Below, piece by piece: positions 1 through 64,000 of a stretch of DNA of 64,000 bases (positions are counted from its first letter, which is position 1; every line of letters starts with the position of its first letter). The notes beneath the pieces are model-generated. The model had not been told where the DNA came from. It did not search any database and saw nothing but the letters and a program-made list of their open reading frames with translations. The DNA comes from Halobacteriovorax marinus SJ (GTDB lineage: Bacteria > Bdellovibrionota > Bacteriovoracia > Bacteriovoracales > Bacteriovoracaceae): assembly GCF_000210915.2 (NCBI RefSeq), contig NC_016620.1, positions 1,984,001 to 2,048,000 of the forward strand, read 5' to 3'. Position numbers and translations under genes: made by a program.

Positions 1-1314
1 TATATTAATGACCAAAAAACAGCAATGGATACACAAAAGACAAAGTGGAGTACACTCGCTTCAAATTGTTCTAGCGCTGAAAATAACTATAGAAGTTTTG
101 TTAATAGTCAAAATATGAATATGCAACAAGAGCAAGCAACAAAGATGGGAGAAGTTGGTGAATTCTGTAATAAATATGAACAACTAGGTAACCTAAATCC
201 TGCAGCTGGTTGTGATGACTCTGACTACTCCCCTAAGGCCCTTTATGAAACTATGGGAGGCGTTGCCAATTACTTATCTAATGAGACTGAGTACGCTGTT
301 GCTGAGTATAGAAAAATCTGTGCTCGTGCCAATAATGAAAGAGAAAGAGGAACTGAAGATGATGAAGATACACCTAGTAACCCTTCTGTTCTAGCACAGG
401 TTTGTGATGAGAATAATAACGTTATTGAAAATGTAGTTGATGATCTTACTAAACAAGCTATGGCCGCTCTTCCTTCTGATCTAGAGCAACATAAGAGAAA
501 AATAGAAAAGTATATTGAGTCAGGAGATGATAAAGATCTTCCTAAAGCAGTTAAAAGTAGCGACTTCTATAAAAGAGTTGCAAGACCTCTAGCGAAGACA
601 ATTTCTAATAAGGATTTTCAAAAAGAAGACTATTACAAAACAGAGATTGAAAAAGCGATTAACGGTACGTCTAAGTTTGACGAAAATGAAATTAAAACAA
701 TGGCCGCAGGAATAAGTAATGTTACTTGTACAATAGCTCTTAAAGAGGGCGAAACTGAGTTAAGTGAAGAAGATAAGAAGAAGCAAGAGAGTTGTGAAAA
801 AATAAAAAGTACTGTTAGTACAGACCCATTAAAAGCAATTCAAGATGCTATTTCAGGCTTAACAGATACTCAGCTACAAGCTGCAAAACTAAAGGGACGT
901 GAACTAAGTGACTTTGATCCTACAGGTAAGGCCAAGGGAAAAGTTGCAAGTCAAATAGACTCAATCCTAAGAAGACTAGAAGATTCATCTGATAATTTCT
1001 GTGCTGCTCATAAGAACGATGCCATTCTTGCAGCAGTTAATGACTGTAAAGATGATAGCAAGTCTTCATGCTTTAGAGAGAAATTAAATTACCATATGCA
1101 AAGTAAACAAGACTCTACCAAGTCTGCAGATAGAGCGATTGCAAGTGTAACGAACAATTCTCTTGATGCTGAATGGAACAAAATTGGAGAATTATCTTCA
1201 AACTCACAATGTCAAGCAGCCGATAGTAGTCAAAGATCAGCAGAGGGTCTCTTTCAACAGATGCAGGCCATTGGTGGTGCTGACTATAGCGGTCAATTGG
1301 GATTTGGCAAGTAG
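1..1314 (+). CDS. Acidic/Lys-rich hypothetical protein, 5' end outside window
   Basis: I do not recognise this protein. The frame is open to base 1 with no stop, and the first ATG at 25 lacks a convincing ribosome binding site, so the true start probably lies upstream of the window. The visible ~437 residues are hydrophilic, rich in Glu, Lys, Asp and Ser, with scattered cysteines (for example FCNKYEQ, AAGCDD, TCTIAL, SSCFRE) that suggest an oxidising extracytoplasmic location. It ends 18 bp before a metalloprotease lipoprotein gene on the same strand, so it is likely the first visible gene of that operon. No catalytic motif is visible. Function unknown. Confidence 0.6.
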   Translation, partial: YINDQKTAMDTQKTKWSTLASNCSSAENNYRSFVNSQNMNMQQEQATKMGEVGEFCNKYEQLGNLNPAAGCDDSDYSPKALYETMGGVANYLSNETEYAVAEYRKICARANNERERGTEDDEDTPSNPSVLAQVCDENNNVIENVVDDLTKQAMAALPSDLEQHKRKIEKYIESGDDKDLPKAVKSSDFYKRVARPLAKTISNKDFQKEDYYKTEIEKAINGTSKFDENEIKTMAAGISNVTCTIALKEGETELSEEDKKKQESCEKIKSTVSTDPLKAIQDAISGLTDTQLQAAKLKGRELSDFDPTGKAKGKVASQIDSILRRLEDSSDNFCAAHKNDAILAAVNDCKDDSKSSCFREKLNYHMQSKQDSTKSADRAIASVTNNSLDAEWNKIGELSSNSQCQAADSSQRSAEGLFQQMQAIGGADYSGQLGFGK

Positions 1315-1332
1315 AACGTAATTGGAAAATAC

Positions 1333-3735
1333 ATGGATGAAATAAAGAGAAACGGACGATTCAATTTAAAAGCAAGTAAGCAGACAATTTTCATGTCTGC
1401 TCTTGTAGTTTATACACTTTGCTTAACGTCATGTGTACCAAGTCAAAGCGGTGGCGGAAAAAGATCTTCTAGCGGAGGCGTTTCCAATACTTCAGCTTCA
1501 GTAAATATAGGGTTTGGAAGAGTGTTACATGACAACCCTATTATACTTTCAGGAAATCCAGCACTAGATCATACAATAAATCTAAATACTCTTTTGAAAT
1601 CACAACAAGACGAAGTTATTAACGGACAATACTTACAAAAGTCTTGTATTGATGACCCTCAATGTTTTGAAGTAAAGAAAGATAATATATCTCCACTCTA
1701 TCAATCAACAAATCAGAAGTGGGCTTTTGATGCAAGCACAGTAGAGTTTGATCAAGTTCAAATGTTTACACATATGAATTGGATGATCTCAAAATATAAT
1801 ACAGACTTAGTTACCGCCTACTCTTCCTATTACGGACCAGGAGCAAGTGGCCTATCCACATCAATTCCAATGAGCCTCTTCAATAGCGGTGCCACTTGGG
1901 AGAGCTCTCCGCTCAGAGGATATGCTCTCTGTGATGATCTGCCTAATAACGCATTCTTTAGTCCATCGACCTATTCGATATGTTTAGGCTTTGATAGTAT
2001 TTATGAAAATGTAAAATTTGTACAAGATCCATCAGTTCTCTATCACGAGCTTGGCCATGCACTTGTTCACAATGCTATGAATTTTAGATCAAGAGCAAGT
2101 GGGACAGTTGCCATTGATTCTAACCTTGGTTACTTCGCCTACGACGAAGGAAAGGCAATAAATGAAGGTCTAGCTGACTTCTTTAGCTATTATATGAATG
2201 GTCGCTCTCATATTGGAGAATGGGCCATGGGAAGATTCTTAAACCTTAGTCGTCCAATGAGTGAAAGTGACCCTATTCACGCGGCCGGTGTAAGTGAAAG
2301 CTCAGAGGGAAGACTCTCCTACCCAACATACCTAGGATACGATCCAAATAATCCAGAAGATAATTCTGAAGAAATTCACTATGCGGGACAAATAATTTCT
2401 CACTTCTTAGTGGCCTTCACTAAAGACCTTCAAAGTGCATGCTCGTTTAATAATGACTATGCTAGAACATTTACTTTCAGATTATTAATCGAAACTTTAG
2501 CCTACCTAGGAGACTTCTCCTCTTATGGAATTGAAGGTGCTGGTAGTTATGGAGTGAATCACACTCCAGAAAATGCGAAAGAATGGTTACAGAAAAATAA
2601 GCCCGTCACTTACAGACGTTTTGCTCAAGTATTTTCTAGATTCGTAAAAGGCTCTGTTGCAACAGACTCAAGTCTATGTAACTTCAATTCGTATAATATC
2701 CAAAGACTAGAACAATTATTAGATGACTATGGTCTCCTACTCTTTAAAAACTATGATGTAAATGGCAGTAGATCTCTTGCTGAATCATTACAGAAAGTTG
2801 AAGAGTTAAATAGACAGAAGACAGTTCTCATCAAAAAGAATCAGGTTATTGTAGACAATAGAACAGGAAAATCTACAGCTTTTATTTTTGATAGCTACTC
2901 AGATATGAATGCAGCGGCCAAGAGTTTAACCAATGGGTTTATTGACGGCTCTTTGAGTAATACTATTTTTGAAAATGGTAACTTAAAGTACAACAATGGC
3001 AATGGACAAATCTCTCCAGGAGAGCTCGTTGGCGTACTTCTAAACCTATACAATAATTCTAATAGCACAATGGCCGGAGTTAGAATTCTCGCTAATGATT
3101 GGGATCATATGCAAGATGGAAAGCCATGTAATAATCTAAGCGATAACTTCCCTAGTACAAGTCAGGGTGGAGTTACTCCTACTACTCATCCAGGCTGTGC
3201 TGATGAAGCACTAGATAATGGTGTTGGCGTTCTTGATACACAAACTGTAGAACCAGTATGTTTTTTCCAAGATACTCAAGACGATGCGGCCGTATGGGTT
3301 AGCCAGGAAACCTATATGAATTCAAAAGCAATTGAGGCCACAGAGTGCTTAGGTGGTTCGTCATCGACGAAAGACTGCTTAATTAGAGCTCCAAAGGGTG
3401 CTGACGTTGCATGGTATTCTAGAATTGATGCTAAAAAGACATGGGCAGAATCTCTTGTCGATAGCAATGGAGAGAATGAGTTTAAAGCTAGTAATATCTT
3501 CTTTCTTGAAGTGAGTCCTTCTATTCCTCCAGGAACAACAGTTAATTGTAGATTAAGAGTGACATTTACTAATTGTGAAGACTGCCACAACTATTCAAGT
3601 GAAGATACAGGTAATACTTATTCTCCTAATGTCCATACTCCTTTTGAACAAAATGGAGATGAATATAAAGACTATAAGTACTCTGGCGCTGATCCATTTA
3701 AAGTTATTAACTTTCAATTTACGGTAATAGATTAA
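1333..3735 (+). CDS. Putative zinc metalloprotease lipoprotein (gluzincin-like)
   Basis: Predicted exported lipoprotein with peptidase signature. The N-terminus has a hydrophobic segment ending in LTSC (Cys34), a lipobox, followed by a Gly/Ser linker. HELGHA at residues 238-243 is an HExxH zinc site. NEGLADF places Glu278 about 36 residues after the second His, as expected for the third ligand of gluzincins (HExxH...E). The remaining ~500 residues have no motif I know, with many Cys in the last third (FTNCEDCHNY). The stop overlaps the start of the next gene (TAATG), indicating translational coupling. The substrate is unknown; secretion and coupling suggest envelope or extracellular proteolysis. 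The protease fold is inferred from motifs only. Confidence 0.72.
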   Translation: MDEIKRNGRFNLKASKQTIFMSALVVYTLCLTSCVPSQSGGGKRSSSGGVSNTSASVNIGFGRVLHDNPIILSGNPALDHTINLNTLLKSQQDEVINGQYLQKSCIDDPQCFEVKKDNISPLYQSTNQKWAFDASTVEFDQVQMFTHMNWMISKYNTDLVTAYSSYYGPGASGLSTSIPMSLFNSGATWESSPLRGYALCDDLPNNAFFSPSTYSICLGFDSIYENVKFVQDPSVLYHELGHALVHNAMNFRSRASGTVAIDSNLGYFAYDEGKAINEGLADFFSYYMNGRSHIGEWAMGRFLNLSRPMSESDPIHAAGVSESSEGRLSYPTYLGYDPNNPEDNSEEIHYAGQIISHFLVAFTKDLQSACSFNNDYARTFTFRLLIETLAYLGDFSSYGIEGAGSYGVNHTPENAKEWLQKNKPVTYRRFAQVFSRFVKGSVATDSSLCNFNSYNIQRLEQLLDDYGLLLFKNYDVNGSRSLAESLQKVEELNRQKTVLIKKNQVIVDNRTGKSTAFIFDSYSDMNAAAKSLTNGFIDGSLSNTIFENGNLKYNNGNGQISPGELVGVLLNLYNNSNSTMAGVRILANDWDHMQDGKPCNNLSDNFPSTSQGGVTPTTHPGCADEALDNGVGVLDTQTVEPVCFFQDTQDDAAVWVSQETYMNSKAIEATECLGGSSSTKDCLIRAPKGADVAWYSRIDAKKTWAESLVDSNGENEFKASNIFFLEVSPSIPPGTTVNCRLRVTFTNCEDCHNYSSEDTGNTYSPNVHTPFEQNGDEYKDYKYSGADPFKVINFQFTVID

Positions 3736-4316
3736 TGAAATTATTTAAAATAATACTATTTATCTCTATTTTTTCGATACCAGTATACCTAGTCGTCATC
3801 AACTTAAATAAGAATGAAGACAAGAACTGGCAAACATATTATAAGTCTGAGACAGGGCTAAATGTTTATAAAACCACTGAGCGTGAAAAGAAGAAAGTTA
3901 AGATTTCAAATAAGAAAGAAGATCAAAATATTCTTAGAGCTCCTGCTTCAATTCCAAGACCAATTGATAAGAAAACTAAGCGTGAAATTCTTGGTAAGAT
4001 AAATGATAGAACGACTTACACAAATTCTCCTAACCCAGATTGGAAGAAACTCTATGCTAACGACCTATTGAATAAACTAGGTGAAGATAGCAAAGTCTTT
4101 ATCAAAAAAAATAGTGGAATAATTAGAGTTATTGCCAATAAAGCAACTTACATTGAGCAAGTACAAGTAACTATTCAAAGTGACCCTAACTTACCTGCCA
4201 ACAGCTTTGAAGCACAAGTTGATGCCCAGACTGGAAAACAATTGACTGTGTGGAATAGAACAAATTTTGAAAATAAGAAGAATAGCTTTTCGATAAAAAT
4301 GAAACTAGACCCTTAA
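3735..4316 (+). CDS. Membrane-anchored protein with PepSY-like C-terminus
   Basis: Short protein with one N-terminal membrane segment or signal anchor (about residues 4-24, IILFISIFSIPVYLVVIN), a basic charged linker, then a ~75-residue soluble tail. The tail contains VQVTIQSDP...FEAQVDAQTGK, which resembles the strand-turn pattern of PepSY domains (an exposed VD-x-xTGK turn). PepSY domains often occur in protease propeptides and inhibitors. Its start overlaps the stop of the upstream metalloprotease, so a role in controlling or chaperoning that enzyme is a reasonable inference, not shown. An alternative is an unrelated envelope protein. Confidence 0.6.
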   Translation: MKLFKIILFISIFSIPVYLVVINLNKNEDKNWQTYYKSETGLNVYKTTEREKKKVKISNKKEDQNILRAPASIPRPIDKKTKREILGKINDRTTYTNSPNPDWKKLYANDLLNKLGEDSKVFIKKNSGIIRVIANKATYIEQVQVTIQSDPNLPANSFEAQVDAQTGKQLTVWNRTNFENKKNSFSIKMKLDP

Positions 4317-4330
4317 TAGAGGGCCTAGTT
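4303..4330. terminator. Hairpin between convergent genes
   Basis: AACTAG-A-CCCT / AGGG-C-CTAGTT, 11 bp with one mismatch and a six-base loop, overlapping the stop codon of the plus-strand gene at 4316. On the minus strand it is followed by TTTCATTTTTAT. It probably terminates one or both converging genes. Confidence 0.5.
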
Positions 4331-4338
4331 CATAATCT

Positions 4339-4947
4339 TTATAAATCAAGTGGAAGAGATACACCAAAAACAACTTCATTTGAACTGAAGTCAGTAGATG
4401 TCTCTGTACCAAGACTAACATCTTTGTACTTATCTAATTCAATCATTCTAAATTCTAAATTTAAACTAACAAAAGGAAGACCTGTAAAGCCAACACCAAG
4501 TGTAGTAGTGTTTCCACTGAGTTCGTCATTCGCAGCACCAATCCAAGCACCATTCTTATCAAACTCCCACTTAGTATTGAAAGTATATCCAACATAGGCC
4601 CTTAAAAGAATTGGAAGCTCATAACCTAAGAATGCACCAATTTCTGTACCAGAGTAGTCTTGATCGACTCCACTGTTTGTCCACGTTCCACCACCTGTAT
4701 GCTTGTCGTAGCTTAGTGAACCAGACGTCTTTCTATACTCTAAACCACCCATAAAGCCAAAAGCCGTATAGCCTAATCTTGCACCAAATTGTGGCCCAGT
4801 ATTTTTTGCATCAGCAGTTAAAGATCCAGTTGTGTACTCTGAACTTCCAATTCCATATCCAATGAATGGCTCAACAAGAATTCCAGCAAAGGAATTCGAT
4901 GAAAGAACTAGAAATGTAAAAAGGGAAATAATTTTGATATTTTTCAT
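4339..4947 (-). CDS. Outer-membrane beta-barrel protein
   Basis: Has a clean signal peptide (MKNIKIISLFTFLVLSSNSFA) followed by GILVEPFIGYGIGSSEY. It then shows alternating Gly/aromatic amphipathic strands (GARLGYTAFGFMGGLEYRK; GAFLGYELPILLRAYVGYTF) and ends in hydrophobic residues (VVFGVSLPLDL). The ~200-residue length fits an eight-stranded OmpA/OmpW-sized barrel without a periplasmic domain. It is transcribed alone, convergent with the gene ending at 4316. Ligand and function cannot be read from the sequence. Confidence 0.75.
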   Translation of the reverse strand: MKNIKIISLFTFLVLSSNSFAGILVEPFIGYGIGSSEYTTGSLTADAKNTGPQFGARLGYTAFGFMGGLEYRKTSGSLSYDKHTGGGTWTNSGVDQDYSGTEIGAFLGYELPILLRAYVGYTFNTKWEFDKNGAWIGAANDELSGNTTTLGVGFTGLPFVSLNLEFRMIELDKYKDVSLGTETSTDFSSNEVVFGVSLPLDL

Positions 4948-5108
4948 ATATCCTCCATAATTTACTTATTGGTCCTAACCTTGGACCCTTTGTAATTAGT
5001 ATGACAAAAACACGCGCGTACTGGTGATTTTTGTAATTTCTTCAAATAGTGAACAAACTCTAACCATTATAGTATAACTCTTTCAAATAATCTCAGAAAG
5101 GAAATAAT

Positions 5109-5579
5109 ATGAAGTACTTAGTGACACTATTGATCTTATTTAGTGCCAATACAAAGGCCACAAGATTTGAAATTATTGACTCCTGTAAGAGTACTCCTAT
5201 TTTTAGTACTGTAGTTACAGATAGTTATCAAAGTATTGGCGAATTAAGTCTCAATGTTCTGGGCCAGAACAATATTCCAAACCTTGCGAGTGATTACGGT
5301 ATTTCACAAATTTATAACTCTCCTATTGGCCTTGATGCCATGGAAGTTCTTAGCGACACTATGATGAGATCTCATGGTTGGTGTTATTCAGTAGACGGAA
5401 TGCTTCCTGAAGTTCTTATGAATGAGTACACTTTAACAGGCAAAGAGAAGGTCATCACATGGTTTATGGGCTACTCTACATATATTGGAAACCCAATGAC
5501 TGGTGAAGCGGTTTGGGAAGGTCAATGTATTCCAAGTTACTCATTAGAGGCTGCACCATTTCCAGATCTATGTAACTAA
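5109..5579 (+). CDS. Exported DUF4430-like protein
   Basis: Small secreted protein: signal peptide MKYLVTLLILFSANTKA, then ~140 residues. The segment GLDAMEVLSDTM...GWCYSVDGMLPE...EYTLTGKEKVITWFMGY resembles the DUF4430 (transcobalamin-like C-terminal) pattern, in which a W-x-Y-x-V-x-G strand is followed by a turn and a W-x-x-x-Y strand. Four or more Cys suggest disulphides. AGAAAGGAAA lies just upstream of the ATG. Single-gene unit. Cofactor binding is possible but unproven. Confidence 0.55.
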   Translation: MKYLVTLLILFSANTKATRFEIIDSCKSTPIFSTVVTDSYQSIGELSLNVLGQNNIPNLASDYGISQIYNSPIGLDAMEVLSDTMMRSHGWCYSVDGMLPEVLMNEYTLTGKEKVITWFMGYSTYIGNPMTGEAVWEGQCIPSYSLEAAPFPDLCN

Positions 5580-5641
5580 ATTTTGATTGCAAGTACCACT
5601 TATGGTTATTAAGATAGTATAAAACCATAAGTGAGAATTTA

Positions 5642-6403
5642 ATGATAAAAAAATTGTTTTCAATTTTTGCTATACTTCTATCTTTCAGTATTAGTGCAAA
5701 TCAGATAGACCTCTCCTCCTTTAATTATCCACCATTTCTACAACCAGACAATCAAGGCTTTGTAGATAAATTAATAAAGGGGTTTAGTAAGCACTCATCT
5801 CTAGACATAAAAGTCGTAAAGTTTCCCGCAAAACGTTCTATTAATTCATATAAGAATGGAACAAGTTTCTATCACTTAGGTGCTGACGATAACTTCTCTA
5901 AAGAAACATTGAATAATACCTATAAGATCACACTCTTTGACTTAAATGTTCGCTTATTATTTTTAAAGAAGAATGAAAATCATCTCCATAAAGATCTAGA
6001 GAAGTTACAAAATATAAAGATTGGAATTTTAAGAGGTTCATTAAAAGAGGAAGAGTTTGCTAAAAAGCACGGGTTTGAGATAACATCTTATATAGACTCA
6101 GAAAATGCGTTTAATTTACTTCTAAGAGGTAGAATAGACTTTATCATTTTCTCGCCGCTATTTAATTCAGTAAAGGATATTGTAGATAAGAAGAATTTTG
6201 ATAAATTAGCCTACCACAGAAAGCTAGTACACCACGCTGAAGCGGCAATTTTCATAAATAAAACCTCTCCTAACGCAAAAGAGGTTTATAAAACTTTAAA
6301 TAAGAAAATGACTCAATTTTTAAAAAGTAAGGATTATCAAAAACTACTTCACGAGACATTTCAATCAGATACTCCTGAAGAAATCACAAAGTACACACTA
6401 TAG
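5642..6403 (+). CDS. Periplasmic solute-binding protein (SBP_bac_3 type)
   Basis: Signal peptide MIKKLFSIFAILLSFSISA, then a two-lobe amino-acid-binding-protein pattern: FNYPPFLQPDNQGFVDKLIKGF near the mature N-terminus, IKIGILRGSLKEEEF at the start of lobe 2, and ENAFNLLLRGRIDFIIF (the AxxxLxxGxxD element). The length of 253 aa is normal for the family. No permease or ATPase gene is adjacent, so it may be an orphan binding protein or a sensor input component. The ligand cannot be predicted. Confidence 0.75.
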   Translation: MIKKLFSIFAILLSFSISANQIDLSSFNYPPFLQPDNQGFVDKLIKGFSKHSSLDIKVVKFPAKRSINSYKNGTSFYHLGADDNFSKETLNNTYKITLFDLNVRLLFLKKNENHLHKDLEKLQNIKIGILRGSLKEEEFAKKHGFEITSYIDSENAFNLLLRGRIDFIIFSPLFNSVKDIVDKKNFDKLAYHRKLVHHAEAAIFINKTSPNAKEVYKTLNKKMTQFLKSKDYQKLLHETFQSDTPEEITKYTL

Positions 6404-6420
6404 TTACAGCAGACTAGGTA

Positions 6421-7500
6421 CTACTTTTTATACTTAGTAGAAAACTTAGAAGGTGAATAAATACACTTTGAAATAGTGTTTCTCTTTCCAACTATAGAGT
6501 CTGAGCACGACGATCTAATATCTTCTTTTAGACGATTACTCATTACAAGGTCAACACCTGTTGCACTTAGTATACCTAACGATAGAGCAACAATAGGTGT
6601 AGATAATGAACTACCTTTAACACTCTTAAAGCCTGAATTATTACCACCCTGATCGCATGTCCATATTGATTGATACTTATAATCCCCACATCTTCCTTCC
6701 CACACGAAAATATCAGTTCCGTAATAGGCCAAGTCTACATTCTTTCCGTAACCACTTTCAATAACGCCGTTAAAGTTTACATTCGCGACTGATAAGACAT
6801 TCTCTAGATTACCAGGGATAGAAGGATCCAATACATGATCTCTAGCAGCTTCATTAGATACAGAGCCAACAACAACCGCTCCGCTATTCTTCGCTCTATC
6901 TATTGCTGACTGTATATAGGCCATAGACTTATTAGCATCACCATCAATAAATCTAAATGAGTATCTATTAAACTTAGAAACTCCCTGACTAATTGAAATA
7001 ATTTTTGCGCCTCTTGCGATTGCGTAGTCAATAGAATCAGCTAACTTCTTAAATCTAAATTCATCAAATCTTCCATCAGATGTGTAGATATTGATGGGAA
7101 TAATACTTACGAAACGAGAGAGATTATAATTAGAGATAATTGCATCCATTATAGAGACAATTCCATTCTCATGTCCTGTCATAACTGGAGTGAGCAGTCT
7201 CCCATTTCTCATATCTGAATCAAATCCAAAGATATCGTCTATATATCCATTTCCGTCATCATCAATTCCATTCCCCTCAATTTCTTCGGGGTTAGTCTTA
7301 ATACTCTCAAACTCTTCAGGGTGAACATAATCTCCGATTACTGCGATCTTAACTTCTCGTTTGATATCCAAGCGAGAAACATACTCAAAGTCTTTCATTA
7401 TCTTTGGATTATTCTCAATAAGTAGATCGACATTATTACCTGATGCTTGTGCAAAATTAGTAAATAATAATGAGAGAAGAGCTATAAACAGCATCGACAT
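6421..7500 (-). CDS. Subtilisin-like (S8) serine protease, exported
   Basis: Signal peptide at the N-terminus (MSMLFIALLSLLFTNFAQAS). The catalytic triad can be assigned: Asp57 in IAVIGDYV, His110 in TGHENGI, Ser298 in KGSSLSTP (the GTSMATP equivalent), with oxyanion Asn216 in GSVSNEAA. Around the first catalytic motif lies NGIDDDGNGYIDD (residues 77-89), a Ca-binding-type acidic loop. At 359 aa it has little or no propeptide, which is short for an autoprocessed subtilase. The normal DTG/DSG around the Asp is GDY here. Likely a periplasmic or secreted protease. It is convergent with the solute-binding protein gene. Confidence 0.82.
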   Translation of the reverse strand: MSMLFIALLSLLFTNFAQASGNNVDLLIENNPKIMKDFEYVSRLDIKREVKIAVIGDYVHPEEFESIKTNPEEIEGNGIDDDGNGYIDDIFGFDSDMRNGRLLTPVMTGHENGIVSIMDAIISNYNLSRFVSIIPINIYTSDGRFDEFRFKKLADSIDYAIARGAKIISISQGVSKFNRYSFRFIDGDANKSMAYIQSAIDRAKNSGAVVVGSVSNEAARDHVLDPSIPGNLENVLSVANVNFNGVIESGYGKNVDLAYYGTDIFVWEGRCGDYKYQSIWTCDQGGNNSGFKSVKGSSLSTPIVALSLGILSATGVDLVMSNRLKEDIRSSCSDSIVGKRNTISKCIYSPSKFSTKYKK

Positions 7501-7645
7501 TCCTTAGGTTAATTGAATAGATTCTGAGATATTTTAGCGGCCATACCAGCTAAGTAGTGGGATCTTGAAATCTTTACACAATGCGTCATTTTCATAACTT
7601 TTTGAGCTATTGTATGCCGAAAAAGCAACTATAAAAGGAGACCCT

Positions 7646-8413
7646 GTGAAGAAAAGCTTAGCTATCTTATTGATATTACAAAGTATAAATATAAGTGCAG
7701 GGGTTCAACGAGATATTGTATTTGAACATAAAATTAAGAACTCTGACTGTAAGAAGAATGACAGTTGTACCCTTAAAAACTTTCATCTACAGGTTACAGA
7801 CTATATTGTTTCTAGAGGTGTGGAGAGATCCTATGGAACAAAGGCAATAATCTCATATCAAACGGATCAAGTTAAACACTTAGAAGACTACGCTGTTGTC
7901 CAATTCATTAGAGGTTGTGTCTACAACGAAATGATAGATGAGAATGGTAAAGTTACTAAGTACAGTGGAACATCGAGACAATTCTTTGGGTCAATAGAGA
8001 AGTTTAACCATCCTAATTGGGTTATTGACTCTATAGATAAAGATCCTATTTATAATAGTTCTGATGTATCAAGTAGTCGACACGATTACTATAGATGGAA
8101 CTCTAACCCGAATTCATATGGCGAAGATGGAGAAGAGTACTTACTTAGAGAGTCCCCTACTTTTCCTAAGGTTTATGTATCAGACTTACCTTCCACATCT
8201 TTTTATTCTGACGGTTCTGCCAAAAGTACAAACTTAGAATTTAATGTATGTATTTATAAGACCAGTGATGTTCCGAGAGAGACAACACCAGAGGATATTA
8301 ACTTTGCAGAGCCGATTCATTGCATGAAGTGGAAGACATCAAATGTATTTAATTTTAAAACTAAGAAGTATGAAAAGAATGTTCCAATAGAAAAGTCTTG
8401 TAGTGGTTTATAG
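7646..8413 (+). CDS. Exported hypothetical protein
   Basis: I do not recognise the family. The best start is GTG at 7646: AAAAGGAG lies at 7633-7640, five bases before it, and the protein then opens with an ideal signal peptide (VKKSLAILLILQSINISAG). An upstream in-frame ATG at 7610 would add 12 residues before this signal. The mature ~235 residues contain four or more Cys (SDCKKNDSC near the start), consistent with disulphides in the periplasm. It ends in a hairpin terminator. Confidence 0.6.
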   Translation: MKKSLAILLILQSINISAGVQRDIVFEHKIKNSDCKKNDSCTLKNFHLQVTDYIVSRGVERSYGTKAIISYQTDQVKHLEDYAVVQFIRGCVYNEMIDENGKVTKYSGTSRQFFGSIEKFNHPNWVIDSIDKDPIYNSSDVSSSRHDYYRWNSNPNSYGEDGEEYLLRESPTFPKVYVSDLPSTSFYSDGSAKSTNLEFNVCIYKTSDVPRETTPEDINFAEPIHCMKWKTSNVFNFKTKKYEKNVPIEKSCSGL

Positions 8414-8422
8414 ATAGTAAAA

Positions 8423-8445
8423 TGCGAAGGCAGATGGCCTTCGCA
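8423..8445. terminator. Bidirectional intrinsic terminator
   Basis: TGCGAAGGC / GCCTTCGCA, a perfect 9-bp stem with a five-base loop. Plus strand continues ATTTTTG and minus strand TTTTAC, so it can serve both the exported protein gene ending at 8413 and the CoA-transferase operon ending at 8456. Confidence 0.85.
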
Positions 8446-8455
8446 ATTTTTGAAA

Positions 8456-9115
8456 TTAATTAAACGTCATCTCTGGAACATCACCACTTATAACAAGTTC
8501 AGCTTCTGTTTTCTCAACGATCTCTTCTACTGAAACACCCGGAGCTCTTTCAAGTAAGTGAAACTTACCATCAATCAGCTCAAGTACAGCTAGATCAGAA
8601 ACGATTTTCTTTACACACTGAACACCTGTAAGTGGTAAAGAGCACTCTTTTAAAATTTTAGAAACACCATGCTTATTTGCGTGAGTCATAGCAACAATAA
8701 TATTCTCTGCTCCAGCAACGAGGTCCATAGCTCCCCCCATTCCCTTTACTAATTTACCAGGAATCATCCATGAAGCTATATTTCCTTTTTGATCAACTTC
8801 AAATGCACCTAGTACAGTAAGATCTACGTGACCACCTCTAATCATGGCAAAGCTCTCGGCCGAATCAAAGAAAGATGCTCCCTTAGCGCAAGTTACAGTT
8901 TGCTTACCGGCATTAATGAGATCGGCATCTACATTTTCTTCAGTAGGAAATTCTCCCATCCCAAGGAGTCCATTTTCAGACTGAAGCATTATTTCAATAT
9001 CTTTTGGTACGTAATTAGCGACAAGTGTCGGGATACCAATCCCTAAATTAACGTAAAATCCATCTTTAAGTTCTCTTGCAATTCTTTGTGCAATTTGTTC
9101 TTTACTTAAGGCCAT
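8456..9115 (-). CDS. scoB: 3-oxoacid CoA-transferase, subunit B
   Basis: Family I CoA-transferase beta subunit. It has the catalytic glutamate motif SENGLLGMG (Glu47), GIGIPTLV near the N-terminus, and KGMGGAMDLVAGA in the middle. Length 219 aa is typical. With the A subunit it moves CoA from succinyl-CoA (or another acyl-CoA) to acetoacetate or a similar 3-oxoacid. It is last in the operon fumarase alpha, fumarase beta, scoA, scoB, with gaps of 9-12 bp. The nearby leucine pathway produces acetoacetate, which makes succinyl-CoA:acetoacetate transfer the most likely role. An adipate-type substrate (3-oxoadipate) is the alternative. Confidence 0.9.
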   Translation of the reverse strand: MALSKEQIAQRIARELKDGFYVNLGIGIPTLVANYVPKDIEIMLQSENGLLGMGEFPTEENVDADLINAGKQTVTCAKGASFFDSAESFAMIRGGHVDLTVLGAFEVDQKGNIASWMIPGKLVKGMGGAMDLVAGAENIIVAMTHANKHGVSKILKECSLPLTGVQCVKKIVSDLAVLELIDGKFHLLERAPGVSVEEIVEKTEAELVISGDVPEMTFN

Positions 9116-9127
9116 AGTTCCACCTTT

Positions 9128-9832
9128 CTAATTTTGTTTAACTGTTCTTTGCTCAATTCTCTTTTCAAACTCCCCTTTAATTACGCGATTAACGTAAATT
9201 CCAGGAACTTGAATTTCATTAGGATCGAGTTCACCTGCTTCTACAATCTCCTCCACTTCTGCGACTGTGATCTTGCCAGCAGTTGCAATCATAGAGTTGA
9301 AGTTACGAGCTGTTTTTCTAAAAATTAAATTCCCTTGAGTATCAGCTTTCCAGGCCTTCACTAGTGCAAAGTCTGCTTTTGGATAAGCTTCTTCCAGGAC
9401 ATACATTCTACCATTAAACTCTTTAGTCTCTTTTCCTTCAGCAACCTGAGTACCATATCCTGTAGCCGTATAGAATCCTGGAATACCTGCACCTGTTGCA
9501 CGGATTTTTTCAGCAAGAGTTCCCTGTGGAGTTAAGATAACTTCCATTTGACCACTCAAGAAGAGTTCTTCAAATAATTTATTTTCACCAACATAAGAGC
9601 CAATCATCGTTTTAATCTGTCTCTTCTCTAAGAGCTTTCCAAGACCAAAACCGTCCACACCTGCATTATTAGAAATACAAGTAAGACCTGTTACTCCAGC
9701 TTCGGCAACTTTATCAATCAATCCCTCTGGGATTCCACAAAGACCAAAACCACCAACCATCAGGAGTTGATCATTTGCAAGACCTGCTAGGGCCTCTTCA
9801 TAAGTTTTTACAACTTTATTTAAACCTTTCAT
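9128..9832 (-). CDS. scoA: 3-oxoacid CoA-transferase, subunit A
   Basis: Family I CoA-transferase alpha subunit. It shows [13 protein letters not shown] (the CoA-binding Gly-rich segment), [27 protein letters not shown] and [18 protein letters not shown], all typical of ScoA/AtoD. 234 aa is full length. It sits 12 bp upstream of the B subunit and 11 bp downstream of the fumarase beta gene. Pairing with fumarase suggests coordinated use of acetoacetate with TCA-cycle flux. Confidence 0.9.
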
Positions 9833-9843
9833 TACAACCTCTC

Positions 9844-10413
9844 CTATAGAAATTCTTTTAACTTCGCGGCACTACTCTCCTCTACCTTTGCATGGAGAGA
9901 ACCACCGTGAGAGTCCATAGTTACAACAACAGGAAAATCCTTTACTGTTAATTCCCAGATTGCCTCTGGTGAACCAAGATCTTGCCAAAAAACATCATCT
10001 ACTGATTCAATTTTTTCGGCCAGAACTTGTGCAGCACCACCAATCGCATGGAAGTAAACACAACCGTAATCCATACAACCTTGTAGAGTCTTAGGTCCCA
10101 TTCCACCTTTACCAATAACGCCAAGAATGCCATGATCGCGCATCACTTCCCATTGGTAAGGTTCCTCTCTGATAGATGTCGTTGGACCTGCGGCCTTGAC
10201 TTCATATTTGCCAGTCTTCTTATCTTGAATAATAACTGGACCACAGTGATAAATAATTTGATTATTAAGATCAACCGGAGGCTTCACACCTTCATGCAAG
10301 CGCTTATGTACAGCATCTCTTCCGGTGAACATTTTTCCTGAAATGAGAACCATATCGCCTACACGAAGTTCTCTAATTTGTTCCTTATTAAATGGAAAAT
10401 CAATTCTCTTCAT
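9844..10413 (-). CDS. Fumarate hydratase class I, beta subunit
   Basis: Matches the C-terminal (beta) domain of class I Fe-S fumarases: [24 protein letters not shown] at residues 16-39, [30 protein letters not shown] and [13 protein letters not shown]. 189 aa is normal for a stand-alone beta chain. The gene starts 9 bp after the alpha chain stop, so the two form a heteromeric enzyme converting fumarate to malate in the cytoplasm. Tartrate dehydratase beta subunits are related, but the pairing with a complete fumarase-type alpha chain favours fumarase. Confidence 0.9.
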
Positions 10414-10422
10414 AGCAACCTC

Positions 10423-11583
10423 TTAGTATAACCAACGCTTAATTTTATTCGACTTATCAAGAAGGACACCCTGTCTTCTATAGGCCCAACACATATAAGA
10501 AATTGAAACAAAGAAACTTGCTGGAAGTCTATTCAATGCTCCGACTTTACAGCCTAGAAGTGTTGTCTTTCCACCAAATCCCATTGGACCAATTCCAAGT
10601 TTATTAGCAGTCTCTACAATATCTTTCTCTAATGCTGCTAGCTCTGCAATAGGATTAGTATCGTCGAGTTTTCTAAGGAGTTGCTCTTTAGAGAATACAT
10701 AACCTGCTCCTCTATCTCCTCCAATTGTCACCCCAAGAACACCTGGTCCACAACCTTTTCCTTGGGCCTTAACAATTGCATCAAGAATAACTTTTCTAAC
10801 ACCGTCTAAGTCTCTTCCCGCTTCAAGTGCTGTATTTGGAAGAGAGTATTGAGCACCTACGTTTTCGCAACCACCACCCTTAAGCATTAGCTTAACTTCA
10901 ATAGTACTCTTAGAGTGCTCATGAAAGTGAATATCTGGATGTCCAGGACCAATATTCATTGTATCGTTCTTACCAGTTAGTGAATCAACAGAATTTTGTC
11001 TTAGGTAACCAATTTCAGTTGCCTTTACAACGGCCTTCTTAACTACTCTAGTAAACTTAATTTGATTAAATCCAGCTGGGTGAGAAACGTAGAAGAGAAT
11101 TGTTCCAGTATCCTGACAAAGAGGCTGAGACTTTCTCTTAGCAAGTTCAATATTGGCCTTAATAATTCCCATTGCATATTCAGCTGTCGTATTTTTCTCT
11201 TCTCTAGCAAGAGCTTCAAGAACAACTTTTTGTATGTCTGCAGGAATTTCAGCAGATGTTGATCTTATCAATTCAAGAATAGAATCAAAGAGTAATTTAT
11301 CTGTATTGATGGCCACGACTTTCTTTGTGACTTTCTTCGTAGTTTTCTTAGCTATTTTCTTTTTAGCCGTCTTCTTCGCAACTTTCTTAGTTGTCTTTTT
11401 CGCGACTTTTTTGGCTGCCTTTTTCGCAACTTTCTTCGCAACTTTTTTGGCTGCCTTTTTCGCAACTTTCTTCGCAACTTTTTTGGTTGCCTTTTTCGCC
11501 ACTTTCTTTGCTGTCTTCTTCGCTACTTTTTTCTTAACGACCTTCTTCTTCGTTTTAGTAGCTTTCGCTATTTTCCTTGCCAT
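10423..11583 (-). CDS. Fumarate hydratase class I, alpha subunit, with histone H1-like N-terminal tail
   Basis: Residues ~92-386 form a full class I fumarase alpha domain: QPLCQDTG (Cys156), GGGCENVG (Cys239), GKGCGPGVLGVTIGGD (Cys278), GGKTTLLGCKVG (Cys345) and LPASFFVSISYMCWAYRR. Cys156 and Cys278 plus one more would bind the catalytic [4Fe-4S] cluster. Residues 1-91 are an extra tail composed almost only of Lys, Ala, Val and Thr in KKVAKKAAKK-type repeats, as in histone H1/Hc2/AlgP tails. The start is supported by GAGGAG eight bases upstream of the ATG, and there is no ATG, GTG or TTG between the tail and the catalytic domain that would give a natural tail-free start. The tail may bind nucleic acid; that is inference. 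Confidence 0.9.
   Translation of the reverse strand: MARKIAKATKTKKKVVKKKVAKKTAKKVAKKATKKVAKKVAKKAAKKVAKKVAKKAAKKVAKKTTKKVAKKTAKKKIAKKTTKKVTKKVVAINTDKLLFDSILELIRSTSAEIPADIQKVVLEALAREEKNTTAEYAMGIIKANIELAKRKSQPLCQDTGTILFYVSHPAGFNQIKFTRVVKKAVVKATEIGYLRQNSVDSLTGKNDTMNIGPGHPDIHFHEHSKSTIEVKLMLKGGGCENVGAQYSLPNTALEAGRDLDGVRKVILDAIVKAQGKGCGPGVLGVTIGGDRGAGYVFSKEQLLRKLDDTNPIAELAALEKDIVETANKLGIGPMGFGGKTTLLGCKVGALNRLPASFFVSISYMCWAYRRQGVLLDKSNKIKRWLY
11405..11512 (-). repeat. 36-bp tandem repeat encoding the Lys/Ala tail
   Basis: Two identical 36-base units (11405-11440, 11441-11476) and a third diverged unit (11477-11512). On the minus strand they encode the 12-residue AKKVAKKAAKKV-type period. Identity at the DNA level indicates recent slippage or duplication within the tail-coding region. 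Confidence 0.85.
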
Positions 11584-11736
11584 AGATAAGACTCCTCTTC
11601 CCTATAATTTATTGAGTTATGTTTAAAAATTAATGAAATCAGTTTGCCAAAGTATAACAATGGCCTCTTTTATTGCCTAGTTATATTCTCAATTTGTCAT
11701 TGGCGATGGTTCCCATTTTAAGCTATTGTATAGCCT

Positions 11737-13788
11737 ATGATTTCATTGAGTGGACTAAATGCTGCACAGAGACAAGCAGCAGAAACGATTGATGGGCCTC
11801 TTCTAATATTGGCCGGTGCAGGTAGTGGTAAAACTAGAACCATTACCTACCGTATTGCCCATATGGTGGACAATCTCGCTCTTCCACAAAAGTCCATTCT
11901 CGCTGTTAGTTTCACTAATAAAGCGGCCAAAGAAATGCGTGAAAGAATCATAGGCCTGCTGGGTAAGAAAAAGGCAAGAGGCCTTACCATGGCTACATTT
12001 CACTCTCTGGGAGTGAAGATTTTGAAAAAAGAAATTTCAAAATTAGGCTATCACAAGAATTTTTCAATTTACGATTCTGCTGATCAATCGGCCATTATGC
12101 GCGAGGCCCTAAAGAGTTTTAAGGCCGGTAAGCAATTTGATCAAAAGATCATTATGGCAAAAATTGGTAAATTAAAGAATCAGGGAATTGGACCAGATGA
12201 CTATGCTGATAGTGAGTACTTTGATGACGAAGATCCTTATGATCACGCAACTCATTACGTCTATGACTATTACCAAGACAAATTGAAGTTTTACAATGCC
12301 ATTGATTTTGATGACATTCTCTTTTTAACGGTAAAGCTATTTACAGATTTTCCAGAAGTGGCCAAGCAATACTCTGAGCAGTTTCGCTATATCATGATCG
12401 ATGAATACCAAGATACTAATAATCTTCAATTTGATCTTATCACTGGACTGACTTCTACTCATAATAACCTCTGTGTTGTGGGTGATGACGATCAAGCGAT
12501 CTACTCATTTAGAGGTGCAGACATTACAAATATCCTAAGCTTTGAAAGAATGTTCCCAGGAGCAAAGGTTGTTAAACTAGAAGAAAATTATAGATCTGTT
12601 AGCTCAATTTTAGAGCTTGCCAATAAAGTGATTAAAGAAAATATAAACCGAAGAGATAAGACACTTTGGTCACAGAGAAAGAGCTCACACACACCTCTTC
12701 TTTGGTCTATGGCCAATACAGAACATGAGGCAGAAGTTATTTCTGATGAGATCTCTAAACATCAATCCAATGGAGGGCACCTTGGTGACATTGCTGTTCT
12801 CTACAGATCAAATACACAGGCCCAACCTTTTGAAGAAGTTTTTAGAATGAATCAAATCCCCTACACAATTATAGGTGGACAGAAATTCTATGAAAAAAAA
12901 GAAGTTAAGGATTTGATGGCCTACTTAACAGTAATCCTAAATCCAAAAGACCAACTTCAACTAAGAAGAATTCTCAATATCCCTAACCGTGGGATTGGAT
13001 CAAGAACTCTTGAGAAGTATTTGGAAAAGTCTGAGCAAGAAGATATCTCACTCTACGAAGCTCTCTACCGCTATCCAGACTTAGACCCAAATAGAGAAAA
13101 ACATATTAGAGACTTCACGGGAATCATTACAAAGTTCAAAGAGGTCTTTGATCTTCAATCTCTGCCAGAGGCGATAAGTAAATTAGTTGAAGATATTGGA
13201 TTCTACGAATTTATTGATAAGTCTTACGACAGTGCCAAACAAGTAGAGAGAAGACGCAATGATGTAAATTTCTTTATAGAGTCAGCGGAGAGATTTGTTA
13301 AATATAACGGAGCCCACGCGACTCTAAAGAACTTTGTAGAAAAACTACTCCTCCAAGATAACCAAGATACAGAAGAAGATGAGGACGACGACATTAGAAA
13401 GAACGAAGTCACTATGATGACTTTCCATTCATCTAAGGGTCTTGAATTTGATACGGTCTATATGGTTGGCGTAGAAGAAGAAAGCTTACCGCATAAGAAT
13501 ACCATTAAAAATGGAGAGGATATTTCTGAAGAAAGACGCCTCTGCTATGTGGGAATTACACGTGCTCAACAAAAGCTCATAATGACCTACTGTAAAGAGA
13601 GAAAGCTCTACGGGAAAGATACTCCTCGCTTCATTAGTCGCTTTATCAACGAACTAGATAAAGATGGTTTCTGTGTCCATCAAGATAGAACAACCTTCGG
13701 GCATATGACTGAAGAAGAGGCCGACGACTACAAGAAAGGATTCTTTGCCAACCTCATCGATGGACTAGATGATGATTCGATGTTTTAA
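11737..13788 (+). CDS. rep: ATP-dependent DNA helicase, Rep/UvrD family (Rep-like)
   Basis: Superfamily 1A 3'-5' helicase. It shows the Q-motif LNAAQRQA, Walker A LAGAGSGKT (residues 25-33), TFTNKAAKEM, MATFHSLG, Walker B MIDEYQDTN, GDDDQAIYSFRGA, LEENYRS and motif VI YVGITRAQQKL. At 683 aa and with GKKKARGL...TFHSLG it resembles E. coli Rep more than UvrD/PcrA. The acidic stretch EDEDDD around residues 546-552 lies in the 2B/motif V region. It is divergent from the histone-tailed fumarase gene, with a 153-bp shared upstream region. The start ATG lacks a strong Shine-Dalgarno. Confidence 0.93.
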   Translation: MISLSGLNAAQRQAAETIDGPLLILAGAGSGKTRTITYRIAHMVDNLALPQKSILAVSFTNKAAKEMRERIIGLLGKKKARGLTMATFHSLGVKILKKEISKLGYHKNFSIYDSADQSAIMREALKSFKAGKQFDQKIIMAKIGKLKNQGIGPDDYADSEYFDDEDPYDHATHYVYDYYQDKLKFYNAIDFDDILFLTVKLFTDFPEVAKQYSEQFRYIMIDEYQDTNNLQFDLITGLTSTHNNLCVVGDDDQAIYSFRGADITNILSFERMFPGAKVVKLEENYRSVSSILELANKVIKENINRRDKTLWSQRKSSHTPLLWSMANTEHEAEVISDEISKHQSNGGHLGDIAVLYRSNTQAQPFEEVFRMNQIPYTIIGGQKFYEKKEVKDLMAYLTVILNPKDQLQLRRILNIPNRGIGSRTLEKYLEKSEQEDISLYEALYRYPDLDPNREKHIRDFTGIITKFKEVFDLQSLPEAISKLVEDIGFYEFIDKSYDSAKQVERRRNDVNFFIESAERFVKYNGAHATLKNFVEKLLLQDNQDTEEDEDDDIRKNEVTMMTFHSSKGLEFDTVYMVGVEEESLPHKNTIKNGEDISEERRLCYVGITRAQQKLIMTYCKERKLYGKDTPRFISRFINELDKDGFCVHQDRTTFGHMTEEEADDYKKGFFANLIDGLDDDSMF

Positions 13789-14960
13789 TTTAACATCTTA
13801 TCAATGTGACTAAAATATTTATCTAATTCTTTAAACTTCAAGCTTATAGAGTTTACAAAATCATCAATATTACCAATTCCAGATTCTATATTACTATCAG
13901 ATTGACCTAATTTCCCATACTCTATTCGGGAATTCATCTTTATCACCTTCATAACAAGTGAACTATTTTGCAACTTCTCAAATATATTGTTAAATTTTCG
14001 AGTTATGGCCTTCATATCTCGAAGGCTCTCTCGACTTTCTAATTGTCCGCTTTGTGACAACATATTGAGTAAATCAATATACTCTTTATTATTAGACTCT
14101 TCTTTGAAATAATCAGACATTTCATTCTGAAGAGAATATGTAGAAATCTTAAATCTAACTTTATCAAGAGATGCATTAAATTTTTTGTTAATACCAATAA
14201 AGGATTGTAAAATCTTTTGTATATCTTTGCTCCAAGTCGAAAAGCTTTCCACAATCACACGAAGCGGAGATGCTTCAGCACCGTAGTGTTCAAGCATGGC
14301 AAGTAACGATATTGAGACATATTTAATAGTACTAAAGTCTTTAGAAAGACCTTCAACAAGACTATTAATATCTTTTGAAATTTCTTTTAAACTACAGAAC
14401 TTATTAATGTGCCTAAGAAATTCTCTATGTTGTTCATAGTTTGGATCTTTATTATTAATAATAATTTCAGATCTGCTTTTTAATTCGTCTACTATAGATT
14501 GAATCATAAAGTCAGAGTAAGAACTATAACCTAACGCCTTTATAGACTTAATTAGAGTACCAGATATCCCACCTACTTCCTGCTCAACTTTACTGCACTT
14601 ATCATATAACTCTGATATTTTTTTTAACGAACTAGAGGTAGGCTTAACTCTTATTGATAAATGACCATCTTCAAGCGGTATGACCAATGCAAAAACCCAG
14701 TAGTACTTATTATTCTTTGTTTTATTTTTAACATAAGAACATACTGGTTTATGACTTTCTAAATAACTCCATAATATTTTGAAAACTTCCTTCGGCATTG
14801 ACGGATGTCTAACAATATTATGAGGACGACTTTGCATATCTTCCAAATTGAACTCACAAATTCTTGTAAAAACCTCATTACCAAATTGTATATTTCCGTT
14901 AAGGTCTGTTTTTGAAAAAAATATTTCATTAATCAGTAAACTGGCCTCTATATTACTCAC
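13785..14960 (-). CDS. Aer-type PAS domain protein without receptor transmembrane region
   Basis: Residues ~8-110 are an Aer-like PAS domain: SKTDLNGNIQFGNEVF, then RPHNIVRHPSMPKEVF (residues 46-60) and Trp64. These match the FAD-contacting motif of the E. coli aerotaxis receptor. The remaining ~280 residues are predicted helical, with no transmembrane segment and no canonical chemoreceptor tip. A segment IKMNSRIEYGKLG near residue 345 faintly resembles the LNAAIEAARAG signalling motif. Likely a cytoplasmic redox/oxygen sensor acting through coiled-coil contacts. The 3' end overlaps the helicase stop by 4 bp, convergently. Confidence 0.7.
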   Translation of the reverse strand: MSNIEASLLINEIFFSKTDLNGNIQFGNEVFTRICEFNLEDMQSRPHNIVRHPSMPKEVFKILWSYLESHKPVCSYVKNKTKNNKYYWVFALVIPLEDGHLSIRVKPTSSSLKKISELYDKCSKVEQEVGGISGTLIKSIKALGYSSYSDFMIQSIVDELKSRSEIIINNKDPNYEQHREFLRHINKFCSLKEISKDINSLVEGLSKDFSTIKYVSISLLAMLEHYGAEASPLRVIVESFSTWSKDIQKILQSFIGINKKFNASLDKVRFKISTYSLQNEMSDYFKEESNNKEYIDLLNMLSQSGQLESRESLRDMKAITRKFNNIFEKLQNSSLVMKVIKMNSRIEYGKLGQSDSNIESGIGNIDDFVNSISLKFKELDKYFSHIDKMLN

Positions 14961-15064
14961 AAAAACTCCTTATATTTTATGAATAATACTTATTGAAACA
15001 ACAAAATAAATATATTTTAAAATGATTTATATCTGGTTTAACATGTTGAGAAAAATCATAAAAA

Positions 15065-15084
15065 AATGGCCATCCTTGGCCATT
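15065..15084 (-). terminator. Intrinsic terminator downstream of the small lipoprotein pair
   Basis: AATGGCCA / TGGCCATT, 8-bp perfect stem with a four-base loop. Read on the minus strand it is followed by a run of T (six A on the plus strand before it), as expected for terminating the minus-strand gene at 15120. Confidence 0.8.
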
Positions 15085-15119
15085 TCGCTAAAAGCTAAAA
15101 GCTCCCTTCCTTGGGATCT

Positions 15120-15437
15120 TTAATTTTCTGTATAATTAATTGTAATAGTCTTCATCTCAACGAAGGGTAAAATACTTATCAGAGAGTCAATAGGTCCGCT
15201 CTTAAAAGTATAATTTACATTTTTTACTTTCTTGCAATCAATCTCTTTATTTCTAAAAATAGATTGCAACTCTCTTGAGTTATCATCTCCGAATGAGATG
15301 ATAGTAGTTTCAAAACTTTTATAATCATCAACGTGAGGAATAACCATCCCTGTAGCGTAGCACCCCTTAGGATTGAGAGTTAATGAATGTGAGCAACTCG
15401 CAAAAAGAAGAAGACTAAAAATTAAAAGAGCTTTCAT
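15120..15437 (-). CDS. Small lipoprotein
   Basis: 105 aa with a lipoprotein signal (MKALLIFSLLLFASC, lipobox FASC, Cys15). The rest is a small beta-rich domain with two more Cys (GCYATG, IDCKKV). Its ATG overlaps the TGA of the upstream lipoprotein (ATGA), so the two are translationally coupled and probably work together. No family recognised. Confidence 0.7.
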   Translation of the reverse strand: MKALLIFSLLLFASCSHSLTLNPKGCYATGMVIPHVDDYKSFETTIISFGDDNSRELQSIFRNKEIDCKKVKNVNYTFKSGPIDSLISILPFVEMKTITINYTEN

Positions 15438-15793
15438 TCTTTTACCCCGTAGCCTTTAATCTCATAGCGAACAGGCTTATAAAGACCAAGTGTTACATAT
15501 GTCCAAAAGACATCCATGAACTCTTGATATTCTCGAATTTCAATTCGCGCCGCTGAAATAAGTCCATCATTTTGGAGTTCATTATCTACATCTACAGTAT
15601 GCTGTGGTGGTACGAGTCCCCAAAGGTAGAATCTTCGCACGCCACTATGAGACGCCTTTCTTGAGTGGTGTTTCTTAGGTGCAAAATATGTTGGGATATT
15701 TTCACTAGAAGTATATTTAATTTGAGAACATGAACTTAAAAAAAGAATGAGCGAAAAGAAAAAAAGTTTTAAAGTTCCGTACATAGATTCCAA
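15434..15793 (-). CDS. Small lipoprotein with Bor-like pattern
   Basis: 119 aa, lipobox SSC after a hydrophobic segment (LFFFSLILFLSSC). The mature part reads RRFYLWGLVPPQHTVDVD...RIEIREYQEFMDVFWTYVTLGLYKPVRYEI. Its layout (short FF-G-x-P, VD, then TLG-Y-P) matches Bor/Iss-type outer-membrane lipoproteins, though Cys positions differ. Resemblance is by eye only. Met4 is an alternative start; the signal peptide is intact either way. First gene of the two-lipoprotein unit. Confidence 0.65.
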   Translation of the reverse strand: MESMYGTLKLFFFSLILFLSSCSQIKYTSSENIPTYFAPKKHHSRKASHSGVRRFYLWGLVPPQHTVDVDNELQNDGLISAARIEIREYQEFMDVFWTYVTLGLYKPVRYEIKGYGVKE

Positions 15794-15847
15794 AGAAGTA
15801 GATTATAATCTATTGTTTATTTAAAAAACTTCTCTGTCAACTTAAGC

Positions 15848-16657
15848 CTACTTACCAGTGAACTTCGCTTCTCTCTTTTCTTTAAATGCACTAATCCCTT
15901 CAAAGTGATCAGCGGTTCTTTGAGATATTCCCTGCATGGTACTTAATAATTCTAATTGATCATTAAGTGAAGATGTCCTACCTGACTTAAGGGCCATCTT
16001 TGTTAGAGAAAGAGCAATAGGTGCATTACTAGCGATCTTATTTGCTAAACTAAGAGTAAAATCTAGCAAAGTATCGTGAGAGACTTGATAATTAGACAAT
16101 CCCATCTCTTTGACTTGTTCTCCACTGTAGATATCTCCAGTTAAAAACATCTCCATGGCCTTAGTGTAGCCAATGACTCTTTGTAAGAAGAAAGTTCCTC
16201 CGTCACCAGGAACTAGAGATAGTTTAGAAAATGTCTCAGCAAACTTCGCTCTCTCACTACTTACTCTTAGATCACACATCATAGCAAGATCGCAACCAGC
16301 ACCAATGGCAGCGCCACCAACCATTGCAATAATAGGAGTTTTTAAACTCTCAATGGCCCTAGGGATCCTTTGAATTCCTCTATTATATCTGCGTCTAAGT
16401 TCATTAGACTCACCTGCAAACATTCCACTCTTACTTTCCATGGCCTTTATATCACCACCGGCGCAGAAGAATTTCCCTGCCCCTGTAAGAATAATACAGC
16501 GAATTTCATCATCTTCGTCGGCATGAGCTAAGACTGTCTCAATAGAGTCAATCATTGAGTCAGTGATGGCGTTTGCCATAGATTCATTATCAAGAGTTAG
16601 AATTAAAACACTCTCTCTCTTCTCAACGAGTAAATCAGAAAATTCTTTATTGTACAT
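15848..16657 (-). CDS. Enoyl-CoA hydratase/isomerase family protein
   Basis: Crotonase fold: ILTGAGKFFCAGGDIKAM (oxyanion-hole strand), GGAAIGAGCDLAMMCDLRV (second oxyanion region) and KLSLVPGDGGTFFLQRVIG. The position of the first catalytic Glu of true hydratases (GGCELA) is Asp here, and the second site is FSKLSLVPGD, so the reaction may be isomerisation or a different hydration. I chose ATG at 16657, just after the stop of HMG-CoA lyase with CTGGAAA upstream. A TTG at 16675 would overlap that gene. Last gene of the Liu-type operon; its role in the pathway is not fixed by the sequence. Confidence 0.85.
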   Translation of the reverse strand: MYNKEFSDLLVEKRESVLILTLDNESMANAITDSMIDSIETVLAHADEDDEIRCIILTGAGKFFCAGGDIKAMESKSGMFAGESNELRRRYNRGIQRIPRAIESLKTPIIAMVGGAAIGAGCDLAMMCDLRVSSERAKFAETFSKLSLVPGDGGTFFLQRVIGYTKAMEMFLTGDIYSGEQVKEMGLSNYQVSHDTLLDFTLSLANKIASNAPIALSLTKMALKSGRTSSLNDQLELLSTMQGISQRTADHFEGISAFKEKREAKFTGK

Positions 16658-16658
16658 A

Positions 16659-17579
16659 TTATTTTCCAGACGCAAGATAAGCTGTTAAATATTTTGAAGA
16701 GCTTTCTTTACCAAGTGCTTCGAGAATATATTTCGAGGCGTGGGCCATTTTTTCTAAATCAACACCTGTTGAAACACCCATGCTCTCTAACATATATACC
16801 ACATCCTCAGTGGCGACATTCCCAGTGGCCCCTTTGGCATATGGACAACCACCAAGACCAGCAGCAGAGCTATCAAAATTTGTTGCTCCCATCTCAAGTG
16901 AAGCTAAAATATTGGCAAGCGCTAGCCCGCGAGTATCATGAAAATGCATTGCCAGCTCATTGGCACTATGAGTTTTAAAAACTCTGGATAGAATATTTTT
17001 CACTTGAAGAGGATTGGCAACACCAATTGTATCTCCAAGTGAAATTTCGTAGCAGCCCATATCTTTTAGAGCAGAAAGTATGTCCATTAATGAATCGACA
17101 GATGTCTCTCCTTCATAAGGACAACCAAAAACAGTAGAGATATAACCACGAATTTTAATTCCATTGTCAGTGGCCAGTTTTGCAACAGGCCTAAACCTCT
17201 CCAGAGACTCTTCAATAGTGGCATTAATATTTCTTTGATTGAATGTATTAGAAGTAGCGGTAAAGATGGCAACTTCTTTTACTCCATTATCAATGGCAAG
17301 TTCCATCCCCTTTGTATTAGGAACAAGACATGGGAGATTTAACTTATTGTAATAGTCTCTCTCTTTAATAGTCTTAAAGAGCTCTTTAGCGTCACCCATT
17401 TGTGGAATCTTATCGGCGCGAACAAAACTCGTCACCTCTATGGTTTCAAGACCTGTAAGAGCGAGACGATCTATAAACTCAACCTTAGTAGATAAATCTA
17501 GAACTTTAGCTTCGTTTTGGAGTCCGTCACGGGGACCAACTTCAATTATTCTCGCACTCTTTGGTAAAGTATTAAACAT
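16659..17579 (-). CDS. mvaB: Hydroxymethylglutaryl-CoA lyase
   Basis: Cleaves HMG-CoA to acetoacetate and acetyl-CoA, the last step of leucine degradation. The HMGL-like TIM-barrel motifs are present: EVGPRDGLQNE (Arg17, Asp18), AMHFHDTRG with metal-binding His residues, and AAGLGGCPYAKGATGNVATED with the catalytic Cys in the GGCPYA loop. 306 aa is usual. AGGAAA lies just before the ATG, overlapping the stop region of the upstream biotin carrier gene 9 bp away. The product acetoacetate fits the CoA-transferase encoded at 8456-9832. Confidence 0.93.
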   Translation of the reverse strand: MFNTLPKSARIIEVGPRDGLQNEAKVLDLSTKVEFIDRLALTGLETIEVTSFVRADKIPQMGDAKELFKTIKERDYYNKLNLPCLVPNTKGMELAIDNGVKEVAIFTATSNTFNQRNINATIEESLERFRPVAKLATDNGIKIRGYISTVFGCPYEGETSVDSLMDILSALKDMGCYEISLGDTIGVANPLQVKNILSRVFKTHSANELAMHFHDTRGLALANILASLEMGATNFDSSAAGLGGCPYAKGATGNVATEDVVYMLESMGVSTGVDLEKMAHASKYILEALGKESSSKYLTAYLASGK

Positions 17580-17588
17580 CAGGATTTC

Positions 17589-18059
17589 CTAGCTATCAAG
17601 ATCCACTAAATCAACACCGCCGCCACATTGCTGACCTTCACTAAAGTGAATAGCACTAATAACACCGTCACTATTGGCCTTAATTGTATGCTCCATCTTC
17701 ATGGCCTCCATTACAATGAGAGAATCACCCTCTTTAACAGAGTCACCAACGCTAACAAGAACTTTTAGAATCTTCCCAGGCATTGGTGATTGCATATGAC
17801 CAGAGCCTGAGCTTCCATTTTTGGAGCGACTTCTTTGAACAGATTCAATCTGTATTTCTCTACCATTAGCGATAAAGAACTTAGAATAATTTGAAACTTT
17901 CGAATTAACTTCTCCAGAGACATAAGAAGAGAACTCTCCAGTGCGCTTCGTATTTAAAGAATATTTCTTTCCAGCATAAATGAATTCGGCCTGTCCATCT
18001 CTATTCTTTAGAAGCTCTATTTCAACTTTTTGTGAGTTTATAATAAGTTCTTTTTTCAT
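17589..18059 (-). CDS. Biotin carboxyl carrier subunit of the acyl-CoA carboxylase
   Basis: 156 aa. Residues ~88-156 are a biotinyl domain with VMEAMKMEH (biotinylated Lys121) and SPMPGKILKVLVSVGDSVKEGD. Residues 1-75 form a beta-rich segment that may be a reduced BT-type interaction domain, followed by a Ser/Gly linker (RSRSKNGSSGSG). In most methylcrotonyl-CoA carboxylases this is the C-terminal part of a single alpha chain; here it is a separate gene overlapping the biotin carboxylase stop by ATGA. It carries carboxybiotin between the carboxylase and the carboxyltransferase encoded in the same operon. Confidence 0.9.
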   Translation of the reverse strand: MKKELIINSQKVEIELLKNRDGQAEFIYAGKKYSLNTKRTGEFSSYVSGEVNSKVSNYSKFFIANGREIQIESVQRSRSKNGSSGSGHMQSPMPGKILKVLVSVGDSVKEGDSLIVMEAMKMEHTIKANSDGVISAIHFSEGQQCGGGVDLVDLDS

Positions 18060-19549
18060 ATATTTCTAAATCCTTGTAATGTATTCCAAGATTGTCCATT
18101 TAGATTTTCGTCTTTAATTGCTGACGAGTTTAAAAATGTTGCAATAGCAGCAGCGATTTCATCATCCGTCGGCTCTTTAGGAGCAAGAAGCTCGCTATAT
18201 GTTTCAATAAAGTGAGTAAATGTGTCACCCTCTCTAAATGGTTCAGTAGCAACAATTCTCTTTAAGTAGTCGCGATTTGTTTTAACACCAAGAAAAGTCA
18301 CTTCATCTAATGAGTGAAGAGTCTTACTAATGGCACTATCTCTATCCACTCCCCAACAAATAAGCTTGGCCAGCATCGGATCAAAGTCGATCGTCACTTC
18401 ATTACCATCGACGTAACCACTATCAAGACGAACGTCATTAAGAGTCGGTGACCCCACATGGCCAATCTTTCCAATAGCTGGCATAAAGTTATTATCTGGA
18501 TCTTCAGAGTAAATTCGAACTTCAATAGCGTGACCAGTTTGAGAAATTTCCTCTTGCTTCATTGGTAGAGAAAGCCCTGCCGCAACAAGAATTTGCAGTC
18601 TTACTAAATCACTCTTTGTCACCATCTCTGTAATAGGATGCTCAACCTGAAGTCTTGTATTCATCTCTAGGAAATAGAAATTACCATCGGCGTCCATAAT
18701 GAACTCAACAGTACCAGCGCCCTTATAGTTAATCCCAGAAGAAATTGCTACCGCAGTTTCACAAATAGACTTTCTTAAAGTTTCATCTAAAGCAGTACTT
18801 GGAGTCTCTTCGACAACTTTCTGATGTCTTCTTTGAATAGAGCACTCTCTTTCAAAGAAGTGAAGATGATTACCATGAGTATCACTCATAACTTGAACTT
18901 CAATATGTCTTGGGTTTTGAATAAATTTTTCAATGAGTACAATATCGTCACCAAAGGCATTCAAGGCCTCTCTCTTCGCTGAAGCGAGAGATTCAGAAAA
19001 TTCGTCTTCCTTCCATACGACACGCATTCCCTTTCCACCACCACCGGCAGAGGCCTTAACGAGAACAGGAAACCCGATTTCAATGGCCGCATTCTTAAGC
19101 GTTGCCTCACTCTGATCTTCTCCGTGGTAACCAGGAATGAGAGGAATATTTATTTTTTCCATTTCTATTTTAGAAGTCTTCTTATCGCCCATTATCTCCA
19201 TACTCTCAGGAGTAGGACCGATGAAGATAAGACCTGCATCTGTAACTTTCTTTGCAAAAGTTGCATTCTCAGAAAGAAATCCATAACCAGGATGGATCGC
19301 CTTAGCTCCACTAACCTTGGCAATTTCAATTATTTTCTCGTGGTTGAGGTAAGTCTCGCTCAGAGCTCCCATGCCAAGAGAAAAACTCTCATCACTTAAA
19401 TATGAATGTGGATAAGTCTTTTCAGATTCTGTGTAAATAGTAACTGACTTAATACCCATCTCTCTACAAGTCTTCATTACTCTAAGAGCAATTTCACCTC
19501 GATTGGCGATAAGAATCTTATCAATCTTCTTCGTAATTTCTGAAATCAT
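18056..19549 (-). CDS. Biotin carboxylase subunit of methylcrotonyl-CoA carboxylase
   Basis: ATP-grasp biotin carboxylase: KILIANRGEIALRVMKTCRE at the N-terminus, IHPGYGFLSENA, the ATP-binding loop VKASAGGGGKGMRV, HIEVQVMSDTHGN, ERECSIQRRHQKVVEETPS and MNTRLQVEHPITEM. At 497 aa it is a BC domain only (~445) plus a C-terminal extension, with the carrier on the next gene. I start at ATG 19549, which overlaps the TAA of the upstream hydratase (TAATG) after AGAAGGAAA; an in-frame start 18 bp earlier would overlap more. Within this operon the substrate is most likely 3-methylcrotonyl-CoA. Confidence 0.92.
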   Translation of the reverse strand: MISEITKKIDKILIANRGEIALRVMKTCREMGIKSVTIYTESEKTYPHSYLSDESFSLGMGALSETYLNHEKIIEIAKVSGAKAIHPGYGFLSENATFAKKVTDAGLIFIGPTPESMEIMGDKKTSKIEMEKINIPLIPGYHGEDQSEATLKNAAIEIGFPVLVKASAGGGGKGMRVVWKEDEFSESLASAKREALNAFGDDIVLIEKFIQNPRHIEVQVMSDTHGNHLHFFERECSIQRRHQKVVEETPSTALDETLRKSICETAVAISSGINYKGAGTVEFIMDADGNFYFLEMNTRLQVEHPITEMVTKSDLVRLQILVAAGLSLPMKQEEISQTGHAIEVRIYSEDPDNNFMPAIGKIGHVGSPTLNDVRLDSGYVDGNEVTIDFDPMLAKLICWGVDRDSAISKTLHSLDEVTFLGVKTNRDYLKRIVATEPFREGDTFTHFIETYSELLAPKEPTDDEIAAAIATFLNSSAIKDENLNGQSWNTLQGFRNI

Positions 19550-20346
19550 TATTTTTCCTTCTTCCAATTAGGTCTTCTCTTCTCAAGCAGAGCATTCATT
19601 CCCTCTTGCCCTTCAGCACTCACACGTCTCTTGGCAATTGTTTCACAAGTATACTTAGACTTTTGCTCATAACTAGCACTTGAGAGTTCACAAACGTTTC
19701 TTATCAATTCCTTCGCCACTCTCTGCGCTCCGGGAGCGGGCTTAAGAAATTTCTTAACTAACTCCTCACAGTCATTGTGAAAATGTCTATCTAAACTAAC
19801 TTGATGAACGAGTCCTAATTCCATAGCTCTCTTAGCATCAAAACGCTCTCCAGTAAGAAAAGTCGCTCTTGCATTTGACTCTCCCATCTTGGCAATAACA
19901 AATGGTGAAATCACAGCTGGAACTAAACCAAGCATCACCTCAGTCAATCCAAAGAGTGCAGACTCACTCGCAAGGACATAATCGCATACGGCGACTAGGC
20001 CAACACCACCACCTAGGGCAGCTCCGTTAACTTTGCCAATCACAGGCTTAGAACAAGTATTAATAATATGAAAGAGATCAGAAAGGGCCTGACTGTCTTT
20101 GATATTTTCTTCTTCAGAGTAATTGATCATCGACTTCATCCAATTGAGATCAGCTCCTGCACAGAAAGACTTCCCCGCACCAGTAAGCACTACAACTTGA
20201 ACTGAGTCGTCAGTTGAGATCTCTTTGAACTTTTGACTAAGGAGCTCAATCAACTCGTCGTTAAAAGCGTTGTGGATCTCTCCTCTATTGAGAGTTAGCG
20301 TCGCAACTCCTCTTTCATCACATTCGTATAGGTACAATTCGCTCAC
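19549..20346 (-). CDS. liuC: Methylglutaconyl-CoA hydratase (LiuC-like crotonase)
   Basis: Crotonase family member: VVLTGAGKSFCAGADLNWMKSM, NGAALGGGVGLVAVCDYVLA, FGLTEVMLGLVPAVISPFVIAKMG. The GGGVGL and LVPAVISPFV signatures are those of LiuC-type methylglutaconyl-CoA hydratases rather than of short-chain enoyl-CoA hydratase. The start is the GTG at 20346: GGAG lies 6 bases upstream and the preceding gene ends at 20357. It hydrates 3-methylglutaconyl-CoA to HMG-CoA and sits between both carboxylase chains, as in liu operons. Confidence 0.9.
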   Translation of the reverse strand: MSELYLYECDERGVATLTLNRGEIHNAFNDELIELLSQKFKEISTDDSVQVVVLTGAGKSFCAGADLNWMKSMINYSEEENIKDSQALSDLFHIINTCSKPVIGKVNGAALGGGVGLVAVCDYVLASESALFGLTEVMLGLVPAVISPFVIAKMGESNARATFLTGERFDAKRAMELGLVHQVSLDRHFHNDCEELVKKFLKPAPGAQRVAKELIRNVCELSSASYEQKSKYTCETIAKRRVSAEGQEGMNALLEKRRPNWKKEK

Positions 20347-20356
20347 TACTCGCTCC

Positions 20357-21979
20357 CTACATTCTAAAGACGCCAAATTTACTTTCGGCAATCGGAGTAT
20401 TTAGAGAAGAGCTAATGGCCAGACCAAGAATATCTCTTGTGTGGGCAGGATCAATAATCCCATCATCCCATAGCCTCGCTGTAGAATAGTATGCACTTCC
20501 CTCTTTTTCATATTTATCTAAGATTGGTTTTTCAAACTCAGCAACTTCAGATGCGCTCATAGGAGACTTCCCACGCGCTCTAAGAGCATCTTGTCTAACA
20601 GTTGAGAGAACACCTGCGGCCTGCTCTCCACCCATGACCGATATCCTTGCGTTTGGCCACATCCATAAGAACCTAGGTTGGTAGGCCCTTCCACACATTC
20701 CATAATTTCCGGCCCCAAAAGAGCCACCGATAATAACTGTAAACTTTGGAACTTCTACAGTTGATACGGCCGTCACCATCTTTGCACCATGCTTGGCGAT
20801 ACCTTCACTTTCATACTTCTTACCAACCATAAAGCCAGTGATATTTTGTAGGAAAACGAGAGGAATTTTTCTCTGTCCACAAAGTTCGATAAAGTGTGCA
20901 CCTTTTTGAGCACTCTCCGAAAAGAGAATACCGTTATTGGCAACGATTCCTACTTTATGACCGTGAATGCGAGCAAAGCCAGTTACAAGAGTTGTTCCAT
21001 ACTTCTCTTTAAATTCATGAAATTCAGAAGAGTCTACAATTCTAGCAATCACCTCTCTAATATCAAAAGGCTTCTTAGTATCGTGAGGAAGAAGTCCATA
21101 GATTTCTTCCATATTATATTTAGGTGCTTCATAGGCTTCGATCTTCTTTTGACCTGCTAGCTCACCTAGTGAAGTATAATTTAAATTCTCTACAATATTT
21201 CGAGTGATGATAAGTGCTTCTTCTTCATCTTCTGCGTAGTGATCGGCAACACCAGATTCATGGGTGTGAACATACGCTCCCCCAAGATCTTCGGCGCTAA
21301 CTTCTTCTCCAGTGGCGGCCTTAACAAGTGGTGGCCCTCCGAGGAAAATCGTACCATTGCCTTTTACGATAACAGACTCATCGGCCATTGCTGGAACATA
21401 GGCTCCACCAGCAGTACAAGAACCGAGAACAACAGCAATTTGCGGTATTCCCTTTGATGACATTTGGGCCTGATTATAAAAGATTCTTCCAAAGTGATCT
21501 CTATCTGGAAAAACTTCATCTTGCATTGGCAGGAAAGCTCCACCTGAGTCCACTAAGTAGATACACGGAAGTCTATTTTCAAGAGCAATCTCCTGAGCTC
21601 TCAAATGCTTTTTCACTGTCATCGGAAAGTATGTTCCACCTTTAACAGTGGCGTCGTTGGCGACAAACATACACTCTACACCGTGAACACGTCCGATCCC
21701 ACAAACAACACCAGCACTTGGAACATCAGTTTCATACATTCCATTGGCCGCAAGAGACGATAATTCAACAAAGGCAGATCCCTCGTCTAAAATACGCTCA
21801 ATTCTCTCACGAGGAAGAAGCTTTCCTCTTTCGTGATGACGGCTCACATATTTTTCACCTCCGCCTAATTTCACGCGATCGATGAGCTCTCTAAATTCAC
21901 CGCGAAGCTTAAGGTGGTATTCTCTATTTTCTTTGAAGTCGACACTATTAACGTCAATTTGGGAGTTAAGTACATCCAT
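20357..21979 (-). CDS. liuB: Methylcrotonyl-CoA carboxylase, carboxyltransferase (beta) subunit
   Basis: Carboxyltransferase of the acyl-CoA carboxylase family, 540 aa, as in MCC beta. Motifs: [23 protein letters not shown] at the N-terminal end, [69 protein letters not shown] and [20 protein letters not shown], the last two strongly MCC-like. First gene of a minus-strand operon liuB-liuC-BC-BCCP-mvaB-crotonase. An isovaleryl-CoA dehydrogenase is not in the window. Confidence 0.95.
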
Positions 21980-22066
21980 CTTTGAATCCTAATTTATGAT
22001 AAAAAAGTCTTATCATTTTAATAAGATATATAGGATTGTGACAAGGCGATGAGGGTCAATGACCCT
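21980..22066 (-). promoter_or_regulatory. Liu operon leader with two inverted repeats
   Basis: Directly upstream of liuB are two perfect short inverted repeats. ATGATAA / TTATCAT (21996-22016) lies next to the ribosome binding site, and AGGGTC-AAT-GACCCT (22052-22066) lies farther upstream. The first could form a leader hairpin; the second looks like an operator half-site pair. A minus-strand -35-like TTGTCA sits between them. No regulator gene is adjacent. Assignment is tentative. Confidence 0.35.
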
Positions 22067-22094
22067 GAGCGCATTAGGCGATTATCCCAAAATT

Positions 22095-23126
22095 CTATAA
22101 ATTTAATAGATTTTGACAGTAATTGGCACTGGTTGCGATAAATTGACGATCAAATTTCACCCTATTCTTCACTGAATATTGCACAAGGCCAAAGAGATAT
22201 TTAGAGTAAACATCTACCCATGGAGACTCGGCCTTAACTGTGTATGGGTTAAATTTCTTCTTTAATTTTGCCGCCGGCAAGTAGTATTTAGAAAGGGCTT
22301 CAATAAGTGGAACTTCAAACCATAGATCTTTTGCTAAATCTTTATCTTTAATCTTAGAGCAATTCTCTAAGAAGACTTTTGAGAAGTTTTCTTTATTGGT
22401 CTTACCTTGGCTAATGATGAGAGAGTGAATAAGCATTTGTGTTAAGAATTCCTCATCAATTAATTTTGCGTGCTTAATAGGGTTCATTCTTAGAATGACT
22501 CTTCCCGCTTGAAAATCGATAGAAGGCCTATCTGTCTGCGGCCACCACACAAGCTTAATTCGTCCTCCAACAATTCTATTGGTTGGAAGATCAAAGAAGC
22601 GATCTAGCTTCTTTATATTATTTGTAACTTTAGATTTCTTTAAAATACTTTCTAAGCGCTTTGCCTCTTGAGCAAGGAGACTACTCTCCCTAACAATAGT
22701 TGATATATTCTTCTTAAAGTGCTTATAAATCTTTACGAGGGTTTTAATATCTTCAACTTCAATTAATTTCTTCTTCTTTAAAGTAAGCAGGGAGCGATCG
22801 AGAGTTTTATAGCTTGCAAAAGTTCTAGATAGAATATCGGCAGAGAGAGAGACTTCGGAAAAAATACTCCCTTGTGCCTTTGGATAGGCCTTGTGATACT
22901 TCTCTCTTAAGGCCTTATAAATCTCTAGCATTTCCTTATCGGCACTAGAGAGAGAGAACTTCTCTTCATAGTACGTTCTATATTCTTTGGGTGTGCCTTC
23001 TCTCCACTGGGAGATTCCATCCACTAATTGAAAGACATCAAATGATTCTGAGTAATCAACAAAGTTTCCGCGGGCATTGATTGAAAAAGAACAAAGAAGT
23101 AAGAGCGAAAGAAATAGAGTCTTCAA
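22095..23126 (-). CDS. Exported hypothetical protein
   Basis: No family recognised. Signal peptide MKTLFLSLLLLCSFSINARG, then ~320 residues, Lys-rich and largely helical, with a short beta segment around FDLPTNRIVGGRIKLVWWPQTDRPSIDFQAG. No catalytic motif seen. Only two Cys in the mature part (ENCSKIK, NYCQNLL). It lies 40 bp after the Nudix/MBL gene on the same strand and may be the last gene of that unit. Predicted periplasmic. Confidence 0.6.
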   Translation of the reverse strand: MKTLFLSLLLLCSFSINARGNFVDYSESFDVFQLVDGISQWREGTPKEYRTYYEEKFSLSSADKEMLEIYKALREKYHKAYPKAQGSIFSEVSLSADILSRTFASYKTLDRSLLTLKKKKLIEVEDIKTLVKIYKHFKKNISTIVRESSLLAQEAKRLESILKKSKVTNNIKKLDRFFDLPTNRIVGGRIKLVWWPQTDRPSIDFQAGRVILRMNPIKHAKLIDEEFLTQMLIHSLIISQGKTNKENFSKVFLENCSKIKDKDLAKDLWFEVPLIEALSKYYLPAAKLKKKFNPYTVKAESPWVDVYSKYLFGLVQYSVKNRVKFDRQFIATSANYCQNLLNL

Positions 23127-23166
23127 GATTAACCATCCATAGTTTAAGTCATTTCTTCTATTATAC

Positions 23167-24486
23167 CTAAAGTTTAAGTTTTTTTAAATGTGCCTCTATT
23201 GTTTTCATCGCATATTTATGGAGTCTAACGTCTAGCCCCTCATAGACTATCTCTAGAATTTCTTGATTCGTTTTACCTAAACTCTTAAGCTCTGCAATTT
23301 CTTTCTCGCGCATTTGTCTATGAGCGAGAGTTTTACTCAACTTATGCACTCCACCTATGGCAATCCCGTGAGAAGGGATGATAAATTTTGGGTCTAAATC
23401 AATCACTCTATTCAAAGAGTCGTAGTACTTTGCCATGTCCCCTTCTGGAGCTCCTATGACAACCGTTCCAACTGTCTGAATGAGATCTCCAACTAAGAAC
23501 CAATTTAGAGTCTTAGGGGCAAGGGCAAGTTGTCCCTCATCATGACCAGGAACTTCGTAAATATAAACCTCACTTCCACAAGACTGTGTAAGAAGGTCAC
23601 CCTCTTTATAAATTTTAATCTCTACATCTTTGAAATAATCTTCACCATGCTTATTGCGTATTCTCTCTAAAGTATCTCTACTTAGTCCAATAGTGACATT
23701 GAAATGCGTCGCTATCTCTGTGGCAAACTCGTGGTGATCCGGGTGATGGTGAGTGATAAAGAGCTCATCTACGCTGAACTTTGAGAGATGATTAATTAAT
23801 TTAGCTAACTCTTCTCTATCTCTAGGAGAGGGATCAATGAGCACACTATGTTCATCGCCAATCAGAAAGCAATTAGTTCTATTGGCAGGAGGAAAGGTAT
23901 GAGAGAGAGGGAGAAATTGTTTAACTCCATATATACTCTCAATCATCGGCACTTCTTTTGCTGGATTATGATCTAGAGATAGATCCAGTACTTCAGAGAA
24001 ATTAATATCTCTTGCGAGATTTTGAAAAAGCTTCACTGTTGGAGGAACTGCTAAAATCTCGGCCCTTTTATAGCTATTTAATATATCTAAGGCCTTTGTC
24101 CATGAAGAACACTTGGCCTCGCCGGCATCGACTTCAAACTCAACCTCTTCACTTAATTCTATGCGAATAAAATGAGTTTTAAAGCGGTAAGGGTTGAACT
24201 CTGGAGTAATCGCAACTCCAACCTCTTTTATAGAGAGAATCTTCTCTAAGCTTTTCTCTAAATCAAAGTTAAGCTCCTCAACAATTTCTCTTCTTAGAGC
24301 GAAGTAGAGCTCCTTTGAAAGAGCGTTAAAGAGCTCCGGTATAATACTTGAATTTTCTCGGTCTTCTTTATCTACTTTCCCACCTGGAAAAGCAGTGTAT
24401 CCAGGGAAGGCCTTTAAATAATTCTGCCTCTGAATTGAGAAAACCTTATCTTCAAAAGTAAAAATTACACTTACAGAATCACGCAT
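23167..24486 (-). CDS. Nudix hydrolase fused to metallo-beta-lactamase-fold hydrolase
   Basis: Residues ~1-155 form a Nudix domain: FPGYTAFPGGKVDKED, then LRREIVEELNF (REUxEE, residues 65-74). The spacing between the GG and RE halves is about 15 residues longer than the consensus Nudix box. Residues ~195-439 are a metallo-beta-lactamase domain with ITHHHPDHHEFA (His246, His248, Asp250, His251), PGHDEGQLAL and FLVGDLIQT, then a C-terminal helical part as in the LACTB2 subgroup. It starts 3 bp after the oxidoreductase stop, so it is co-expressed with it. Hydrolysis of CoA- or nucleotide-linked intermediates is a possible role; the substrate is unknown. Confidence 0.85.
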   Translation of the reverse strand: MRDSVSVIFTFEDKVFSIQRQNYLKAFPGYTAFPGGKVDKEDRENSSIIPELFNALSKELYFALRREIVEELNFDLEKSLEKILSIKEVGVAITPEFNPYRFKTHFIRIELSEEVEFEVDAGEAKCSSWTKALDILNSYKRAEILAVPPTVKLFQNLARDINFSEVLDLSLDHNPAKEVPMIESIYGVKQFLPLSHTFPPANRTNCFLIGDEHSVLIDPSPRDREELAKLINHLSKFSVDELFITHHHPDHHEFATEIATHFNVTIGLSRDTLERIRNKHGEDYFKDVEIKIYKEGDLLTQSCGSEVYIYEVPGHDEGQLALAPKTLNWFLVGDLIQTVGTVVIGAPEGDMAKYYDSLNRVIDLDPKFIIPSHGIAIGGVHKLSKTLAHRQMREKEIAELKSLGKTNQEILEIVYEGLDVRLHKYAMKTIEAHLKKLKL

Positions 24487-24489
24487 AAC

Positions 24490-27400
24490 TTACACTGTTT
24501 CCAGTTTTTCACTGGCCTTCTTATAGCGGATTTCTCTATACCCTTTTATATTTTCAAGCTTCTTTAGATATGTGTAATTTAACTCATCAGCTTTAACCTT
24601 ATTCATAAGAGATTTTCTAATATCTAAATTAATCTCTCTTTCTCGCTTATGCCAAGCAGGAAGAAGGAGTCTAAGAATACGAAGATGCCTCATCGTCTTT
24701 AGCATCCACGGTTTAGGGCTAATATCAAATTCTATTTTCTTACCTAAGACATCAAAGCCTGGTCGATTAATGAAGACCTTCTTAAACTTTCTACCGAGAG
24801 TTGAATAAGACTTTCGATCAATTTCTCTTTGCATAGGACTCATCATAAGATGAGCAACATAGACTTCATCTTTAACCCAATAGGTTCTGGCCAAAGTTCT
24901 AAGGGCCATTTCATGGAGATCTTCTGAAACATTTTCTTTAATTAGAAGAGCATCTTGAAGAAATTGTGCAACTTCGTGCCCACGATTAAAGATATAGAGA
25001 TCGTGCAGATAATTAGCTAAGTAACTCTCTTTGATCTGAGGGAATATTTTCACCAAGCGCTTGAAGTTATTATTAAAGATTTCAATAAATGTATCTTTAT
25101 TTTGCCATGGAAGAAATGATTCTTTGATACTCATTTCATAGAGAGCGAATTGATTATACTTTGATGTTGTTTTCTTAAAGTATTGATCTCTAACTGATTG
25201 ATCACCGTTTAAGAAAACTTTTCTTCCCAGATTAAATGCGAGCCAATTCGTTTCGTACTCACCTTTTTTAATTGCACTCTTAAAGGCCTCTTGCATATTT
25301 TCTAAAGTAAAAGGAAGCCTTCCACTTTGAAATGCAATCCCAAGAATCATGGCCGAAGCATAAACACTCTTTCCAAGAATATCATTACAGAGCTCTTTCA
25401 TAGATGCCAAGTATACTCTATCAGCGAGTTGCTCACGAAGTTTAGAGCGAAGTTGCTCCTCTGTAAGTGTCGCCGAAATCTCTCCATTATCGAGGAGAAT
25501 AGAGAGAGGAATTTGAAATTTCTTATCGATAAGTGCGAGTCCCTCACTTCCTAAGAAGTGTAATTGTCCACTTGCATCTAATAAGTCTGGTGAAACCAGA
25601 AGGTCGGCACTATGAAGAGGAGTTACAGCTCCTTTTGAAAGTCCCTTCTTATATATTGAGAGGTGACCTGTCACATTTCCATTTCTTTGTGCCAGTCCCT
25701 TTTGATCCATAAACTTGAAGTCTAGATCGTCTCTTCCATTCATCGTTTTAGCTGCGTGAGAGAGTACTCTAGAAATAGTCGTAACACCTGAGCCACCGAC
25801 TCCAGTAACAACCATTCTCCAATCTGCGCCGGAAGCAATATCTTCGAAGCTCTTCGTTACCTTTGGTAACTCAATATCCTCTGCACTTAAATTAATTGAA
25901 GTAGAGTTCTTATACTTCGTTGGGTGATAATCCAACACTTCAACTAATTCGAAACTAGGGCAGGCCTTTATTTTTGTACAATAACTATCGGCCACACATA
26001 TCTGAGGATCAATAGAAACTTTAGTTCCATAAGCATCGTGAATTTGAGTCAGTCCAGGGCAGCCAGTATTTTCAACGCAGGCCCTACAGTCTTCACAAAC
26101 AGATGTATTAATTTGATAGAATGATTTCTTCTCTACAGTCTCACCTTTTGCAGTAGACTTTCTTTCAATAGACTTCATTCTACCGTGATAAGTTAGACCA
26201 CACTCTTTATTAGAGACAATGACCTTCACTCCTTTTTTATGAACATAATCGAGGAGTAAGTTCTTATAAAAATAGCGATCACTAGGATTTACTTCTATTG
26301 CATCACTAACGCCAAGACCTCTAACGACAGAGAGCATACTCTGTCTTGGTCTCTTTACACCTTCAACAGAAATTCCCGACGCGGGTGTCATCTGGTGACC
26401 AGTCATAGCAGTATTATCATTATCTAAAAGGATATAAGTAATATCGTGTCCAATCTGGAGTGAATTAGAGATATCAGTTAAACCTGAGTGAAAGAACGTT
26501 GAGTCCCCCATCAAAACAACTGATGGATTATCTGCGAATATATCAACTCCGGCCCCAAGTGCACCACCTTGCCCCATGGCCGAGAGATTGTGCATTTCTT
26601 TAAAAGGAGGAAGAAAGGAAAGTGAGTAACACCCGACATCTCCATGGGAGAGAAGATTTAGTCCCTCCTGATCTTTAAGGACACTTCTAAGATCCTTTAG
26701 TAGAGATAGAGTTTCTCTATGGGGACAGCCAGGACAAAATGTTGGAAGCCTTCTAGGTAGAGAGATTCCAAGATCTACACCACTAAGTTTTAAATCACTA
26801 CAAAGGTTCAATTCAAGCATAGAGAGAAGCTCTTTTGTCTTATCTCTTACGATTTCAAAACTAAGTCCACCATGAGCAGGAAAACCTTCGCTCTCTTTAA
26901 ATTTCTTACCAAATATTTCTAACTTAATTCCATGCTCTACACAGAATGATTTAATCTCATTTTCTAAGAATCCTCTCTTCTCTTCGACGATAACAAGCTT
27001 ATCCAGTTCCTTGAGATACGGGAGAAGTTGTGCTGTATTAAGAGGATAAGAACAAGCTACTTTATAGAGACTGAAATGGTCTATAAGACTTCCCTCTTCC
27101 AGAACTTGCTTAAGTGTTTCATATATAACCCCAGTAGAGATAAATCCTACTTTAGATTCTTTCTTTCCAATAATTTGATCAAGGGAGAGCTCTGCTAAAA
27201 CTTTTTCTACTTTAGGAAATCTCTCTTTAATCATAGAGACATCGGCAAGGAGAGAATTGGGTGGAACCATAACATTTTTTGAGAGATCAAATGTCGATGG
27301 GTCAAGAGTAACAATATCCTTATCCACCTCTTTAGGCTCACTTACTTCAACTCTTCCACCACCTTCTGCCATATAAGTCGTAAGCAGAAGTCCTTGATAG

Positions 27401-27915
27401 ACAGAAGTTCTCTTAGAAATCTCTAGAGCAATCTTCATCCAATCTTTTAGTTCTTGTGGCGTAGAAGGCTCAAGAAAAGGAATATGTAGGTGCTTATAAA
27501 GGTAGCGTGAATCAGCTGGTGTAGATGTTGACATCGACCAAGGATCGTCCCCGACAACAATAACAACACCAGGGTAAATCTCTTCCCCTGTCTTGGGATC
27601 AATAGTCGTTGCCCCCGGATTAGCAAAATTTCCAACAGAAAGTGCATCAGATGCGACATGTAGACCCATAGACTTCATGGCCACTAAACAATCTTTTCCA
27701 GCCTGCTTACAACCTGAGGCCATGGCCGCAGCGTTAGCTTCAGAGTTAGCAATAGAGACTCGAATACCACGATTATGGAATTCGTCTTTTCTCTTGTAGA
27801 GAATATTAAAATAATCGGCCAAGGGAGAACCTGGGTAGCCAGTATAAAGATTGAAACCAGCTTCAAGGCCACCCTGCACAATGAGCTCATTGCCGTTTAA
27901 TATTTCTATAGACAT
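24490..27915 (-). CDS. Fused indolepyruvate-type ferredoxin oxidoreductase
   Basis: Single 1141-residue chain joining IorA and IorB parts. Order: pyrimidine-binding half (GYPGSPLADYF; MKSMGLHVASDALS), CPGCPHRE near residue 392, TPP-binding GDSTFFHSGLTD...NDNTAMTGHQMTP, a ferredoxin-like region with CEDCRACVENTGC and CVADSYCTKIKAC (~600-650), and a gamma domain starting VVTGVGGSGVTTISRVL (~700). It oxidatively decarboxylates aryl-pyruvates to aryl-acetyl-CoA with ferredoxin. Divergent from HPPD and phenylacetate-type genes, so phenylpyruvate or hydroxyphenylpyruvate from Phe/Tyr are the likely substrates. Fused forms of about this size are known in Proteobacteria. Confidence 0.92.
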   Translation of the reverse strand: MSIEILNGNELIVQGGLEAGFNLYTGYPGSPLADYFNILYKRKDEFHNRGIRVSIANSEANAAAMASGCKQAGKDCLVAMKSMGLHVASDALSVGNFANPGATTIDPKTGEEIYPGVVIVVGDDPWSMSTSTPADSRYLYKHLHIPFLEPSTPQELKDWMKIALEISKRTSVYQGLLLTTYMAEGGGRVEVSEPKEVDKDIVTLDPSTFDLSKNVMVPPNSLLADVSMIKERFPKVEKVLAELSLDQIIGKKESKVGFISTGVIYETLKQVLEEGSLIDHFSLYKVACSYPLNTAQLLPYLKELDKLVIVEEKRGFLENEIKSFCVEHGIKLEIFGKKFKESEGFPAHGGLSFEIVRDKTKELLSMLELNLCSDLKLSGVDLGISLPRRLPTFCPGCPHRETLSLLKDLRSVLKDQEGLNLLSHGDVGCYSLSFLPPFKEMHNLSAMGQGGALGAGVDIFADNPSVVLMGDSTFFHSGLTDISNSLQIGHDITYILLDNDNTAMTGHQMTPASGISVEGVKRPRQSMLSVVRGLGVSDAIEVNPSDRYFYKNLLLDYVHKKGVKVIVSNKECGLTYHGRMKSIERKSTAKGETVEKKSFYQINTSVCEDCRACVENTGCPGLTQIHDAYGTKVSIDPQICVADSYCTKIKACPSFELVEVLDYHPTKYKNSTSINLSAEDIELPKVTKSFEDIASGADWRMVVTGVGGSGVTTISRVLSHAAKTMNGRDDLDFKFMDQKGLAQRNGNVTGHLSIYKKGLSKGAVTPLHSADLLVSPDLLDASGQLHFLGSEGLALIDKKFQIPLSILLDNGEISATLTEEQLRSKLREQLADRVYLASMKELCNDILGKSVYASAMILGIAFQSGRLPFTLENMQEAFKSAIKKGEYETNWLAFNLGRKVFLNGDQSVRDQYFKKTTSKYNQFALYEMSIKESFLPWQNKDTFIEIFNNNFKRLVKIFPQIKESYLANYLHDLYIFNRGHEVAQFLQDALLIKENVSEDLHEMALRTLARTYWVKDEVYVAHLMMSPMQREIDRKSYSTLGRKFKKVFINRPGFDVLGKKIEFDISPKPWMLKTMRHLRILRLLLPAWHKREREINLDIRKSLMNKVKADELNYTYLKKLENIKGYREIRYKKASEKLETV

Positions 27916-28056
27916 ATAACATCCTAATCAAATCAATTTTTTTTGAGCATAGTATAAGGATATTAAGAAGGATTTGTCACTTTCTGTGTATTAGCATATG
28001 TGTCATTAACTGATATAAGTCATTAAAATAAGAAGTTTTCACAAGGATGTCGAAAA

Positions 28057-28080
28057 GTGCGTCATTTCACCTATACGCAC
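28057..28080. promoter_or_regulatory. Possible operator in the divergent aromatic-operon region
   Basis: GTGCG-N14-CGCAC inverted repeat in the 234-bp region between the oxidoreductase (minus) and HPPD (plus) start codons. Three GTCAT elements lie nearby (about 28002, 28019, 28061). Only 5-bp arms, so this could be chance. The promoters of both divergent operons must lie in this interval. Confidence 0.25.
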
Positions 28081-28149
28081 CTTGAAACTCCATTATTTCT
28101 ATACCAAAATAGGCCCTAAAAAATAACTGATAAAAAGAAGGGGCGCAAA

Positions 28150-29241
28150 GTGTCTAATAACAATCATTCAAAAATTAATGATAAGAACCCACTCGGAATC
28201 TTGGCCATCGATCACTTAGAATTTACTTGTGGAACTATTGAGACTCCAACCAAAGATTTATTTTATAAATTTGGTTTTTCTAAGACTTATGAGAATGAGG
28301 AGTTAAATGCCCAACTATTCTCACAAGGACAAGTTCGCTTTCTTCTCATATCTGACAATAATCCAACTTCACATAGTACTCAATACTTCAAGGATCATGG
28401 AGAAGGTGTTTCAAAAATCTCTTTTCTTGTAGAAGACTGCGCTCACGCTATTAAAACAGCAGTGGCCAGAGGTGCTGAGATGATTAGTGACGCCAAAACA
28501 GTAGAGTGCGACGAAGGTGTTTTCATCACAGCAACAATCAAAGGCTTTGGAGATGTTGTAAACGAATTCATTCAAAGACCAAACTCACACTTTAGACCTG
28601 GATTTAAGAAAATTGAAACCGATCCTAAGGCAAACCCACTAGCACATAGAGTTGCTAGAATTGATCACCTAACAAATAATGTTCCAAAGGGTGAAATGGA
28701 GAAGTGGGTACAATTCTATAAAGATATTTATGGAATGGTAGAGACAAGATACTTCGATATAAAAGGTGCTAAGACAGGTCTGAACTCAAAAGTTGTTCAA
28801 TTAGAAAATAACGCTGTCATTATCCCTATCAATGAGCCAGAAGTTGAGAACGGAAAATCACAAATTCAAGAATTCCTAGACCTACACAAAGGCTCAGGCG
28901 TTCAACATATTGCTCTAACTTGTGGGAAAATTTTAAGTACAGTTCCAGAGTTAATAAAGAGAGATATCTCTTTTCTAGATATTCCAAGCTCATACTATGA
29001 AATGATTCCAGAGAGAGGAATTAAAGTTGAAGAAGATTTAAAAGATCTTGAAGATGCTAAGCTTCTCGTTGATGGTGATGCTGAGGGATACCTCATTCAA
29101 AACTTTACTCAGACTTACGTTGGTCCGCTATTTTTTGAATTTATTCAAAGAAAAAATAATGATGGCTTTGGTGAAGGTAACTTTCAGGCCCTCTTTGACG
29201 CTATTGAAAGAGATCAAGTAGCGAGAGGTTACTTAGACTAA
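28150..29241 (+). CDS. hpd: 4-Hydroxyphenylpyruvate dioxygenase
   Basis: Converts 4-hydroxyphenylpyruvate to homogentisate. It has two vicinal-oxygen-chelate halves, and the C-terminal half carries the Fe(II) ligands His173 (RIDHLTNNV), His253 (GVQHIALT) and Glu330 (LFFEFIQR). 363 aa is the bacterial length. The start is GTG with AAGAAGGGG about 7 bases upstream. No homogentisate dioxygenase (hmgA) or fumarylacetoacetase is seen in the window, so the homogentisate branch must be completed elsewhere. First gene of an eight-gene plus-strand run with 0-20 bp gaps. Confidence 0.93.
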   Translation: MSNNNHSKINDKNPLGILAIDHLEFTCGTIETPTKDLFYKFGFSKTYENEELNAQLFSQGQVRFLLISDNNPTSHSTQYFKDHGEGVSKISFLVEDCAHAIKTAVARGAEMISDAKTVECDEGVFITATIKGFGDVVNEFIQRPNSHFRPGFKKIETDPKANPLAHRVARIDHLTNNVPKGEMEKWVQFYKDIYGMVETRYFDIKGAKTGLNSKVVQLENNAVIIPINEPEVENGKSQIQEFLDLHKGSGVQHIALTCGKILSTVPELIKRDISFLDIPSSYYEMIPERGIKVEEDLKDLEDAKLLVDGDAEGYLIQNFTQTYVGPLFFEFIQRKNNDGFGEGNFQALFDAIERDQVARGYLD

Positions 29242-30020
29242 TGAGCGAATTACTAACGACACATCCATATAATAATGATCTAAGGGTTGCTCTTCTACAA
29301 CTTAATCGCCCCAAAGTTCTCAATGCTCTCACGACAGATCTTCTTCAAGAGATCGTTGATGAGCTAAGAAGGCTAGACGATCTTCCAGAAGTAAGATGTA
29401 TTATTCTCACAGGTAATGATAAGGCCTTTGCGGCGGGCGCAGACATTCTAAAGATGTCTCAGTCCAACCCTATCGAACAACTAACAGATAAGAGGATGAG
29501 GCTTTGGAAAGAGTTTGCTATGATTTCTAAACCAATTATTGCAGCAGTTAATGGCTTCGCTCTTGGTGGTGGTCATGAGCTTGCCATGGCCTGTGATTTT
29601 GTTATTGCAGGAGATAGCGCTAAATTTGGACAACCAGAAATTAATATAGGGACAACTCCAGGGGCAGGCGGGACTCAGAGATTAACTCGTGCTCTAGGTA
29701 AGAGTAAAGCGATGATGCTTGCTCTAACTGGTGAAATGCTCAGTGCTATGGACGCCTATGAGTGCAACCTCATTGCTAGAGTTGTTCCGGCCAAAACTCT
29801 ATTACAAGAATGCTTTGAAGTGGCCAAGAAAATAGCTGACAAGTCACCTATAGCTGTAAAATTAACAAAAGATTCCATCAATAAATCACAGGAGCTCTCC
29901 CTTAGTGACGGGCTTGAGTATGAGAGAAGAAATTTCTATTTAAGTTTTGCCTCTGCTGATCAAAAAGAAGGAATGAGTGCTTTTTTAGAAAAGAGAGCAC
30001 CAGAGTATAAAGGAAATTAA
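29241..30020 (+). CDS. Enoyl-CoA hydratase (PaaF-like)
   Basis: Classic crotonase with both catalytic glutamates: NGFALGGGHELAMACD and FGQPEINIGTTPGAGGTQRL, plus LTGNDKAFAAGADILKM. 259 aa. The ATG overlaps the last base of the hpd stop region. In this operon it would hydrate the unsaturated CoA ester before the PaaH-like dehydrogenase, as PaaF does. A general short-chain enoyl-CoA hydratase role is equally compatible with the sequence. Confidence 0.88.
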   Translation: MSELLTTHPYNNDLRVALLQLNRPKVLNALTTDLLQEIVDELRRLDDLPEVRCIILTGNDKAFAAGADILKMSQSNPIEQLTDKRMRLWKEFAMISKPIIAAVNGFALGGGHELAMACDFVIAGDSAKFGQPEINIGTTPGAGGTQRLTRALGKSKAMMLALTGEMLSAMDAYECNLIARVVPAKTLLQECFEVAKKIADKSPIAVKLTKDSINKSQELSLSDGLEYERRNFYLSFASADQKEGMSAFLEKRAPEYKGN

Positions 30021-30809
30021 ATGAGTGAATATACTTATATTAATTATGCCACTGAAGAGATGAGCGCAATTATTACAATAAACAGAGAAGAAGTTTATAA
30101 TGCACTCAATGCTGACGCTAAATTAGAAATTGTTAAAGCTATTAGAGCGGCAAATAGAGACGAAAATATTAGATCAATCATCCTTACTGCTGCAGGAAAA
30201 GCCTTTTGCACAGGACAAGACTTAAATGATCGAAACGTACAGGCCGGTGAGAAAGCAGTCGATCTAGGTAATACTCTAGAAACTGAGTGGAACCCTCTCG
30301 TTATGGCAATTAGAGAATCTAAGAAAATTGTTATCGGTGCAATTAATGGCGTATGTGCAGGCGCAGGGCTTTCAGTGGCCTTGGCATGTGACTATATAAT
30401 TGCCTCACCTGGTGTGAAGTTTATCTCAGGATTTTCTAAACTTGGACTTGCTCCAGATGCGGGCAGCTCATTTACATTTACAAGAGCACTAGGAGAAAAG
30501 AGAACACTAGATTTCTTTCTCTTTAATAACCCTCTTCTATCTGAAGAGCTGGCAAGTGCAGGCTTGATCAACAATGTCTCAACAACACTCTTAGAGAGCG
30601 CAAAAGAAGTGGCCCAAAATATTAATGCCATGGCACCAAATTGTGTTGAGCTTATTAAGAAGAATATTCAATTTGCAGCAGAGAGAACATTTAAAGAAAG
30701 TATTAATAACGAAATATATGCTCAGAGATTTCTCGGAAATTCACAAGACTACAAAGAAGGTCTTAGTGCATTTTTTGAAAAGAGAGCACCAAACTTTAAA
30801 GGAAACTAG
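30021..30809 (+). CDS. paaG: Crotonase family isomerase (PaaG-like)
   Basis: 262 aa, typical for PaaG. Motifs: ILTAAGKAFCTGQDLNDR (PaaG-type GQDL instead of GADL), NGVCAGAGLSVALACDYIIA and SKLGLAPDAGSSFTFTRALG with the Asp in APD. PaaG isomerises the ring epoxide of phenylacetyl-CoA to an oxepin and shifts double bonds later. It begins immediately after the PaaF-like stop and precedes the PaaA-like di-iron gene by 9 bp, which supports the assignment. Confidence 0.85.
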   Translation: MSEYTYINYATEEMSAIITINREEVYNALNADAKLEIVKAIRAANRDENIRSIILTAAGKAFCTGQDLNDRNVQAGEKAVDLGNTLETEWNPLVMAIRESKKIVIGAINGVCAGAGLSVALACDYIIASPGVKFISGFSKLGLAPDAGSSFTFTRALGEKRTLDFFLFNNPLLSEELASAGLINNVSTTLLESAKEVAQNINAMAPNCVELIKKNIQFAAERTFKESINNEIYAQRFLGNSQDYKEGLSAFFEKRAPNFKGN

Positions 30810-30818
30810 GAAAGGATT

Positions 30819-31640
30819 ATGGCAACAGCAAGAGAGTACACTCCAGAGCAAAAAGCTCTTTTTGAAGAAATCAAAAATGGTAGAACTTTTGACAAGGGCG
30901 AAGAGTTACCAGAATTTTATAGAAAGCACCTAACGAATCTACTATGGATGCAAGGTGACTCTGAGTATTCAGGGGCCATGGGTTATATGCCTTGGATTGA
31001 AAAAGCACCTACTCTACGTGAGAAAGTTATTGTTGCTCAAATCGTTAAAGATGAAATGAGACACGCTTCAGTTATTTACAAAATCCTTGAAGACCTTGGT
31101 CACGATACAATAAAGCACGTTGAGAACACTGAACTTGAATATAAACTAGAAGAAGATGAAATCAATATTGGTTTCAAGAGATTAAAAGACGACTATAGAG
31201 TTAATATCTTCTATTACAATATTAACCATTGGACAGACTTTATTCTCTTTAACTTCTTAATGGACAGGGCAGCTGGTCACCAATTAGAAGATACGCTTCA
31301 ATCAAGCTACCTTCCTTGGAAAAAAGGTATTGAAGGAATTTATAAAGAAGAAGTAATGCACTTAACTCACGGTGATAAGTGGGTGAAGATCTTGGCCCAA
31401 GAAGCAGATGATAAGAAATTTCTTCAAGAGCGTCTAAACCTCTGGTGGCCAAGAGTGATGAACGTCTTTGGTTCAACGAGAGGAGCTGCCAACGATCTCT
31501 ACGTAAACCTTGGTCTTAAAGCAAGAACTAACGGTGAAGTAAGAGATGCCTTTGTTAAAGAAATTCAAGTTCTATGTGATGAAGTAGGACTCGTAATCCC
31601 TGAGTACAAAGAAGAAGATCAACCTAAGAGAGATTCATAA
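30819..31640 (+). CDS. PaaA-like di-iron oxygenase subunit (phenylacetic acid catabolic protein family)
   Basis: Ferritin-like fold of the PaaA/BoxB family, 273 aa (E. coli PaaA is longer, ~309). The di-iron ligand set is complete: Glu49 (GDSEY), Glu79-x-x-His82 (KDEMRHASV), Asp149 (FLMDRAAGH) and Glu178-x-x-His181 (KEEVMHLTH). The C-terminal LNLWWPRVMNVFG block matches PaaA FWWP-x-LMMFG. None of paaB, paaC, paaD or paaE is in the cluster, so the reductase and structural partner are missing or distant. It would epoxidise an aryl-acyl-CoA; a different CoA-linked substrate is possible. Confidence 0.8.
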   Translation: MATAREYTPEQKALFEEIKNGRTFDKGEELPEFYRKHLTNLLWMQGDSEYSGAMGYMPWIEKAPTLREKVIVAQIVKDEMRHASVIYKILEDLGHDTIKHVENTELEYKLEEDEINIGFKRLKDDYRVNIFYYNINHWTDFILFNFLMDRAAGHQLEDTLQSSYLPWKKGIEGIYKEEVMHLTHGDKWVKILAQEADDKKFLQERLNLWWPRVMNVFGSTRGAANDLYVNLGLKARTNGEVRDAFVKEIQVLCDEVGLVIPEYKEEDQPKRDS

Positions 31641-31644
31641 TTTT

Positions 31645-32508
31645 ATGAAATTAGATTCAATTCTTGTTATTGGAGCAGGCACAATGGGGCGAGGAATCGC
31701 CCAGTGGTTTGCTCAACAAGGAGTGAGTGTACAGCTCCTAGATAATAATGATGATATAGCCAAAGAGGCCATTCAATCAGTACAGGCCTCTTGGAAGAAA
31801 TTAGAGGCCAAGGGCAAGTTTCAAGCTAGCGAAATTCAAAAGTTCAAAGAAAATCTCTCTGCCTCAACATGGGAAGAGATAAGGCCCGACACTGACCTAG
31901 TCATTGAGGCCATCATTGAAGATGCTAAAATTAAAACCTCAGTATTTACGAAATTAGATAGTATTTGTAATGAAGACACTATTTTCGCATCTAATACTAG
32001 CTCTATTCCAATTTCAAGTCTGGCCAAGGAATTGCCAGCAAAGAGAAGAGAGAACTTCCTAGGTCTTCACTTCTTCAACCCAGCTCCTATTATGAAATTA
32101 GTAGAAGTCATTAAGGGACATTGGAGTAAGCCTGAGATGATTACCTTCTTTGAAGAGTGGTTCACTGAAAAAAAGAAAGAAGTCGCAATTTGTAGTGACT
32201 CTCCTGGCTTCATCGTCAATAGAGTTGCAAGAAACTACTATGGGGAATCCCTTCGCATTGTTTCCAATTACGATGTCGCAAAAATGCAAGAAGTAGATAA
32301 GGTACTTAAGAAATGTGGTGGTTTTAGAATGGGGCCATTTGAATTAATGGATCTTATAGGAATCGATATAAACTATAGTGTTACTGAGTCAGTATGGAAG
32401 AGTTTCTACCATGAGCCTCGCTTCGCTCCACACCAACTACAAAAGAAAATGGTTGATAGTGGACGACTAGGTAAAAAGACAAAGGGTGGTTTCTATGACT
32501 ACGAATAA
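31645..32508 (+). CDS. paaH: 3-Hydroxyacyl-CoA dehydrogenase, N-terminal half of PaaH type
   Basis: NAD-dependent 3-hydroxyacyl-CoA dehydrogenase: ILVIGAGTMGRGIAQWF (Rossmann loop), SNTSSIPISSLA, FLGLHFFNPAPIMKLVEVI (catalytic His), DSPGFIVNRVAR and GPFELMDLIGIDINYSV. 287 aa gives a complete Rossmann domain plus one C-terminal dimerisation domain, enough for activity. In E. coli PaaH the same chain continues into a second C-terminal domain; here that part is the next gene, overlapping by 14 bp. Likely oxidises 3-hydroxyadipyl-CoA or a related ester. Confidence 0.9.
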   Translation: MKLDSILVIGAGTMGRGIAQWFAQQGVSVQLLDNNDDIAKEAIQSVQASWKKLEAKGKFQASEIQKFKENLSASTWEEIRPDTDLVIEAIIEDAKIKTSVFTKLDSICNEDTIFASNTSSIPISSLAKELPAKRRENFLGLHFFNPAPIMKLVEVIKGHWSKPEMITFFEEWFTEKKKEVAICSDSPGFIVNRVARNYYGESLRIVSNYDVAKMQEVDKVLKKCGGFRMGPFELMDLIGIDINYSVTESVWKSFYHEPRFAPHQLQKKMVDSGRLGKKTKGGFYDYE

Positions 32509-33175
32509 GAAGTTTCTCGTTCTCGCCACGAAGAACCATCCTTTTTATCAAAAACTAAAAGAGAGTGACGTGATCTTCTACGATCTAGAATCACACGCTC
32601 CTTTTGAAGAGAAGTGGTCACACTATATGGAGTGCGACCTTGTACTCGACTTCACAGTGATAGAGCCTGAAAAGAAATTTGAATTATTAAAACACTTAAA
32701 TATTCAATTTGATTTTCCAATAGTAAGTGATTTAAGCACATATTGGGGAGAATTATTTCTGGAGAAAATCTCAGGGCTTCGCGGGGCCATTTCACTGAAT
32801 TTTCCCTCCCCTACGAATTGCTATGAATACTACGCTATAGACGAGAGAACAAATTCAGGCCTAACAGATTTCTTTGAACTTATTGGTTGTGAAGGACTAC
32901 GAGTGGCCTGCCCGGGTGTTGGCTTCACTTATCCTCGAGTTATCTCTATGATTATCAACGAAGCCTATTTCTCACTTGAAGATCAATTAGCAAGGCCAAA
33001 AGACATAGACACAGCAATGAAGTTTGGAGTGAATTACCCTATGGGTCCATTTGAATGGGCGCAGAAAATTGGGCACAAGAATATTTTAAGGTTATTAGAA
33101 GAGCTCTATAAAGTAACTGGTGATCCACGCTATCGCCCAAGTCAAAAGTTACGACTAGAGGCCAACTTAATTTAA
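32495..33175 (+). CDS. Second half of split PaaH-type dehydrogenase
   Basis: 226 aa. The C-terminal ~110 residues match the terminal domain of 475-residue PaaH proteins: GFTYPRVISMIINEAYFSLEDQLARPKDIDTAMKF-type helix pattern, NYPMGPFEWAQKIG, and ILRLLEELYKVTGDPRYRPS. The N-terminal ~110 residues are a degenerate nucleotide-binding-like region without GxGxxG. Start at ATG 32495 with AAGGGTGG just upstream; a GTG at 32486 is in frame. It probably assembles with the overlapping dehydrogenase as a non-catalytic half. Confidence 0.8.
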   Translation: MTTNKKFLVLATKNHPFYQKLKESDVIFYDLESHAPFEEKWSHYMECDLVLDFTVIEPEKKFELLKHLNIQFDFPIVSDLSTYWGELFLEKISGLRGAISLNFPSPTNCYEYYAIDERTNSGLTDFFELIGCEGLRVACPGVGFTYPRVISMIINEAYFSLEDQLARPKDIDTAMKFGVNYPMGPFEWAQKIGHKNILRLLEELYKVTGDPRYRPSQKLRLEANLI

Positions 33176-33184
33176 GGAAATACT

Positions 33185-34384
33185 ATGAAGAAATCATATA
33201 TTGTTTATGCCAAGAGAACACCTATTGGAAAGCTTGGAGGCGCTCTTTCTCATGTAAGAGTTGACGATATGCTGGCCCATCTTTTTAAAGATATTAAAGA
33301 ATGGGCAACTTTTGACCTAGAAGAAGTTGACGACGTTATCGCAGGCTGTGCTAATCAGGCCGGTGAAGATAATAGAAATCTTGCCCGTATGGCCTCTACA
33401 TTAGCAGAGTTTCCATTTGAAGTACCTGCGACAACTATTAATAGACTTTGTGGTTCTTCACTAGACGCAGCCATGGATGCTGTGGGAAGAATCAGCGCAG
33501 GCTTTGGAGACTGCTTTGTTATAGGTGGTGCAGAAAGTATGACTAGAGCACCTCTTGTTATCTCTAAAGGCTCTACTCCCTTTGGAAGAGACTCAAAAAT
33601 GTATGATACAACTTTTGGATGGCGTTTTCCTAACCCAAGAATGAAAGAGCTTTTTCCGCTCCTTGGTATGGGAGAGACAGCTGAGGTCGTAGCTGAGCAA
33701 TATAGTATATCTAGAGAAGACCAGGATAAATTTGCACTAGCTTCACACCAAAAGGCTCACGCAGCTTGGGAAGAAGGAAGGTTTAACGATGAAGTGCTTC
33801 CTATAGAAGTTAAGCTTAGAAAGAGTTCTCATACTGTTTCACGTGACGAAGGTCCTAGACCTGATACGAACCTAGAAGTACTTGGAAAACTTAGAACAGT
33901 TTTCAAAGACGGTGGTTCTGTCACGGCCGGTAACGCTAGCCAAATGAATGATGGTGCAAGTGCTGTAGTTATTGTATCTGAAGATTTTTTAAAGAAACAT
34001 AACTTAACTCCTCTAGCAGAAGTCACTGGGGCGGCAGTTAGAGGCGTACACCCTAATGTGATGGGACTAGGTCCAATTGAAGCAGTAAAAAAACTATGTA
34101 AGGACTTTGATAAGAAAGTTGAAGACTTTGACGTCTTTGAATTAAATGAAGCCTTTGCAGCTCAATCACTTGCTTGTATTAGAGAGCTTGGAATTGATGA
34201 AGAAAAGGTCAATTTAAATGGTGGAGCGATCTCCCTAGGTCACCCACTTGGATGTTCAGGGGCGAGGATTCTGACCACCTTAGTACATATTATGAATAAG
34301 AGAGAGGACCTTAAAGAAGGACTCGCTACAATGTGTATAGGAGTAGGACAAGGAATTGCCCTTTCAGTTAAAAAACCTGAGTAA
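33185..34384 (+). CDS. Thiolase (3-oxoadipyl-CoA thiolase-like)
   Basis: 399-aa thiolase with nucleophilic Cys89 (INRLCGSSLDA), NEAFAAQSLA, and NGGAISLGHPLGCSGARI carrying the catalytic His and second Cys. The opening YIVYAKRTPIGKLGGAL is like PcaF/PaaJ and acetyl-CoA acetyltransferases. Following the PaaG/PaaH-like genes by 9 bp, it would cleave 3-oxoadipyl-CoA to succinyl-CoA and acetyl-CoA. A general acetyl-CoA C-acyltransferase function cannot be excluded. Confidence 0.9.
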   Translation: MKKSYIVYAKRTPIGKLGGALSHVRVDDMLAHLFKDIKEWATFDLEEVDDVIAGCANQAGEDNRNLARMASTLAEFPFEVPATTINRLCGSSLDAAMDAVGRISAGFGDCFVIGGAESMTRAPLVISKGSTPFGRDSKMYDTTFGWRFPNPRMKELFPLLGMGETAEVVAEQYSISREDQDKFALASHQKAHAAWEEGRFNDEVLPIEVKLRKSSHTVSRDEGPRPDTNLEVLGKLRTVFKDGGSVTAGNASQMNDGASAVVIVSEDFLKKHNLTPLAEVTGAAVRGVHPNVMGLGPIEAVKKLCKDFDKKVEDFDVFELNEAFAAQSLACIRELGIDEEKVNLNGGAISLGHPLGCSGARILTTLVHIMNKREDLKEGLATMCIGVGQGIALSVKKPE

Positions 34385-34400
34385 GAACTGAGATAGAGAA

Positions 34401-35663
34401 GTGAAGAAGAAATTTTCGACAATTATCATAGGAGCTGGTTTTGGTGGTCTCAATGCGGCCATAAAACTGGGAAAGAAGAACCAAGAAGTCCTCCTAATAG
34501 ATAAGACCAATCATCATCTCTTCCAACCCCTTCTCTATCAAGTTGCTACAGCAGGACTCTCCCCAGCCGATATTGCCACTCCAGTAAGAGAGATTTTAAA
34601 GAAGTATCCATCAATCACAATTATAATGGATGAGGTCTTAGATATTTCTAAAGAAGAAAAGAAGCTCTCCCTAAAGTCACTTCACACACTAGAGTTTGAT
34701 AATCTTATAGTGGCCACAGGAGCCAGGCACTCATACTTTGGAAATGACCAATGGGAGCAATATGCTCCAGGCCTAAAGAGCTTAGACGATGCTCTAAGAA
34801 TTCGTGAAAATGTCCTCAAGAGTTTTGAGAAAAGTGAGCTAGAGAGTGATCAACAAAGAATTGAAGCTCTCACTACTTTTGTTATTATTGGTGCAGGACC
34901 TACAGGTGTTGAAATGGCCGGCGCGATCGCAGAGATTGCCACAAAGACACTGGCGAAGAACTTTAGCAATATAGACCCAAAAACATCTAAGATATATTTA
35001 ATAGAAGGTGGAGACCGCGTACTAAGTACATTCCACCCTACACTCTCAGAGAAATCAAAGAAAGATCTAGAGTCTCTTGGAGTTATTGTTAAGCTCAACT
35101 CATTTGTAAAAGATATTAATGAAAATGGAGTTCTTGTAGGTGAAGATTTCATACCTACAAAGAATATTGTTTGGGCGGCAGGAAATAAGGCCAACCCAAT
35201 ATTGAACTCTCTAGATATTGAGCTAGATAGAATGCAAAGGGCCATTGTCCAAAATGATTGTAGTATCAAAGGACATCCCGATATCTATGTCATTGGAGAT
35301 GCGGCTTGCTTTCAAGACGGAGAGAGAACACTACCAGGTCTTGCCCCTGTTGCGGCCCAACAGGGAAAGTACGTAGCAACTATCATTTCAAAGAGACTTC
35401 CTAAGGGAAAGAGAAACCCTTTCCACTATATGGATAAAGGTTCAATGGCAACGATTGGAAAAAGTAAGGCCATTCTAGAATTTGGAAAAATTAGAATCAC
35501 TGGGTTTATTGCTTGGTGTGCTTGGTGCCTTGTTCACTTACTCTTTCTAGTTCTTTTTAGAAATAGAGTCTTTATCTTCTTTGACTGGGTCTATAGTTAC
35601 CTCACAGAACAAAGAGGTGCGAGACTCATAAAGAATGGTCCTTCCAATAGAAATATTGACTAA
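34401..35663 (+). CDS. ndh: Type II NADH dehydrogenase (NDH-2)
   Basis: Non-proton-pumping NADH:quinone oxidoreductase. FAD site TIIIGAGFGGLNAAIKLGKK at the N-terminus, KTNHHLFQPLLYQVATAGLSP (quinone-site motif), NAD site VIIGAGPTGVEMAGAIAE near residue 163, and second FAD motif YVIGDAACF. The C-terminal segment FIAWCAWCLVHLLFLVLF is membrane-associating. GTG start, 16 bp after the thiolase. It likely reoxidises NADH made by the upstream dehydrogenase, which explains its place at the end of the catabolic operon. Confidence 0.93.
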   Translation: MKKKFSTIIIGAGFGGLNAAIKLGKKNQEVLLIDKTNHHLFQPLLYQVATAGLSPADIATPVREILKKYPSITIIMDEVLDISKEEKKLSLKSLHTLEFDNLIVATGARHSYFGNDQWEQYAPGLKSLDDALRIRENVLKSFEKSELESDQQRIEALTTFVIIGAGPTGVEMAGAIAEIATKTLAKNFSNIDPKTSKIYLIEGGDRVLSTFHPTLSEKSKKDLESLGVIVKLNSFVKDINENGVLVGEDFIPTKNIVWAAGNKANPILNSLDIELDRMQRAIVQNDCSIKGHPDIYVIGDAACFQDGERTLPGLAPVAAQQGKYVATIISKRLPKGKRNPFHYMDKGSMATIGKSKAILEFGKIRITGFIAWCAWCLVHLLFLVLFRNRVFIFFDWVYSYLTEQRGARLIKNGPSNRNID

Positions 35664-35921
35664 ATGGCTATCTAAAATAAATATATAGCCCATGTGCTTA
35701 TCATATAAATATTAGATAAGTAGTTAAAGTTATGTGCTTATTAAATTTCATTATCAATTTAACTATTTCTCTAAGGTGTTGGGCCTATTGCATATATCTC
35801 ATAGAGGAGTATTCTAAAAATGAGATGAATTTAGCGATTCCGACAACTGAATAAATTCTCCTGTCCCAATAGCTCTTTTCACCTTTTTACTAAATGAAAA
35901 AAAGTAACTAAGGAGAAAGAA
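35664..35921. other. AT-rich spacer with direct repeat
   Basis: A 258-bp gap without a gene. It contains a 10-bp direct repeat ATGTGCTTAT at 35692-35701 and 35732-35741 (40 bp apart) and the arms GGCTAT / ATAGCC just after the ndh stop. AAGGAGAAAGAA precedes the next start. I see no tRNA or clear terminator. Confidence 0.35.
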
Positions 35922-37175
35922 ATGAAAAATCTAGTTATTGCACAAATCCTTTCAGCACTACTGCTCGCCTCTTGTGGGGGATCATCAGGTGGTCCTGCTC
36001 CTGTCTCTCTTCCCAACTCGGTAGATAATTCAAGTGCCGAAAACTCTAATCAACTTTCTATTGATGATGGAGTCATAGCTCCCGTTAAAATTGTTGATAA
36101 AATCCCTAGCCTAGCACCAGTAGTAGCTGTAGCGGTACCTTCTATTCTTTACGAGAATATTGCACCAATCCCTCTTAGTGAGAGAAAAGAAAGCTCAAGA
36201 AAACTCAGCCAAGTGGGCCAACAAGTTAAGGCTCCAGTTTCTGCTGATCAAAAAATTGTTGATAAAGAGAAATTTTCAAATAAAGGACAAGGACAAGCTG
36301 TCGTTAGTAATTACCCTGTTCCCGTCCCAAATCCTTCACTAATTCCAGTACTACCCAATAGTGGGCAACAAGTACAAGTGATCGCTCCCCCAGTTCTCTA
36401 CTCTGACATTGCCCCTTTAATTGTGGCGGATAAAAAAGAGGATAAGAAAGAACTTTCAATTGATGATGATCAAAAAGTCTCTGCTGCATTAGTTGATAAA
36501 GACGATGTTGATTTACTTGCCAATAAAAAGGACGATGATAGATACGATTATCCTGCACCTGCTCTAATTCAAGTTAACGTTCCAGATCCTATTGTTGATC
36601 AAGATGCTATTATTCAAAATAGTGATAATGTTAAAGCAATTGGAGTTGATCTCTATGAACTAGAGATTGCAAAATCTTACGATATTGCTGATGAAAAAGT
36701 TGCAAACTTTGTTATTCCAAACGTCTACTCAGATATTGAAATACAAGAAGTACAACTACTGGTAGTTCCAAACGGTGTTCCTGATGGTTATAGAATAGAA
36801 TCAAATCTCTATAGTAAAATTCAACTCTCATACATCAACTCAGCAGGTAATCCACAAAGAATTTGTCTTATCCCAAACGCCCACTACTTTGATGAAGAAG
36901 TTGTAGGAGGAGTAGAGATTGTGGTTTCAGATAATGACTTTGAAGCCGTTTCATTTGAAGGAGTGAGCGATTGTAATAATATTCCTTACAATCACAACTT
37001 AGTTGAGCTTGGAGACTATATTGACTTAGATCAATCTGTTAGACAATCAAGTGTAGTCCTCTCTGTGGCCCAACAACCAAAATTCATTGTCTCCAATGAC
37101 TTCATCAGAAATGATTCTCGCTTAGCAAGTAAAGTCGGAATCCGAGCGAAGATCATTTTAAAAGCGATTAAATAA
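35922..37175 (+). CDS. Proline/valine-rich lipoprotein with internal duplications
   Basis: Lipoprotein signal MKNLVIAQILSALLLASC (Cys18), followed by GGSSGGPAPV. The first ~220 residues are low-complexity, rich in Val, Pro, Asp and Lys, with duplicated pieces: PSILYENIAPIPL and PPVLYSDIAPLIV; QLSIDDGV and ELSIDDDQ; VPVPNPSLIPV. The last ~180 residues form an ordered-looking beta-rich domain (VIPNVYSDIEIQEVQLLVVPNG...). Strong RBS AAGGAG. Function unknown; anchored to the envelope with an extended, stalk-like first half. Ends in a strong terminator. Confidence 0.65.
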   Translation: MKNLVIAQILSALLLASCGGSSGGPAPVSLPNSVDNSSAENSNQLSIDDGVIAPVKIVDKIPSLAPVVAVAVPSILYENIAPIPLSERKESSRKLSQVGQQVKAPVSADQKIVDKEKFSNKGQGQAVVSNYPVPVPNPSLIPVLPNSGQQVQVIAPPVLYSDIAPLIVADKKEDKKELSIDDDQKVSAALVDKDDVDLLANKKDDDRYDYPAPALIQVNVPDPIVDQDAIIQNSDNVKAIGVDLYELEIAKSYDIADEKVANFVIPNVYSDIEIQEVQLLVVPNGVPDGYRIESNLYSKIQLSYINSAGNPQRICLIPNAHYFDEEVVGGVEIVVSDNDFEAVSFEGVSDCNNIPYNHNLVELGDYIDLDQSVRQSSVVLSVAQQPKFIVSNDFIRNDSRLASKVGIRAKIILKAIK

Positions 37176-37186
37176 ATCGCTTACAA

Positions 37187-37213
37187 AAAGGCCTCTCAAA
37201 ATGAGAGGCCTTT
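37187..37213. terminator. Strong bidirectional intrinsic terminator
   Basis: AAAGGCCTCTCA / TGAGAGGCCTTT, a perfect 12-bp stem with loop AAA, followed by CTTTTTT on the plus strand and by TTGTAAGC on the minus strand. It lies between the convergent lipoprotein genes ending at 37175 and 37224. Confidence 0.9.
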
Positions 37214-37223
37214 CTTTTTTAAA

Positions 37224-37670
37224 TTAAAACTTATGCATTATTTCAAACCAAGGATCATCGTAGACATGAACTGCGTCTACACCTAGAATTTTCTTTCCTT
37301 GGCGATACTGCTTCATAGAGAGTTCGTACCTCTGAATAATCAGTTTCTTAATCTTCAAAGAAGTAATATCAAATTTTCGTTGGTCAAACTTCTTTGCTAC
37401 AAGAGTCTTAAGCAGAACGGCCCTATATTCTCTAATTTGATCTTCTAAATTCAAGGCCTCTTTTCTATTAGCATTGTAAATAGCGATGAATTGATCCTTC
37501 TGCTTCTTAGTTAATTTCGAATTCTCTAAAATCTGGCGACCTTTATCCATAAGCTCTTTTTCATTATGAATAGGTCCAACTGACTTACGGTCCTGGGCAA
37601 TTGACTTCTTTGTAGATGTCGCACAACCAGTAAGAGCAAGAGATGTTAAAATGATAAAAAGGAACTTCAT
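37224..37670 (-). CDS. Small helical lipoprotein (Spy/CpxP-like pattern)
   Basis: Lipobox LTGC (Cys16) after a short signal. The mature part is helical and charged: KLTKKQKDQFIAIYNANRKEALNLEDQIREYRAVLLKTL...KFDITSLKIKKLIIQRYELSMKQ. The LTKKQKDQF-type element and two long amphipathic helices resemble Spy/CpxP (LTxxQ) periplasmic chaperones or sensors; this is a by-eye comparison. Located 18 bp downstream of the BamB gene and probably in the same transcript, which suggests a role in outer-membrane assembly or stress. Confidence 0.6.
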   Translation of the reverse strand: MKFLFIILTSLALTGCATSTKKSIAQDRKSVGPIHNEKELMDKGRQILENSKLTKKQKDQFIAIYNANRKEALNLEDQIREYRAVLLKTLVAKKFDQRKFDITSLKIKKLIIQRYELSMKQYRQGKKILGVDAVHVYDDPWFEIMHKF

Positions 37671-37688
37671 ATTTTACTCCTAATTAAA

Positions 37689-38798
37689 TTATTCAAAAAC
37701 GTAGAGTCTATTTCTAGAACTAAAAGCAGCTAAGTACTTATCTGCGAGTTCTAGTTCACCATGAACTCCACTATAGGCATGACCAAGTTCAAATTGATCT
37801 TTAACCTTAAAATTTACTTCGTCGAGCATAAGAATCTTTCCACCAACAGAACTCACTACAAGTCCTCCTTTCCATGGAACGATACTACTTACAGGAACCT
37901 TAGATACGCTTATGAGCTCTTTCTCTACTAAGTCCTTATCTAGAACCGCAATATCTCCAAAGATAGTTGGAACAAGGAGCTGGGCATTGTAGACAATTGG
38001 CGCGCGAGAAACTTTATAAGACAGCCTTCTTTGCACTTGTCCTGAGTCAGGATCTAAGATAACGAGATCACCGTTAATAGAACCAGAGAGAATACTATTT
38101 TTAAAGAGTACTGGACTTGAGTCAACATCAACAAATTTATTTCCTGTAGAGAGTCTTCTCTCCCAAAGAATAACACCCTCTTCTAAACTAAAAGCAGCAA
38201 TTTGACCGTCTGCAAATCCAACATAAATCTTGTCTTTATAGATGAGTGGTTTTGATGCTCTTTGAATAGTCGTTAAATAAGGGACTGATCTCTTATAAGA
38301 CCAAAGGATTTTTCCCGTGTTCACGTCGAGACAGAAAATTTTGTGATTACGTGTATGAAAGACAAGTCTATCTTTATAGATTACACCTTGAGTTTCAATT
38401 GCTGCATCTAAATCAACAATATACTCGGCCTTTCCAGTAAGAGAGTGTCTCGCAAAAACTCTTCCCTTAGCGTTTCCATAAATAACCCAATCTTTATAGA
38501 TAACTGGTTTAGAATGGTAAGCACCGTCGTCGTACTTAGACCAAATCTCTTTCCCATTATCTAATTGGTAAGCTTTCATATAGCCTTGGTTATGACCAAT
38601 ATAGAGAATTCCATCATGAATAAGTGGAGAATTTAGAGCAATTGGAAGATTGCCTGTCTCGTGAAGAGGGTCTTGGTTTTTATTCCAAATAACTCTAAAA
38701 GCAGTTCTCTTCTCTTTAACTCCCTCAATATTTAATTTCTTAATTGTTGAGCAAGAAGCGAAAGAAAAGAGTAATGTAAATAATAGTAATGAGCGCAC
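37689..38798 (-). CDS. bamB: Outer-membrane assembly lipoprotein BamB-like
   Basis: 369-aa lipoprotein (signal MRSLLLFTLLFSFASC, Cys16) made of PQQ-like beta-propeller repeats: KAYQLDNGKEIWSK, FCLDVNTGKILWSYK, AAFSLEEGVILWERR, VILDPDSGQVQRR. BamB binds BamA in the barrel-insertion machinery. Assignment is strengthened by synteny: it follows a YfgM-like gene with a 1-base overlap (TAGTG), and a der gene lies in the same orientation 3 kb upstream, the order found in E. coli (yfgM-bamB-der). GTG start with GGAG five bases upstream. Confidence 0.87.
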   Translation of the reverse strand: MRSLLLFTLLFSFASCSTIKKLNIEGVKEKRTAFRVIWNKNQDPLHETGNLPIALNSPLIHDGILYIGHNQGYMKAYQLDNGKEIWSKYDDGAYHSKPVIYKDWVIYGNAKGRVFARHSLTGKAEYIVDLDAAIETQGVIYKDRLVFHTRNHKIFCLDVNTGKILWSYKRSVPYLTTIQRASKPLIYKDKIYVGFADGQIAAFSLEEGVILWERRLSTGNKFVDVDSSPVLFKNSILSGSINGDLVILDPDSGQVQRRLSYKVSRAPIVYNAQLLVPTIFGDIAVLDKDLVEKELISVSKVPVSSIVPWKGGLVVSSVGGKILMLDEVNFKVKDQFELGHAYSGVHGELELADKYLAAFSSRNRLYVFE

Positions 38799-39466
38799 TA
38801 AGACTCCATTTGAGCAATGTAGAGCTTCGCTAACTTAACAAACTCAGCTTGGCTCATATTATCAATTACGTATTGAAAGTTAGTCTTTGCTTTTTCCTTG
38901 TCACCTTTCTTTAAATAAAGTCTTCCAAGGTCAAGGTAAGTCTTAGACTCCATAACTTTAATATTGGCCTTAACAATCACTTCTAAATCTGCGATTGCAT
39001 TATCAACTTGGTTAAGGTCTTCGTGGTTTACCGCCATTCTAGAGTAAACAAAGTACTTAATATAAGATTGCGATTGATCCTTAACTGTAGCAAGTACTTT
39101 TAAAGAATTCTCTAAATCACCTTGCGAAGTTAGAACATCACTACTTGCAAGTGCAAGAGGAGTAAGACCGACAAATCCACTCATAGACTTTGCCATTTCA
39201 AGGTAAGCAGCCGTATAGTCCGCTCCAGTCATAGTTTTCTTAGTTAAGTTCTCTAGGTTCTTATTTTTGAACTCAAAAACAACAGAGCTAAGCTCATCGT
39301 TTTTGCTACCTTTATACATTGAGTAACCACCCCAAGCGAAAACGCCTAAAATAATCAGAGCAACAAATCCGATAACAGAAGTCTTATTCTTAGCAATAAA
39401 TGATCCAAGCTCTGTTTCTTGTAATGCTTCATCTACAGGGTTATGAGGTGTTGTTGTTGTGGCCAT
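38798..39466 (-). CDS. yfgM: YfgM-like membrane-anchored TPR protein
   Basis: 222 aa: cytoplasmic N-terminus, one transmembrane helix (TSVIGFVALIILGVFAWGGYSM, ~30-50), then helical TPR-like repeats (ADYTAAYLEMAKSM; YIKYFVYSRMAVNHEDLNQVDNAIADLEVIV; SKTYLDLGRLYLKKGDKEKAKTNFQYVI). This matches the YfgM architecture, an ancillary subunit at SecYEG that interacts with periplasmic chaperones. The gene directly precedes bamB. First gene of this minus-strand unit. Confidence 0.85.
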   Translation of the reverse strand: MATTTTPHNPVDEALQETELGSFIAKNKTSVIGFVALIILGVFAWGGYSMYKGSKNDELSSVVFEFKNKNLENLTKKTMTGADYTAAYLEMAKSMSGFVGLTPLALASSDVLTSQGDLENSLKVLATVKDQSQSYIKYFVYSRMAVNHEDLNQVDNAIADLEVIVKANIKVMESKTYLDLGRLYLKKGDKEKAKTNFQYVIDNMSQAEFVKLAKLYIAQMES

Positions 39467-39633
39467 AATTACATCCTTATCTTATATGGTCATTCACAAT
39501 GCATAGCATTGATCCTTATTAACTTAATCTAATTTTGAAATTTTAGAATCCTAAGCCTAAGTTGTCAAAAATAGAAAGATTGGTTTATGATAAATAATAA
39601 GAAAATTATAATTATTTTGTGCAAGGAAGCATG

Positions 39634-40131
39634 ATGAAGTATTTAAATATCTTTAAATTAGTCATTATAACAACTCTCCTCTCTCTATCACTGAGCAGTA
39701 AGGCCTTAGAACGTACTGGACGACTAGGGATTGGGATGTCCAATCAATTTCGAACAGATCTACCTGCAATATCTTTTAAAATACAGAAGTCAAAGTCGAC
39801 TGCAATTGGAGCTCTTGCCGCAGTAGATACTGATGAGAACGAAGGTGGTTGGGGAGCTGGTTTTAAGCTCTATCGAAATATCTTTGAAGAGCCGCAACTC
39901 AACTTCTACGGTGCCGTTCTAGCAGCAATGATAAATGAGAAGCAAGGAAGTGGCAGATCGCAATCTGGTTTTCAATTTGACCTTACTATGGGGAGTGAAT
40001 TTAGCTTCTCAGGTCTATCCAGTCTTGGATTTAGTTTTGAGTTTGGAGTATCATTAAATAAGATAGATGATTTTAGGGTCCAAACAGTTGGCGACTCTTT
40101 CATCGTCGCGGCAGCTCACTTTTATCTATAA
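39634..40131 (+). CDS. Small outer-membrane beta-barrel protein
   Basis: Signal peptide MKYLNIFKLVIITTLLSLSLSSKA, then alternating strands with Gly and aromatic residues (GRLGIGMSNQF, GWGAGFKLYRNIF, LNFYGAVLAAMI, SGFQFDLTMGSEFSFSG, LGFSFEFGVSLN) ending in HFYL. ~142 mature residues suits a small 8-stranded barrel. AAGGAAG at 39623-39629 favours ATG at 39634 over the GTG at 39619 or ATG at 39631. It is followed by a second barrel gene after 7 bp. Confidence 0.65.
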   Translation: MKYLNIFKLVIITTLLSLSLSSKALERTGRLGIGMSNQFRTDLPAISFKIQKSKSTAIGALAAVDTDENEGGWGAGFKLYRNIFEEPQLNFYGAVLAAMINEKQGSGRSQSGFQFDLTMGSEFSFSGLSSLGFSFEFGVSLNKIDDFRVQTVGDSFIVAAAHFYL

Positions 40132-40138
40132 GGAATAA

Positions 40139-40906
40139 ATGCTTTTTAAAAATATACAAAAGATTCTCTTAGTTTTTATCATTACAACAAATATCTTTGG
40201 ACAGGCCGGAGTGAATGACGGCTTTAGTATCGAAGAGGAAGACCTCAATATTGGCGGAGATATTTTCTCCGACTTCAATGAAGATATTGAAAGTAATCAA
40301 GTAATGGAAGATGAGAGATTTTACCGCTATGGACGATTCTTCACCTTCTCTTTCTCTCTTGGTCTCACGACTTTTACTGGAAATCGAGGAGTTGTCTACG
40401 AGAACGAGCATCCAAGTTACGGACTCCAATTAAGTATCTTTAAAGACTTTCAAACGGCCATTTCAATTGGAATTGGTTTTTCAAGACATAATATGTACTT
40501 TGACCAAACTAACCTAGAGGGCTTCAATGGTGAGGCTCCAAGCTTTGTCCAAGTAAGCCAGCTAAGAGTGTACACTGGATATAAGTACTATATCGACACA
40601 TCAAATCTTGGAACAGCAATCACCTACTCCAACCCTTATATAACGGGAAGACTAGAGTATTGGTATACGACCAATAAATTCATCGACAATGAAAACATCC
40701 CAAATAGAAATGGTGGTGGACTTGGTGTAGGTCTTGGTGGAGGACTAGAGTTCCCTATCAAGCTCAAAGAGTCGTACCTAGGAATTGAATTCCTTTACCA
40801 CAATGTAAATTTCTTTGATAAGAACACTGGCGCATATAGGCCAGTGATTGAAGACTTAAGTGGTGATGCTTTCACCACTATGATGTCATATATTTGGAAT
40901 TGGTAG
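40139..40906 (+). CDS. Outer-membrane beta-barrel protein
   Basis: 255 aa with signal MLFKNIQKILLVFIITTNIFGQA, an acidic N-terminal stretch (~30-60), then barrel strands FTFSFSLGLTTFTGN, YGLQLSIFKDFQTAISIGIGFSRHNMYF, QLRVYTGYKYYID, YITGRLEYWYT, GGGLGVGLGGGLEFPI and YLGIEFLYHNVNFF, ending in MMSYIWNW. Ends in aromatic Trp as many OM barrels do. Co-transcribed with the smaller barrel and convergent with the App1-like gene. Function unknown. Confidence 0.68.
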   Translation: MLFKNIQKILLVFIITTNIFGQAGVNDGFSIEEEDLNIGGDIFSDFNEDIESNQVMEDERFYRYGRFFTFSFSLGLTTFTGNRGVVYENEHPSYGLQLSIFKDFQTAISIGIGFSRHNMYFDQTNLEGFNGEAPSFVQVSQLRVYTGYKYYIDTSNLGTAITYSNPYITGRLEYWYTTNKFIDNENIPNRNGGGLGVGLGGGLEFPIKLKESYLGIEFLYHNVNFFDKNTGAYRPVIEDLSGDAFTTMMSYIWNW

Positions 40907-40909
40907 AGA

Positions 40910-41761
40910 TTATCTACAGGCCTTCTTCAGTTTATCTTCAATAGATGAAACAAGTTTTTCAATATCTTTTGAAAGATGAACACTTGGCCTCTCGTAATTT
41001 GCCATAAATGGTCTACAATCACTCCACTCTGGTACAACTTGCTCATAGAGATCTTCATCACGTGAAGTTATGTAGCGATGAACTTTTGAAACAATATTCT
41101 TTAATTGCTTTTCAGAGATTAGCCCTTTTGCATAGAACTCAAGTGCAAGATCACTTCCAGTAAAGTATGCCACTTGCCCAGGAGCAAGATCTACACCTTT
41201 CTTCTCATCGTCATCTTTGTGACTAGGATTATAAACTTGATGAATATAAGTGGTAATCTTCTTATTTGGAAAAGCTTCACTTACAGCTTTATAAGCACCT
41301 ACGTCATGCTGTCCATTATCTCCAATGAGAATAATTTCATCATAAGACTCGGCCTTAACAATCTCACTTACAGTACTTGTTTTAAACTCTAAAGTGTCTC
41401 TTCCAGTCTCTTTACCAATAACTGCAACTTGAGGAAATCCTGATCTAGAGATAAACTCACGACCAAACATTTGAATTCTTCCCGACGCCGCAGTTACATA
41501 GATAAGAGATCTATTTAAAGAGTGATTATGTCCTCTAAACTTCTTACAATAATCTCTCTTTTCCTGAGTTTCTTCCTCATTACAAAGAAAGTCATTATAG
41601 AGTTCTGGTAATCCGATGAAAGGATTCGTTGAACGAAGTCCACCAGTGAAATAGCCCAATACATTCGTTCGCTTCAATGTATCGTCTATATCTGAAATAA
41701 CTAGCGTCTTAGCACTTACGCTTAAGTTAATTAAAAATAAAAAACTCAATAATACTTTCAT
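40910..41761 (-). CDS. App1-type (DUF2183) HAD phosphatase, exported
   Basis: Signal peptide MKVLLSFLFLINLSVSA followed directly by TLVISDIDDTLKRTNV, the HAD motif I (DxDDT) characteristic of DUF2183/App1 proteins. Further motifs: LIYVTAASGRIQMFGREFI (motif II Ser region) and IILIGDNGQHDVGAY (motif IV). Yeast App1 is a phosphatidate phosphatase; bacterial relatives are mostly uncharacterised. Here it is exported and starts 12 bp after der, in the rnc-era-der transcript. The substrate could be a phospholipid or other phosphate ester in the periplasm. Confidence 0.85.
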   Translation of the reverse strand: MKVLLSFLFLINLSVSAKTLVISDIDDTLKRTNVLGYFTGGLRSTNPFIGLPELYNDFLCNEEETQEKRDYCKKFRGHNHSLNRSLIYVTAASGRIQMFGREFISRSGFPQVAVIGKETGRDTLEFKTSTVSEIVKAESYDEIILIGDNGQHDVGAYKAVSEAFPNKKITTYIHQVYNPSHKDDDEKKGVDLAPGQVAYFTGSDLALEFYAKGLISEKQLKNIVSKVHRYITSRDEDLYEQVVPEWSDCRPFMANYERPSVHLSKDIEKLVSSIEDKLKKACR

Positions 41762-41773
41762 CGTCTCTCCAGC

Positions 41774-43615
41774 TTAATCGTTTAACATCATTGCCATCTT
41801 AGACTTCTTCATCCTCTTTGCCAAATCGTTACCTGTTCTAAAGATAAGGTGAACAGGAGTGTTATAGAGTTTAAACCCTGAACGTATTGAATTTACGAGG
41901 TAACGTCTATAGTGCTCAGGAATCCCTTGAGACTTATTCGTAAACATCAGAAAAGTCGGAGGTCCCGATTTAATCATAGATGTATACTTAACCTTAAACC
42001 TCTTAGCACCCTGGCTTTTTGCAATAACAGGATTTCTCTCAACGAGATCAAAAACAAAGCGGTTCAGCTCACCTGTAGGAATATTTCTACTTCTAACAAG
42101 TATAGTTTTCTTTAAGGCCTCTTTAAGTTTCTTCATTCCCTTATTATGCTTGGCGGAAATTGTAATAATATCGCAGAAATCAAGCCATGGAATATCTCTT
42201 CTTAAATTGTTTAGCCATTCTCTCTTAGCTGCTTCATCAGGAAGCTGCTCTCTCATGAGGTCCATTTTATTAAGGGCCACAATTACGGACTTACCTTTTT
42301 CAAGTGAGATATCAATTAGACGTCTATCTTGGTGACCAATACCATTAGTGGCATCAATCATTACGATTACAACATCTGATTCTGTAATACTTCTTAAAGA
42401 GCGGTAAACTGATTGTGATTCAATGAAACCATTTACAGTTTTCTGTCTTCTAATCCCTGCCGTATCGATAATATGGATTGATCTCCAATGATTATCATCT
42501 TCTTTCTTCTCTACGGTCTCAGAACTCTCAGTACTTAGTGTGATCTCTTCTTCAGAGCTTTCTTCACTTTCTTCATTGAAGACTTGATCATAATTCTTAT
42601 CAAAAGATTCACTTCTTTGTTGATCAAGCTCTTCTGTTACTAGAGTTGTAAGTTCATAATCAACCTCAAAGTGCTCCATTCCAACATTCTTATCCGAATC
42701 TTCTTCAATGGCATAAGAGTCAACCATCTGCTGATAAACATCGGCATTATTTCTTCTAAACTCTTCATACTGCTTAAAGAGTAGCCCGTCATTTGATGAG
42801 AAACCTTGATCTTCTTCTAAGATTTTTGCTTCTTTACCAAAGTAGAGATCAAAGAATCCTTCAATAGGATCGACTGTTGTCCCAGCAATATCACTAACGA
42901 GAGCTCTCTGCGCCCCAACAAGTAAGTTTAGTAATGTAGACTTACCAGCATTTGGTGCTCCAATAAGAGCAATCTTAGAAACAACTTCCTCACGTGGAGT
43001 AACACCTTTTGAAATTTCAGGCATTGACTTAAGCGCTCCATTTGAGAACTCGCTCGCCAATCTTTGTATCTTTTCACGAAGAAAAGTTACACCACGACCG
43101 TGAGTAGCACTCGTTGTAAAGAGCTCATCCGAATCAATTCCAAGAGAATAGAAGTCAATCTCTTCTCCGGCTTGCTTGTCAGAATCATACTTATTGGCAA
43201 CAACAAGAAAAGGCTTCTTCGTTGTTCTAATATAATCAGCAATTGTATTGTCAAAAGGAAGTGCTCCTTCTCTAACATCTACAACAAAGAGTACAAGATC
43301 AGATTCACCGATGGCCATGCGAGCATGGTCAGTCATAATATTGAAGAATTTATTTGCATTCTCTTCTTCACTATTTCTTCCTCTCTCATCAATTCTCTCA
43401 GGATAAAAACCTCCTGTATCAACGAGAATGATGTCGGCAGCATCTACATCTTGAAGATCTTCAATTGTAGTAATTCCATAGTGTCTATCTCTAGTAACAC
43501 CTGGTTGATCGTGGGTAATTGCTTTGTGTTGTTTTTGCATTAATCGGTTAAAGAGAGAACTCTTACCCACATTAGGTCTCCCGATTAATGAAACTACCAT
43601 TGATCTATTTTTCAT
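41774..43615 (-). CDS. der: Ribosome assembly GTPase Der (EngA), with acidic insertion
   Basis: Tandem-GTPase ribosome-assembly factor. G domain 1: GRPNVGKS (12-19), DTGGF (67-71), NKYD. G domain 2: GAPNAGKS (219-226), GTTVDP, DTAGIRR (384-390), NKMD. A KH-like C-terminal domain covers ~490-600. At 613 aa it is about 120 longer than E. coli Der; the extra sequence lies in G domain 2 between the GTTVDP switch I segment and DTAG, residues ~262-376, and is strongly acidic ([10 protein letters not shown]). Part of the rnc-era-der-App1 minus-strand run with ~10 bp gaps; AGGAAAT precedes the ATG. Confidence 0.95.
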
Positions 43616-43624
43616 AATTATTTC

Positions 43625-44605
43625 CTATCTACTACGCCACACTCTATTTGAATTCTTTGCTCTTGGTAACCCAAGCTCTTCAAGAATATTATTATTCTTA
43701 AACCACTTAGGAGACACTTTTACGTGAAGGTTTAAGTGAACCTGTCCACCTACCATCGCTTCAATTTTCTTTCTTGAGCGCGTTCCAATTTCCTTAATCA
43801 TTCCACCTTTTGAACCAACAACAATGGCCCTTTGAGAAGGACGATTAACTAGGATTGATGCTGAGATATGAGACTTAACTTTTGTCTCAGTCTCACCACG
43901 TTTTGGTTTCATATCTTTATATTCATCAATCACTACAGCGAGTTCATATGGCAATTCAGCATTTAATAATTCAAATGCCTGCTCTCTGATATATTCAGTT
44001 GCAAAGAATCTTTCATTCTTATTTGAAACAGATCCATCACCATAGTAGTGAGGCCCCGGAGCCGCTTCGTCAACCAGTAGACCTGTAAGGTTGTGCATAT
44101 TAGTTCCATCTTTTGTAGAAATAACAATTCCCTTCTCGATCTCAGGCATTAGCTCTTGCATCTTATCCATAACAAGTGACAAAGGAAGCTCTTTATAGTT
44201 CTCTACGCGATCACATTTAGTGAATAGAACCCAAGTCTTAGCAAACTTGTCACTTTCCATATTCTCTTTAAAGTCTTCAAGTTGACCGAGAACAGGTCTA
44301 GTTAAGTCTACAAGTAAAAGATTTAAATCAGCTCCATCAACACCTTCTCTCGCTTGCTCATTTAATCTCTTATTTAACTCTTGGTTAGTCTTGTGTAGAC
44401 CCGGAGTATCTACTAAAACAATCTCTGTTCTATCAACAGTGAATACACAGTGAATTTTATTTCTTGTTGTCTGTGCTTTATTTGTAACAACAGATAAGTC
44501 CATTCCTAGTAAGTAATTTACTAGTGAACTCTTACCAACATTTGGTGCACCAAGAACGGCGACCATAATAGATTTATTGTCTGGGTGTTGATGTTCAATT
44601 AACAT
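43625..44605 (-). CDS. era: GTPase Era
   Basis: 16S rRNA-binding GTPase for 30S maturation. GAPNVGKSS (G1), QTTRNKI (G2), DTPGLHK (G3), TKCD (G4), and a C-terminal KH domain with AIVVGSKGGMIKEIGTRSRKKIEAMVGGQVHLNLHVKV. I choose ATG 44605 because AAAGGAG sits 6 bases upstream; a longer reading from 44632 would lie inside rnc without such a site. The gene overlaps the end of rnc by 11 bp. The G4 motif is TKCD rather than NKxD, as in several Era-like proteins of this lineage; it should still be functional. Confidence 0.95.
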   Translation of the reverse strand: MLIEHQHPDNKSIMVAVLGAPNVGKSSLVNYLLGMDLSVVTNKAQTTRNKIHCVFTVDRTEIVLVDTPGLHKTNQELNKRLNEQAREGVDGADLNLLLVDLTRPVLGQLEDFKENMESDKFAKTWVLFTKCDRVENYKELPLSLVMDKMQELMPEIEKGIVISTKDGTNMHNLTGLLVDEAAPGPHYYGDGSVSNKNERFFATEYIREQAFELLNAELPYELAVVIDEYKDMKPKRGETETKVKSHISASILVNRPSQRAIVVGSKGGMIKEIGTRSRKKIEAMVGGQVHLNLHVKVSPKWFKNNNILEELGLPRAKNSNRVWRSR

Positions 44606-45419
44606 TTGCGCTCCTTTTTGCGTATTCTTCAATTTTTATAATTATATTTTTTGCTAATTTCTGTTCACCTTTCTTCTTAGAAGAGAACTCTCCCTTTTCT
44701 AAGAATTTATCTAAAACACTTGCCTCTACTTCAAAATTTCCATTTGAAAGCTCTTTAGCCGAGTACTTTGGCAATGTTTTAAAAAGAGACATCGTCATCT
44801 CTTGTAAGCGACTCTTTGAATCGAATTCTTGCAGTCTCTTTTCATCTAAATAGATTTGACCGCTTAATTTTTCATAATTTTCAATAATAGAAATAAAACT
44901 CTTCTTAGAAACTTCAAGTGATGAGTCTTTATAAATAGCTCCGAGTACTGCTTCGAATACATCACTGAGTATAGAGCTCTTTAAGTTTCCTTGTGCCTTA
45001 AGTTCACCCTTTCCAACCAACACAGCTCTTTCTATCTCAAGAGAGCTTGCCAACTCTTTTAAGCTCACTTCATTCACTAAGGAAGCTCTTAATTTTGACA
45101 ATTTTCCTTCTACCATAGCGGGAAATTTTTCTTGTAAGAGATCAGTAATGATTAAATCGAGAACACTATCTCCTAAGAACTCTAGTCGCTCATAAGATTT
45201 CTTTGAATCACCAAAACATTCGTGACCAAAAGACGAATGAGTAAGCGCTTCGTAAAGAAGGGCCATATTTTTAAATTTGTGGGAGATATTTCTCTGAAGG
45301 TTAAGAATGATTTCCTGATCCTTTAATACTGTATCTAATTGTGAAAAATCAGAGATACTCTCTCCAAAATTTTCATGCATAAAAACAGAAGACAAAGTCT
45401 TGTTCATATTAAAGGTCAT
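44595..45419 (-). CDS. rnc: Ribonuclease III
   Basis: Double-strand RNA endonuclease. The RNase III signature ERLEFLGDSVLDLIITD (acidic active-site residues), LTHSSFGHE and SDVFEAVLGAIYKD are present. The C-terminal part (about 195-265) fits a dsRNA-binding domain: DSKSRLQEMTMSLFKTLPKYS, then FEVEASVLDKFLEKGEFSSKKKGEQKLAKNI. 274 aa is slightly long because of a ~25-residue N-terminal extension. First gene in rnc-era-der. Confidence 0.93.
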   Translation of the reverse strand: MTFNMNKTLSSVFMHENFGESISDFSQLDTVLKDQEIILNLQRNISHKFKNMALLYEALTHSSFGHECFGDSKKSYERLEFLGDSVLDLIITDLLQEKFPAMVEGKLSKLRASLVNEVSLKELASSLEIERAVLVGKGELKAQGNLKSSILSDVFEAVLGAIYKDSSLEVSKKSFISIIENYEKLSGQIYLDEKRLQEFDSKSRLQEMTMSLFKTLPKYSAKELSNGNFEVEASVLDKFLEKGEFSSKKKGEQKLAKNIIIKIEEYAKRSANVN

Positions 45420-45571
45420 CGATTACTCACTCTTATTCAAATTTTGCTAATAAATAGCAAATAAGCTCTTTGATTTCAATAGTTTTGAAAATATTAGCTT
45501 ATATGCTTGTAAAAAATGGGTGCATTGAAATTTTTATAAAGCCTGTTAGTTTTCTAGCACCAATAAAAAGA

Positions 45572-45605
45572 CTCGACCCCAATGCTTTTAAACACTTAGG
45601 TCGAG
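45572..45605 (-). terminator. Intrinsic terminator of the Cys-pair repeat gene
   Basis: CTCGACC / GGTCGAG, 7-bp perfect stem with a 20-base loop; minus-strand continuation TCTTTTTAT supplies the U-tract. It lies 55 bp after the minus-strand gene ending at 45660. Confidence 0.6.
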
Positions 45606-45659
45606 CCATTTTCACATATAAATCTTATTTAAGACGTGTGTGGATGTCAGGACAAGATT

Positions 45660-46391
45660 CTATAGCTTAGATGCATCAGCAACACACTGAGCTTGGTAGT
45701 AAGTATTTGTAGAAGTGCTTCTACAAGCTGCAATTACGTCAGCAGGAACTTTTCCCTTACCAGCAGATGCGACACAAGTTCCAGCGTATGTAGAGTTTTT
45801 GATCTTTACACACTCTTGTACTTGACGTGCATTTGTTCCAAACTCACCAGCATCGTCTACACACTGTGCTGCATAGTAAGTATTAGATAAAGTTGCACAA
45901 GCCTCAATTACTTTTGCTCTAACTTTATATTTCTTAGCGCTATTTACACAGTATGAAGAGTAAGTTGAGTTACTAATTCCACTACAGGCCCTAATTGAAG
46001 CAGCTAAGTCAAAACGAGGAGCTCTTGGATTAAGTTGATCTTGAAGATCTTGGATTTGATTTTTTAAGTCTTGGATTTTATCGTTCTTTCTATCGATAGT
46101 ATTTTCAAGTCTAGTGATAGTAGAGTTAGCTAGAGATAGATCTTCTCTTAGTCTTCTAACTTCACCATTGTTTTGACCATTTCTAAGCTCTCTTTGACAT
46201 TGGTTCAATTGACTTTCAGTCGTAGATAATAAGCTCTTAAGTGTTGCATTTTCACTCTTTAGATTTCTAACGTTTTCACGACAATTCTTTAGTCTTGAAT
46301 TTGCGTTGATATTAACATCAATATCAAAATCTCTTGCCTGAGCGCCAAGAGCAACAGTGGCTAGTGCCATTCCTAGAATAACCTTTTTCAT
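45660..46391 (-). CDS. Exported coiled-coil protein with four Cys-pair repeats
   Basis: I do not recognise the family. Start at ATG 46391 (GAGAGGAG about 7 bases upstream), giving signal peptide MKKVILGMALATVALGAQA; an upstream in-frame start would bury it. Residues ~35-120 form a coiled coil (LRNGQNN...ITRLENTIDRKNDKIQDLKNQIQDLQDQL split over several heptads). Residues 131-243 contain four ~29-residue repeats, each with a Cys pair spaced 11-12 residues apart: C136/C148, C165/C177, C194/C206, C223/C236, with a shared N-[ST]-x-Y before the second Cys. Likely periplasmic, with one disulphide per repeat. Confidence 0.75.
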   Translation of the reverse strand: MKKVILGMALATVALGAQARDFDIDVNINANSRLKNCRENVRNLKSENATLKSLLSTTESQLNQCQRELRNGQNNGEVRRLREDLSLANSTITRLENTIDRKNDKIQDLKNQIQDLQDQLNPRAPRFDLAASIRACSGISNSTYSSYCVNSAKKYKVRAKVIEACATLSNTYYAAQCVDDAGEFGTNARQVQECVKIKNSTYAGTCVASAGKGKVPADVIAACRSTSTNTYYQAQCVADASKL

Positions 46392-46534
46392 TCTAAACTC
46401 CTCTCTAGTGTTATGAGGACGCAAGATAACACCATGCAACATAAAAATAAATATACTTTGAAATTTATACATGACCCTTATTGGACAATGAAAGAAGCAA
46501 AGAGATAGAATAATAGTCTAAAGAGGAAAATCCC

Positions 46535-47515
46535 ATGCAAAAGAATAGATCATTTAATGAATTAAACCTTAATGAATTACAGAATAACTTCTTTTCCAAA
46601 CTTAAGGCCATGGGAAGAAGTCAAAATACATTAAAGAATTATAAAACTGATCTAGATTGCTTTAATCAATATCTAATAAAGAATGAAGGTGAAACTGACA
46701 TCACACATTTTGGAATGCCCGAAGTTCAGCACTACGGACAATATCTCGAAAAGAAATATAGCTCAGATAACTCTAGAAGAAGACGAGTTCAGGCCCTTAG
46801 AATTTTCTTTGACTATCTTGTTGAAGAAAATCTCTTTGAGAGTAATCCTGTAAGAAAGCTACCTACATCTCCAAAGTTCTTAGATATTCCAAGGCCTACT
46901 CCTTTTATAGATGTAAAGACTCTCTGGGTTTCTCTTCTAGAAGAGGCCACTTCAAATAATGAGATGAATGCTCTCATTGCTCGTAGAAACCAAATTGTTA
47001 TGTTACTTATTTACGGTGCAGGATTGAAAGTTTCTGATTTAAGTAAACTTAAAACAAGTAATATATTTTTAGAAAGTGAAACTCCAAGAGTTCTCATCTC
47101 TCACCCAAAGAGAGATCCATATACAATTGCACTGCCGAAAATATTCACACAAGTTTTTGAAGAATATATTTTAAAGCTAAGTGATATGAAGATTAAATCT
47201 TCTATTAATTTTGATGAACTTCTATTTAACGCAAACCCTTATCGCATCCTCTCGGGGTCACTTAGTCCTAGAGGTTTAGAAGTCATCTTCGAAGAGTATA
47301 GAAAGAAACTTCAAATTACTCTCACTCCTAAATCCCTCAGACAAGCTTGTATCTTTAAATGGCTTCACCAAGAACACGACGAGACAAGTATCAAAGAGTG
47401 GATGGGAGTTGCTCCTACATATAGCCTTAAGCTCTACAAAGAACATATGAATAATTATATTTATAATGAGAATTTCTTGGGCGAGCTCTATAAGAACTAT
47501 CTCTCTAAAGCCTAG
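46535..47515 (+). CDS. Tyrosine recombinase (Xer-like) with degenerate active site
   Basis: Shows a SAM-like core-binding domain (residues ~10-105, with SQNTLKNYKTDLDCFNQYL) and a C-terminal catalytic fold: LLIYGAGLKVSDLSKL, LTPKSLRQACIFKWL, and SLKLYKEHMN. Against Xer, the conserved Arg-I is Lys165, the His of HxLR is Lys266, Arg-II is kept (Arg269), the third-box His is Val292, and Tyr301 is kept. Length 326 aa matches XerC/D. It may be catalytically impaired or recombine by altered chemistry. No flanking repeats or mobile genes, so it looks chromosomal rather than an integrase. Confidence 0.8.
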   Translation: MQKNRSFNELNLNELQNNFFSKLKAMGRSQNTLKNYKTDLDCFNQYLIKNEGETDITHFGMPEVQHYGQYLEKKYSSDNSRRRRVQALRIFFDYLVEENLFESNPVRKLPTSPKFLDIPRPTPFIDVKTLWVSLLEEATSNNEMNALIARRNQIVMLLIYGAGLKVSDLSKLKTSNIFLESETPRVLISHPKRDPYTIALPKIFTQVFEEYILKLSDMKIKSSINFDELLFNANPYRILSGSLSPRGLEVIFEEYRKKLQITLTPKSLRQACIFKWLHQEHDETSIKEWMGVAPTYSLKLYKEHMNNYIYNENFLGELYKNYLSKA

Positions 47516-48347
47516 GCTTAGCTTTCCCTGGTCTTTTACCAACCGGAATTCCAAGATCATGGTCTAGGTGCCAGCGATCAATAGTTAATTCGTCTTTATC
47601 AATACGATAGAAATCAAGATCTTCGTCTATATTGTCGAGACGCTGGATAAGTTCTTTTTGAAGAACAATTTGATCCTTCTTATTAAGCTGTAATTCTTCT
47701 AAGGCCCTTTGCTTCTTCTTTCTTATGCGCATTATCTCTCTATCAAACTCTGCTGCAACTTTAACCTTCTGCTGGTTATAAGACCAAATGAAGTGGTTAA
47801 CACCATTGAGCTGCTTAAAGAAACTTCTCTTTCTTTTAAGGAGAACTCCTCTATAAATTGAGGCCTCTCTCACTCTCTCAGCAAGACGAAACGACTTCAC
47901 CACTAAGACAGTTCCTCTTCTAAAGTATTCATTCTTTCCCCAACAAGGAATTAAATCTTTAACAAAGACAACAAAGTACTTATCCTCAACTGATCTCACA
48001 TAGGCTTCACACTTTTCACGCTCTTTCATACTGGCTATATTGAAGAGTATTTCATCACCTGCTCGAAAGAATTTAATATTTCTATTCTCTGAGGAGATCT
48101 TAATAATATTTGAGGTCTTGTCCCTATCAGTTACTCTGGCAGAGAAGGACGAGTAATCGAAATCCTTGTCGTAGAAAGAATCCTCATCCTCAAGCTGCTC
48201 CAACTTTGTAATATCTTGTTGTAGTTCCTGGGCAAGTTCTTTTGAGAATTTTGAATAATCCACAGCATCCTCACCACTTTTTACCTGAGCATTCTTTGCT
48301 AAACTAATGGGGCCTAAGAGGGCTATGATTAGAATCAAATATTTCAT
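47505..48347 (-). CDS. Exported hypothetical protein
   Basis: Not recognised. Starting at ATG 48347 gives a signal peptide MKYLILIIALLGPISLAK; an in-frame ATG 18 bp upstream (48365) has no better ribosome site. The mature part has an acidic N-terminal stretch (KLEQLEDEDSFYDKDFDYSSF), a beta-rich middle (IKISSENRNIKFFRAGDEILFNI...YFVVFVKDLIPCW), a basic helical coiled coil (EFDREIMRIRKKKQRALEEL) and ends ...PVGKRPGKAKPRL. Its 3' end overlaps the recombinase gene by 11 bp, convergently. Possibly a periplasmic or flagellar-type accessory, but that is a guess. Confidence 0.6.
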   Translation of the reverse strand: MKYLILIIALLGPISLAKNAQVKSGEDAVDYSKFSKELAQELQQDITKLEQLEDEDSFYDKDFDYSSFSARVTDRDKTSNIIKISSENRNIKFFRAGDEILFNIASMKEREKCEAYVRSVEDKYFVVFVKDLIPCWGKNEYFRRGTVLVVKSFRLAERVREASIYRGVLLKRKRSFFKQLNGVNHFIWSYNQQKVKVAAEFDREIMRIRKKKQRALEELQLNKKDQIVLQKELIQRLDNIDEDLDFYRIDKDELTIDRWHLDHDLGIPVGKRPGKAKPRL

Positions 48348-48473
48348 ACTCCTATTATGACCCATAATCCCAGAAAAATCTCTAGGGAAGAGATATCCGA
48401 CTTATCTATTTACTATGAAGACTCAGACGGTTAAGCTATGGTCATAAATTTCTGACAAATTAAGGAGAATATA

Positions 48474-49118
48474 ATGGAAATTTTTCTAGACACTGGAATG
48501 GTTGATGAGATTCGTGAAGCTGCAAAATGGGGTGTTATTGACGGTGTAACAACTAACCCAAGCTTAATTGCCAAAACGGGTAGAAGCCAGGCCGACGTCA
48601 TTAAGGAAATTTGTGAAATTGTTGATGGTCCAATCTCTGCAGAAGTTATAGCTACAGACGCGCAAGGAATGATCAAAGAAGGTCAAGAACTTGCTAAGAT
48701 TCACGACAATGTTGTTATTAAACTTCCTTTAACTGAAGAAGGTATCACAGCTTGTAAGTGGTTCTCTGACAATGGAATTAAAACAAATGTAACACTTTGT
48801 TTCTCAGTTAATCAGGCCTTTCTAGCAGCAAAGAATGGTGCAACTTATATCTCTCCATTCATTGGAAGATTAGACGATATCGGACACGATGGAATGCAAT
48901 TAATTGATGAAATCAGAACAGTCTATGACAACTATGGATTTACAACAAAAATTCTTGCGGCTTCAATCAGACATTGTACTCACGTTAGAGACGCTATGAT
49001 GGTTGGTGCTGATGTTGGAACAATGCCAATTAATGTCGTCAAAGCAATGTTTAAGCACCCTCTTACTGACAAAGGGCTTTCTCAATTCTTGGCCGATCAC
49101 GCTAAAGCAAACGCCTAA
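48474..49118 (+). CDS. tal: Transaldolase (small TalC/FSA-like type)
   Basis: Class I aldolase of the pentose phosphate pathway, ~214-aa single-domain form. [13 protein letters not shown] (catalytic Asp6), [22 protein letters not shown] with Schiff-base Lys83, [29 protein letters not shown] and [12 protein letters not shown] are all present. This small family includes both transaldolase and fructose-6-phosphate aldolase; the sequence does not settle which by eye, though annotation as transaldolase is usual. Strong RBS AAGGAG and a terminator immediately downstream. Confidence 0.93.
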
Positions 49119-49141
49119 TATCCCACAATAACCGACAATAG

Positions 49142-49165
49142 GCCTCCAGAACTGGAGGCTTTTTT
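49142..49165 (+). terminator. Intrinsic terminator after transaldolase
   Basis: GCCTCCAG / CTGGAGGC, perfect 8-bp stem with loop AA, followed by TTTTTT. Confidence 0.92.
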
Positions 49166-49191
49166 GTCAGGAATTTCCTAAATTACCTTAT

Positions 49192-49252
49192 CCTATAGAC
49201 CGAGAAGTATTTATTAACCCCACCTGAAATTGGGGACTTACTAGGCTATAGG
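49192..49252 (+). promoter_or_regulatory. Structured leader of the matrixin-like protease gene
   Basis: Nested inverted repeats: outer arms CCTATAG (49192-49198) and CTATAGG (49246-49252), inner arms CCCCA (49218-49222) and TGGGG (49231-49235). The 3' outer arm runs into AGGAAAA, the only ribosome-site candidate before ATG 49264, so pairing could limit translation. Could also be a chance structure. Confidence 0.35.
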
Positions 49253-49263
49253 AAAATAACTTC

Positions 49264-50097
49264 ATGAGGGCAATTCTTCTAATTACATTTCTACTTACTC
49301 TCGCTTCCTGCAATGGTTCAGGAGGGGGAAAAACTCAAGCCCTGGGCGGAAGATCACCAGGCAGTGCAGATGACGATCTCCCGATTCGTTGGGCAGACTC
49401 AGCTCTTCCCCTGAGTATTCAGATATCAGGTGACTTCTCATTTGCTCCTGCTGATATAGACGGGGCCGGTAGAAACCCGATTGAACAAATGCAAAAGGAA
49501 TGGGACGACGCTGTTACAGGAAAAGTCCTCTTCAACTACCCTGCGCCAGCTGCCGCATCTAAAGGCAATGACGCCTTATCAACTTATAAAGATAGTGTCT
49601 TGGGTGTCTATATTTCTGACGACTGGTTTTCTAATATTTCAAGTAGCGCTCTTGCCATTACTCAGTTCTACGCCTACAAGATGACGGGAAGCAGAGGAGA
49701 ATATTACCAACTCTCCCACGCAGATATTATTGTTAATGAAAGAGATTATGACTTTAGCTACGATCCAAACTCTAATACTGACTATGATATGAGTACAGTA
49801 ATTCTTCACGAGCTCGGTCACCTACTGGGTCTAGACCACCAAAGCGATGGTGCCGTTGCTGCAGTCATGCAACCTTACTTGAGTATATGGGAATCAAACC
49901 GAGCGCTCTTTAGTGATGATGCAAGTAGGATTAGTGACAACTATACTGACTCTGCTCTTAGCGCTGGTAGCGCTAGTTATCTCCCTAGCGGAATTCCAGA
50001 TGGCACGGAACTTCACGGTGTCATAGAGTTAATGGCAAGTGGAGAATGTAAGCACTATCACAATGGAAAGCTAGTTAAGAGTCACTTTTCTTTTTAA
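49264..50097 (+). CDS. Matrixin-like zinc metalloprotease lipoprotein
   Basis: Lipoprotein signal MRAILLITFLLTLASC (Cys16) and Gly/Ser spacer. HELGHLLGLDH at residues 182-192 is the complete metzincin site HExxHxxGxxH, followed by AVMQPYL, the Met-turn. The upstream YYQLSHADIIVNERDYDFSYD resembles the IxxxD structural-metal region of matrixins. 277 aa is a compact catalytic domain. It faces the sigma/anti-sigma genes; their last 23 bp overlap its 3' end. A secreted or surface-anchored protease for extracellular proteins is likely. Confidence 0.88.
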   Translation: MRAILLITFLLTLASCNGSGGGKTQALGGRSPGSADDDLPIRWADSALPLSIQISGDFSFAPADIDGAGRNPIEQMQKEWDDAVTGKVLFNYPAPAAASKGNDALSTYKDSVLGVYISDDWFSNISSSALAITQFYAYKMTGSRGEYYQLSHADIIVNERDYDFSYDPNSNTDYDMSTVILHELGHLLGLDHQSDGAVAAVMQPYLSIWESNRALFSDDASRISDNYTDSALSAGSASYLPSGIPDGTELHGVIELMASGECKHYHNGKLVKSHFSF

Positions 50098-50323
50098 GTG
50101 AATCAAAGGCCCTTTTCTCGAGGGCCACAATATCTTCTTCGCAGGCCTTTCGATCTTTTACAATAGTTTTAAATTTAACACTCACTTCCTCAATACTCTT
50201 TGAGTAATTGCGACACTTACTACAAATGAAGAGGTGTAAATTATAATTAAGCTTCTCAAAGCTATTAAGCTCATCTTTGAAACAAGTTAATTTTGAAATT
50301 TCTTGGCACGTATATAACTTCAC
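50075..50323 (-). CDS. Putative zinc-finger anti-sigma factor
   Basis: 82-aa cytoplasmic protein with the zf-HC2-type motif HLFICSKC (His-x3-Cys-x2-Cys) after an N-terminal TCQEIS segment. This pattern is typical of small soluble ECF anti-sigma factors (ZAS-like). The ATG overlaps the stop of the ECF sigma gene (50323), the usual sigma/anti-sigma arrangement. It lacks a transmembrane helix, so a cytoplasmic signal, for example redox through the Cys/zinc site, is plausible. The 3' end overlaps the convergent protease gene. Confidence 0.8.
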   Translation of the reverse strand: MKLYTCQEISKLTCFKDELNSFEKLNYNLHLFICSKCRNYSKSIEEVSVKFKTIVKDRKACEEDIVALEKRAFDSLKKKSDS

Positions 50324-50904
50324 TATTTAGCACCCTTTCTCTCTATACACTCTTTTAACCGAGTCTTTGAGCGATATAGAAGCTGTCTTAGATTAGTGCT
50401 TGAAATCTCCAAAGTGTGACAAATTTCTTCACTACTAAGCTCTTTAACTACCTTCAAATAGAAAACTGACTTCTGTATTAATGGAAGCTTATCCATACAC
50501 TCTTCAATAATACTTAAGCCTTGAGTATTTACGAGGGCCTCGTGAGGGTCGCTCGGCCACTCACTTTGCCAGTGACCATTATCCACAAAGCGAGCCTCCA
50601 TAACTTCTTCAATGGGGTCGTACTTCTCGTACTTTAAAATCTGCCGCTTGTACTCACTCACCTTATTGTAGAATATTCCAAAGAGAAAAGTTCTAATATG
50701 ACTTCGCCCCTCAAATTTATGAACGACTTCAAAGAATGTCAGCCAAGTACTATGTGCAATATCCTGTGATTTTTCGCGCCCAAAACCCATCCCCAGAGCT
50801 GCATTTAACAAATGTCCTGAGTAGGCAGAGATAAGGATCTCCATGGCGCTTTGGTCCCCTCTTTTAAGAGAGTTAATAAAGTTAGGATCAGAGAAGTTTT
50901 GCAA
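50323..50904 (-). CDS. ECF RNA polymerase sigma factor
   Basis: 193 aa with region 2 (MEILISAYSGHLLNAALGMGFGREKSQDIAHSTWLTFFEVVHKFEGRSHIRTFLFGI, split over helices) and region 4 (LPLIQKSVFYLKVVKELSSEEICHTLEISSTNLRQLLYRSKTRLKECI). These match the ECF sigma-70 layout of sigma2 and sigma4 without sigma3. Coupled to the zinc-finger anti-sigma gene. Divergent from the DUF547 gene with an 85-bp AT-rich shared region, so it may activate that promoter; no consensus can be tested here. Confidence 0.9.
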   Translation of the reverse strand: MQNFSDPNFINSLKRGDQSAMEILISAYSGHLLNAALGMGFGREKSQDIAHSTWLTFFEVVHKFEGRSHIRTFLFGIFYNKVSEYKRQILKYEKYDPIEEVMEARFVDNGHWQSEWPSDPHEALVNTQGLSIIEECMDKLPLIQKSVFYLKVVKELSSEEICHTLEISSTNLRQLLYRSKTRLKECIERKGAK

Positions 50905-50989
50905 GAGAATTCCTTAATATTTTTCATTATTCTAAAGGAAAGTATAATATAATTCTAGTTATACTATTTATTTATAATCAGGGGCATAA

Positions 50990-51715
50990 ATGAAATTATT
51001 CATTCTCTTACTTCTAAGCACTATCCAAGTTGCAAATGCATTTGATCACTCTCACGTTCTTTGGCAAAAAGTTTTAGATGAGAATTTGCATATTAAAAAT
51101 AAGCAGGCCCTATTAGACTACAAGAATATAAAAGAGAAACCCTTATCTCTCAATCAATACCTTCTCCAACTCTCCTCACTTAAAAAAGAAGAATTTGATA
51201 ATTTTACAAGAGATCAAAAACTAGCTCTTCTCATTAATGCCTATAATGCACACACTGTGAAGTTGATCATCGATCACTATCCGGTGAAGAGTATCAAAGA
51301 TATTGGTTCACTTTTTACAAGTGCATTTAAAGAAGACTTCTTTTTCTTTCTCGGTCACAAGAGAAATCTAGATTGGATCGAACATGAAGTGATTAGAAAG
51401 AAGTATAAAGAACCAAGAATTCACTTCGCTCTCGTCTGCGCAAGTATAAGCTGTCCTAACCTTCAGAAGAAGGCCTTCACAGCAAATAACCTAGAAAAGC
51501 TATTTGAGTCCTCAGCACATTTCTTTATTAACAATGCAACAAAGAATGACTACAAAGATGGAACTCTCTATCTCTCAAAAATCTTCAAGTGGTATAGGTT
51601 AGACTTTAAAGGTCTTAGAGCTTTTATAAAAAAATATTCAAAGCATAAAGAGATTACAGATAAAACACCAATCCAGTGGCTCAATTACAACTGGGAGCTA
51701 AATGAATGGAAGTAA
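50990..51715 (+). CDS. Exported DUF547 protein
   Basis: Signal peptide MKLFILLLLSTIQVANA, then DUF547 motifs: LALLINAYNAHTVKLIID, GSLFTSAFKEDFFFFLGHKRNLDWIEHEVIR, and PRIHFALVCASISCPNL with a conserved Cys-containing CASxSCP element. 241 aa. The function of DUF547 is unknown; the Cys/His motif and relation to cysteine peptidase-like folds have been proposed. Overlaps the following radical-SAM gene by 10 bp, so the two act together. Confidence 0.85.
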   Translation: MKLFILLLLSTIQVANAFDHSHVLWQKVLDENLHIKNKQALLDYKNIKEKPLSLNQYLLQLSSLKKEEFDNFTRDQKLALLINAYNAHTVKLIIDHYPVKSIKDIGSLFTSAFKEDFFFFLGHKRNLDWIEHEVIRKKYKEPRIHFALVCASISCPNLQKKAFTANNLEKLFESSAHFFINNATKNDYKDGTLYLSKIFKWYRLDFKGLRAFIKKYSKHKEITDKTPIQWLNYNWELNEWK

Positions 51716-52641
51716 GTAAATATGCTAAGTGGGAAAATCGCTACACCACAGCTAAGAATGAAGAGCGAGGTAGCGTACCATTCACTTCACTAAAAACTCT
51801 CTGGTTTAATAGTGGAACCCTATGTAACCTTGCATGCGATAATTGCTATATTGAATCGAGTCCAAAGAATGATCGCCTCGCCTACCTCACTCTAGCTGAT
51901 GTGAAGAAATATATTGATGAAGTCAAAGAGAACTCTTGGCAATTAGAGAGCATCGGAATTACTGGTGGAGAACCTTTTCTAAATCCACATATCATAGAAA
52001 TACTCGAAGAGTGTTTATCTCTTGGAGTTCCAGTTCTAGTTCTTACAAATGCTCATAAAGTATTGAAGAGATGGGAGAAGAAATTACTAGCTCTTAAAGA
52101 ACAATACTCTGATCTCCTTCGCTTAAGAGTTTCCCTCGATCACTATACAAAAGAAATCCATGAAGGAGAGCGAGGAGAAGGAACCTTCGCTCCTACTATG
52201 AAGTCCTTAGAGTGGCTCTATCTGAATGAATTTCATATTAGTATCGCTGGAAGATCTCTCTTTAAAGAGAGTCAGGAAGTAGCAAAGCAGGGTTATGGGA
52301 ATCTACTTAAAAAGCATAAAATAGATATTGAAATCTCCCCAGATACACTTGTTATTTTCCCAGAGATGAAGGCCACAGAAGATGTTCCAGAGATCACAGT
52401 AGATTGCTGGAATATATTGAATGTCTCCCCTACAGACCAAATGTGCTCAACACAGAGAATGATCGTAAAAAGAAAAGGAGAGGCTTCTCCTAAAGTTCTC
52501 GCCTGTACACTCATTGCATATAACAAGGAATTTGAATTGGGCGAAACTCTCCTTGAGTCATTTAAAGATATTCACCTCAATCATCCATTTTGTGCAAAAT
52601 TCTGCGTATTAGGTGGAGCAAGTTGCTCAAGTACTAATTAA
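51706..52641 (+). CDS. Radical SAM protein with C-terminal Cys cluster
   Basis: 311 aa. [4Fe-4S] motif Cys40-x3-Cys44-x2-Cys47 (CNLACDNC), SAM-binding GITGGEPFLNP, and a C-terminal set of Cys (CWNIL, MCSTQ, LACTL, PFCAKFCVLGGASC) that could bind an auxiliary cluster as in SPASM/twitch domains. It overlaps the DUF547 gene and may modify that protein or a common substrate. I cannot assign the substrate. Related radical SAM proteins occur with DUF547 genes in other bacteria, but I make no claim on the pathway. Confidence 0.82.
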   Translation: MEVSKYAKWENRYTTAKNEERGSVPFTSLKTLWFNSGTLCNLACDNCYIESSPKNDRLAYLTLADVKKYIDEVKENSWQLESIGITGGEPFLNPHIIEILEECLSLGVPVLVLTNAHKVLKRWEKKLLALKEQYSDLLRLRVSLDHYTKEIHEGERGEGTFAPTMKSLEWLYLNEFHISIAGRSLFKESQEVAKQGYGNLLKKHKIDIEISPDTLVIFPEMKATEDVPEITVDCWNILNVSPTDQMCSTQRMIVKRKGEASPKVLACTLIAYNKEFELGETLLESFKDIHLNHPFCAKFCVLGGASCSSTN

Positions 52642-52728
52642 ATTTCCTTGAAAAGAGAGAATTTGTAAGTATACGCTCTGTTAGGATTCTTATAAGATTT
52701 TATTAATTAAATATTTCAAGGAGGAAGT

Positions 52729-53490
52729 ATGTTAGTAAAATCTGCAGCGGCAGTTGCTTTATTCAGTCTAATTTCAATTTCATCAAATGCATCAGATAAG
52801 TCTATTTGCGGAAGAACCGACGATAGAGTTCCTTCTACAGATGCTAAGGTTGCTAGAGCACTAGACTCTAGAACTGGAACTGGTGGATGTACTGTAACAA
52901 TGATTGGCCGTACATGTGCTATTTCAGCAGGACACTGTAAGTCAGTTTTAAAAATTGCAGAATTTAATACTCCAATGTCAGATAGCAGAGGAAGAATTCA
53001 ACATCCAGGTGTTGAAGATGTATATGAAATTGACCAAGAGTCAATTGTTTATAGAAATGGTGGAGTTGGAAACGACTACGCTGTTATGAAAGTACTTCCT
53101 AACAATGTTACAGGTGCCTATGCAGGAGATATCCAAGGTCACTATAATGTAACTTTTGATAGACCAGTAAAAGGTGACGTAATCAGAATTACTGGATACG
53201 GACTTGATTACAATGATGACGAGAGAAATCTTGCTCAACAAACTCACACTGGTGAAATCATGAGTACATCTTCTCGTTCAGGAAGCGCTACTATGACTCA
53301 CGTTGCAGACACTATGGGTGGAAACTCAGGTTCTTCAATCCTTAAAGAGTCTACAAGTGAAATCGTGGCCATCCACACTCACGGTGGTTGTTCTTCAAGA
53401 GGTGGATCAAACTCATCTACACTTATTGCTGATCACCAAATCTTAAAAGATGCAATTACAGCTTGTCTTGCGACAGAGCCACAAGACTAA
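52729..53490 (+). CDS. Secreted trypsin-like (S1) serine protease
   Basis: Signal peptide MLVKSAAAVALFSLISISSNA. Catalytic triad visible: His69 (ISAGHCK), Asp116 (GNDYAVMKV) and Ser200 (GGNSGSSIL), with Cys63/Cys70 flanking the His as in S1 enzymes. Mature protein ~230 aa and no long propeptide; short form of chymotrypsin fold. Strong RBS AAGGAGG. Single-gene unit ended by a hairpin. Expected to act outside the inner membrane, fitting a protein-degrading lifestyle. Confidence 0.9.
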   Translation: MLVKSAAAVALFSLISISSNASDKSICGRTDDRVPSTDAKVARALDSRTGTGGCTVTMIGRTCAISAGHCKSVLKIAEFNTPMSDSRGRIQHPGVEDVYEIDQESIVYRNGGVGNDYAVMKVLPNNVTGAYAGDIQGHYNVTFDRPVKGDVIRITGYGLDYNDDERNLAQQTHTGEIMSTSSRSGSATMTHVADTMGGNSGSSILKESTSEIVAIHTHGGCSSRGGSNSSTLIADHQILKDAITACLATEPQD

Positions 53491-53499
53491 AATAAAATT

Positions 53500-53522
53500 G
53501 GCCGCACGACTCTAGTGCGGCC
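53500..53522 (+). terminator. Hairpin after trypsin-like protease
   Basis: GGCCGCAC / GTGCGGCC, perfect 8-bp stem with a seven-base loop, followed by TCTAATATTTT. Strong stem with a weak U-tract. Confidence 0.65.
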
Positions 53523-53579
53523 TCTAATATTTTCACCTACAAAGTTCAAAGTAATTAACAAAGAGTTTTTACCAATACC

Positions 53580-54311
53580 TTATCTTGATAAGAATTCATC
53601 AAATAAATCTCTATTAATTTTCCCATATTTATCCTCGTAGCTTTTTATATAGTTAGCAATTTCATATTTCTTCATATTTCCCAAGTCTCTCTTTAAATAC
53701 TCTAACGCTATTCTTCTAGAACCATCATCACTGAAACCACAAAATCTATTTGTATTTAATCGATGATGTAATGATTGCAGTCCTCCTAACTCAAAACTCC
53801 ACATGTGAAAATGATCAAGAAATATTCTAGAAATATTACTTCTAAGAGCTGTATTCCTCGTTACTTCTCGAACTAAACCATCAATTGCATACAACTCTTT
53901 TGTTTTTCCGTCGTAGTCTCCAGTTGAAGAAGAATAATCTGACATACAGTCAATATTTATATTTCTCTCATGCCAATATTTTTTTTTATATTCCTCTGAC
54001 GAAGAGTATATTAAAGTAGACTGTACAAGCACAGCTGCATTATAAATCATAATCAATTCGCTCTCATTTAGATCTTTGAACTCATTGTTAATATAGATCT
54101 CCACATCATCACGTATTCCATTCTTATTTTCATCTGGCCCTTTTAACGACCACATGACTTCGAACCAATTGGGAAATGGTGGCTCCATTTTTCCCATAAA
54201 AACTTTTGGCTCATATGTTATCCACATCCTTGTGTAGTAGATAAAGTCTCTACATCGGTAAAGAGTGACCAAAAGAATGAATATAGAAAAAGTAATTAGA
54301 GTTTTCTTCAA
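53580..54311 (-). CDS. Membrane-anchored hypothetical protein with Ca-binding-type loop
   Basis: Unknown. N-terminal hydrophobic segment (LITFSIFILLVTLYRC) acts as signal or anchor. Then GPDENKNGIRDDVEIYI (residues ~57-73), an EF-hand/thrombospondin-3-like DxNxNGIxDDxE loop common in exported proteins. The rest is helical and Tyr/Asn-rich with two Cys (IDCMSD, RFCGFSDD). AT-rich in base composition compared with its neighbours. Single gene, convergent with the S1 protease gene. Confidence 0.6.
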   Translation of the reverse strand: MKKTLITFSIFILLVTLYRCRDFIYYTRMWITYEPKVFMGKMEPPFPNWFEVMWSLKGPDENKNGIRDDVEIYINNEFKDLNESELIMIYNAAVLVQSTLIYSSSEEYKKKYWHERNINIDCMSDYSSSTGDYDGKTKELYAIDGLVREVTRNTALRSNISRIFLDHFHMWSFELGGLQSLHHRLNTNRFCGFSDDGSRRIALEYLKRDLGNMKKYEIANYIKSYEDKYGKINRDLFDEFLSR

Positions 54312-54404
54312 TTTAAATTCCAGTTAAATATGCTTCATTAAAATTATAAACGAAGTTGACTCGAAATTTTAAAGATCAAGAAAAATTAAGGACAAAGCGG
54401 ACTA

Positions 54405-55400
54405 TCACCATACTTCATCATCAACAGTCCAAGGGGAAAGAGATGTAAGGTATGTACAAGAATCGCCCTTCCTACTTATTACAAGACTTGGACCTGCACT
54501 CATCTGCAAGCGGAGATATACACTACGAATTCTGTTTCTCTTAAACTCTAACCCCACTTCAAGGTTCTTTGAATCTGCCTTGAATAAATTTAAAACTCTT
54601 TCCTCTTCTTTATTTAGATAATCTTGAAATGATGTATAATTCACACCATCAGGTATAGCGGAGGATATCTCCTCTCGATTCTTTGTTGTTGGAAATCCTT
54701 CATTTATAAACTTTCTATTTTCCTCTAAATGTTTTTCTCTTCTTCTTTTATCAGAAATACATCTACTCATTTCCTTAAGTATTAGTTCACCATTTTTCTG
54801 TTTGATTATTTTCTTCAACCTATCCATATAAGAAACAATACTCTCATCTTTTAAAACAAATTTCTCAAAAACCTCTTTAGCTGATGGCCTAATTACAGCA
54901 AGCCTCTTACCTTTATAAATAACTTCGGACTCAACGCTATCTGTAATCGCCTTAACTTCCCCTGGAAGTCTAAAGTAATAAGTATCTTCACCTTTAACTA
55001 GAGAAGATCTAAAGCCGTAGACATCTCCTTTATTCTCAGTGAAATAAATTCTTAATTGTCCACTTGTTAACTTTCCTTTGTGAATATTGTAATCACAGAA
55101 AAGACTTTTACCATCTCGGTGGAAATCCATACTATATGGAGCTATTTTCACTTCCTTTAGATGCTCTGCTCTTAACTTGCAAACCGTATCATTTGCAAGC
55201 TTTAGGTCTCGACTTGAAAACGATCCTACAGGCTTCCCTTTAAGCTCTCTATTAGTAAAAAGAGAGATTCTTCCCTCAAAGGCTCTAACAAATGAGAGGT
55301 AAGCCTCTATCCGATTCTTTCTAGTATAAAGCCATACCACATCAGGAGACTCTCCATATGAGTTAAAGATAAAAAGCATTGTAATCAAAAGATATTTCAT
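54405..55400 (-). CDS. Exported hypothetical protein
   Basis: Unknown family. Start at ATG 55400 gives signal peptide MKYLLITMLFIFNSYGES; GGAG lies ten bases upstream. A longer in-frame reading from 55433 adds 11 hydrophilic residues. The mature ~315 residues are basic with a helical Lys/Glu-rich middle (LKKIIKQKNGELILKEMSRCISDKRRREKH in two helices) and end SLSPWTVDDEVW. Cys residues come in pairs (DTVCK, FCDY; SRCIS, SCTYL). No catalytic motif seen. It lies downstream of the rplT terminator. Confidence 0.55.
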   Translation of the reverse strand: MKYLLITMLFIFNSYGESPDVVWLYTRKNRIEAYLSFVRAFEGRISLFTNRELKGKPVGSFSSRDLKLANDTVCKLRAEHLKEVKIAPYSMDFHRDGKSLFCDYNIHKGKLTSGQLRIYFTENKGDVYGFRSSLVKGEDTYYFRLPGEVKAITDSVESEVIYKGKRLAVIRPSAKEVFEKFVLKDESIVSYMDRLKKIIKQKNGELILKEMSRCISDKRRREKHLEENRKFINEGFPTTKNREEISSAIPDGVNYTSFQDYLNKEEERVLNLFKADSKNLEVGLEFKRNRIRSVYLRLQMSAGPSLVISRKGDSCTYLTSLSPWTVDDEVW

Positions 55401-55754
55401 ACTAGAAGTTCTCCAGTCATTCATTGACTTCACTATGTTTTAGTTTTTCTACATTAACTAAGACTATCACGTTTAAAACTAGTCTAAACTTTTAATAGAG
55501 ACTTTAAGGTTAAGATTTCTAAAGGAATAAAGATCGACGTCTTCAGTTCTTATGACAGATTTGCTTGCACGCAAATCAGAGGATTATTCGGCGTTAAATA
55601 GCATGTGCTACAAAACCTCCTCCCGATCTCGCGCTTCCTGCGCTCGCCTGGGGTTTTCAGCATCATTTTTCCATCCTGGAAAATGATGCTTCAACAAAAA
55701 GCCCCGCTTAAAAGCGGGGCTTGATATGCTTACAATTATTTTTTGATTTTTAAA
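55401..55754. other. 353-bp spacer with a run of hairpins
   Basis: No gene is seen. From 55558 to 55690 there are four successive inverted repeats: GATTTGC/GCAAATC (55558-55577), TAGCA/TGCTA (55599-55610), AAAACC...GGTTTT enclosing GCGC-TTCCT-GCGC (55612-55657), and a ~14-bp stem AGCATCATTTT/AAATGATGCT (55659-55690). The middle part (55620-55653) is GC-rich against the AT-rich background. This could be a structured RNA, a repeat element, or the leader of the exported protein gene. The distal part (55401-55550) holds no visible feature. Confidence 0.5.
55699..55722 (-). terminator. Intrinsic terminator of rplT
   Basis: AAGCCCCGC / GCGGGGCTT perfect 9-bp stem with a six-base loop; minus strand continues TTTGTTG. 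Lies 33 bp beyond the rplT stop. Confidence 0.92.
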
Positions 55755-56102
55755 TTACTTCTTAGATTGCTCGTAGATTGCTTTGAATGACTCGAAGTCA
55801 GTCGCTGCGATTTCAGCAAGCATTTTTCTATTTAACTCAGAACCGTTCTTCTTAAGGTTACCCATGAATTTAGAGTATGAACCATCAAGTTGTTTTGCAG
55901 CTGCAGAAATTCTTGTGATCCACAATCTTCTCATATCTCTCTTAAGTAACTTTCTTCCGATATAAGAGTAATGTAATGCTCTCTTAACAGTGTCAGCTGT
56001 TAATTTGTACTTAGTTCTTCTTGAAAAGTGAAAACCTTTTGCAAGCTTAGCGATTTTGTTTCTTCTTCTTCTGGCCTTAAAGCCTCTTCTAACTCTAGAC
56101 AT
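55755..56102 (-). CDS. rplT: 50S ribosomal protein L20
   Basis: 115 aa, a standard L20: MSRVRRGFKARRRRNKIAKL, RRTKYKLTADTVKRAL, SYIGRKLLKRDMRRLWITRI and SYSKFMGNLKKNG. Binds 23S rRNA early in assembly and in many bacteria represses its own operon. Third gene of infC-rpmI-rplT; 88 bp separates it from rpmI, a longer gap than usual that contains CTTGG-GATT-CCAAG, which could form a small hairpin. Confidence 0.97.
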   Translation of the reverse strand: MSRVRRGFKARRRRNKIAKLAKGFHFSRRTKYKLTADTVKRALHYSYIGRKLLKRDMRRLWITRISAAAKQLDGSYSKFMGNLKKNGSELNRKMLAEIAATDFESFKAIYEQSKK

Positions 56103-56190
56103 AAAATCTCCTTAACGAATACTTGGGGGCCTATATTGCGCTTCTTACTCTCTTTGGAATCCCAAGCCTCAGTTTTTTATTATTCTTTAA

Positions 56191-56388
56191 TTATGCGTAT
56201 GGAAGCATGGCCTTAACACGACCTAGATCTGCTTGATCTACGTAGTCTGTCTTACCTGCTCTTTTCTTACAGTCGTGAGCTTTTTTCTCAAGAATGTGTC
56301 TTAAGTTTGCTCTCTTTCTTTTAAATTTACCATTACCAACAGCTTTAAATCTCTTAGCAGCTGCTCTTCTGGTTTTCATCTTAGGCAT
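56191..56388 (-). CDS. rpmI: 50S ribosomal protein L35
   Basis: 65 aa, canonical: [40 protein letters not shown] and [10 protein letters not shown]. Preceded by GAGGAGATTTAGCG ribosome site. Located between infC and rplT as in nearly all bacteria, but here it has its own likely promoter 70-100 bp upstream, after a terminator-like hairpin following infC. Confidence 0.97.
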
Positions 56389-56456
56389 CGCTAAATCTCC
56401 TCTGATTTCACCTACGATCTGATGATCGTGTCAAAACTAAATAATTGAAGCAGCAT

Positions 56457-56484
56457 TTTATAACAATTTAGAATGAATTTGTAA
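56457..56484 (-). promoter_or_regulatory. Likely rpmI-rplT promoter and leader
   Basis: On the minus strand, TTACAA (-35, 56479-56484), 16-base spacer, TATAAA (-10, 56457-56462). The transcript would have a ~55-base leader before rpmI containing the inverted repeat ACGATC/GATCGT (56414-56429), a possible site for feedback control such as L20 binding. Inferred from consensus only. Confidence 0.45.
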
Positions 56485-56515
56485 AAGGAAATATTATATT
56501 TATTGAAAGAAAAAT

Positions 56516-56542
56516 AAGGACTTAACGCAATGTTAAGTCCTT
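56516..56542 (-). terminator. Intrinsic terminator or attenuator after infC
   Basis: AAGGACTTAAC / GTTAAGTCCTT, perfect 11-bp stem with loop of five, followed on the minus strand by ATTTTTC. It lies 40 bp after the infC stop and 130 bp before rpmI. Confidence 0.85.
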
Positions 56543-56581
56543 AATATAGTATTTTAAATCTATAAATGACTGAAATTAGGT

Positions 56582-57178
56582 TTAAGACTCTGCGGCTTCT
56601 TCAGTTGATTTTGTTGCAGCAGATTTCTGTAGAGCTTTCTTCGTTGGAGCAACGATAGTAATAATACGATTTCCCATCATCTTAGGCTCAGATTCAACTT
56701 GAGAACCCATCTCTTCAACAGTTGCAAGGATATCCTTGAACTTTGAAAGACCTAGATCTTTATAGGCCATTTCACGTCCACGAAATTGCATAACCATTTT
56801 AATTTTATCACCCTGACCTAAGAATTTCTCCGCTCTCTTAAGCTTTGTTTCTAAATCATGGGCCTCAATATTTGGTCTAAATTGAATTTCTTTTAAAGAA
56901 ACCTGAGCCTGCTTTTTCTTAGCTTCGTTGGCCTTCTTTTGTTGGTCGTATTTGAATTTCCCGTAATCAATAACTTTAACAACAGGAGGTTTGGCCGTTG
57001 GAGAAACTTCAACAAGGTCTAGACCTAGATCAGATGCAATATCTCTGGCCTTATCTAAACTGACGACACCATAAGCAGTTCCGTCATCACCAATTAATCT
57101 ACATTCGCTGATTCTTATTTGATCATTAATTCGAGGACCTAAATTCTTTCCTCTACCACCGCGATGCTTGTCTTTAAT
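56582..57178 (-). CDS. infC: Translation initiation factor IF-3, AUU start
   Basis: 198 aa. Full IF-3: N-domain RINDQIRISECRLIGDDGTAYGVVSLDKARDIA, linker rich in Lys (QQKKANEAKKKQAQVSLKEIQFRP split), C-domain KLKRAEKFLGQGDKIKMVMQFRGREMAYK. No ATG, GTG or TTG exists in frame before the internal Met at 56797, and a stop (TGA) lies two codons upstream of the ATT at 57178. The ATT has an extended Shine-Dalgarno GGAGGTGA (57182-57189) six bases upstream. This is the unusual AUU start known in E. coli infC, where IF-3 discriminates against its own start codon to autoregulate. Confidence 0.93.
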   Translation of the reverse strand: MKDKHRGGRGKNLGPRINDQIRISECRLIGDDGTAYGVVSLDKARDIASDLGLDLVEVSPTAKPPVVKVIDYGKFKYDQQKKANEAKKKQAQVSLKEIQFRPNIEAHDLETKLKRAEKFLGQGDKIKMVMQFRGREMAYKDLGLSKFKDILATVEEMGSQVESEPKMMGNRIITIVAPTKKALQKSAATKSTEEAAES

Positions 57179-57289
57179 AAATCACCTCCAAGTGAATTTG
57201 ATATTATCGCATAAGCCTATGAAATATCATGCTACCGCAAATAATTAAAGCTTAATTTTCTTTAATTTTGGCCTATTTTAGAAAAATAA

Positions 57290-57727
57290 TCAACTTTTCC
57301 AAAATTCCATTCTTACCAATTCGCCAGAATTTGCAGAAAATGACATTCTCCAATTCTCGCTATACCCATCTCTTAAGATAATCTCTCTAGCAAAGCGTAA
57401 AAGCTCAGAAGCTTCCATTGGCCCTTGGTAGGTGTAGCGAAAAACTTCTCTAGCTCGCTGATCCATACTATAGAGGTCAAAATCCTCTAAGAGCTCTTCA
57501 TCACAAAAGCCAACAACTTCATGCCCAACAAAGCAAACGCCATCAGCACTAAGAGAGCTTTCATTAAAGTAGACGAATCCATTTACCGTAGCTTTAGTGA
57601 GCCGCGGTGCCCTTTCAATAAAAGAGTCAATCTCCTTCCAAAGCCCTACAAGGTCTCCACCTTCAAGGGGAGACTTCTTATAAAGAAAGCGGCTATTGCC
57701 AACACTTATAGAACTCACTTCACTCAT
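57290..57727 (-). CDS. Hypothetical protein
   Basis: 145-aa cytoplasmic-looking protein, no signal or membrane segment. Mixed alpha/beta, with VCFVGHEVVGFCDEELLEDFDLYSMDQRAREVFRYTY-type segment split over strands and helices and FAREIILRDGYSENWRMSFS. I do not recognise a family. Its ATG lies 2 bp after the stop of the acyltransferase gene, so it is translationally linked to it. No function is proposed. Confidence 0.65.
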   Translation of the reverse strand: MSEVSSISVGNSRFLYKKSPLEGGDLVGLWKEIDSFIERAPRLTKATVNGFVYFNESSLSADGVCFVGHEVVGFCDEELLEDFDLYSMDQRAREVFRYTYQGPMEASELLRFAREIILRDGYSENWRMSFSANSGELVRMEFWKS

Positions 57728-57729
57728 GA

Positions 57730-59523
57730 CTATCCTTGTGAGCGAAGATTGAACTTTCTAAGTTCAAGAAGAAGATTTTCAAAATTGGCAATATTCTCTT
57801 CTAGTAATTTTAAATTCGTGACACTGAAAGAGCCTTCTTTATTTTCGATCATCTGCTCGTGGAGAAAATACTTAATAGAAGATTTCATCAATGGCTCAGA
57901 GTTAGATTCAGGAAATTTAACAATGACGGCCAACTCCTTTTCTTCTTTGTGTATTTCTTTAAACTTCTTATTGTAATCAGACATCTTAAATCCACTCTCA
58001 CCAGCAGAGTCATTTAACGCCTTAAGAGTACAGGCACTAGTGTAATAGGCCTCAATAATATAATTGAATGATCTAGAGAAAACACCGAGGCTTGAAGCAA
58101 TTGTATAGAGTTCTTTATGTGAAAGCTCTAAGCATTCCTCTAGAGAACTTATATCTCTACCAATAATATAAGAGAGAAGTATAAAAGACTTCTCCATAAA
58201 ATCTTTAATCGTAGGAAGATAGAATTCGTGCTTAAGTAATCTTCTATGTCCTAGGAATAATTTCTTTAGATCACTAACTGTTTCAATTTTTCCACTAAAG
58301 AGATTTATCCATGCATAATTAATTACCCATGGAATTAAGAAGTGGTGAAGAATTGTATTCTTAAAATAGAGAAGCTCTTGTCTATGTTCTTCTTTGATCG
58401 CATAGAAAGTATGGCTTCTAGAACTCTTGCCTATAACATCTATTTTCTTATTTCCAATCATTATATCCAGAGCACGACCAAGGCTATCTTCTAACTTTGA
58501 CTCTTGCATGGAATCTGTATAAGGAATTCTATAAGTGTCACAGAAGCTAATTATCTGACGACCTTTAGCAAGAATATCAGTCCAATCCAAAGCACCTGCA
58601 GGCTCGTCCAAGAGAATCAGACCAAGTAGTGCAGAAGGAGTCACACTCATATTTGCACCAACAGTTCTAAAGCACTCAAACGCTAAGTTCTGAACCTCTT
58701 CTTTAAGAGATTGATCACACTTCTTTTGTGCAATAACAGGCTCCCCTAATTTGATATGAACAGATCCAAATTGATAACTAAAGAGTTTAAAAAGACTAAG
58801 TAATTGTCCCGTACTCTCTTTAGTCTTCTTTGCACCACCAAGTTCTTTGGCCAGAGACTTTTGCTCTGGAACATACTCGTGAACAATACTCACTGGAACA
58901 AAAGCTAAATCTTTCTTCTGATCTTCAGGCAAGTGGCTGTGAGCTTCTAAGAGCATTTGGTAGAGGCCATACTTTGGAGAAAGTAATTTCCCCGTTCTTG
59001 ACCTTCCCCCCTCGAAGAAGAACTCAATTGGCTTTTGATTCATTAATAAATAATAAAGATAGGCCTCAAGAGTAATCTTATAGAGAATATCACTCGCAAA
59101 AGAGCGCCTAATAAAGAAGCAACCAGATTTTCTAAAGAGTTTTCCGATAGGAAAAATATTAAGGTTATTCCCACCAGCAACGTAGAGAGGAAAACCATAT
59201 TTTTTAAAGACCATATAATTTATGGCCACATAGTCTGCGTGAGACTGATGATTCGGTACCATCACTACAGACTTTTCTTTAACGAGCTTATTAAAATCTA
59301 CACCGTTCTCTGAGAAGTTTACCCCGTCATAGAGTTTGGGAAGAGTTGAATCCAGTAATTTTTGAAAAGACTTTATATATGTCTTAGAAAATTCGGCCCT
59401 AATTTCGTGAAGAATCTTAATGGCCTTTTCTCTTTCTTCTTTAGGATTATCTCTGGATTCGATTCTCTCTTTCAACTTTGGATAAGAGAGAACGATCTTT
59501 TCTTGACTATTAAATAGACTCAT
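57730..59523 (-). CDS. Glycerol-3-phosphate acyltransferase PlsB-like
   Basis: 597 aa. Acyltransferase block I NHQSHADY with His92-x4-Asp97, block II GCFFIRR, block III FFFEGGRSRTGK (Glu171, Gly172-173, Arg174, Ser175, Arg176), block IV VPVSIVHEYVPE. These are the GPAT/GNPAT (PlsB) type motifs. PlsB of E. coli is ~807 aa, so this is a shorter member with a ~330-residue helical C-terminus. It would transfer a fatty acyl group to glycerol-3-phosphate at the inner membrane. Preceded by the IMPDH/GMPR-like gene (12 bp gap) and followed by an unknown gene, likely one transcript. Confidence 0.88.
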   Translation of the reverse strand: MSLFNSQEKIVLSYPKLKERIESRDNPKEEREKAIKILHEIRAEFSKTYIKSFQKLLDSTLPKLYDGVNFSENGVDFNKLVKEKSVVMVPNHQSHADYVAINYMVFKKYGFPLYVAGGNNLNIFPIGKLFRKSGCFFIRRSFASDILYKITLEAYLYYLLMNQKPIEFFFEGGRSRTGKLLSPKYGLYQMLLEAHSHLPEDQKKDLAFVPVSIVHEYVPEQKSLAKELGGAKKTKESTGQLLSLFKLFSYQFGSVHIKLGEPVIAQKKCDQSLKEEVQNLAFECFRTVGANMSVTPSALLGLILLDEPAGALDWTDILAKGRQIISFCDTYRIPYTDSMQESKLEDSLGRALDIMIGNKKIDVIGKSSRSHTFYAIKEEHRQELLYFKNTILHHFLIPWVINYAWINLFSGKIETVSDLKKLFLGHRRLLKHEFYLPTIKDFMEKSFILLSYIIGRDISSLEECLELSHKELYTIASSLGVFSRSFNYIIEAYYTSACTLKALNDSAGESGFKMSDYNKKFKEIHKEEKELAVIVKFPESNSEPLMKSSIKYFLHEQMIENKEGSFSVTNLKLLEENIANFENLLLELRKFNLRSQG

Positions 59524-59535
59524 TCAAAATTCCTA

Positions 59536-60597
59536 TTAATTCTTTCCGTGTGGCCTAGATTCAACCATTCCAGAAGTACTCATCTCCATGAAGAGACCTA
59601 CTTCTTTCATATCAGCAATATTATCTACACCTAGGTAAGTCATTCCCGATCTAAGTCCACCTGTAAGCTCAGAGATAACTTCCTCAACTGGCCCTTTACA
59701 TGGCACCATTGTGTCGACACCCTCTGCGGCCATTCCCTTAGGTAGTTCTCCTCTCCAAGATACCTGAGCAGCTTTAGATGCCATTCCACGGTATTCTTTC
59801 ATTCCACCCTTAAGCTCACCCGGAGTCTCAAGAGTTCCAGAAAGAAGTGAACCGGCCATAATTGTCTGAGCTCCAGCACAAAGGGCCTTTACGATATCTC
59901 CTGATGTTTTGATTCCACCATCGGCAATAACAGGAACATCATGCTTAATGGCCTCTTCAACACACATAGCGATAGCAGAGAGTTGAGGAACCCCATGCCC
60001 AGTAATGATTCTAGTTGTACACATTGAACCTGGACCAATTCCAACCTTAACGGCATCGGCACCAAGATCAATCATTCTCTTAACACCTTCACCAGTAGCA
60101 ACGTTTCCAGCAATGACATCAATATGAGGCCATGTTTTCTTAACGTACTCAAGTGTTTCAAGCATCATGACAGAGTCACCGTGTGCGATATCAATCGTTA
60201 AAATATCAACACCGATATCTGCAAGTAACTTCGCTCTTAACTTTCCCTCTTCCTTTACACCGATAGATGCAGCAACAGGTCCGCTTAAATTATTATCTTT
60301 AATATATTTTTGAATTTTCTTAACGTCTTCAACTTGCTCTTCTGGAGACATAAAACGGTGTAGGATTCCAAGTCCACCTAGCTTGGCCATGGCACACGCC
60401 ATTTCTACGCCTGTCACTGTATCCATATTTGCAGAAATAACTGGTGTCTCGATTTCAAAATTCTTTGTGGCCTTTGACCTTAGAGAAGGTATTCTTCTTG
60501 AAGCAATCTCTGAATGTCTAGGAACTAATAAGACATCATCAAAAGTTAGACCTTTACCACGCTTTAAAATTTGCTGTGCATTGAACACGAGTTCCAT
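59536..60597 (-). CDS. IMP dehydrogenase/GMP reductase family enzyme without CBS domains
   Basis: 353 aa TIM barrel. [16 protein letters not shown] near the N-terminus is IMPDH-like. The catalytic loop [12 protein letters not shown] has the nucleophilic Cys, and [16 protein letters not shown] and GMASKAAQ bind IMP phosphate. No CBS pair lies between the N-terminal strands, and the region after GMASKAAQ ([11 protein letters not shown]) resembles the GMPR xAEGxxxxVPxKG pattern. The C-terminus (GMVESRPH) is closer to IMPDH. It could be a GMP reductase or a CBS-less IMPDH; the sequence alone does not settle it. Purine nucleotide interconversion either way. Confidence 0.85.
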
Positions 60598-60691
60598 GTT
60601 TCTCTCCCAAAATTGTTAAAATGATGCCTATAAAATACCTTGATAATTTTGGATGCACAACCATGATGCAACGAGCATTACTTAAGACGGC

Positions 60692-61237
60692 CTACTTTAA
60701 TTTCTCGAGTTGATTTATAAATTCTTTAAAGACATCAACTCGCCCCTCTCCCTCACACCAACGACGTAGAGCAGATTTATTGAACTTTTGTGCCTTTGCT
60801 ACAAGAATTGCTTGATCGAAACACTCTCTTGCCTTGAAATAAATATAGCTAGAAAGCCTGTCCTTAATACAGTCTGTCGGTGACAATATTTTAATTCTAG
60901 AACCGTGAACTTCTCTTTCAATTTCTTTGATACTACTATCCTCTCCAATAGAGAGAGGACCTGGAGGGAACTCTATAAAGAGATGTTTGCAATCTGGGTG
61001 GATATAATTCTTTCCCTTTTTAAGGAAGCCAATTTTCTTCATTACTTCGGGCAATCTATCCTTTGATAAATTTTGAATGATAAAATCTAGATCTCCAGAC
61101 TCGTAAGCACCTTCAGTATAAATAGAGACAACAGCACCACCAACCAAAACAGCCTCAAAACCATGAATGGCCAAATGCTTTCCTACATATAGCCAAAGCT
61201 CTTCCTCGCTACAATTCTTAAAATCAATACGCATCAC
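60692..61237 (-). CDS. Nucleotidyltransferase-fold protein (AbiEii/DUF6036-like)
   Basis: 181 aa. VLVGGAVVSIYTEGAYESGDLDFII (residues ~31-55) has the [GG]-x-A/S...D-x-D arrangement of minimal nucleotidyltransferases (AbiEii-, Mnt- and DUF6036-like). Catalytic Asp pair is DLD. A C-terminal helical part (DRLSSYIYFKARECFDQAILVAKAQ) is typical of these. It overlaps the winged-helix gene upstream by ATGA, an arrangement seen in toxin-antitoxin modules. Antitoxin or toxin function is inference from this layout. Confidence 0.7.
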   Translation of the reverse strand: MMRIDFKNCSEEELWLYVGKHLAIHGFEAVLVGGAVVSIYTEGAYESGDLDFIIQNLSKDRLPEVMKKIGFLKKGKNYIHPDCKHLFIEFPPGPLSIGEDSSIKEIEREVHGSRIKILSPTDCIKDRLSSYIYFKARECFDQAILVAKAQKFNKSALRRWCEGEGRVDVFKEFINQLEKLK

Positions 61238-61581
61238 TTTTTACGTCCAATAACAGGTTTCCCTACCCTTCGTGGCCTTCTTCTTACCTCAAACATTTCT
61301 TCTTTTTCTCTCAAAGGAATAGAGTCATATACTGCTTTAACCATCTCCATAAAAGGTTTAACAATGGCACCATTTCTTAGATTAAATTGGTAAACCCGAG
61401 TACGTCCTTGAAGTTTAGAAATTATAAGCCCTGCATTTTCAAATCTCTCAAATTGCTTTTGAACTGCACTAAGAGAGATCTTCATATCCTTGGCCACAGC
61501 TGAAGGATAAGTTTCCCCGTAGTGAAATAAATGTAAGAATATTTTCTGTGCGGTTTTTGAACCTAAAATCAAATCTAGCAT
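61234..61581 (-). CDS. Winged-helix transcription regulator
   Basis: 115 aa. Residues ~1-75 form a MarR/ArsR-like winged helix: AQKIFLHLFHYGETYPSAVAKDMKISLSAVQKQFERFENAGLIISKL-type helix-turn-helix with a wing at GRTRVYQFN. The C-terminus is very basic (RRRPRRVGKPVIGRKK). Probably an autorepressor: two copies of a perfect inverted repeat lie directly upstream. The ATG is close to the -10 box, so the transcript may have almost no leader. First gene of the two-gene unit with the nucleotidyltransferase. Confidence 0.8.
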   Translation of the reverse strand: MLDLILGSKTAQKIFLHLFHYGETYPSAVAKDMKISLSAVQKQFERFENAGLIISKLQGRTRVYQFNLRNGAIVKPFMEMVKAVYDSIPLREKEEMFEVRRRPRRVGKPVIGRKK

Positions 61582-61587
61582 ATTTTA

Positions 61588-61616
61588 ATTATACTTCAGA
61601 ACCTTGACAACATCAA
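61588..61616 (-). promoter_or_regulatory. Promoter of the winged-helix/NTase unit
   Basis: On the minus strand, TTGATG (-35, 61611-61616), 17-base spacer, TATAAT (-10, 61588-61593). The ATG at 61581 begins only six bases after the -10, so transcription would start at or just before the start codon. Confidence 0.7.
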
Positions 61617-61651
61617 CCTCTATAAGAGGTTATATAACCTCGAAAAGAGGT
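61616..61651. promoter_or_regulatory. Double operator of the winged-helix regulator
   Basis: Two copies of ACCTC-N5-GAGGT at 61616-61630 and 61637-61651, start to start 21 bp (two helical turns). Inner arms also form the 16-bp palindrome GAGGTTATATAACCTC (61626-61641). It abuts the -35 box of the gene, typical of an autorepressor operator. Confidence 0.7.
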
Positions 61652-61698
61652 CAACTCCTGCCACCACTGGGCTAATAATAACAAACACTTAGACAGTT

Positions 61699-63282
61699 TC
61701 ACTGTGAGAGACGAGCGAGGTAGAGCCCATAACAGTGAGAGCGGACTTTTCTAAGAGAAATAATCATATCTGAATAAAGAAGAGATGGGTTTTCGTTGCC
61801 GTGACGAAGATTCTCACACTCCTCTTTCAGCTCGTTAGAAATATCTCGTATCTCTAAAGGATCACTCTTAACTCCCGCACCTAAATTCTCGCAACAAATT
61901 TCATAGAAAGACCTCACTTTAGAAAGTAGTTCAACAATTCTCTCTAAGTGAACCTCTTCAAGACCTTCTTCAATTACGATCTTTGTTTTATTTGTCACAA
62001 AGTTATTGAGGTAATCTGCTATGGCCTCAAACTCTTTTGCCACGAAGAGAATAGATAGAGACTCTTTGGCCTGTGATGAATTGAGAGTGTTTTCCATAAG
62101 TGATCTAATAAAGACTTCCATCTCCTTACTAATACGATCAGTAATATCTTCATATTTTTTGATCTTAGCAAGTTGTCTAGGACTTCCCTCTGTATCACTT
62201 ATATAGATAGCAATTTGATCAAACATTCGATCGACAATACTCTTTAATTTATACATTTCCTTGTGACCTTGCCACAGTGCTGTCGCAGGAATGAGTTCAT
62301 CAGATCTACCAAACGCAATTAATCTCTGAGGGATCTTAATCTCTGGTGTTGGAATCATTTTAAAGACAATCTCTCTTATAAACTTAAAGAAAACGAGCGA
62401 TACAATAATATTAAAAGCATTCAGCACTGTATAAAAGAATGGAAGAACAAAGTTAAGTCCAATATAAGACTGAACAAGTGCCAAGCTACTAGAAAAGAAT
62501 GTAAGATAAATGAGAGCACTTGGAATTGAGAGAGAATTTAAAATAATATTAAAGAGAGCTGAGCGCTGACCTTCAATATTTCCCTTCTTCGAATTTAGGT
62601 ACAACTTAATACACGGCCCTAGCGAAGCTCCCGCCATGACAGCACAAGAGAGTTCCACAGAGATATTGTGAGTATAGAAAAAGGCCATGAAGAGACCTAT
62701 TAAAAGAACCGTACTATTTAGAAAGTATGATACTAAAACGCCAAGAATAATTGCGATAAGTAGAGAGAGAAATTCGTGACCTTCTACCAAAGAGGTTGGA
62801 ATTCTCAGGGTATCTGAATTAAAGAAGTTAATACAGAGATCTAATCCTAAGTAGAGAAAACCTACTCCTAGAACAACTCTAGAAAATAATTTTACGGCCA
62901 ATACTCTAATAAAGAAGTGGCCCACGGCACCTATGAAAAGAAATAAGTAAGACCAATGAGAGAGATCAAAAGTGAAGAGCCACGGAAAGATCGAAGCTCC
63001 TAAGTTAACTCCCATAATAAAGAGCGCCGAGATACTAAATTTAACAATTCCCGAATTAACCAGACCAAGAATCATATTGGTGCAAGAGTAAACACTTAGC
63101 ACACTTGCCCCGCTCAAGAGTCCCATTAAAAATGAATTGCGAGATCGAATAACTGTCTTTGCATTTAATCCACGCAGGACTTCACCAAAGAGCGATTGCA
63201 TGGAGAGCACTAGAAAGTTTATAGAGAAAATAAAGAGGGCAACACCGCCTAAGAGCGGCCAGATACGTTCGATGGGAATCAT
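61699..63282 (-). CDS. Na/Pi cotransporter family protein with PhoU-like tail
   Basis: 527 aa. The first ~320 residues hold the membrane domain with repeated Gly/Ser-rich segments (GLLSGASVLSVYSCTNMILGLVNSG; MGVNLGASIFPW; VLVSYFLNSTVLLIGLFMAF; MAGASLGPCIKLY) typical of the NptA/YjbB (SLC34-like) family. Residues ~340-527 are a helical PhoU-like cytoplasmic domain. Imports phosphate or a related anion with sodium, or acts as an exporter as proposed for YjbB. Starts 3 bp after the small membrane protein gene at 63285 on the same strand. Confidence 0.82.
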   Translation of the reverse strand: MIPIERIWPLLGGVALFIFSINFLVLSMQSLFGEVLRGLNAKTVIRSRNSFLMGLLSGASVLSVYSCTNMILGLVNSGIVKFSISALFIMGVNLGASIFPWLFTFDLSHWSYLFLFIGAVGHFFIRVLAVKLFSRVVLGVGFLYLGLDLCINFFNSDTLRIPTSLVEGHEFLSLLIAIILGVLVSYFLNSTVLLIGLFMAFFYTHNISVELSCAVMAGASLGPCIKLYLNSKKGNIEGQRSALFNIILNSLSIPSALIYLTFFSSSLALVQSYIGLNFVLPFFYTVLNAFNIIVSLVFFKFIREIVFKMIPTPEIKIPQRLIAFGRSDELIPATALWQGHKEMYKLKSIVDRMFDQIAIYISDTEGSPRQLAKIKKYEDITDRISKEMEVFIRSLMENTLNSSQAKESLSILFVAKEFEAIADYLNNFVTNKTKIVIEEGLEEVHLERIVELLSKVRSFYEICCENLGAGVKSDPLEIRDISNELKEECENLRHGNENPSLLYSDMIISLRKVRSHCYGLYLARLSQ

Positions 63283-63284
63283 AA

Positions 63285-63632
63285 TTAGCTAGTAGTCATC
63301 TTCGCAAAGAAAATTGGAATGATGATATAGAGAATTGTGTCTCGAACAAGATAGAATAAGAAGAAGTAAATGAAGGCCTTTGGCCCTTTATTCCACAATT
63401 TTTCAATTCCAAGATATTGAACTTTCTTGCTCATTGAAATCATAAATGGAGTTTTCCCCCAATGCTTCACGAAGAAACTAAGGGCACCATCAACGCGCTT
63501 GTCGAATCTAATAAAGGCATTTATAACAAATTGCGGAGTCATTCTAAGAAGAAATGCTTTCATCACTTCTCCCCAACGCTCCCAAAATGGTCTACTATCT
63601 TTATTTTCAATTGTATCTACGGCCTTATTCAT
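63285..63632 (-). CDS. Small membrane protein
   Basis: 115 aa: cytoplasmic-looking amphipathic N-terminal half (FWERWGEVMKAFLLRMTPQFVINAFIRF), then one transmembrane helix near the C-terminus (GPKAFIYFFLFYLVRDTILYIIIPIFFA). No family recognised. It precedes the Na/Pi cotransporter gene by 2 bp, so it may be an accessory subunit or simply co-transcribed. Upstream 63633-63781 is AT-rich and should hold the divergent promoters. Confidence 0.6.
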   Translation of the reverse strand: MNKAVDTIENKDSRPFWERWGEVMKAFLLRMTPQFVINAFIRFDKRVDGALSFFVKHWGKTPFMISMSKKVQYLGIEKLWNKGPKAFIYFFLFYLVRDTILYIIIPIFFAKMTTS

Positions 63633-63781
63633 GGGGATTTATTATCAAAAAATGTTTGCTATGTGAAACAATTTGAAAAAAAACAGTATTCTACATTTTT
63701 GTGACAATATTCCTTAACTATACAGATATATTGATCTAAGTAATTAAAAAGACACATCACAGCAAATCAAAGACGGATATT

Positions 63782-64000
63782 ATGATTACTGGACTTAAAG
63801 TTATAAACCTCCCAGCAGGAACAAAAGTTGCGCCTCCAAAGAATGGAGAGCTCTTTATATTGGAAACTTGCCAAAGAACATTGGTCTTAGGCTATAACTT
63901 CGTACCATTTCACCATATTGACTGCACTGGCCTAGACATGGAGACTTTTGTTTCAGACAAGGCCTATAGCTACCTTCTAGAAACCATTTGTGGTTTAAAG
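63782..64000 (+). CDS. Glutamyl-tRNA reductase-like (HemA) N-terminus, runs off window
   Basis: Only the first 73 codons are present. ELFILETCQRT (around residues 23-33) matches the LSTCNRTE active-site Cys motif of HemA; it is followed by ...YSYLLETICGLK, which aligns with the G-x-x-A-x-x-HLFRVASGLDS segment. The Cys motif lies ~25 residues from the start rather than ~50 as usual, so this is a divergent or shortened N-terminal domain. GACGG lies 7 bases upstream. Would reduce Glu-tRNA to glutamate-1-semialdehyde for tetrapyrrole synthesis. The rest is outside the window. Confidence 0.55.
   Translation, partial: MITGLKVINLPAGTKVAPPKNGELFILETCQRTLVLGYNFVPFHHIDCTGLDMETFVSDKAYSYLLETICGLK

What the first reader, a model, noticed from the sequence alone, without database searches (positions are those of the whole stretch)
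61234..61651. Winged-helix/nucleotidyltransferase two-gene unit with a double, phased operator and nearly leaderless start
A small winged-helix protein overlaps (ATGA) a nucleotidyltransferase-fold protein. Upstream are two identical ACCTC-N5-GAGGT palindromes exactly 21 bp apart (same helix face) abutting a near-consensus TTGATG-N17-TATAAT promoter. The ATG lies six bases after the -10. This is the layout of a tightly autoregulated toxin-antitoxin or NTase-based defence unit, but it is not one I can name.
Basis: partly seen in the sequence, partly recalled or inferred. Interest (0 to 1): 0.6.

Follow-up and report, generated by a model that had tools for sequence, protein, structure and literature searches.

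The report
Autoregulated nucleotidyltransferase toxin–antitoxin pair
A small, mobile pair of genes in a predatory marine bacterium and its relatives looks like a self-regulating poison-and-antidote system of an undescribed variety, recognisable by DNA binding sites spaced exactly two helix turns (21 bases) apart, although toxicity itself has not been tested.

Summary
In detail: two palindromes ACCTC-N5-GAGGT 21 bp apart, a TTGATG-N17-TATAAT promoter, and an ATG six bases after the -10. The overlap is TGATG, not ATGA. The pair is real and conserved. It occurs in 98 of 369 Bdellovibrionota genomes, in Cloacimonadota, and on Leptospira, Bdellovibrio and Sulfurimonas plasmids; all 74 intact NTases have an adjacent wHTH gene. 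In relatives the arm sequence changes, but both arms and both copies change together; all 55 loci with a significant site pair show exactly 21 bp, and half-sites covary best with the wHTH recognition helix. Leaderless-type starts are conserved in the order (34/40 versus 4/55 control genes). Best explanation: a toxin–antitoxin module. NTases decay next to intact wHTH genes (22 cases), the reverse once, with the promoter also deleted. The wHTH has a conserved basic tail, RRRPRRxGKPV; a solo wHTH clade without any NTase keeps operators and start but lost exactly this tail. So: wHTH = repressor plus tail antitoxin; NTase = MenT-like-fold toxin with an SGDLD/E active site. It fails AbiE, MntA–HepT and DUF1814 membership by sequence. 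Toxicity, neutralisation and DNA binding are inferred, not shown.

The parts
61234..61581 (-). Winged-helix (ArsR/SmtB-like fold, no cysteines) gene, 115 aa; proposed repressor and antitoxin
   Evidence: ORF; ArsR-like profile hits below cut-off; AF2 pLDDT 88; Foldseek SmtB/SqrR/CzrA/AspA; adjacent to all intact NTases in the phylum
60692..61234 (-). Nucleotidyltransferase gene, 180 aa from ATG 61234 (in-frame GTG at 61237); proposed toxin
   Evidence: ORF; DUF2204 just over cut-off; AF2 pLDDT 95; Foldseek top hit MenT1/MenAT1
61232..61236 (-). TGATG stop/start overlap coupling the two genes
   Evidence: sequence
61615..61631 (.). Promoter-proximal operator AACCTC-TATAA-GAGGTT (centre 42 bp before the start codon)
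   Evidence: conserved lattice in relatives
61636..61652 (.). Promoter-distal operator AACCTC-GAAAA-GAGGTC (centre 63 bp before the start codon), exactly 21 bp from the first
61611..61616 (-). -35 element TTGATG, sharing its first base with the proximal palindrome
61588..61593 (-). -10 element TATAAT, six bases before the ATG (leaderless-type start)
   Evidence: TANNNT at 5-8 nt in 34 of 40 relatives, 4 of 55 control ORFs
61435..61476 (-). Recognition helix of the wHTH (residues 36-49)
   Evidence: strongest partial covariation with operator half-site, 0.284, 0 of 300 permutations
61252..61293 (-). Conserved basic C-terminal tail FEVRRRPRRVGKPV (residues 97-110); proposed NTase-neutralising element
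   Evidence: most conserved stretch of the protein, 0.79; low confidence in the monomer model; absent in the solo wHTH clade
61085..61141 (-). NTase motif GG-x14-DLD (residues 32-50; SGDLD with Ser46, Asp48, Asp50)
   Evidence: invariant in 32 sequences
60971..60973 (-). Glu88, invariant third carboxylate candidate

Best explanation
A mobile, autoregulated toxin-antitoxin module. The first gene makes a 115-aa winged-helix protein with two jobs. Its N-terminal winged helix binds an array of half-sites laid out one helical turn apart (two palindromes exactly 21 bp apart), most likely as two side-by-side dimers on one DNA face, and represses its own promoter. Its conserved basic tail (RRRPRRxGKPV), probably disordered when free, binds and blocks the second protein, a 180-aa nucleotidyltransferase whose fold is nearest the MenT1 toxin and which keeps the metal-binding SGDLD and a third carboxylate. 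If the antitoxin falls, the freed NTase most likely modifies tRNA or another RNA and stops growth. The antitoxin is read from a leaderless-type mRNA and the toxin by coupled reinitiation at TGATG, often with a weak TTG start in relatives. Shown here: operator architecture and its conservation, covariation with the recognition helix, co-occurrence, one-sided decay, tail loss in solo copies, fold. Inferred: binding, repression, toxicity, neutralisation by the tail, RNA target, leaderless transcription.
For: Co-occurrence and one-sided decay: 74 intact NTases, 73 with full wHTH, 1 with a truncated wHTH whose promoter and DNA-binding half are deleted too; 22 broken NTases beside a full wHTH; 12 wHTH orphans (binomial p 1.8e-4, loci treated as independent). 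Operator: 55 of 85 upstream regions exceed the 99% null, all 55 at exactly 21 bp though 20-22 was allowed; arms and copies change together, also in Cloacimonadota. Recognition helix covaries with half-site after correction for the rest of the protein. Tail is the most conserved segment and is missing in seven solo copies that keep operators and -10 spacing. NTase: invariant GG, S46, D48, D50, E88, fold nearest MenT1, E 2.8e-5, TM about 0.5. Leaderless-type -10 spacing 34/40 versus 4/55; SD-like 3/40 versus 35/55 (p values). Patchy spread, plasmid carriage, empty site between NaPi transporter and guaB in two congeners.
Against: No experiment; toxicity unknown. Foldseek also finds antibiotic NTases (ANT(2''), LnuA) and TM1012 at similar scores. 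The MenT catalytic Lys and second Asp have no invariant counterpart at the corresponding spacing (with residues named in PMC10435456). In this window the two sites are centred at about -42 and -63, which are also classical activator positions. Tail loss in solo copies is one clade, thus perhaps one event. Decay counts may include assembly errors in MAGs, and relatives are not independent.
Confidence: 0.72

Rival explanations
1. Toxin-antitoxin pair in which the wHTH protects purely at the level of transcription: it only represses, and the NTase is harmful merely when over-expressed. The tail then serves DNA binding (AT-hook-like minor-groove contact) rather than toxin binding.
For: Strong operator and helix covariation; a basic Arg-Pro-rich tail could contact DNA; the one NTase with a broken wHTH has also lost its promoter.
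Against: Solo wHTHs that lost the tail still keep a good operator lattice and the -10 spacing, so the tail is not needed for operator use in that clade.
Confidence: 0.12
2. Phage-defence (abortive infection) unit: the NTase is triggered by infection, the wHTH holds it in check; TA behaviour is the means, defence the selected function.
For: Works like AbiE, a known Abi system (PMC3985639); patchy distribution; some neighbours match ShosTA, PsyrTA and AbiE models.
Against: No PADLOC family for either protein; neighbours are mostly metabolic or transport genes; also carried by Leptospira plasmids and provirus-like contigs. No test of a phage phenotype.
Confidence: 0.2
3. Small-molecule nucleotidylating resistance or metabolic enzyme (ANT(2'')/LnuA-like) under its own ArsR-type repressor; not toxic.
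For: Foldseek finds ANT(2'') and LnuA at E 6e-5 to 6e-4; an ArsR-type repressor in front of a detoxification gene is a common layout.
Against: A resistance gene does not explain why the NTase is essentially never kept without the regulator, nor why the regulator tail is missing where the NTase is absent for good; no cysteines in the wHTH.
Confidence: 0.1
4. The wHTH is an activator rather than a repressor at this promoter (sites at about -42 and -63).
For: The window register equals class II/class I activator positions.
Against: In many relatives the same lattice is shifted onto the -10 or the start codon, and here the proximal palindrome runs into the -35; both fit repression.
Confidence: 0.08

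Closest known systems
MenAT1 (Rv0078A/Rv0078B) and the MenT NTase toxins
   Same: Two-gene unit with an NTase; closest solved fold; Ser/Thr-x-Asp motif at the active site (S46-G-D48 here; T39-x-D41 in MenT1, PMC10435456).
   Different: MenA1 is a 68-aa protein without a DNA-binding domain (PMC10435456); the window NTase is not DUF1814/PF08843 by sequence, and MenT1 K137/D152 have no invariant counterpart.
AbiE (AbiEi/AbiEii), type IV TA, and Rv2827c/Rv2826c
   Same: NTase-fold toxin plus winged-helix antitoxin that autoregulates through inverted repeats in the promoter (PMC3985639, PMC7319586).
   Different: AbiEi-type antitoxins are two-domain and bind 23-bp repeats separated by 3 or 13 bp; here a 115-aa single wHTH with a short basic tail and 17-bp palindromes at 21 bp. 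Profile comparison with 14 AbiEii proteins of the same bacterial family: probability 5%, catalytic motif only.
MntA-HepT (MNT-HEPN)
   Same: Small NTase in a two-gene TA-like unit.
   Different: There the NTase is the antitoxin and the partner a HEPN RNase (own knowledge); here the partner is a wHTH and the decay data say the NTase is the harmful part.
ArsR-COG3832 (Aha1/START) predicted TA
   Same: ArsR-like regulator lacking the metal site, paired with one small gene, patchy distribution (PMC2701414).
   Different: Partner is not an NTase; [quoted passage not shown]
ArsR/SmtB repressors
   Same: Fold of the DNA-binding protein.
   Different: Below the NCBIfam cut-off (26.7 of 55 bits), no cysteines, extra basic tail.

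Membership tests
AbiE (type IV TA) | Toxin of the AbiEii/DUF1814 family (PF08843) | tested here: not met
   None of 32 NTases matches PF08843 in Pfam or AbiEii in PADLOC; PF08843 search finds none in the window genome; hhalign 5%
AbiE (type IV TA) | Two-domain AbiEi antitoxin (COG5340) | tested here: not met
   115 aa, single winged helix plus tail; no AbiEi match in Pfam or PADLOC
AbiE (type IV TA) | Autoregulation through inverted repeats in the promoter | tested here: inconclusive
   Operators and covariation present; binding not tested
MenT NTase toxins | NTase fold with S/T-x-D-x-D metal site | tested here: met
   SGDLD invariant; MenT1 is the top structural hit
MenT NTase toxins | Conserved catalytic Lys and second Asp (K137, D152 in MenT1) | tested here: inconclusive
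   Columns at similar spacing are K/R/I (124) and D/E/N (140); D125, R126 and Q141 are invariant instead; no residue-level structural alignment was available
MenT NTase toxins | DUF1814 sequence family | tested here: not met
MntA-HepT | HEPN (HepT) partner and GSx10DxD MNT | tested here: not met
   Partner is a wHTH; motif is GG-x14-DLD; no MNT family match
Pfam DUF2204 | PF09970 score above cut-off | tested here: met
   20.5 versus 20.3 bits, covering only residues 16-61; 31 of 32 homologues match at E <= 0.1: a borderline membership
ArsR/SmtB regulators | Winged-helix fold of the family | tested here: met
   Foldseek SmtB, SqrR, CzrA
ArsR/SmtB regulators | Metal-binding cysteines / family score | tested here: not met
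   No cysteine in the window protein; 26.7 bits against 55
Toxin-antitoxin module (general) | Toxin harmful alone, rescued by partner | not testable with these tools
   Only indirect: one-sided decay
Toxin-antitoxin module (general) | Two small overlapping or adjacent genes, obligate partner, patchy and plasmid-borne | tested here: met

The most novel reading that the evidence does not exclude
An undescribed class of NTase toxin-antitoxin system, spread over at least four phyla, in which a minimal ArsR-fold antitoxin neutralises the NTase with a short conserved Arg-Pro tail and measures its own amount on a lattice of half-sites one helical turn apart, while its leaderless message ties antitoxin synthesis to the state of initiating ribosomes or tRNA; after toxin loss the repressor-operator pair has been recruited, without the tail, as an ordinary chromosomal regulator upstream of an AsmA-like gene.
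Probability: 0.25. Interest if true: 0.72.

Novelty: new variant of a known kind. Interest (0 to 1): 0.55.

Why it matters
It adds a compact, testable NTase toxin-antitoxin family to predatory bacteria and to Leptospira plasmids, where the annotations mostly say hypothetical protein. The dozens of diverged operator/recognition-helix pairs form a ready natural experiment on how a winged helix changes DNA specificity while phasing stays fixed at 21 bp, and the solo copies without the tail give a built-in control that separates repressor from antitoxin function. The conserved leaderless-type start makes a specific prediction about antitoxin translation under stress.

Tried and rejected
PDB sequence searches with the NTase alone and its profile: nothing. 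PADLOC/NCBIfam scans for the NTase: nothing meaningful. Phage genomes: no match for either protein. DNA-level search of plasmids: one weak Leptospira stretch. Literature for DUF2204: no relevant paper; for Bdellovibrio NTase TA and Leptospira ArsR TA: none describing this pair. Rfam over the locus: nothing. Intrinsic terminator: none found. Defence-island idea: single hits to AbiE, ShosTA, PsyrTA models among 98 neighbour genes but no consistent neighbour and no control set, so not claimed. tRNA/tmRNA insertion hypothesis: tRNA genes directly upstream in only 2 loci (L018, L019), one further upstream (L017) and a tmRNA beside L012, so not general. Searches with 'of' set to a locus id failed and were replaced by a genome handle.

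Full report
Observation. The minus strand carries a 115-aa winged-helix gene (61581-61234) followed by a 180-aa nucleotidyltransferase gene (61234-60692), overlapping as TGATG. Upstream lie two palindromes, 61616-61630 and 61637-61651, 21 bp apart, a TTGATG-17-TATAAT promoter and an ATG six bases after the -10.

What the proteins are. The wHTH scores as a weak ArsR-type regulator (26.7 bits against a cut-off of 55), is predicted with pLDDT 88 and matches SmtB, SqrR, CzrA and AspA in the PDB; it has no cysteines. The NTase just exceeds the DUF2204 cut-off over residues 16-61, is predicted at pLDDT 95, and its best PDB fold match is the MenT1 toxin in the MenAT1 complex (E 2.8e-5, TM about 0.5), followed by ANT(2''), LnuA, TM1012, and at lower significance TglT (Rv1045, MenT3) and MenT4. 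Thirty-two homologues share GG-x14-DLD with invariant Ser46, Asp48, Asp50 and Glu88. The MenT1 catalytic Lys and second Asp (K137, D152; PMC10435456) have no invariant counterpart.

Distribution. The NTase profile finds 98 of 369 Bdellovibrionota genomes and 12 of 125 genomes of the phylum that holds the Cloacimonadota MAG L007. Plasmid hits are Leptospira (39 records), Bdellovibrio, Sulfurimonas, Sulfurospirillum, Acidiphilium and Croceicoccus; 12 provirus-like contigs were also found. No phage record matches. The module sits between a Na/Pi cotransporter gene and guaB; two congeners have those two genes directly adjacent, two others have different genes next to the transporter. Two relatives carry it within 70 bp of a tRNA 3' end.

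The operator. In 40 distinct relatives (the order, two further MAGs and the Cloacimonadota locus), complementarity peaks at -71, -50 and -28/-29 before the ATG, that is in steps of 21 bp; 21 loci have two sites 21-22 bp apart against 0.44 in shuffles. Extending to 85 upstream regions and scoring all four half-sites together with 20, 21 or 22 bp allowed, 55 exceed the 99% point of the null and all 55 choose 21. The half-site changes (ACCTC, ACCCC, ACCTA, GCCTA, ACCTT, AACCA, TCCTA, GTTCTA and others) but all four arms change together; Cloacimonadota loci show the same lattice. Some have three or four sites (L014, L027). Distance between half-sites correlates with distance between recognition helices after allowing for the rest of the protein (partial 0.284, 0 of 300 permutations), more than for any other segment. 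This is good evidence that the wHTH binds these sites, on one face of the helix. In the window the centres are about -42 and -63 from the start; because in many relatives the array covers the -10 or the start codon, and here it touches the -35, repression is more likely than activation.

Leaderless-type start. TANNNT occurs 5-8 nt before the ATG in 34 of 40 relatives and 4 of 55 long ORFs of the window; SD-like tetramers in 3 of 40 against 35 of 55 (Fisher p 3e-15 and 1e-8; relatives are not independent). Cloacimonadota members instead have a possible SD, so the feature belongs to the Bdellovibrionota side. Transcript ends were not measured.

Which gene is harmful. Of 74 intact NTases in the phylum, 73 have a full wHTH gene directly upstream and one a truncated one; of 28 broken NTases, 22 still have a full wHTH, and 12 further wHTHs have no NTase. 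The single exception (G097) has lost the promoter together with the DNA-binding half. Under length-proportional decay one would expect about 9 of 23 single-broken pairs to have lost the wHTH; one did (p 1.8e-4). This is what a toxin-antitoxin pair predicts.

Which part is the antitoxin. The C-terminal RRRPRRxGKPV tail is the most conserved stretch of the wHTH (0.79 mean identity) yet low-confidence in the monomer model. In seven genomes of one genus a solo wHTH, with no NTase beside it, sits upstream of an AsmA-like gene (763 aa; named by eye from its sequence, not by a family search), with operators (CAACTA...TAGTTG) and the -10 spacing intact but without the tail. Most of the other orphaned copies still have it. 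The simplest reading is that the tail serves the NTase and the winged helix serves the operator. These seven copies may reflect one event.

Mechanism, shown and inferred. Shown by comparison: the operator architecture, its covariation with the recognition helix, the obligate pairing, the one-sided decay, the tail loss, the fold. Inferred: cooperative dimer-dimer binding and repression; tail-mediated neutralisation; toxicity; an RNA, likely tRNA, substrate as for MenT (PMC10435456); leaderless transcription; coupled toxin translation.

Comparison with known systems. It works like AbiE and MenAT: NTase toxin, in AbiE and MenAT3/4 a DNA-binding antitoxin, inverted repeats in the promoter (PMC3985639, PMC7319586, PMC11375011). 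It is not a member by sequence: no AbiEii/DUF1814 match in 32 homologues, 5% in profile comparison with AbiEii proteins from the same bacterial family, no AbiEi domain. Repeat layout differs (17-bp palindromes at 21 bp, against 23-bp repeats 3 or 13 bp apart). MntA-HepT has the roles reversed. A 2009 survey named ArsR-COG3832 as the only stable non-Xre HTH pair and did not list an ArsR-NTase pair in the passages read (PMC2701414). I found no paper on this pair in the held library, which lacks most subscription journals.

Verdict. Observation confirmed, interpretation supported; a new variant of NTase toxin-antitoxin systems. The window genome is probably Halobacteriovorax marinus (3.44 Mb in 2 contigs; closest named relative a Halobacteriovoraceae MAG); the species name is from memory, not a tool result.

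Noticed in passing
L172-L178 (genus g4 genomes), e.g. L172:2927-3253: A solo, tail-less wHTH of the same family with intact 21-bp operators lies directly upstream (0-45 bp in the two loci read) of an AsmA-like gene (763 aa): looks like a domesticated antitoxin turned chromosomal regulator.
   Followed up: partly
window 60598-61698 and L068-L071: The junction between the Na/Pi cotransporter gene and guaB is a variable site: empty in two congeners; in two others a SMP-30-like or a MATE-like gene (named by eye) lies next to the transporter.
   Followed up: partly
L018:1030-1107, L019:2268-2344, L012:2516-2879: In some relatives the module lies just downstream of a tRNA gene (52-68 bp) or near tmRNA, typical insertion points; no nearby integrase was established.
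   Followed up: partly
G011:C187:10-2773: The NTase/wHTH pair lies about 1.3 kb from an AbiEii-type NTase gene on the same contig; AbiEii is found in 66 of 115 genomes of the family but not in the window genome.
   Followed up: no
window 61699-63282: The neighbouring gene is a Na/Pi cotransporter with a C-terminal PhoU-like region, followed by an unannotated 115-aa protein (63285-63632) conserved beside it in all congeners.
   Followed up: no
L027, L028 upstream of wHTH: Up to four operator copies on the same 21-bp lattice (starts -94, -73, -52, -31 in L027), with a different half-site, ACCA.
   Followed up: no
L171:2719-4242: On the Sulfurimonas plasmid the pair follows genes annotated as gamma-glutamylcyclotransferase family protein and reverse transcriptase-like protein.
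   Followed up: no
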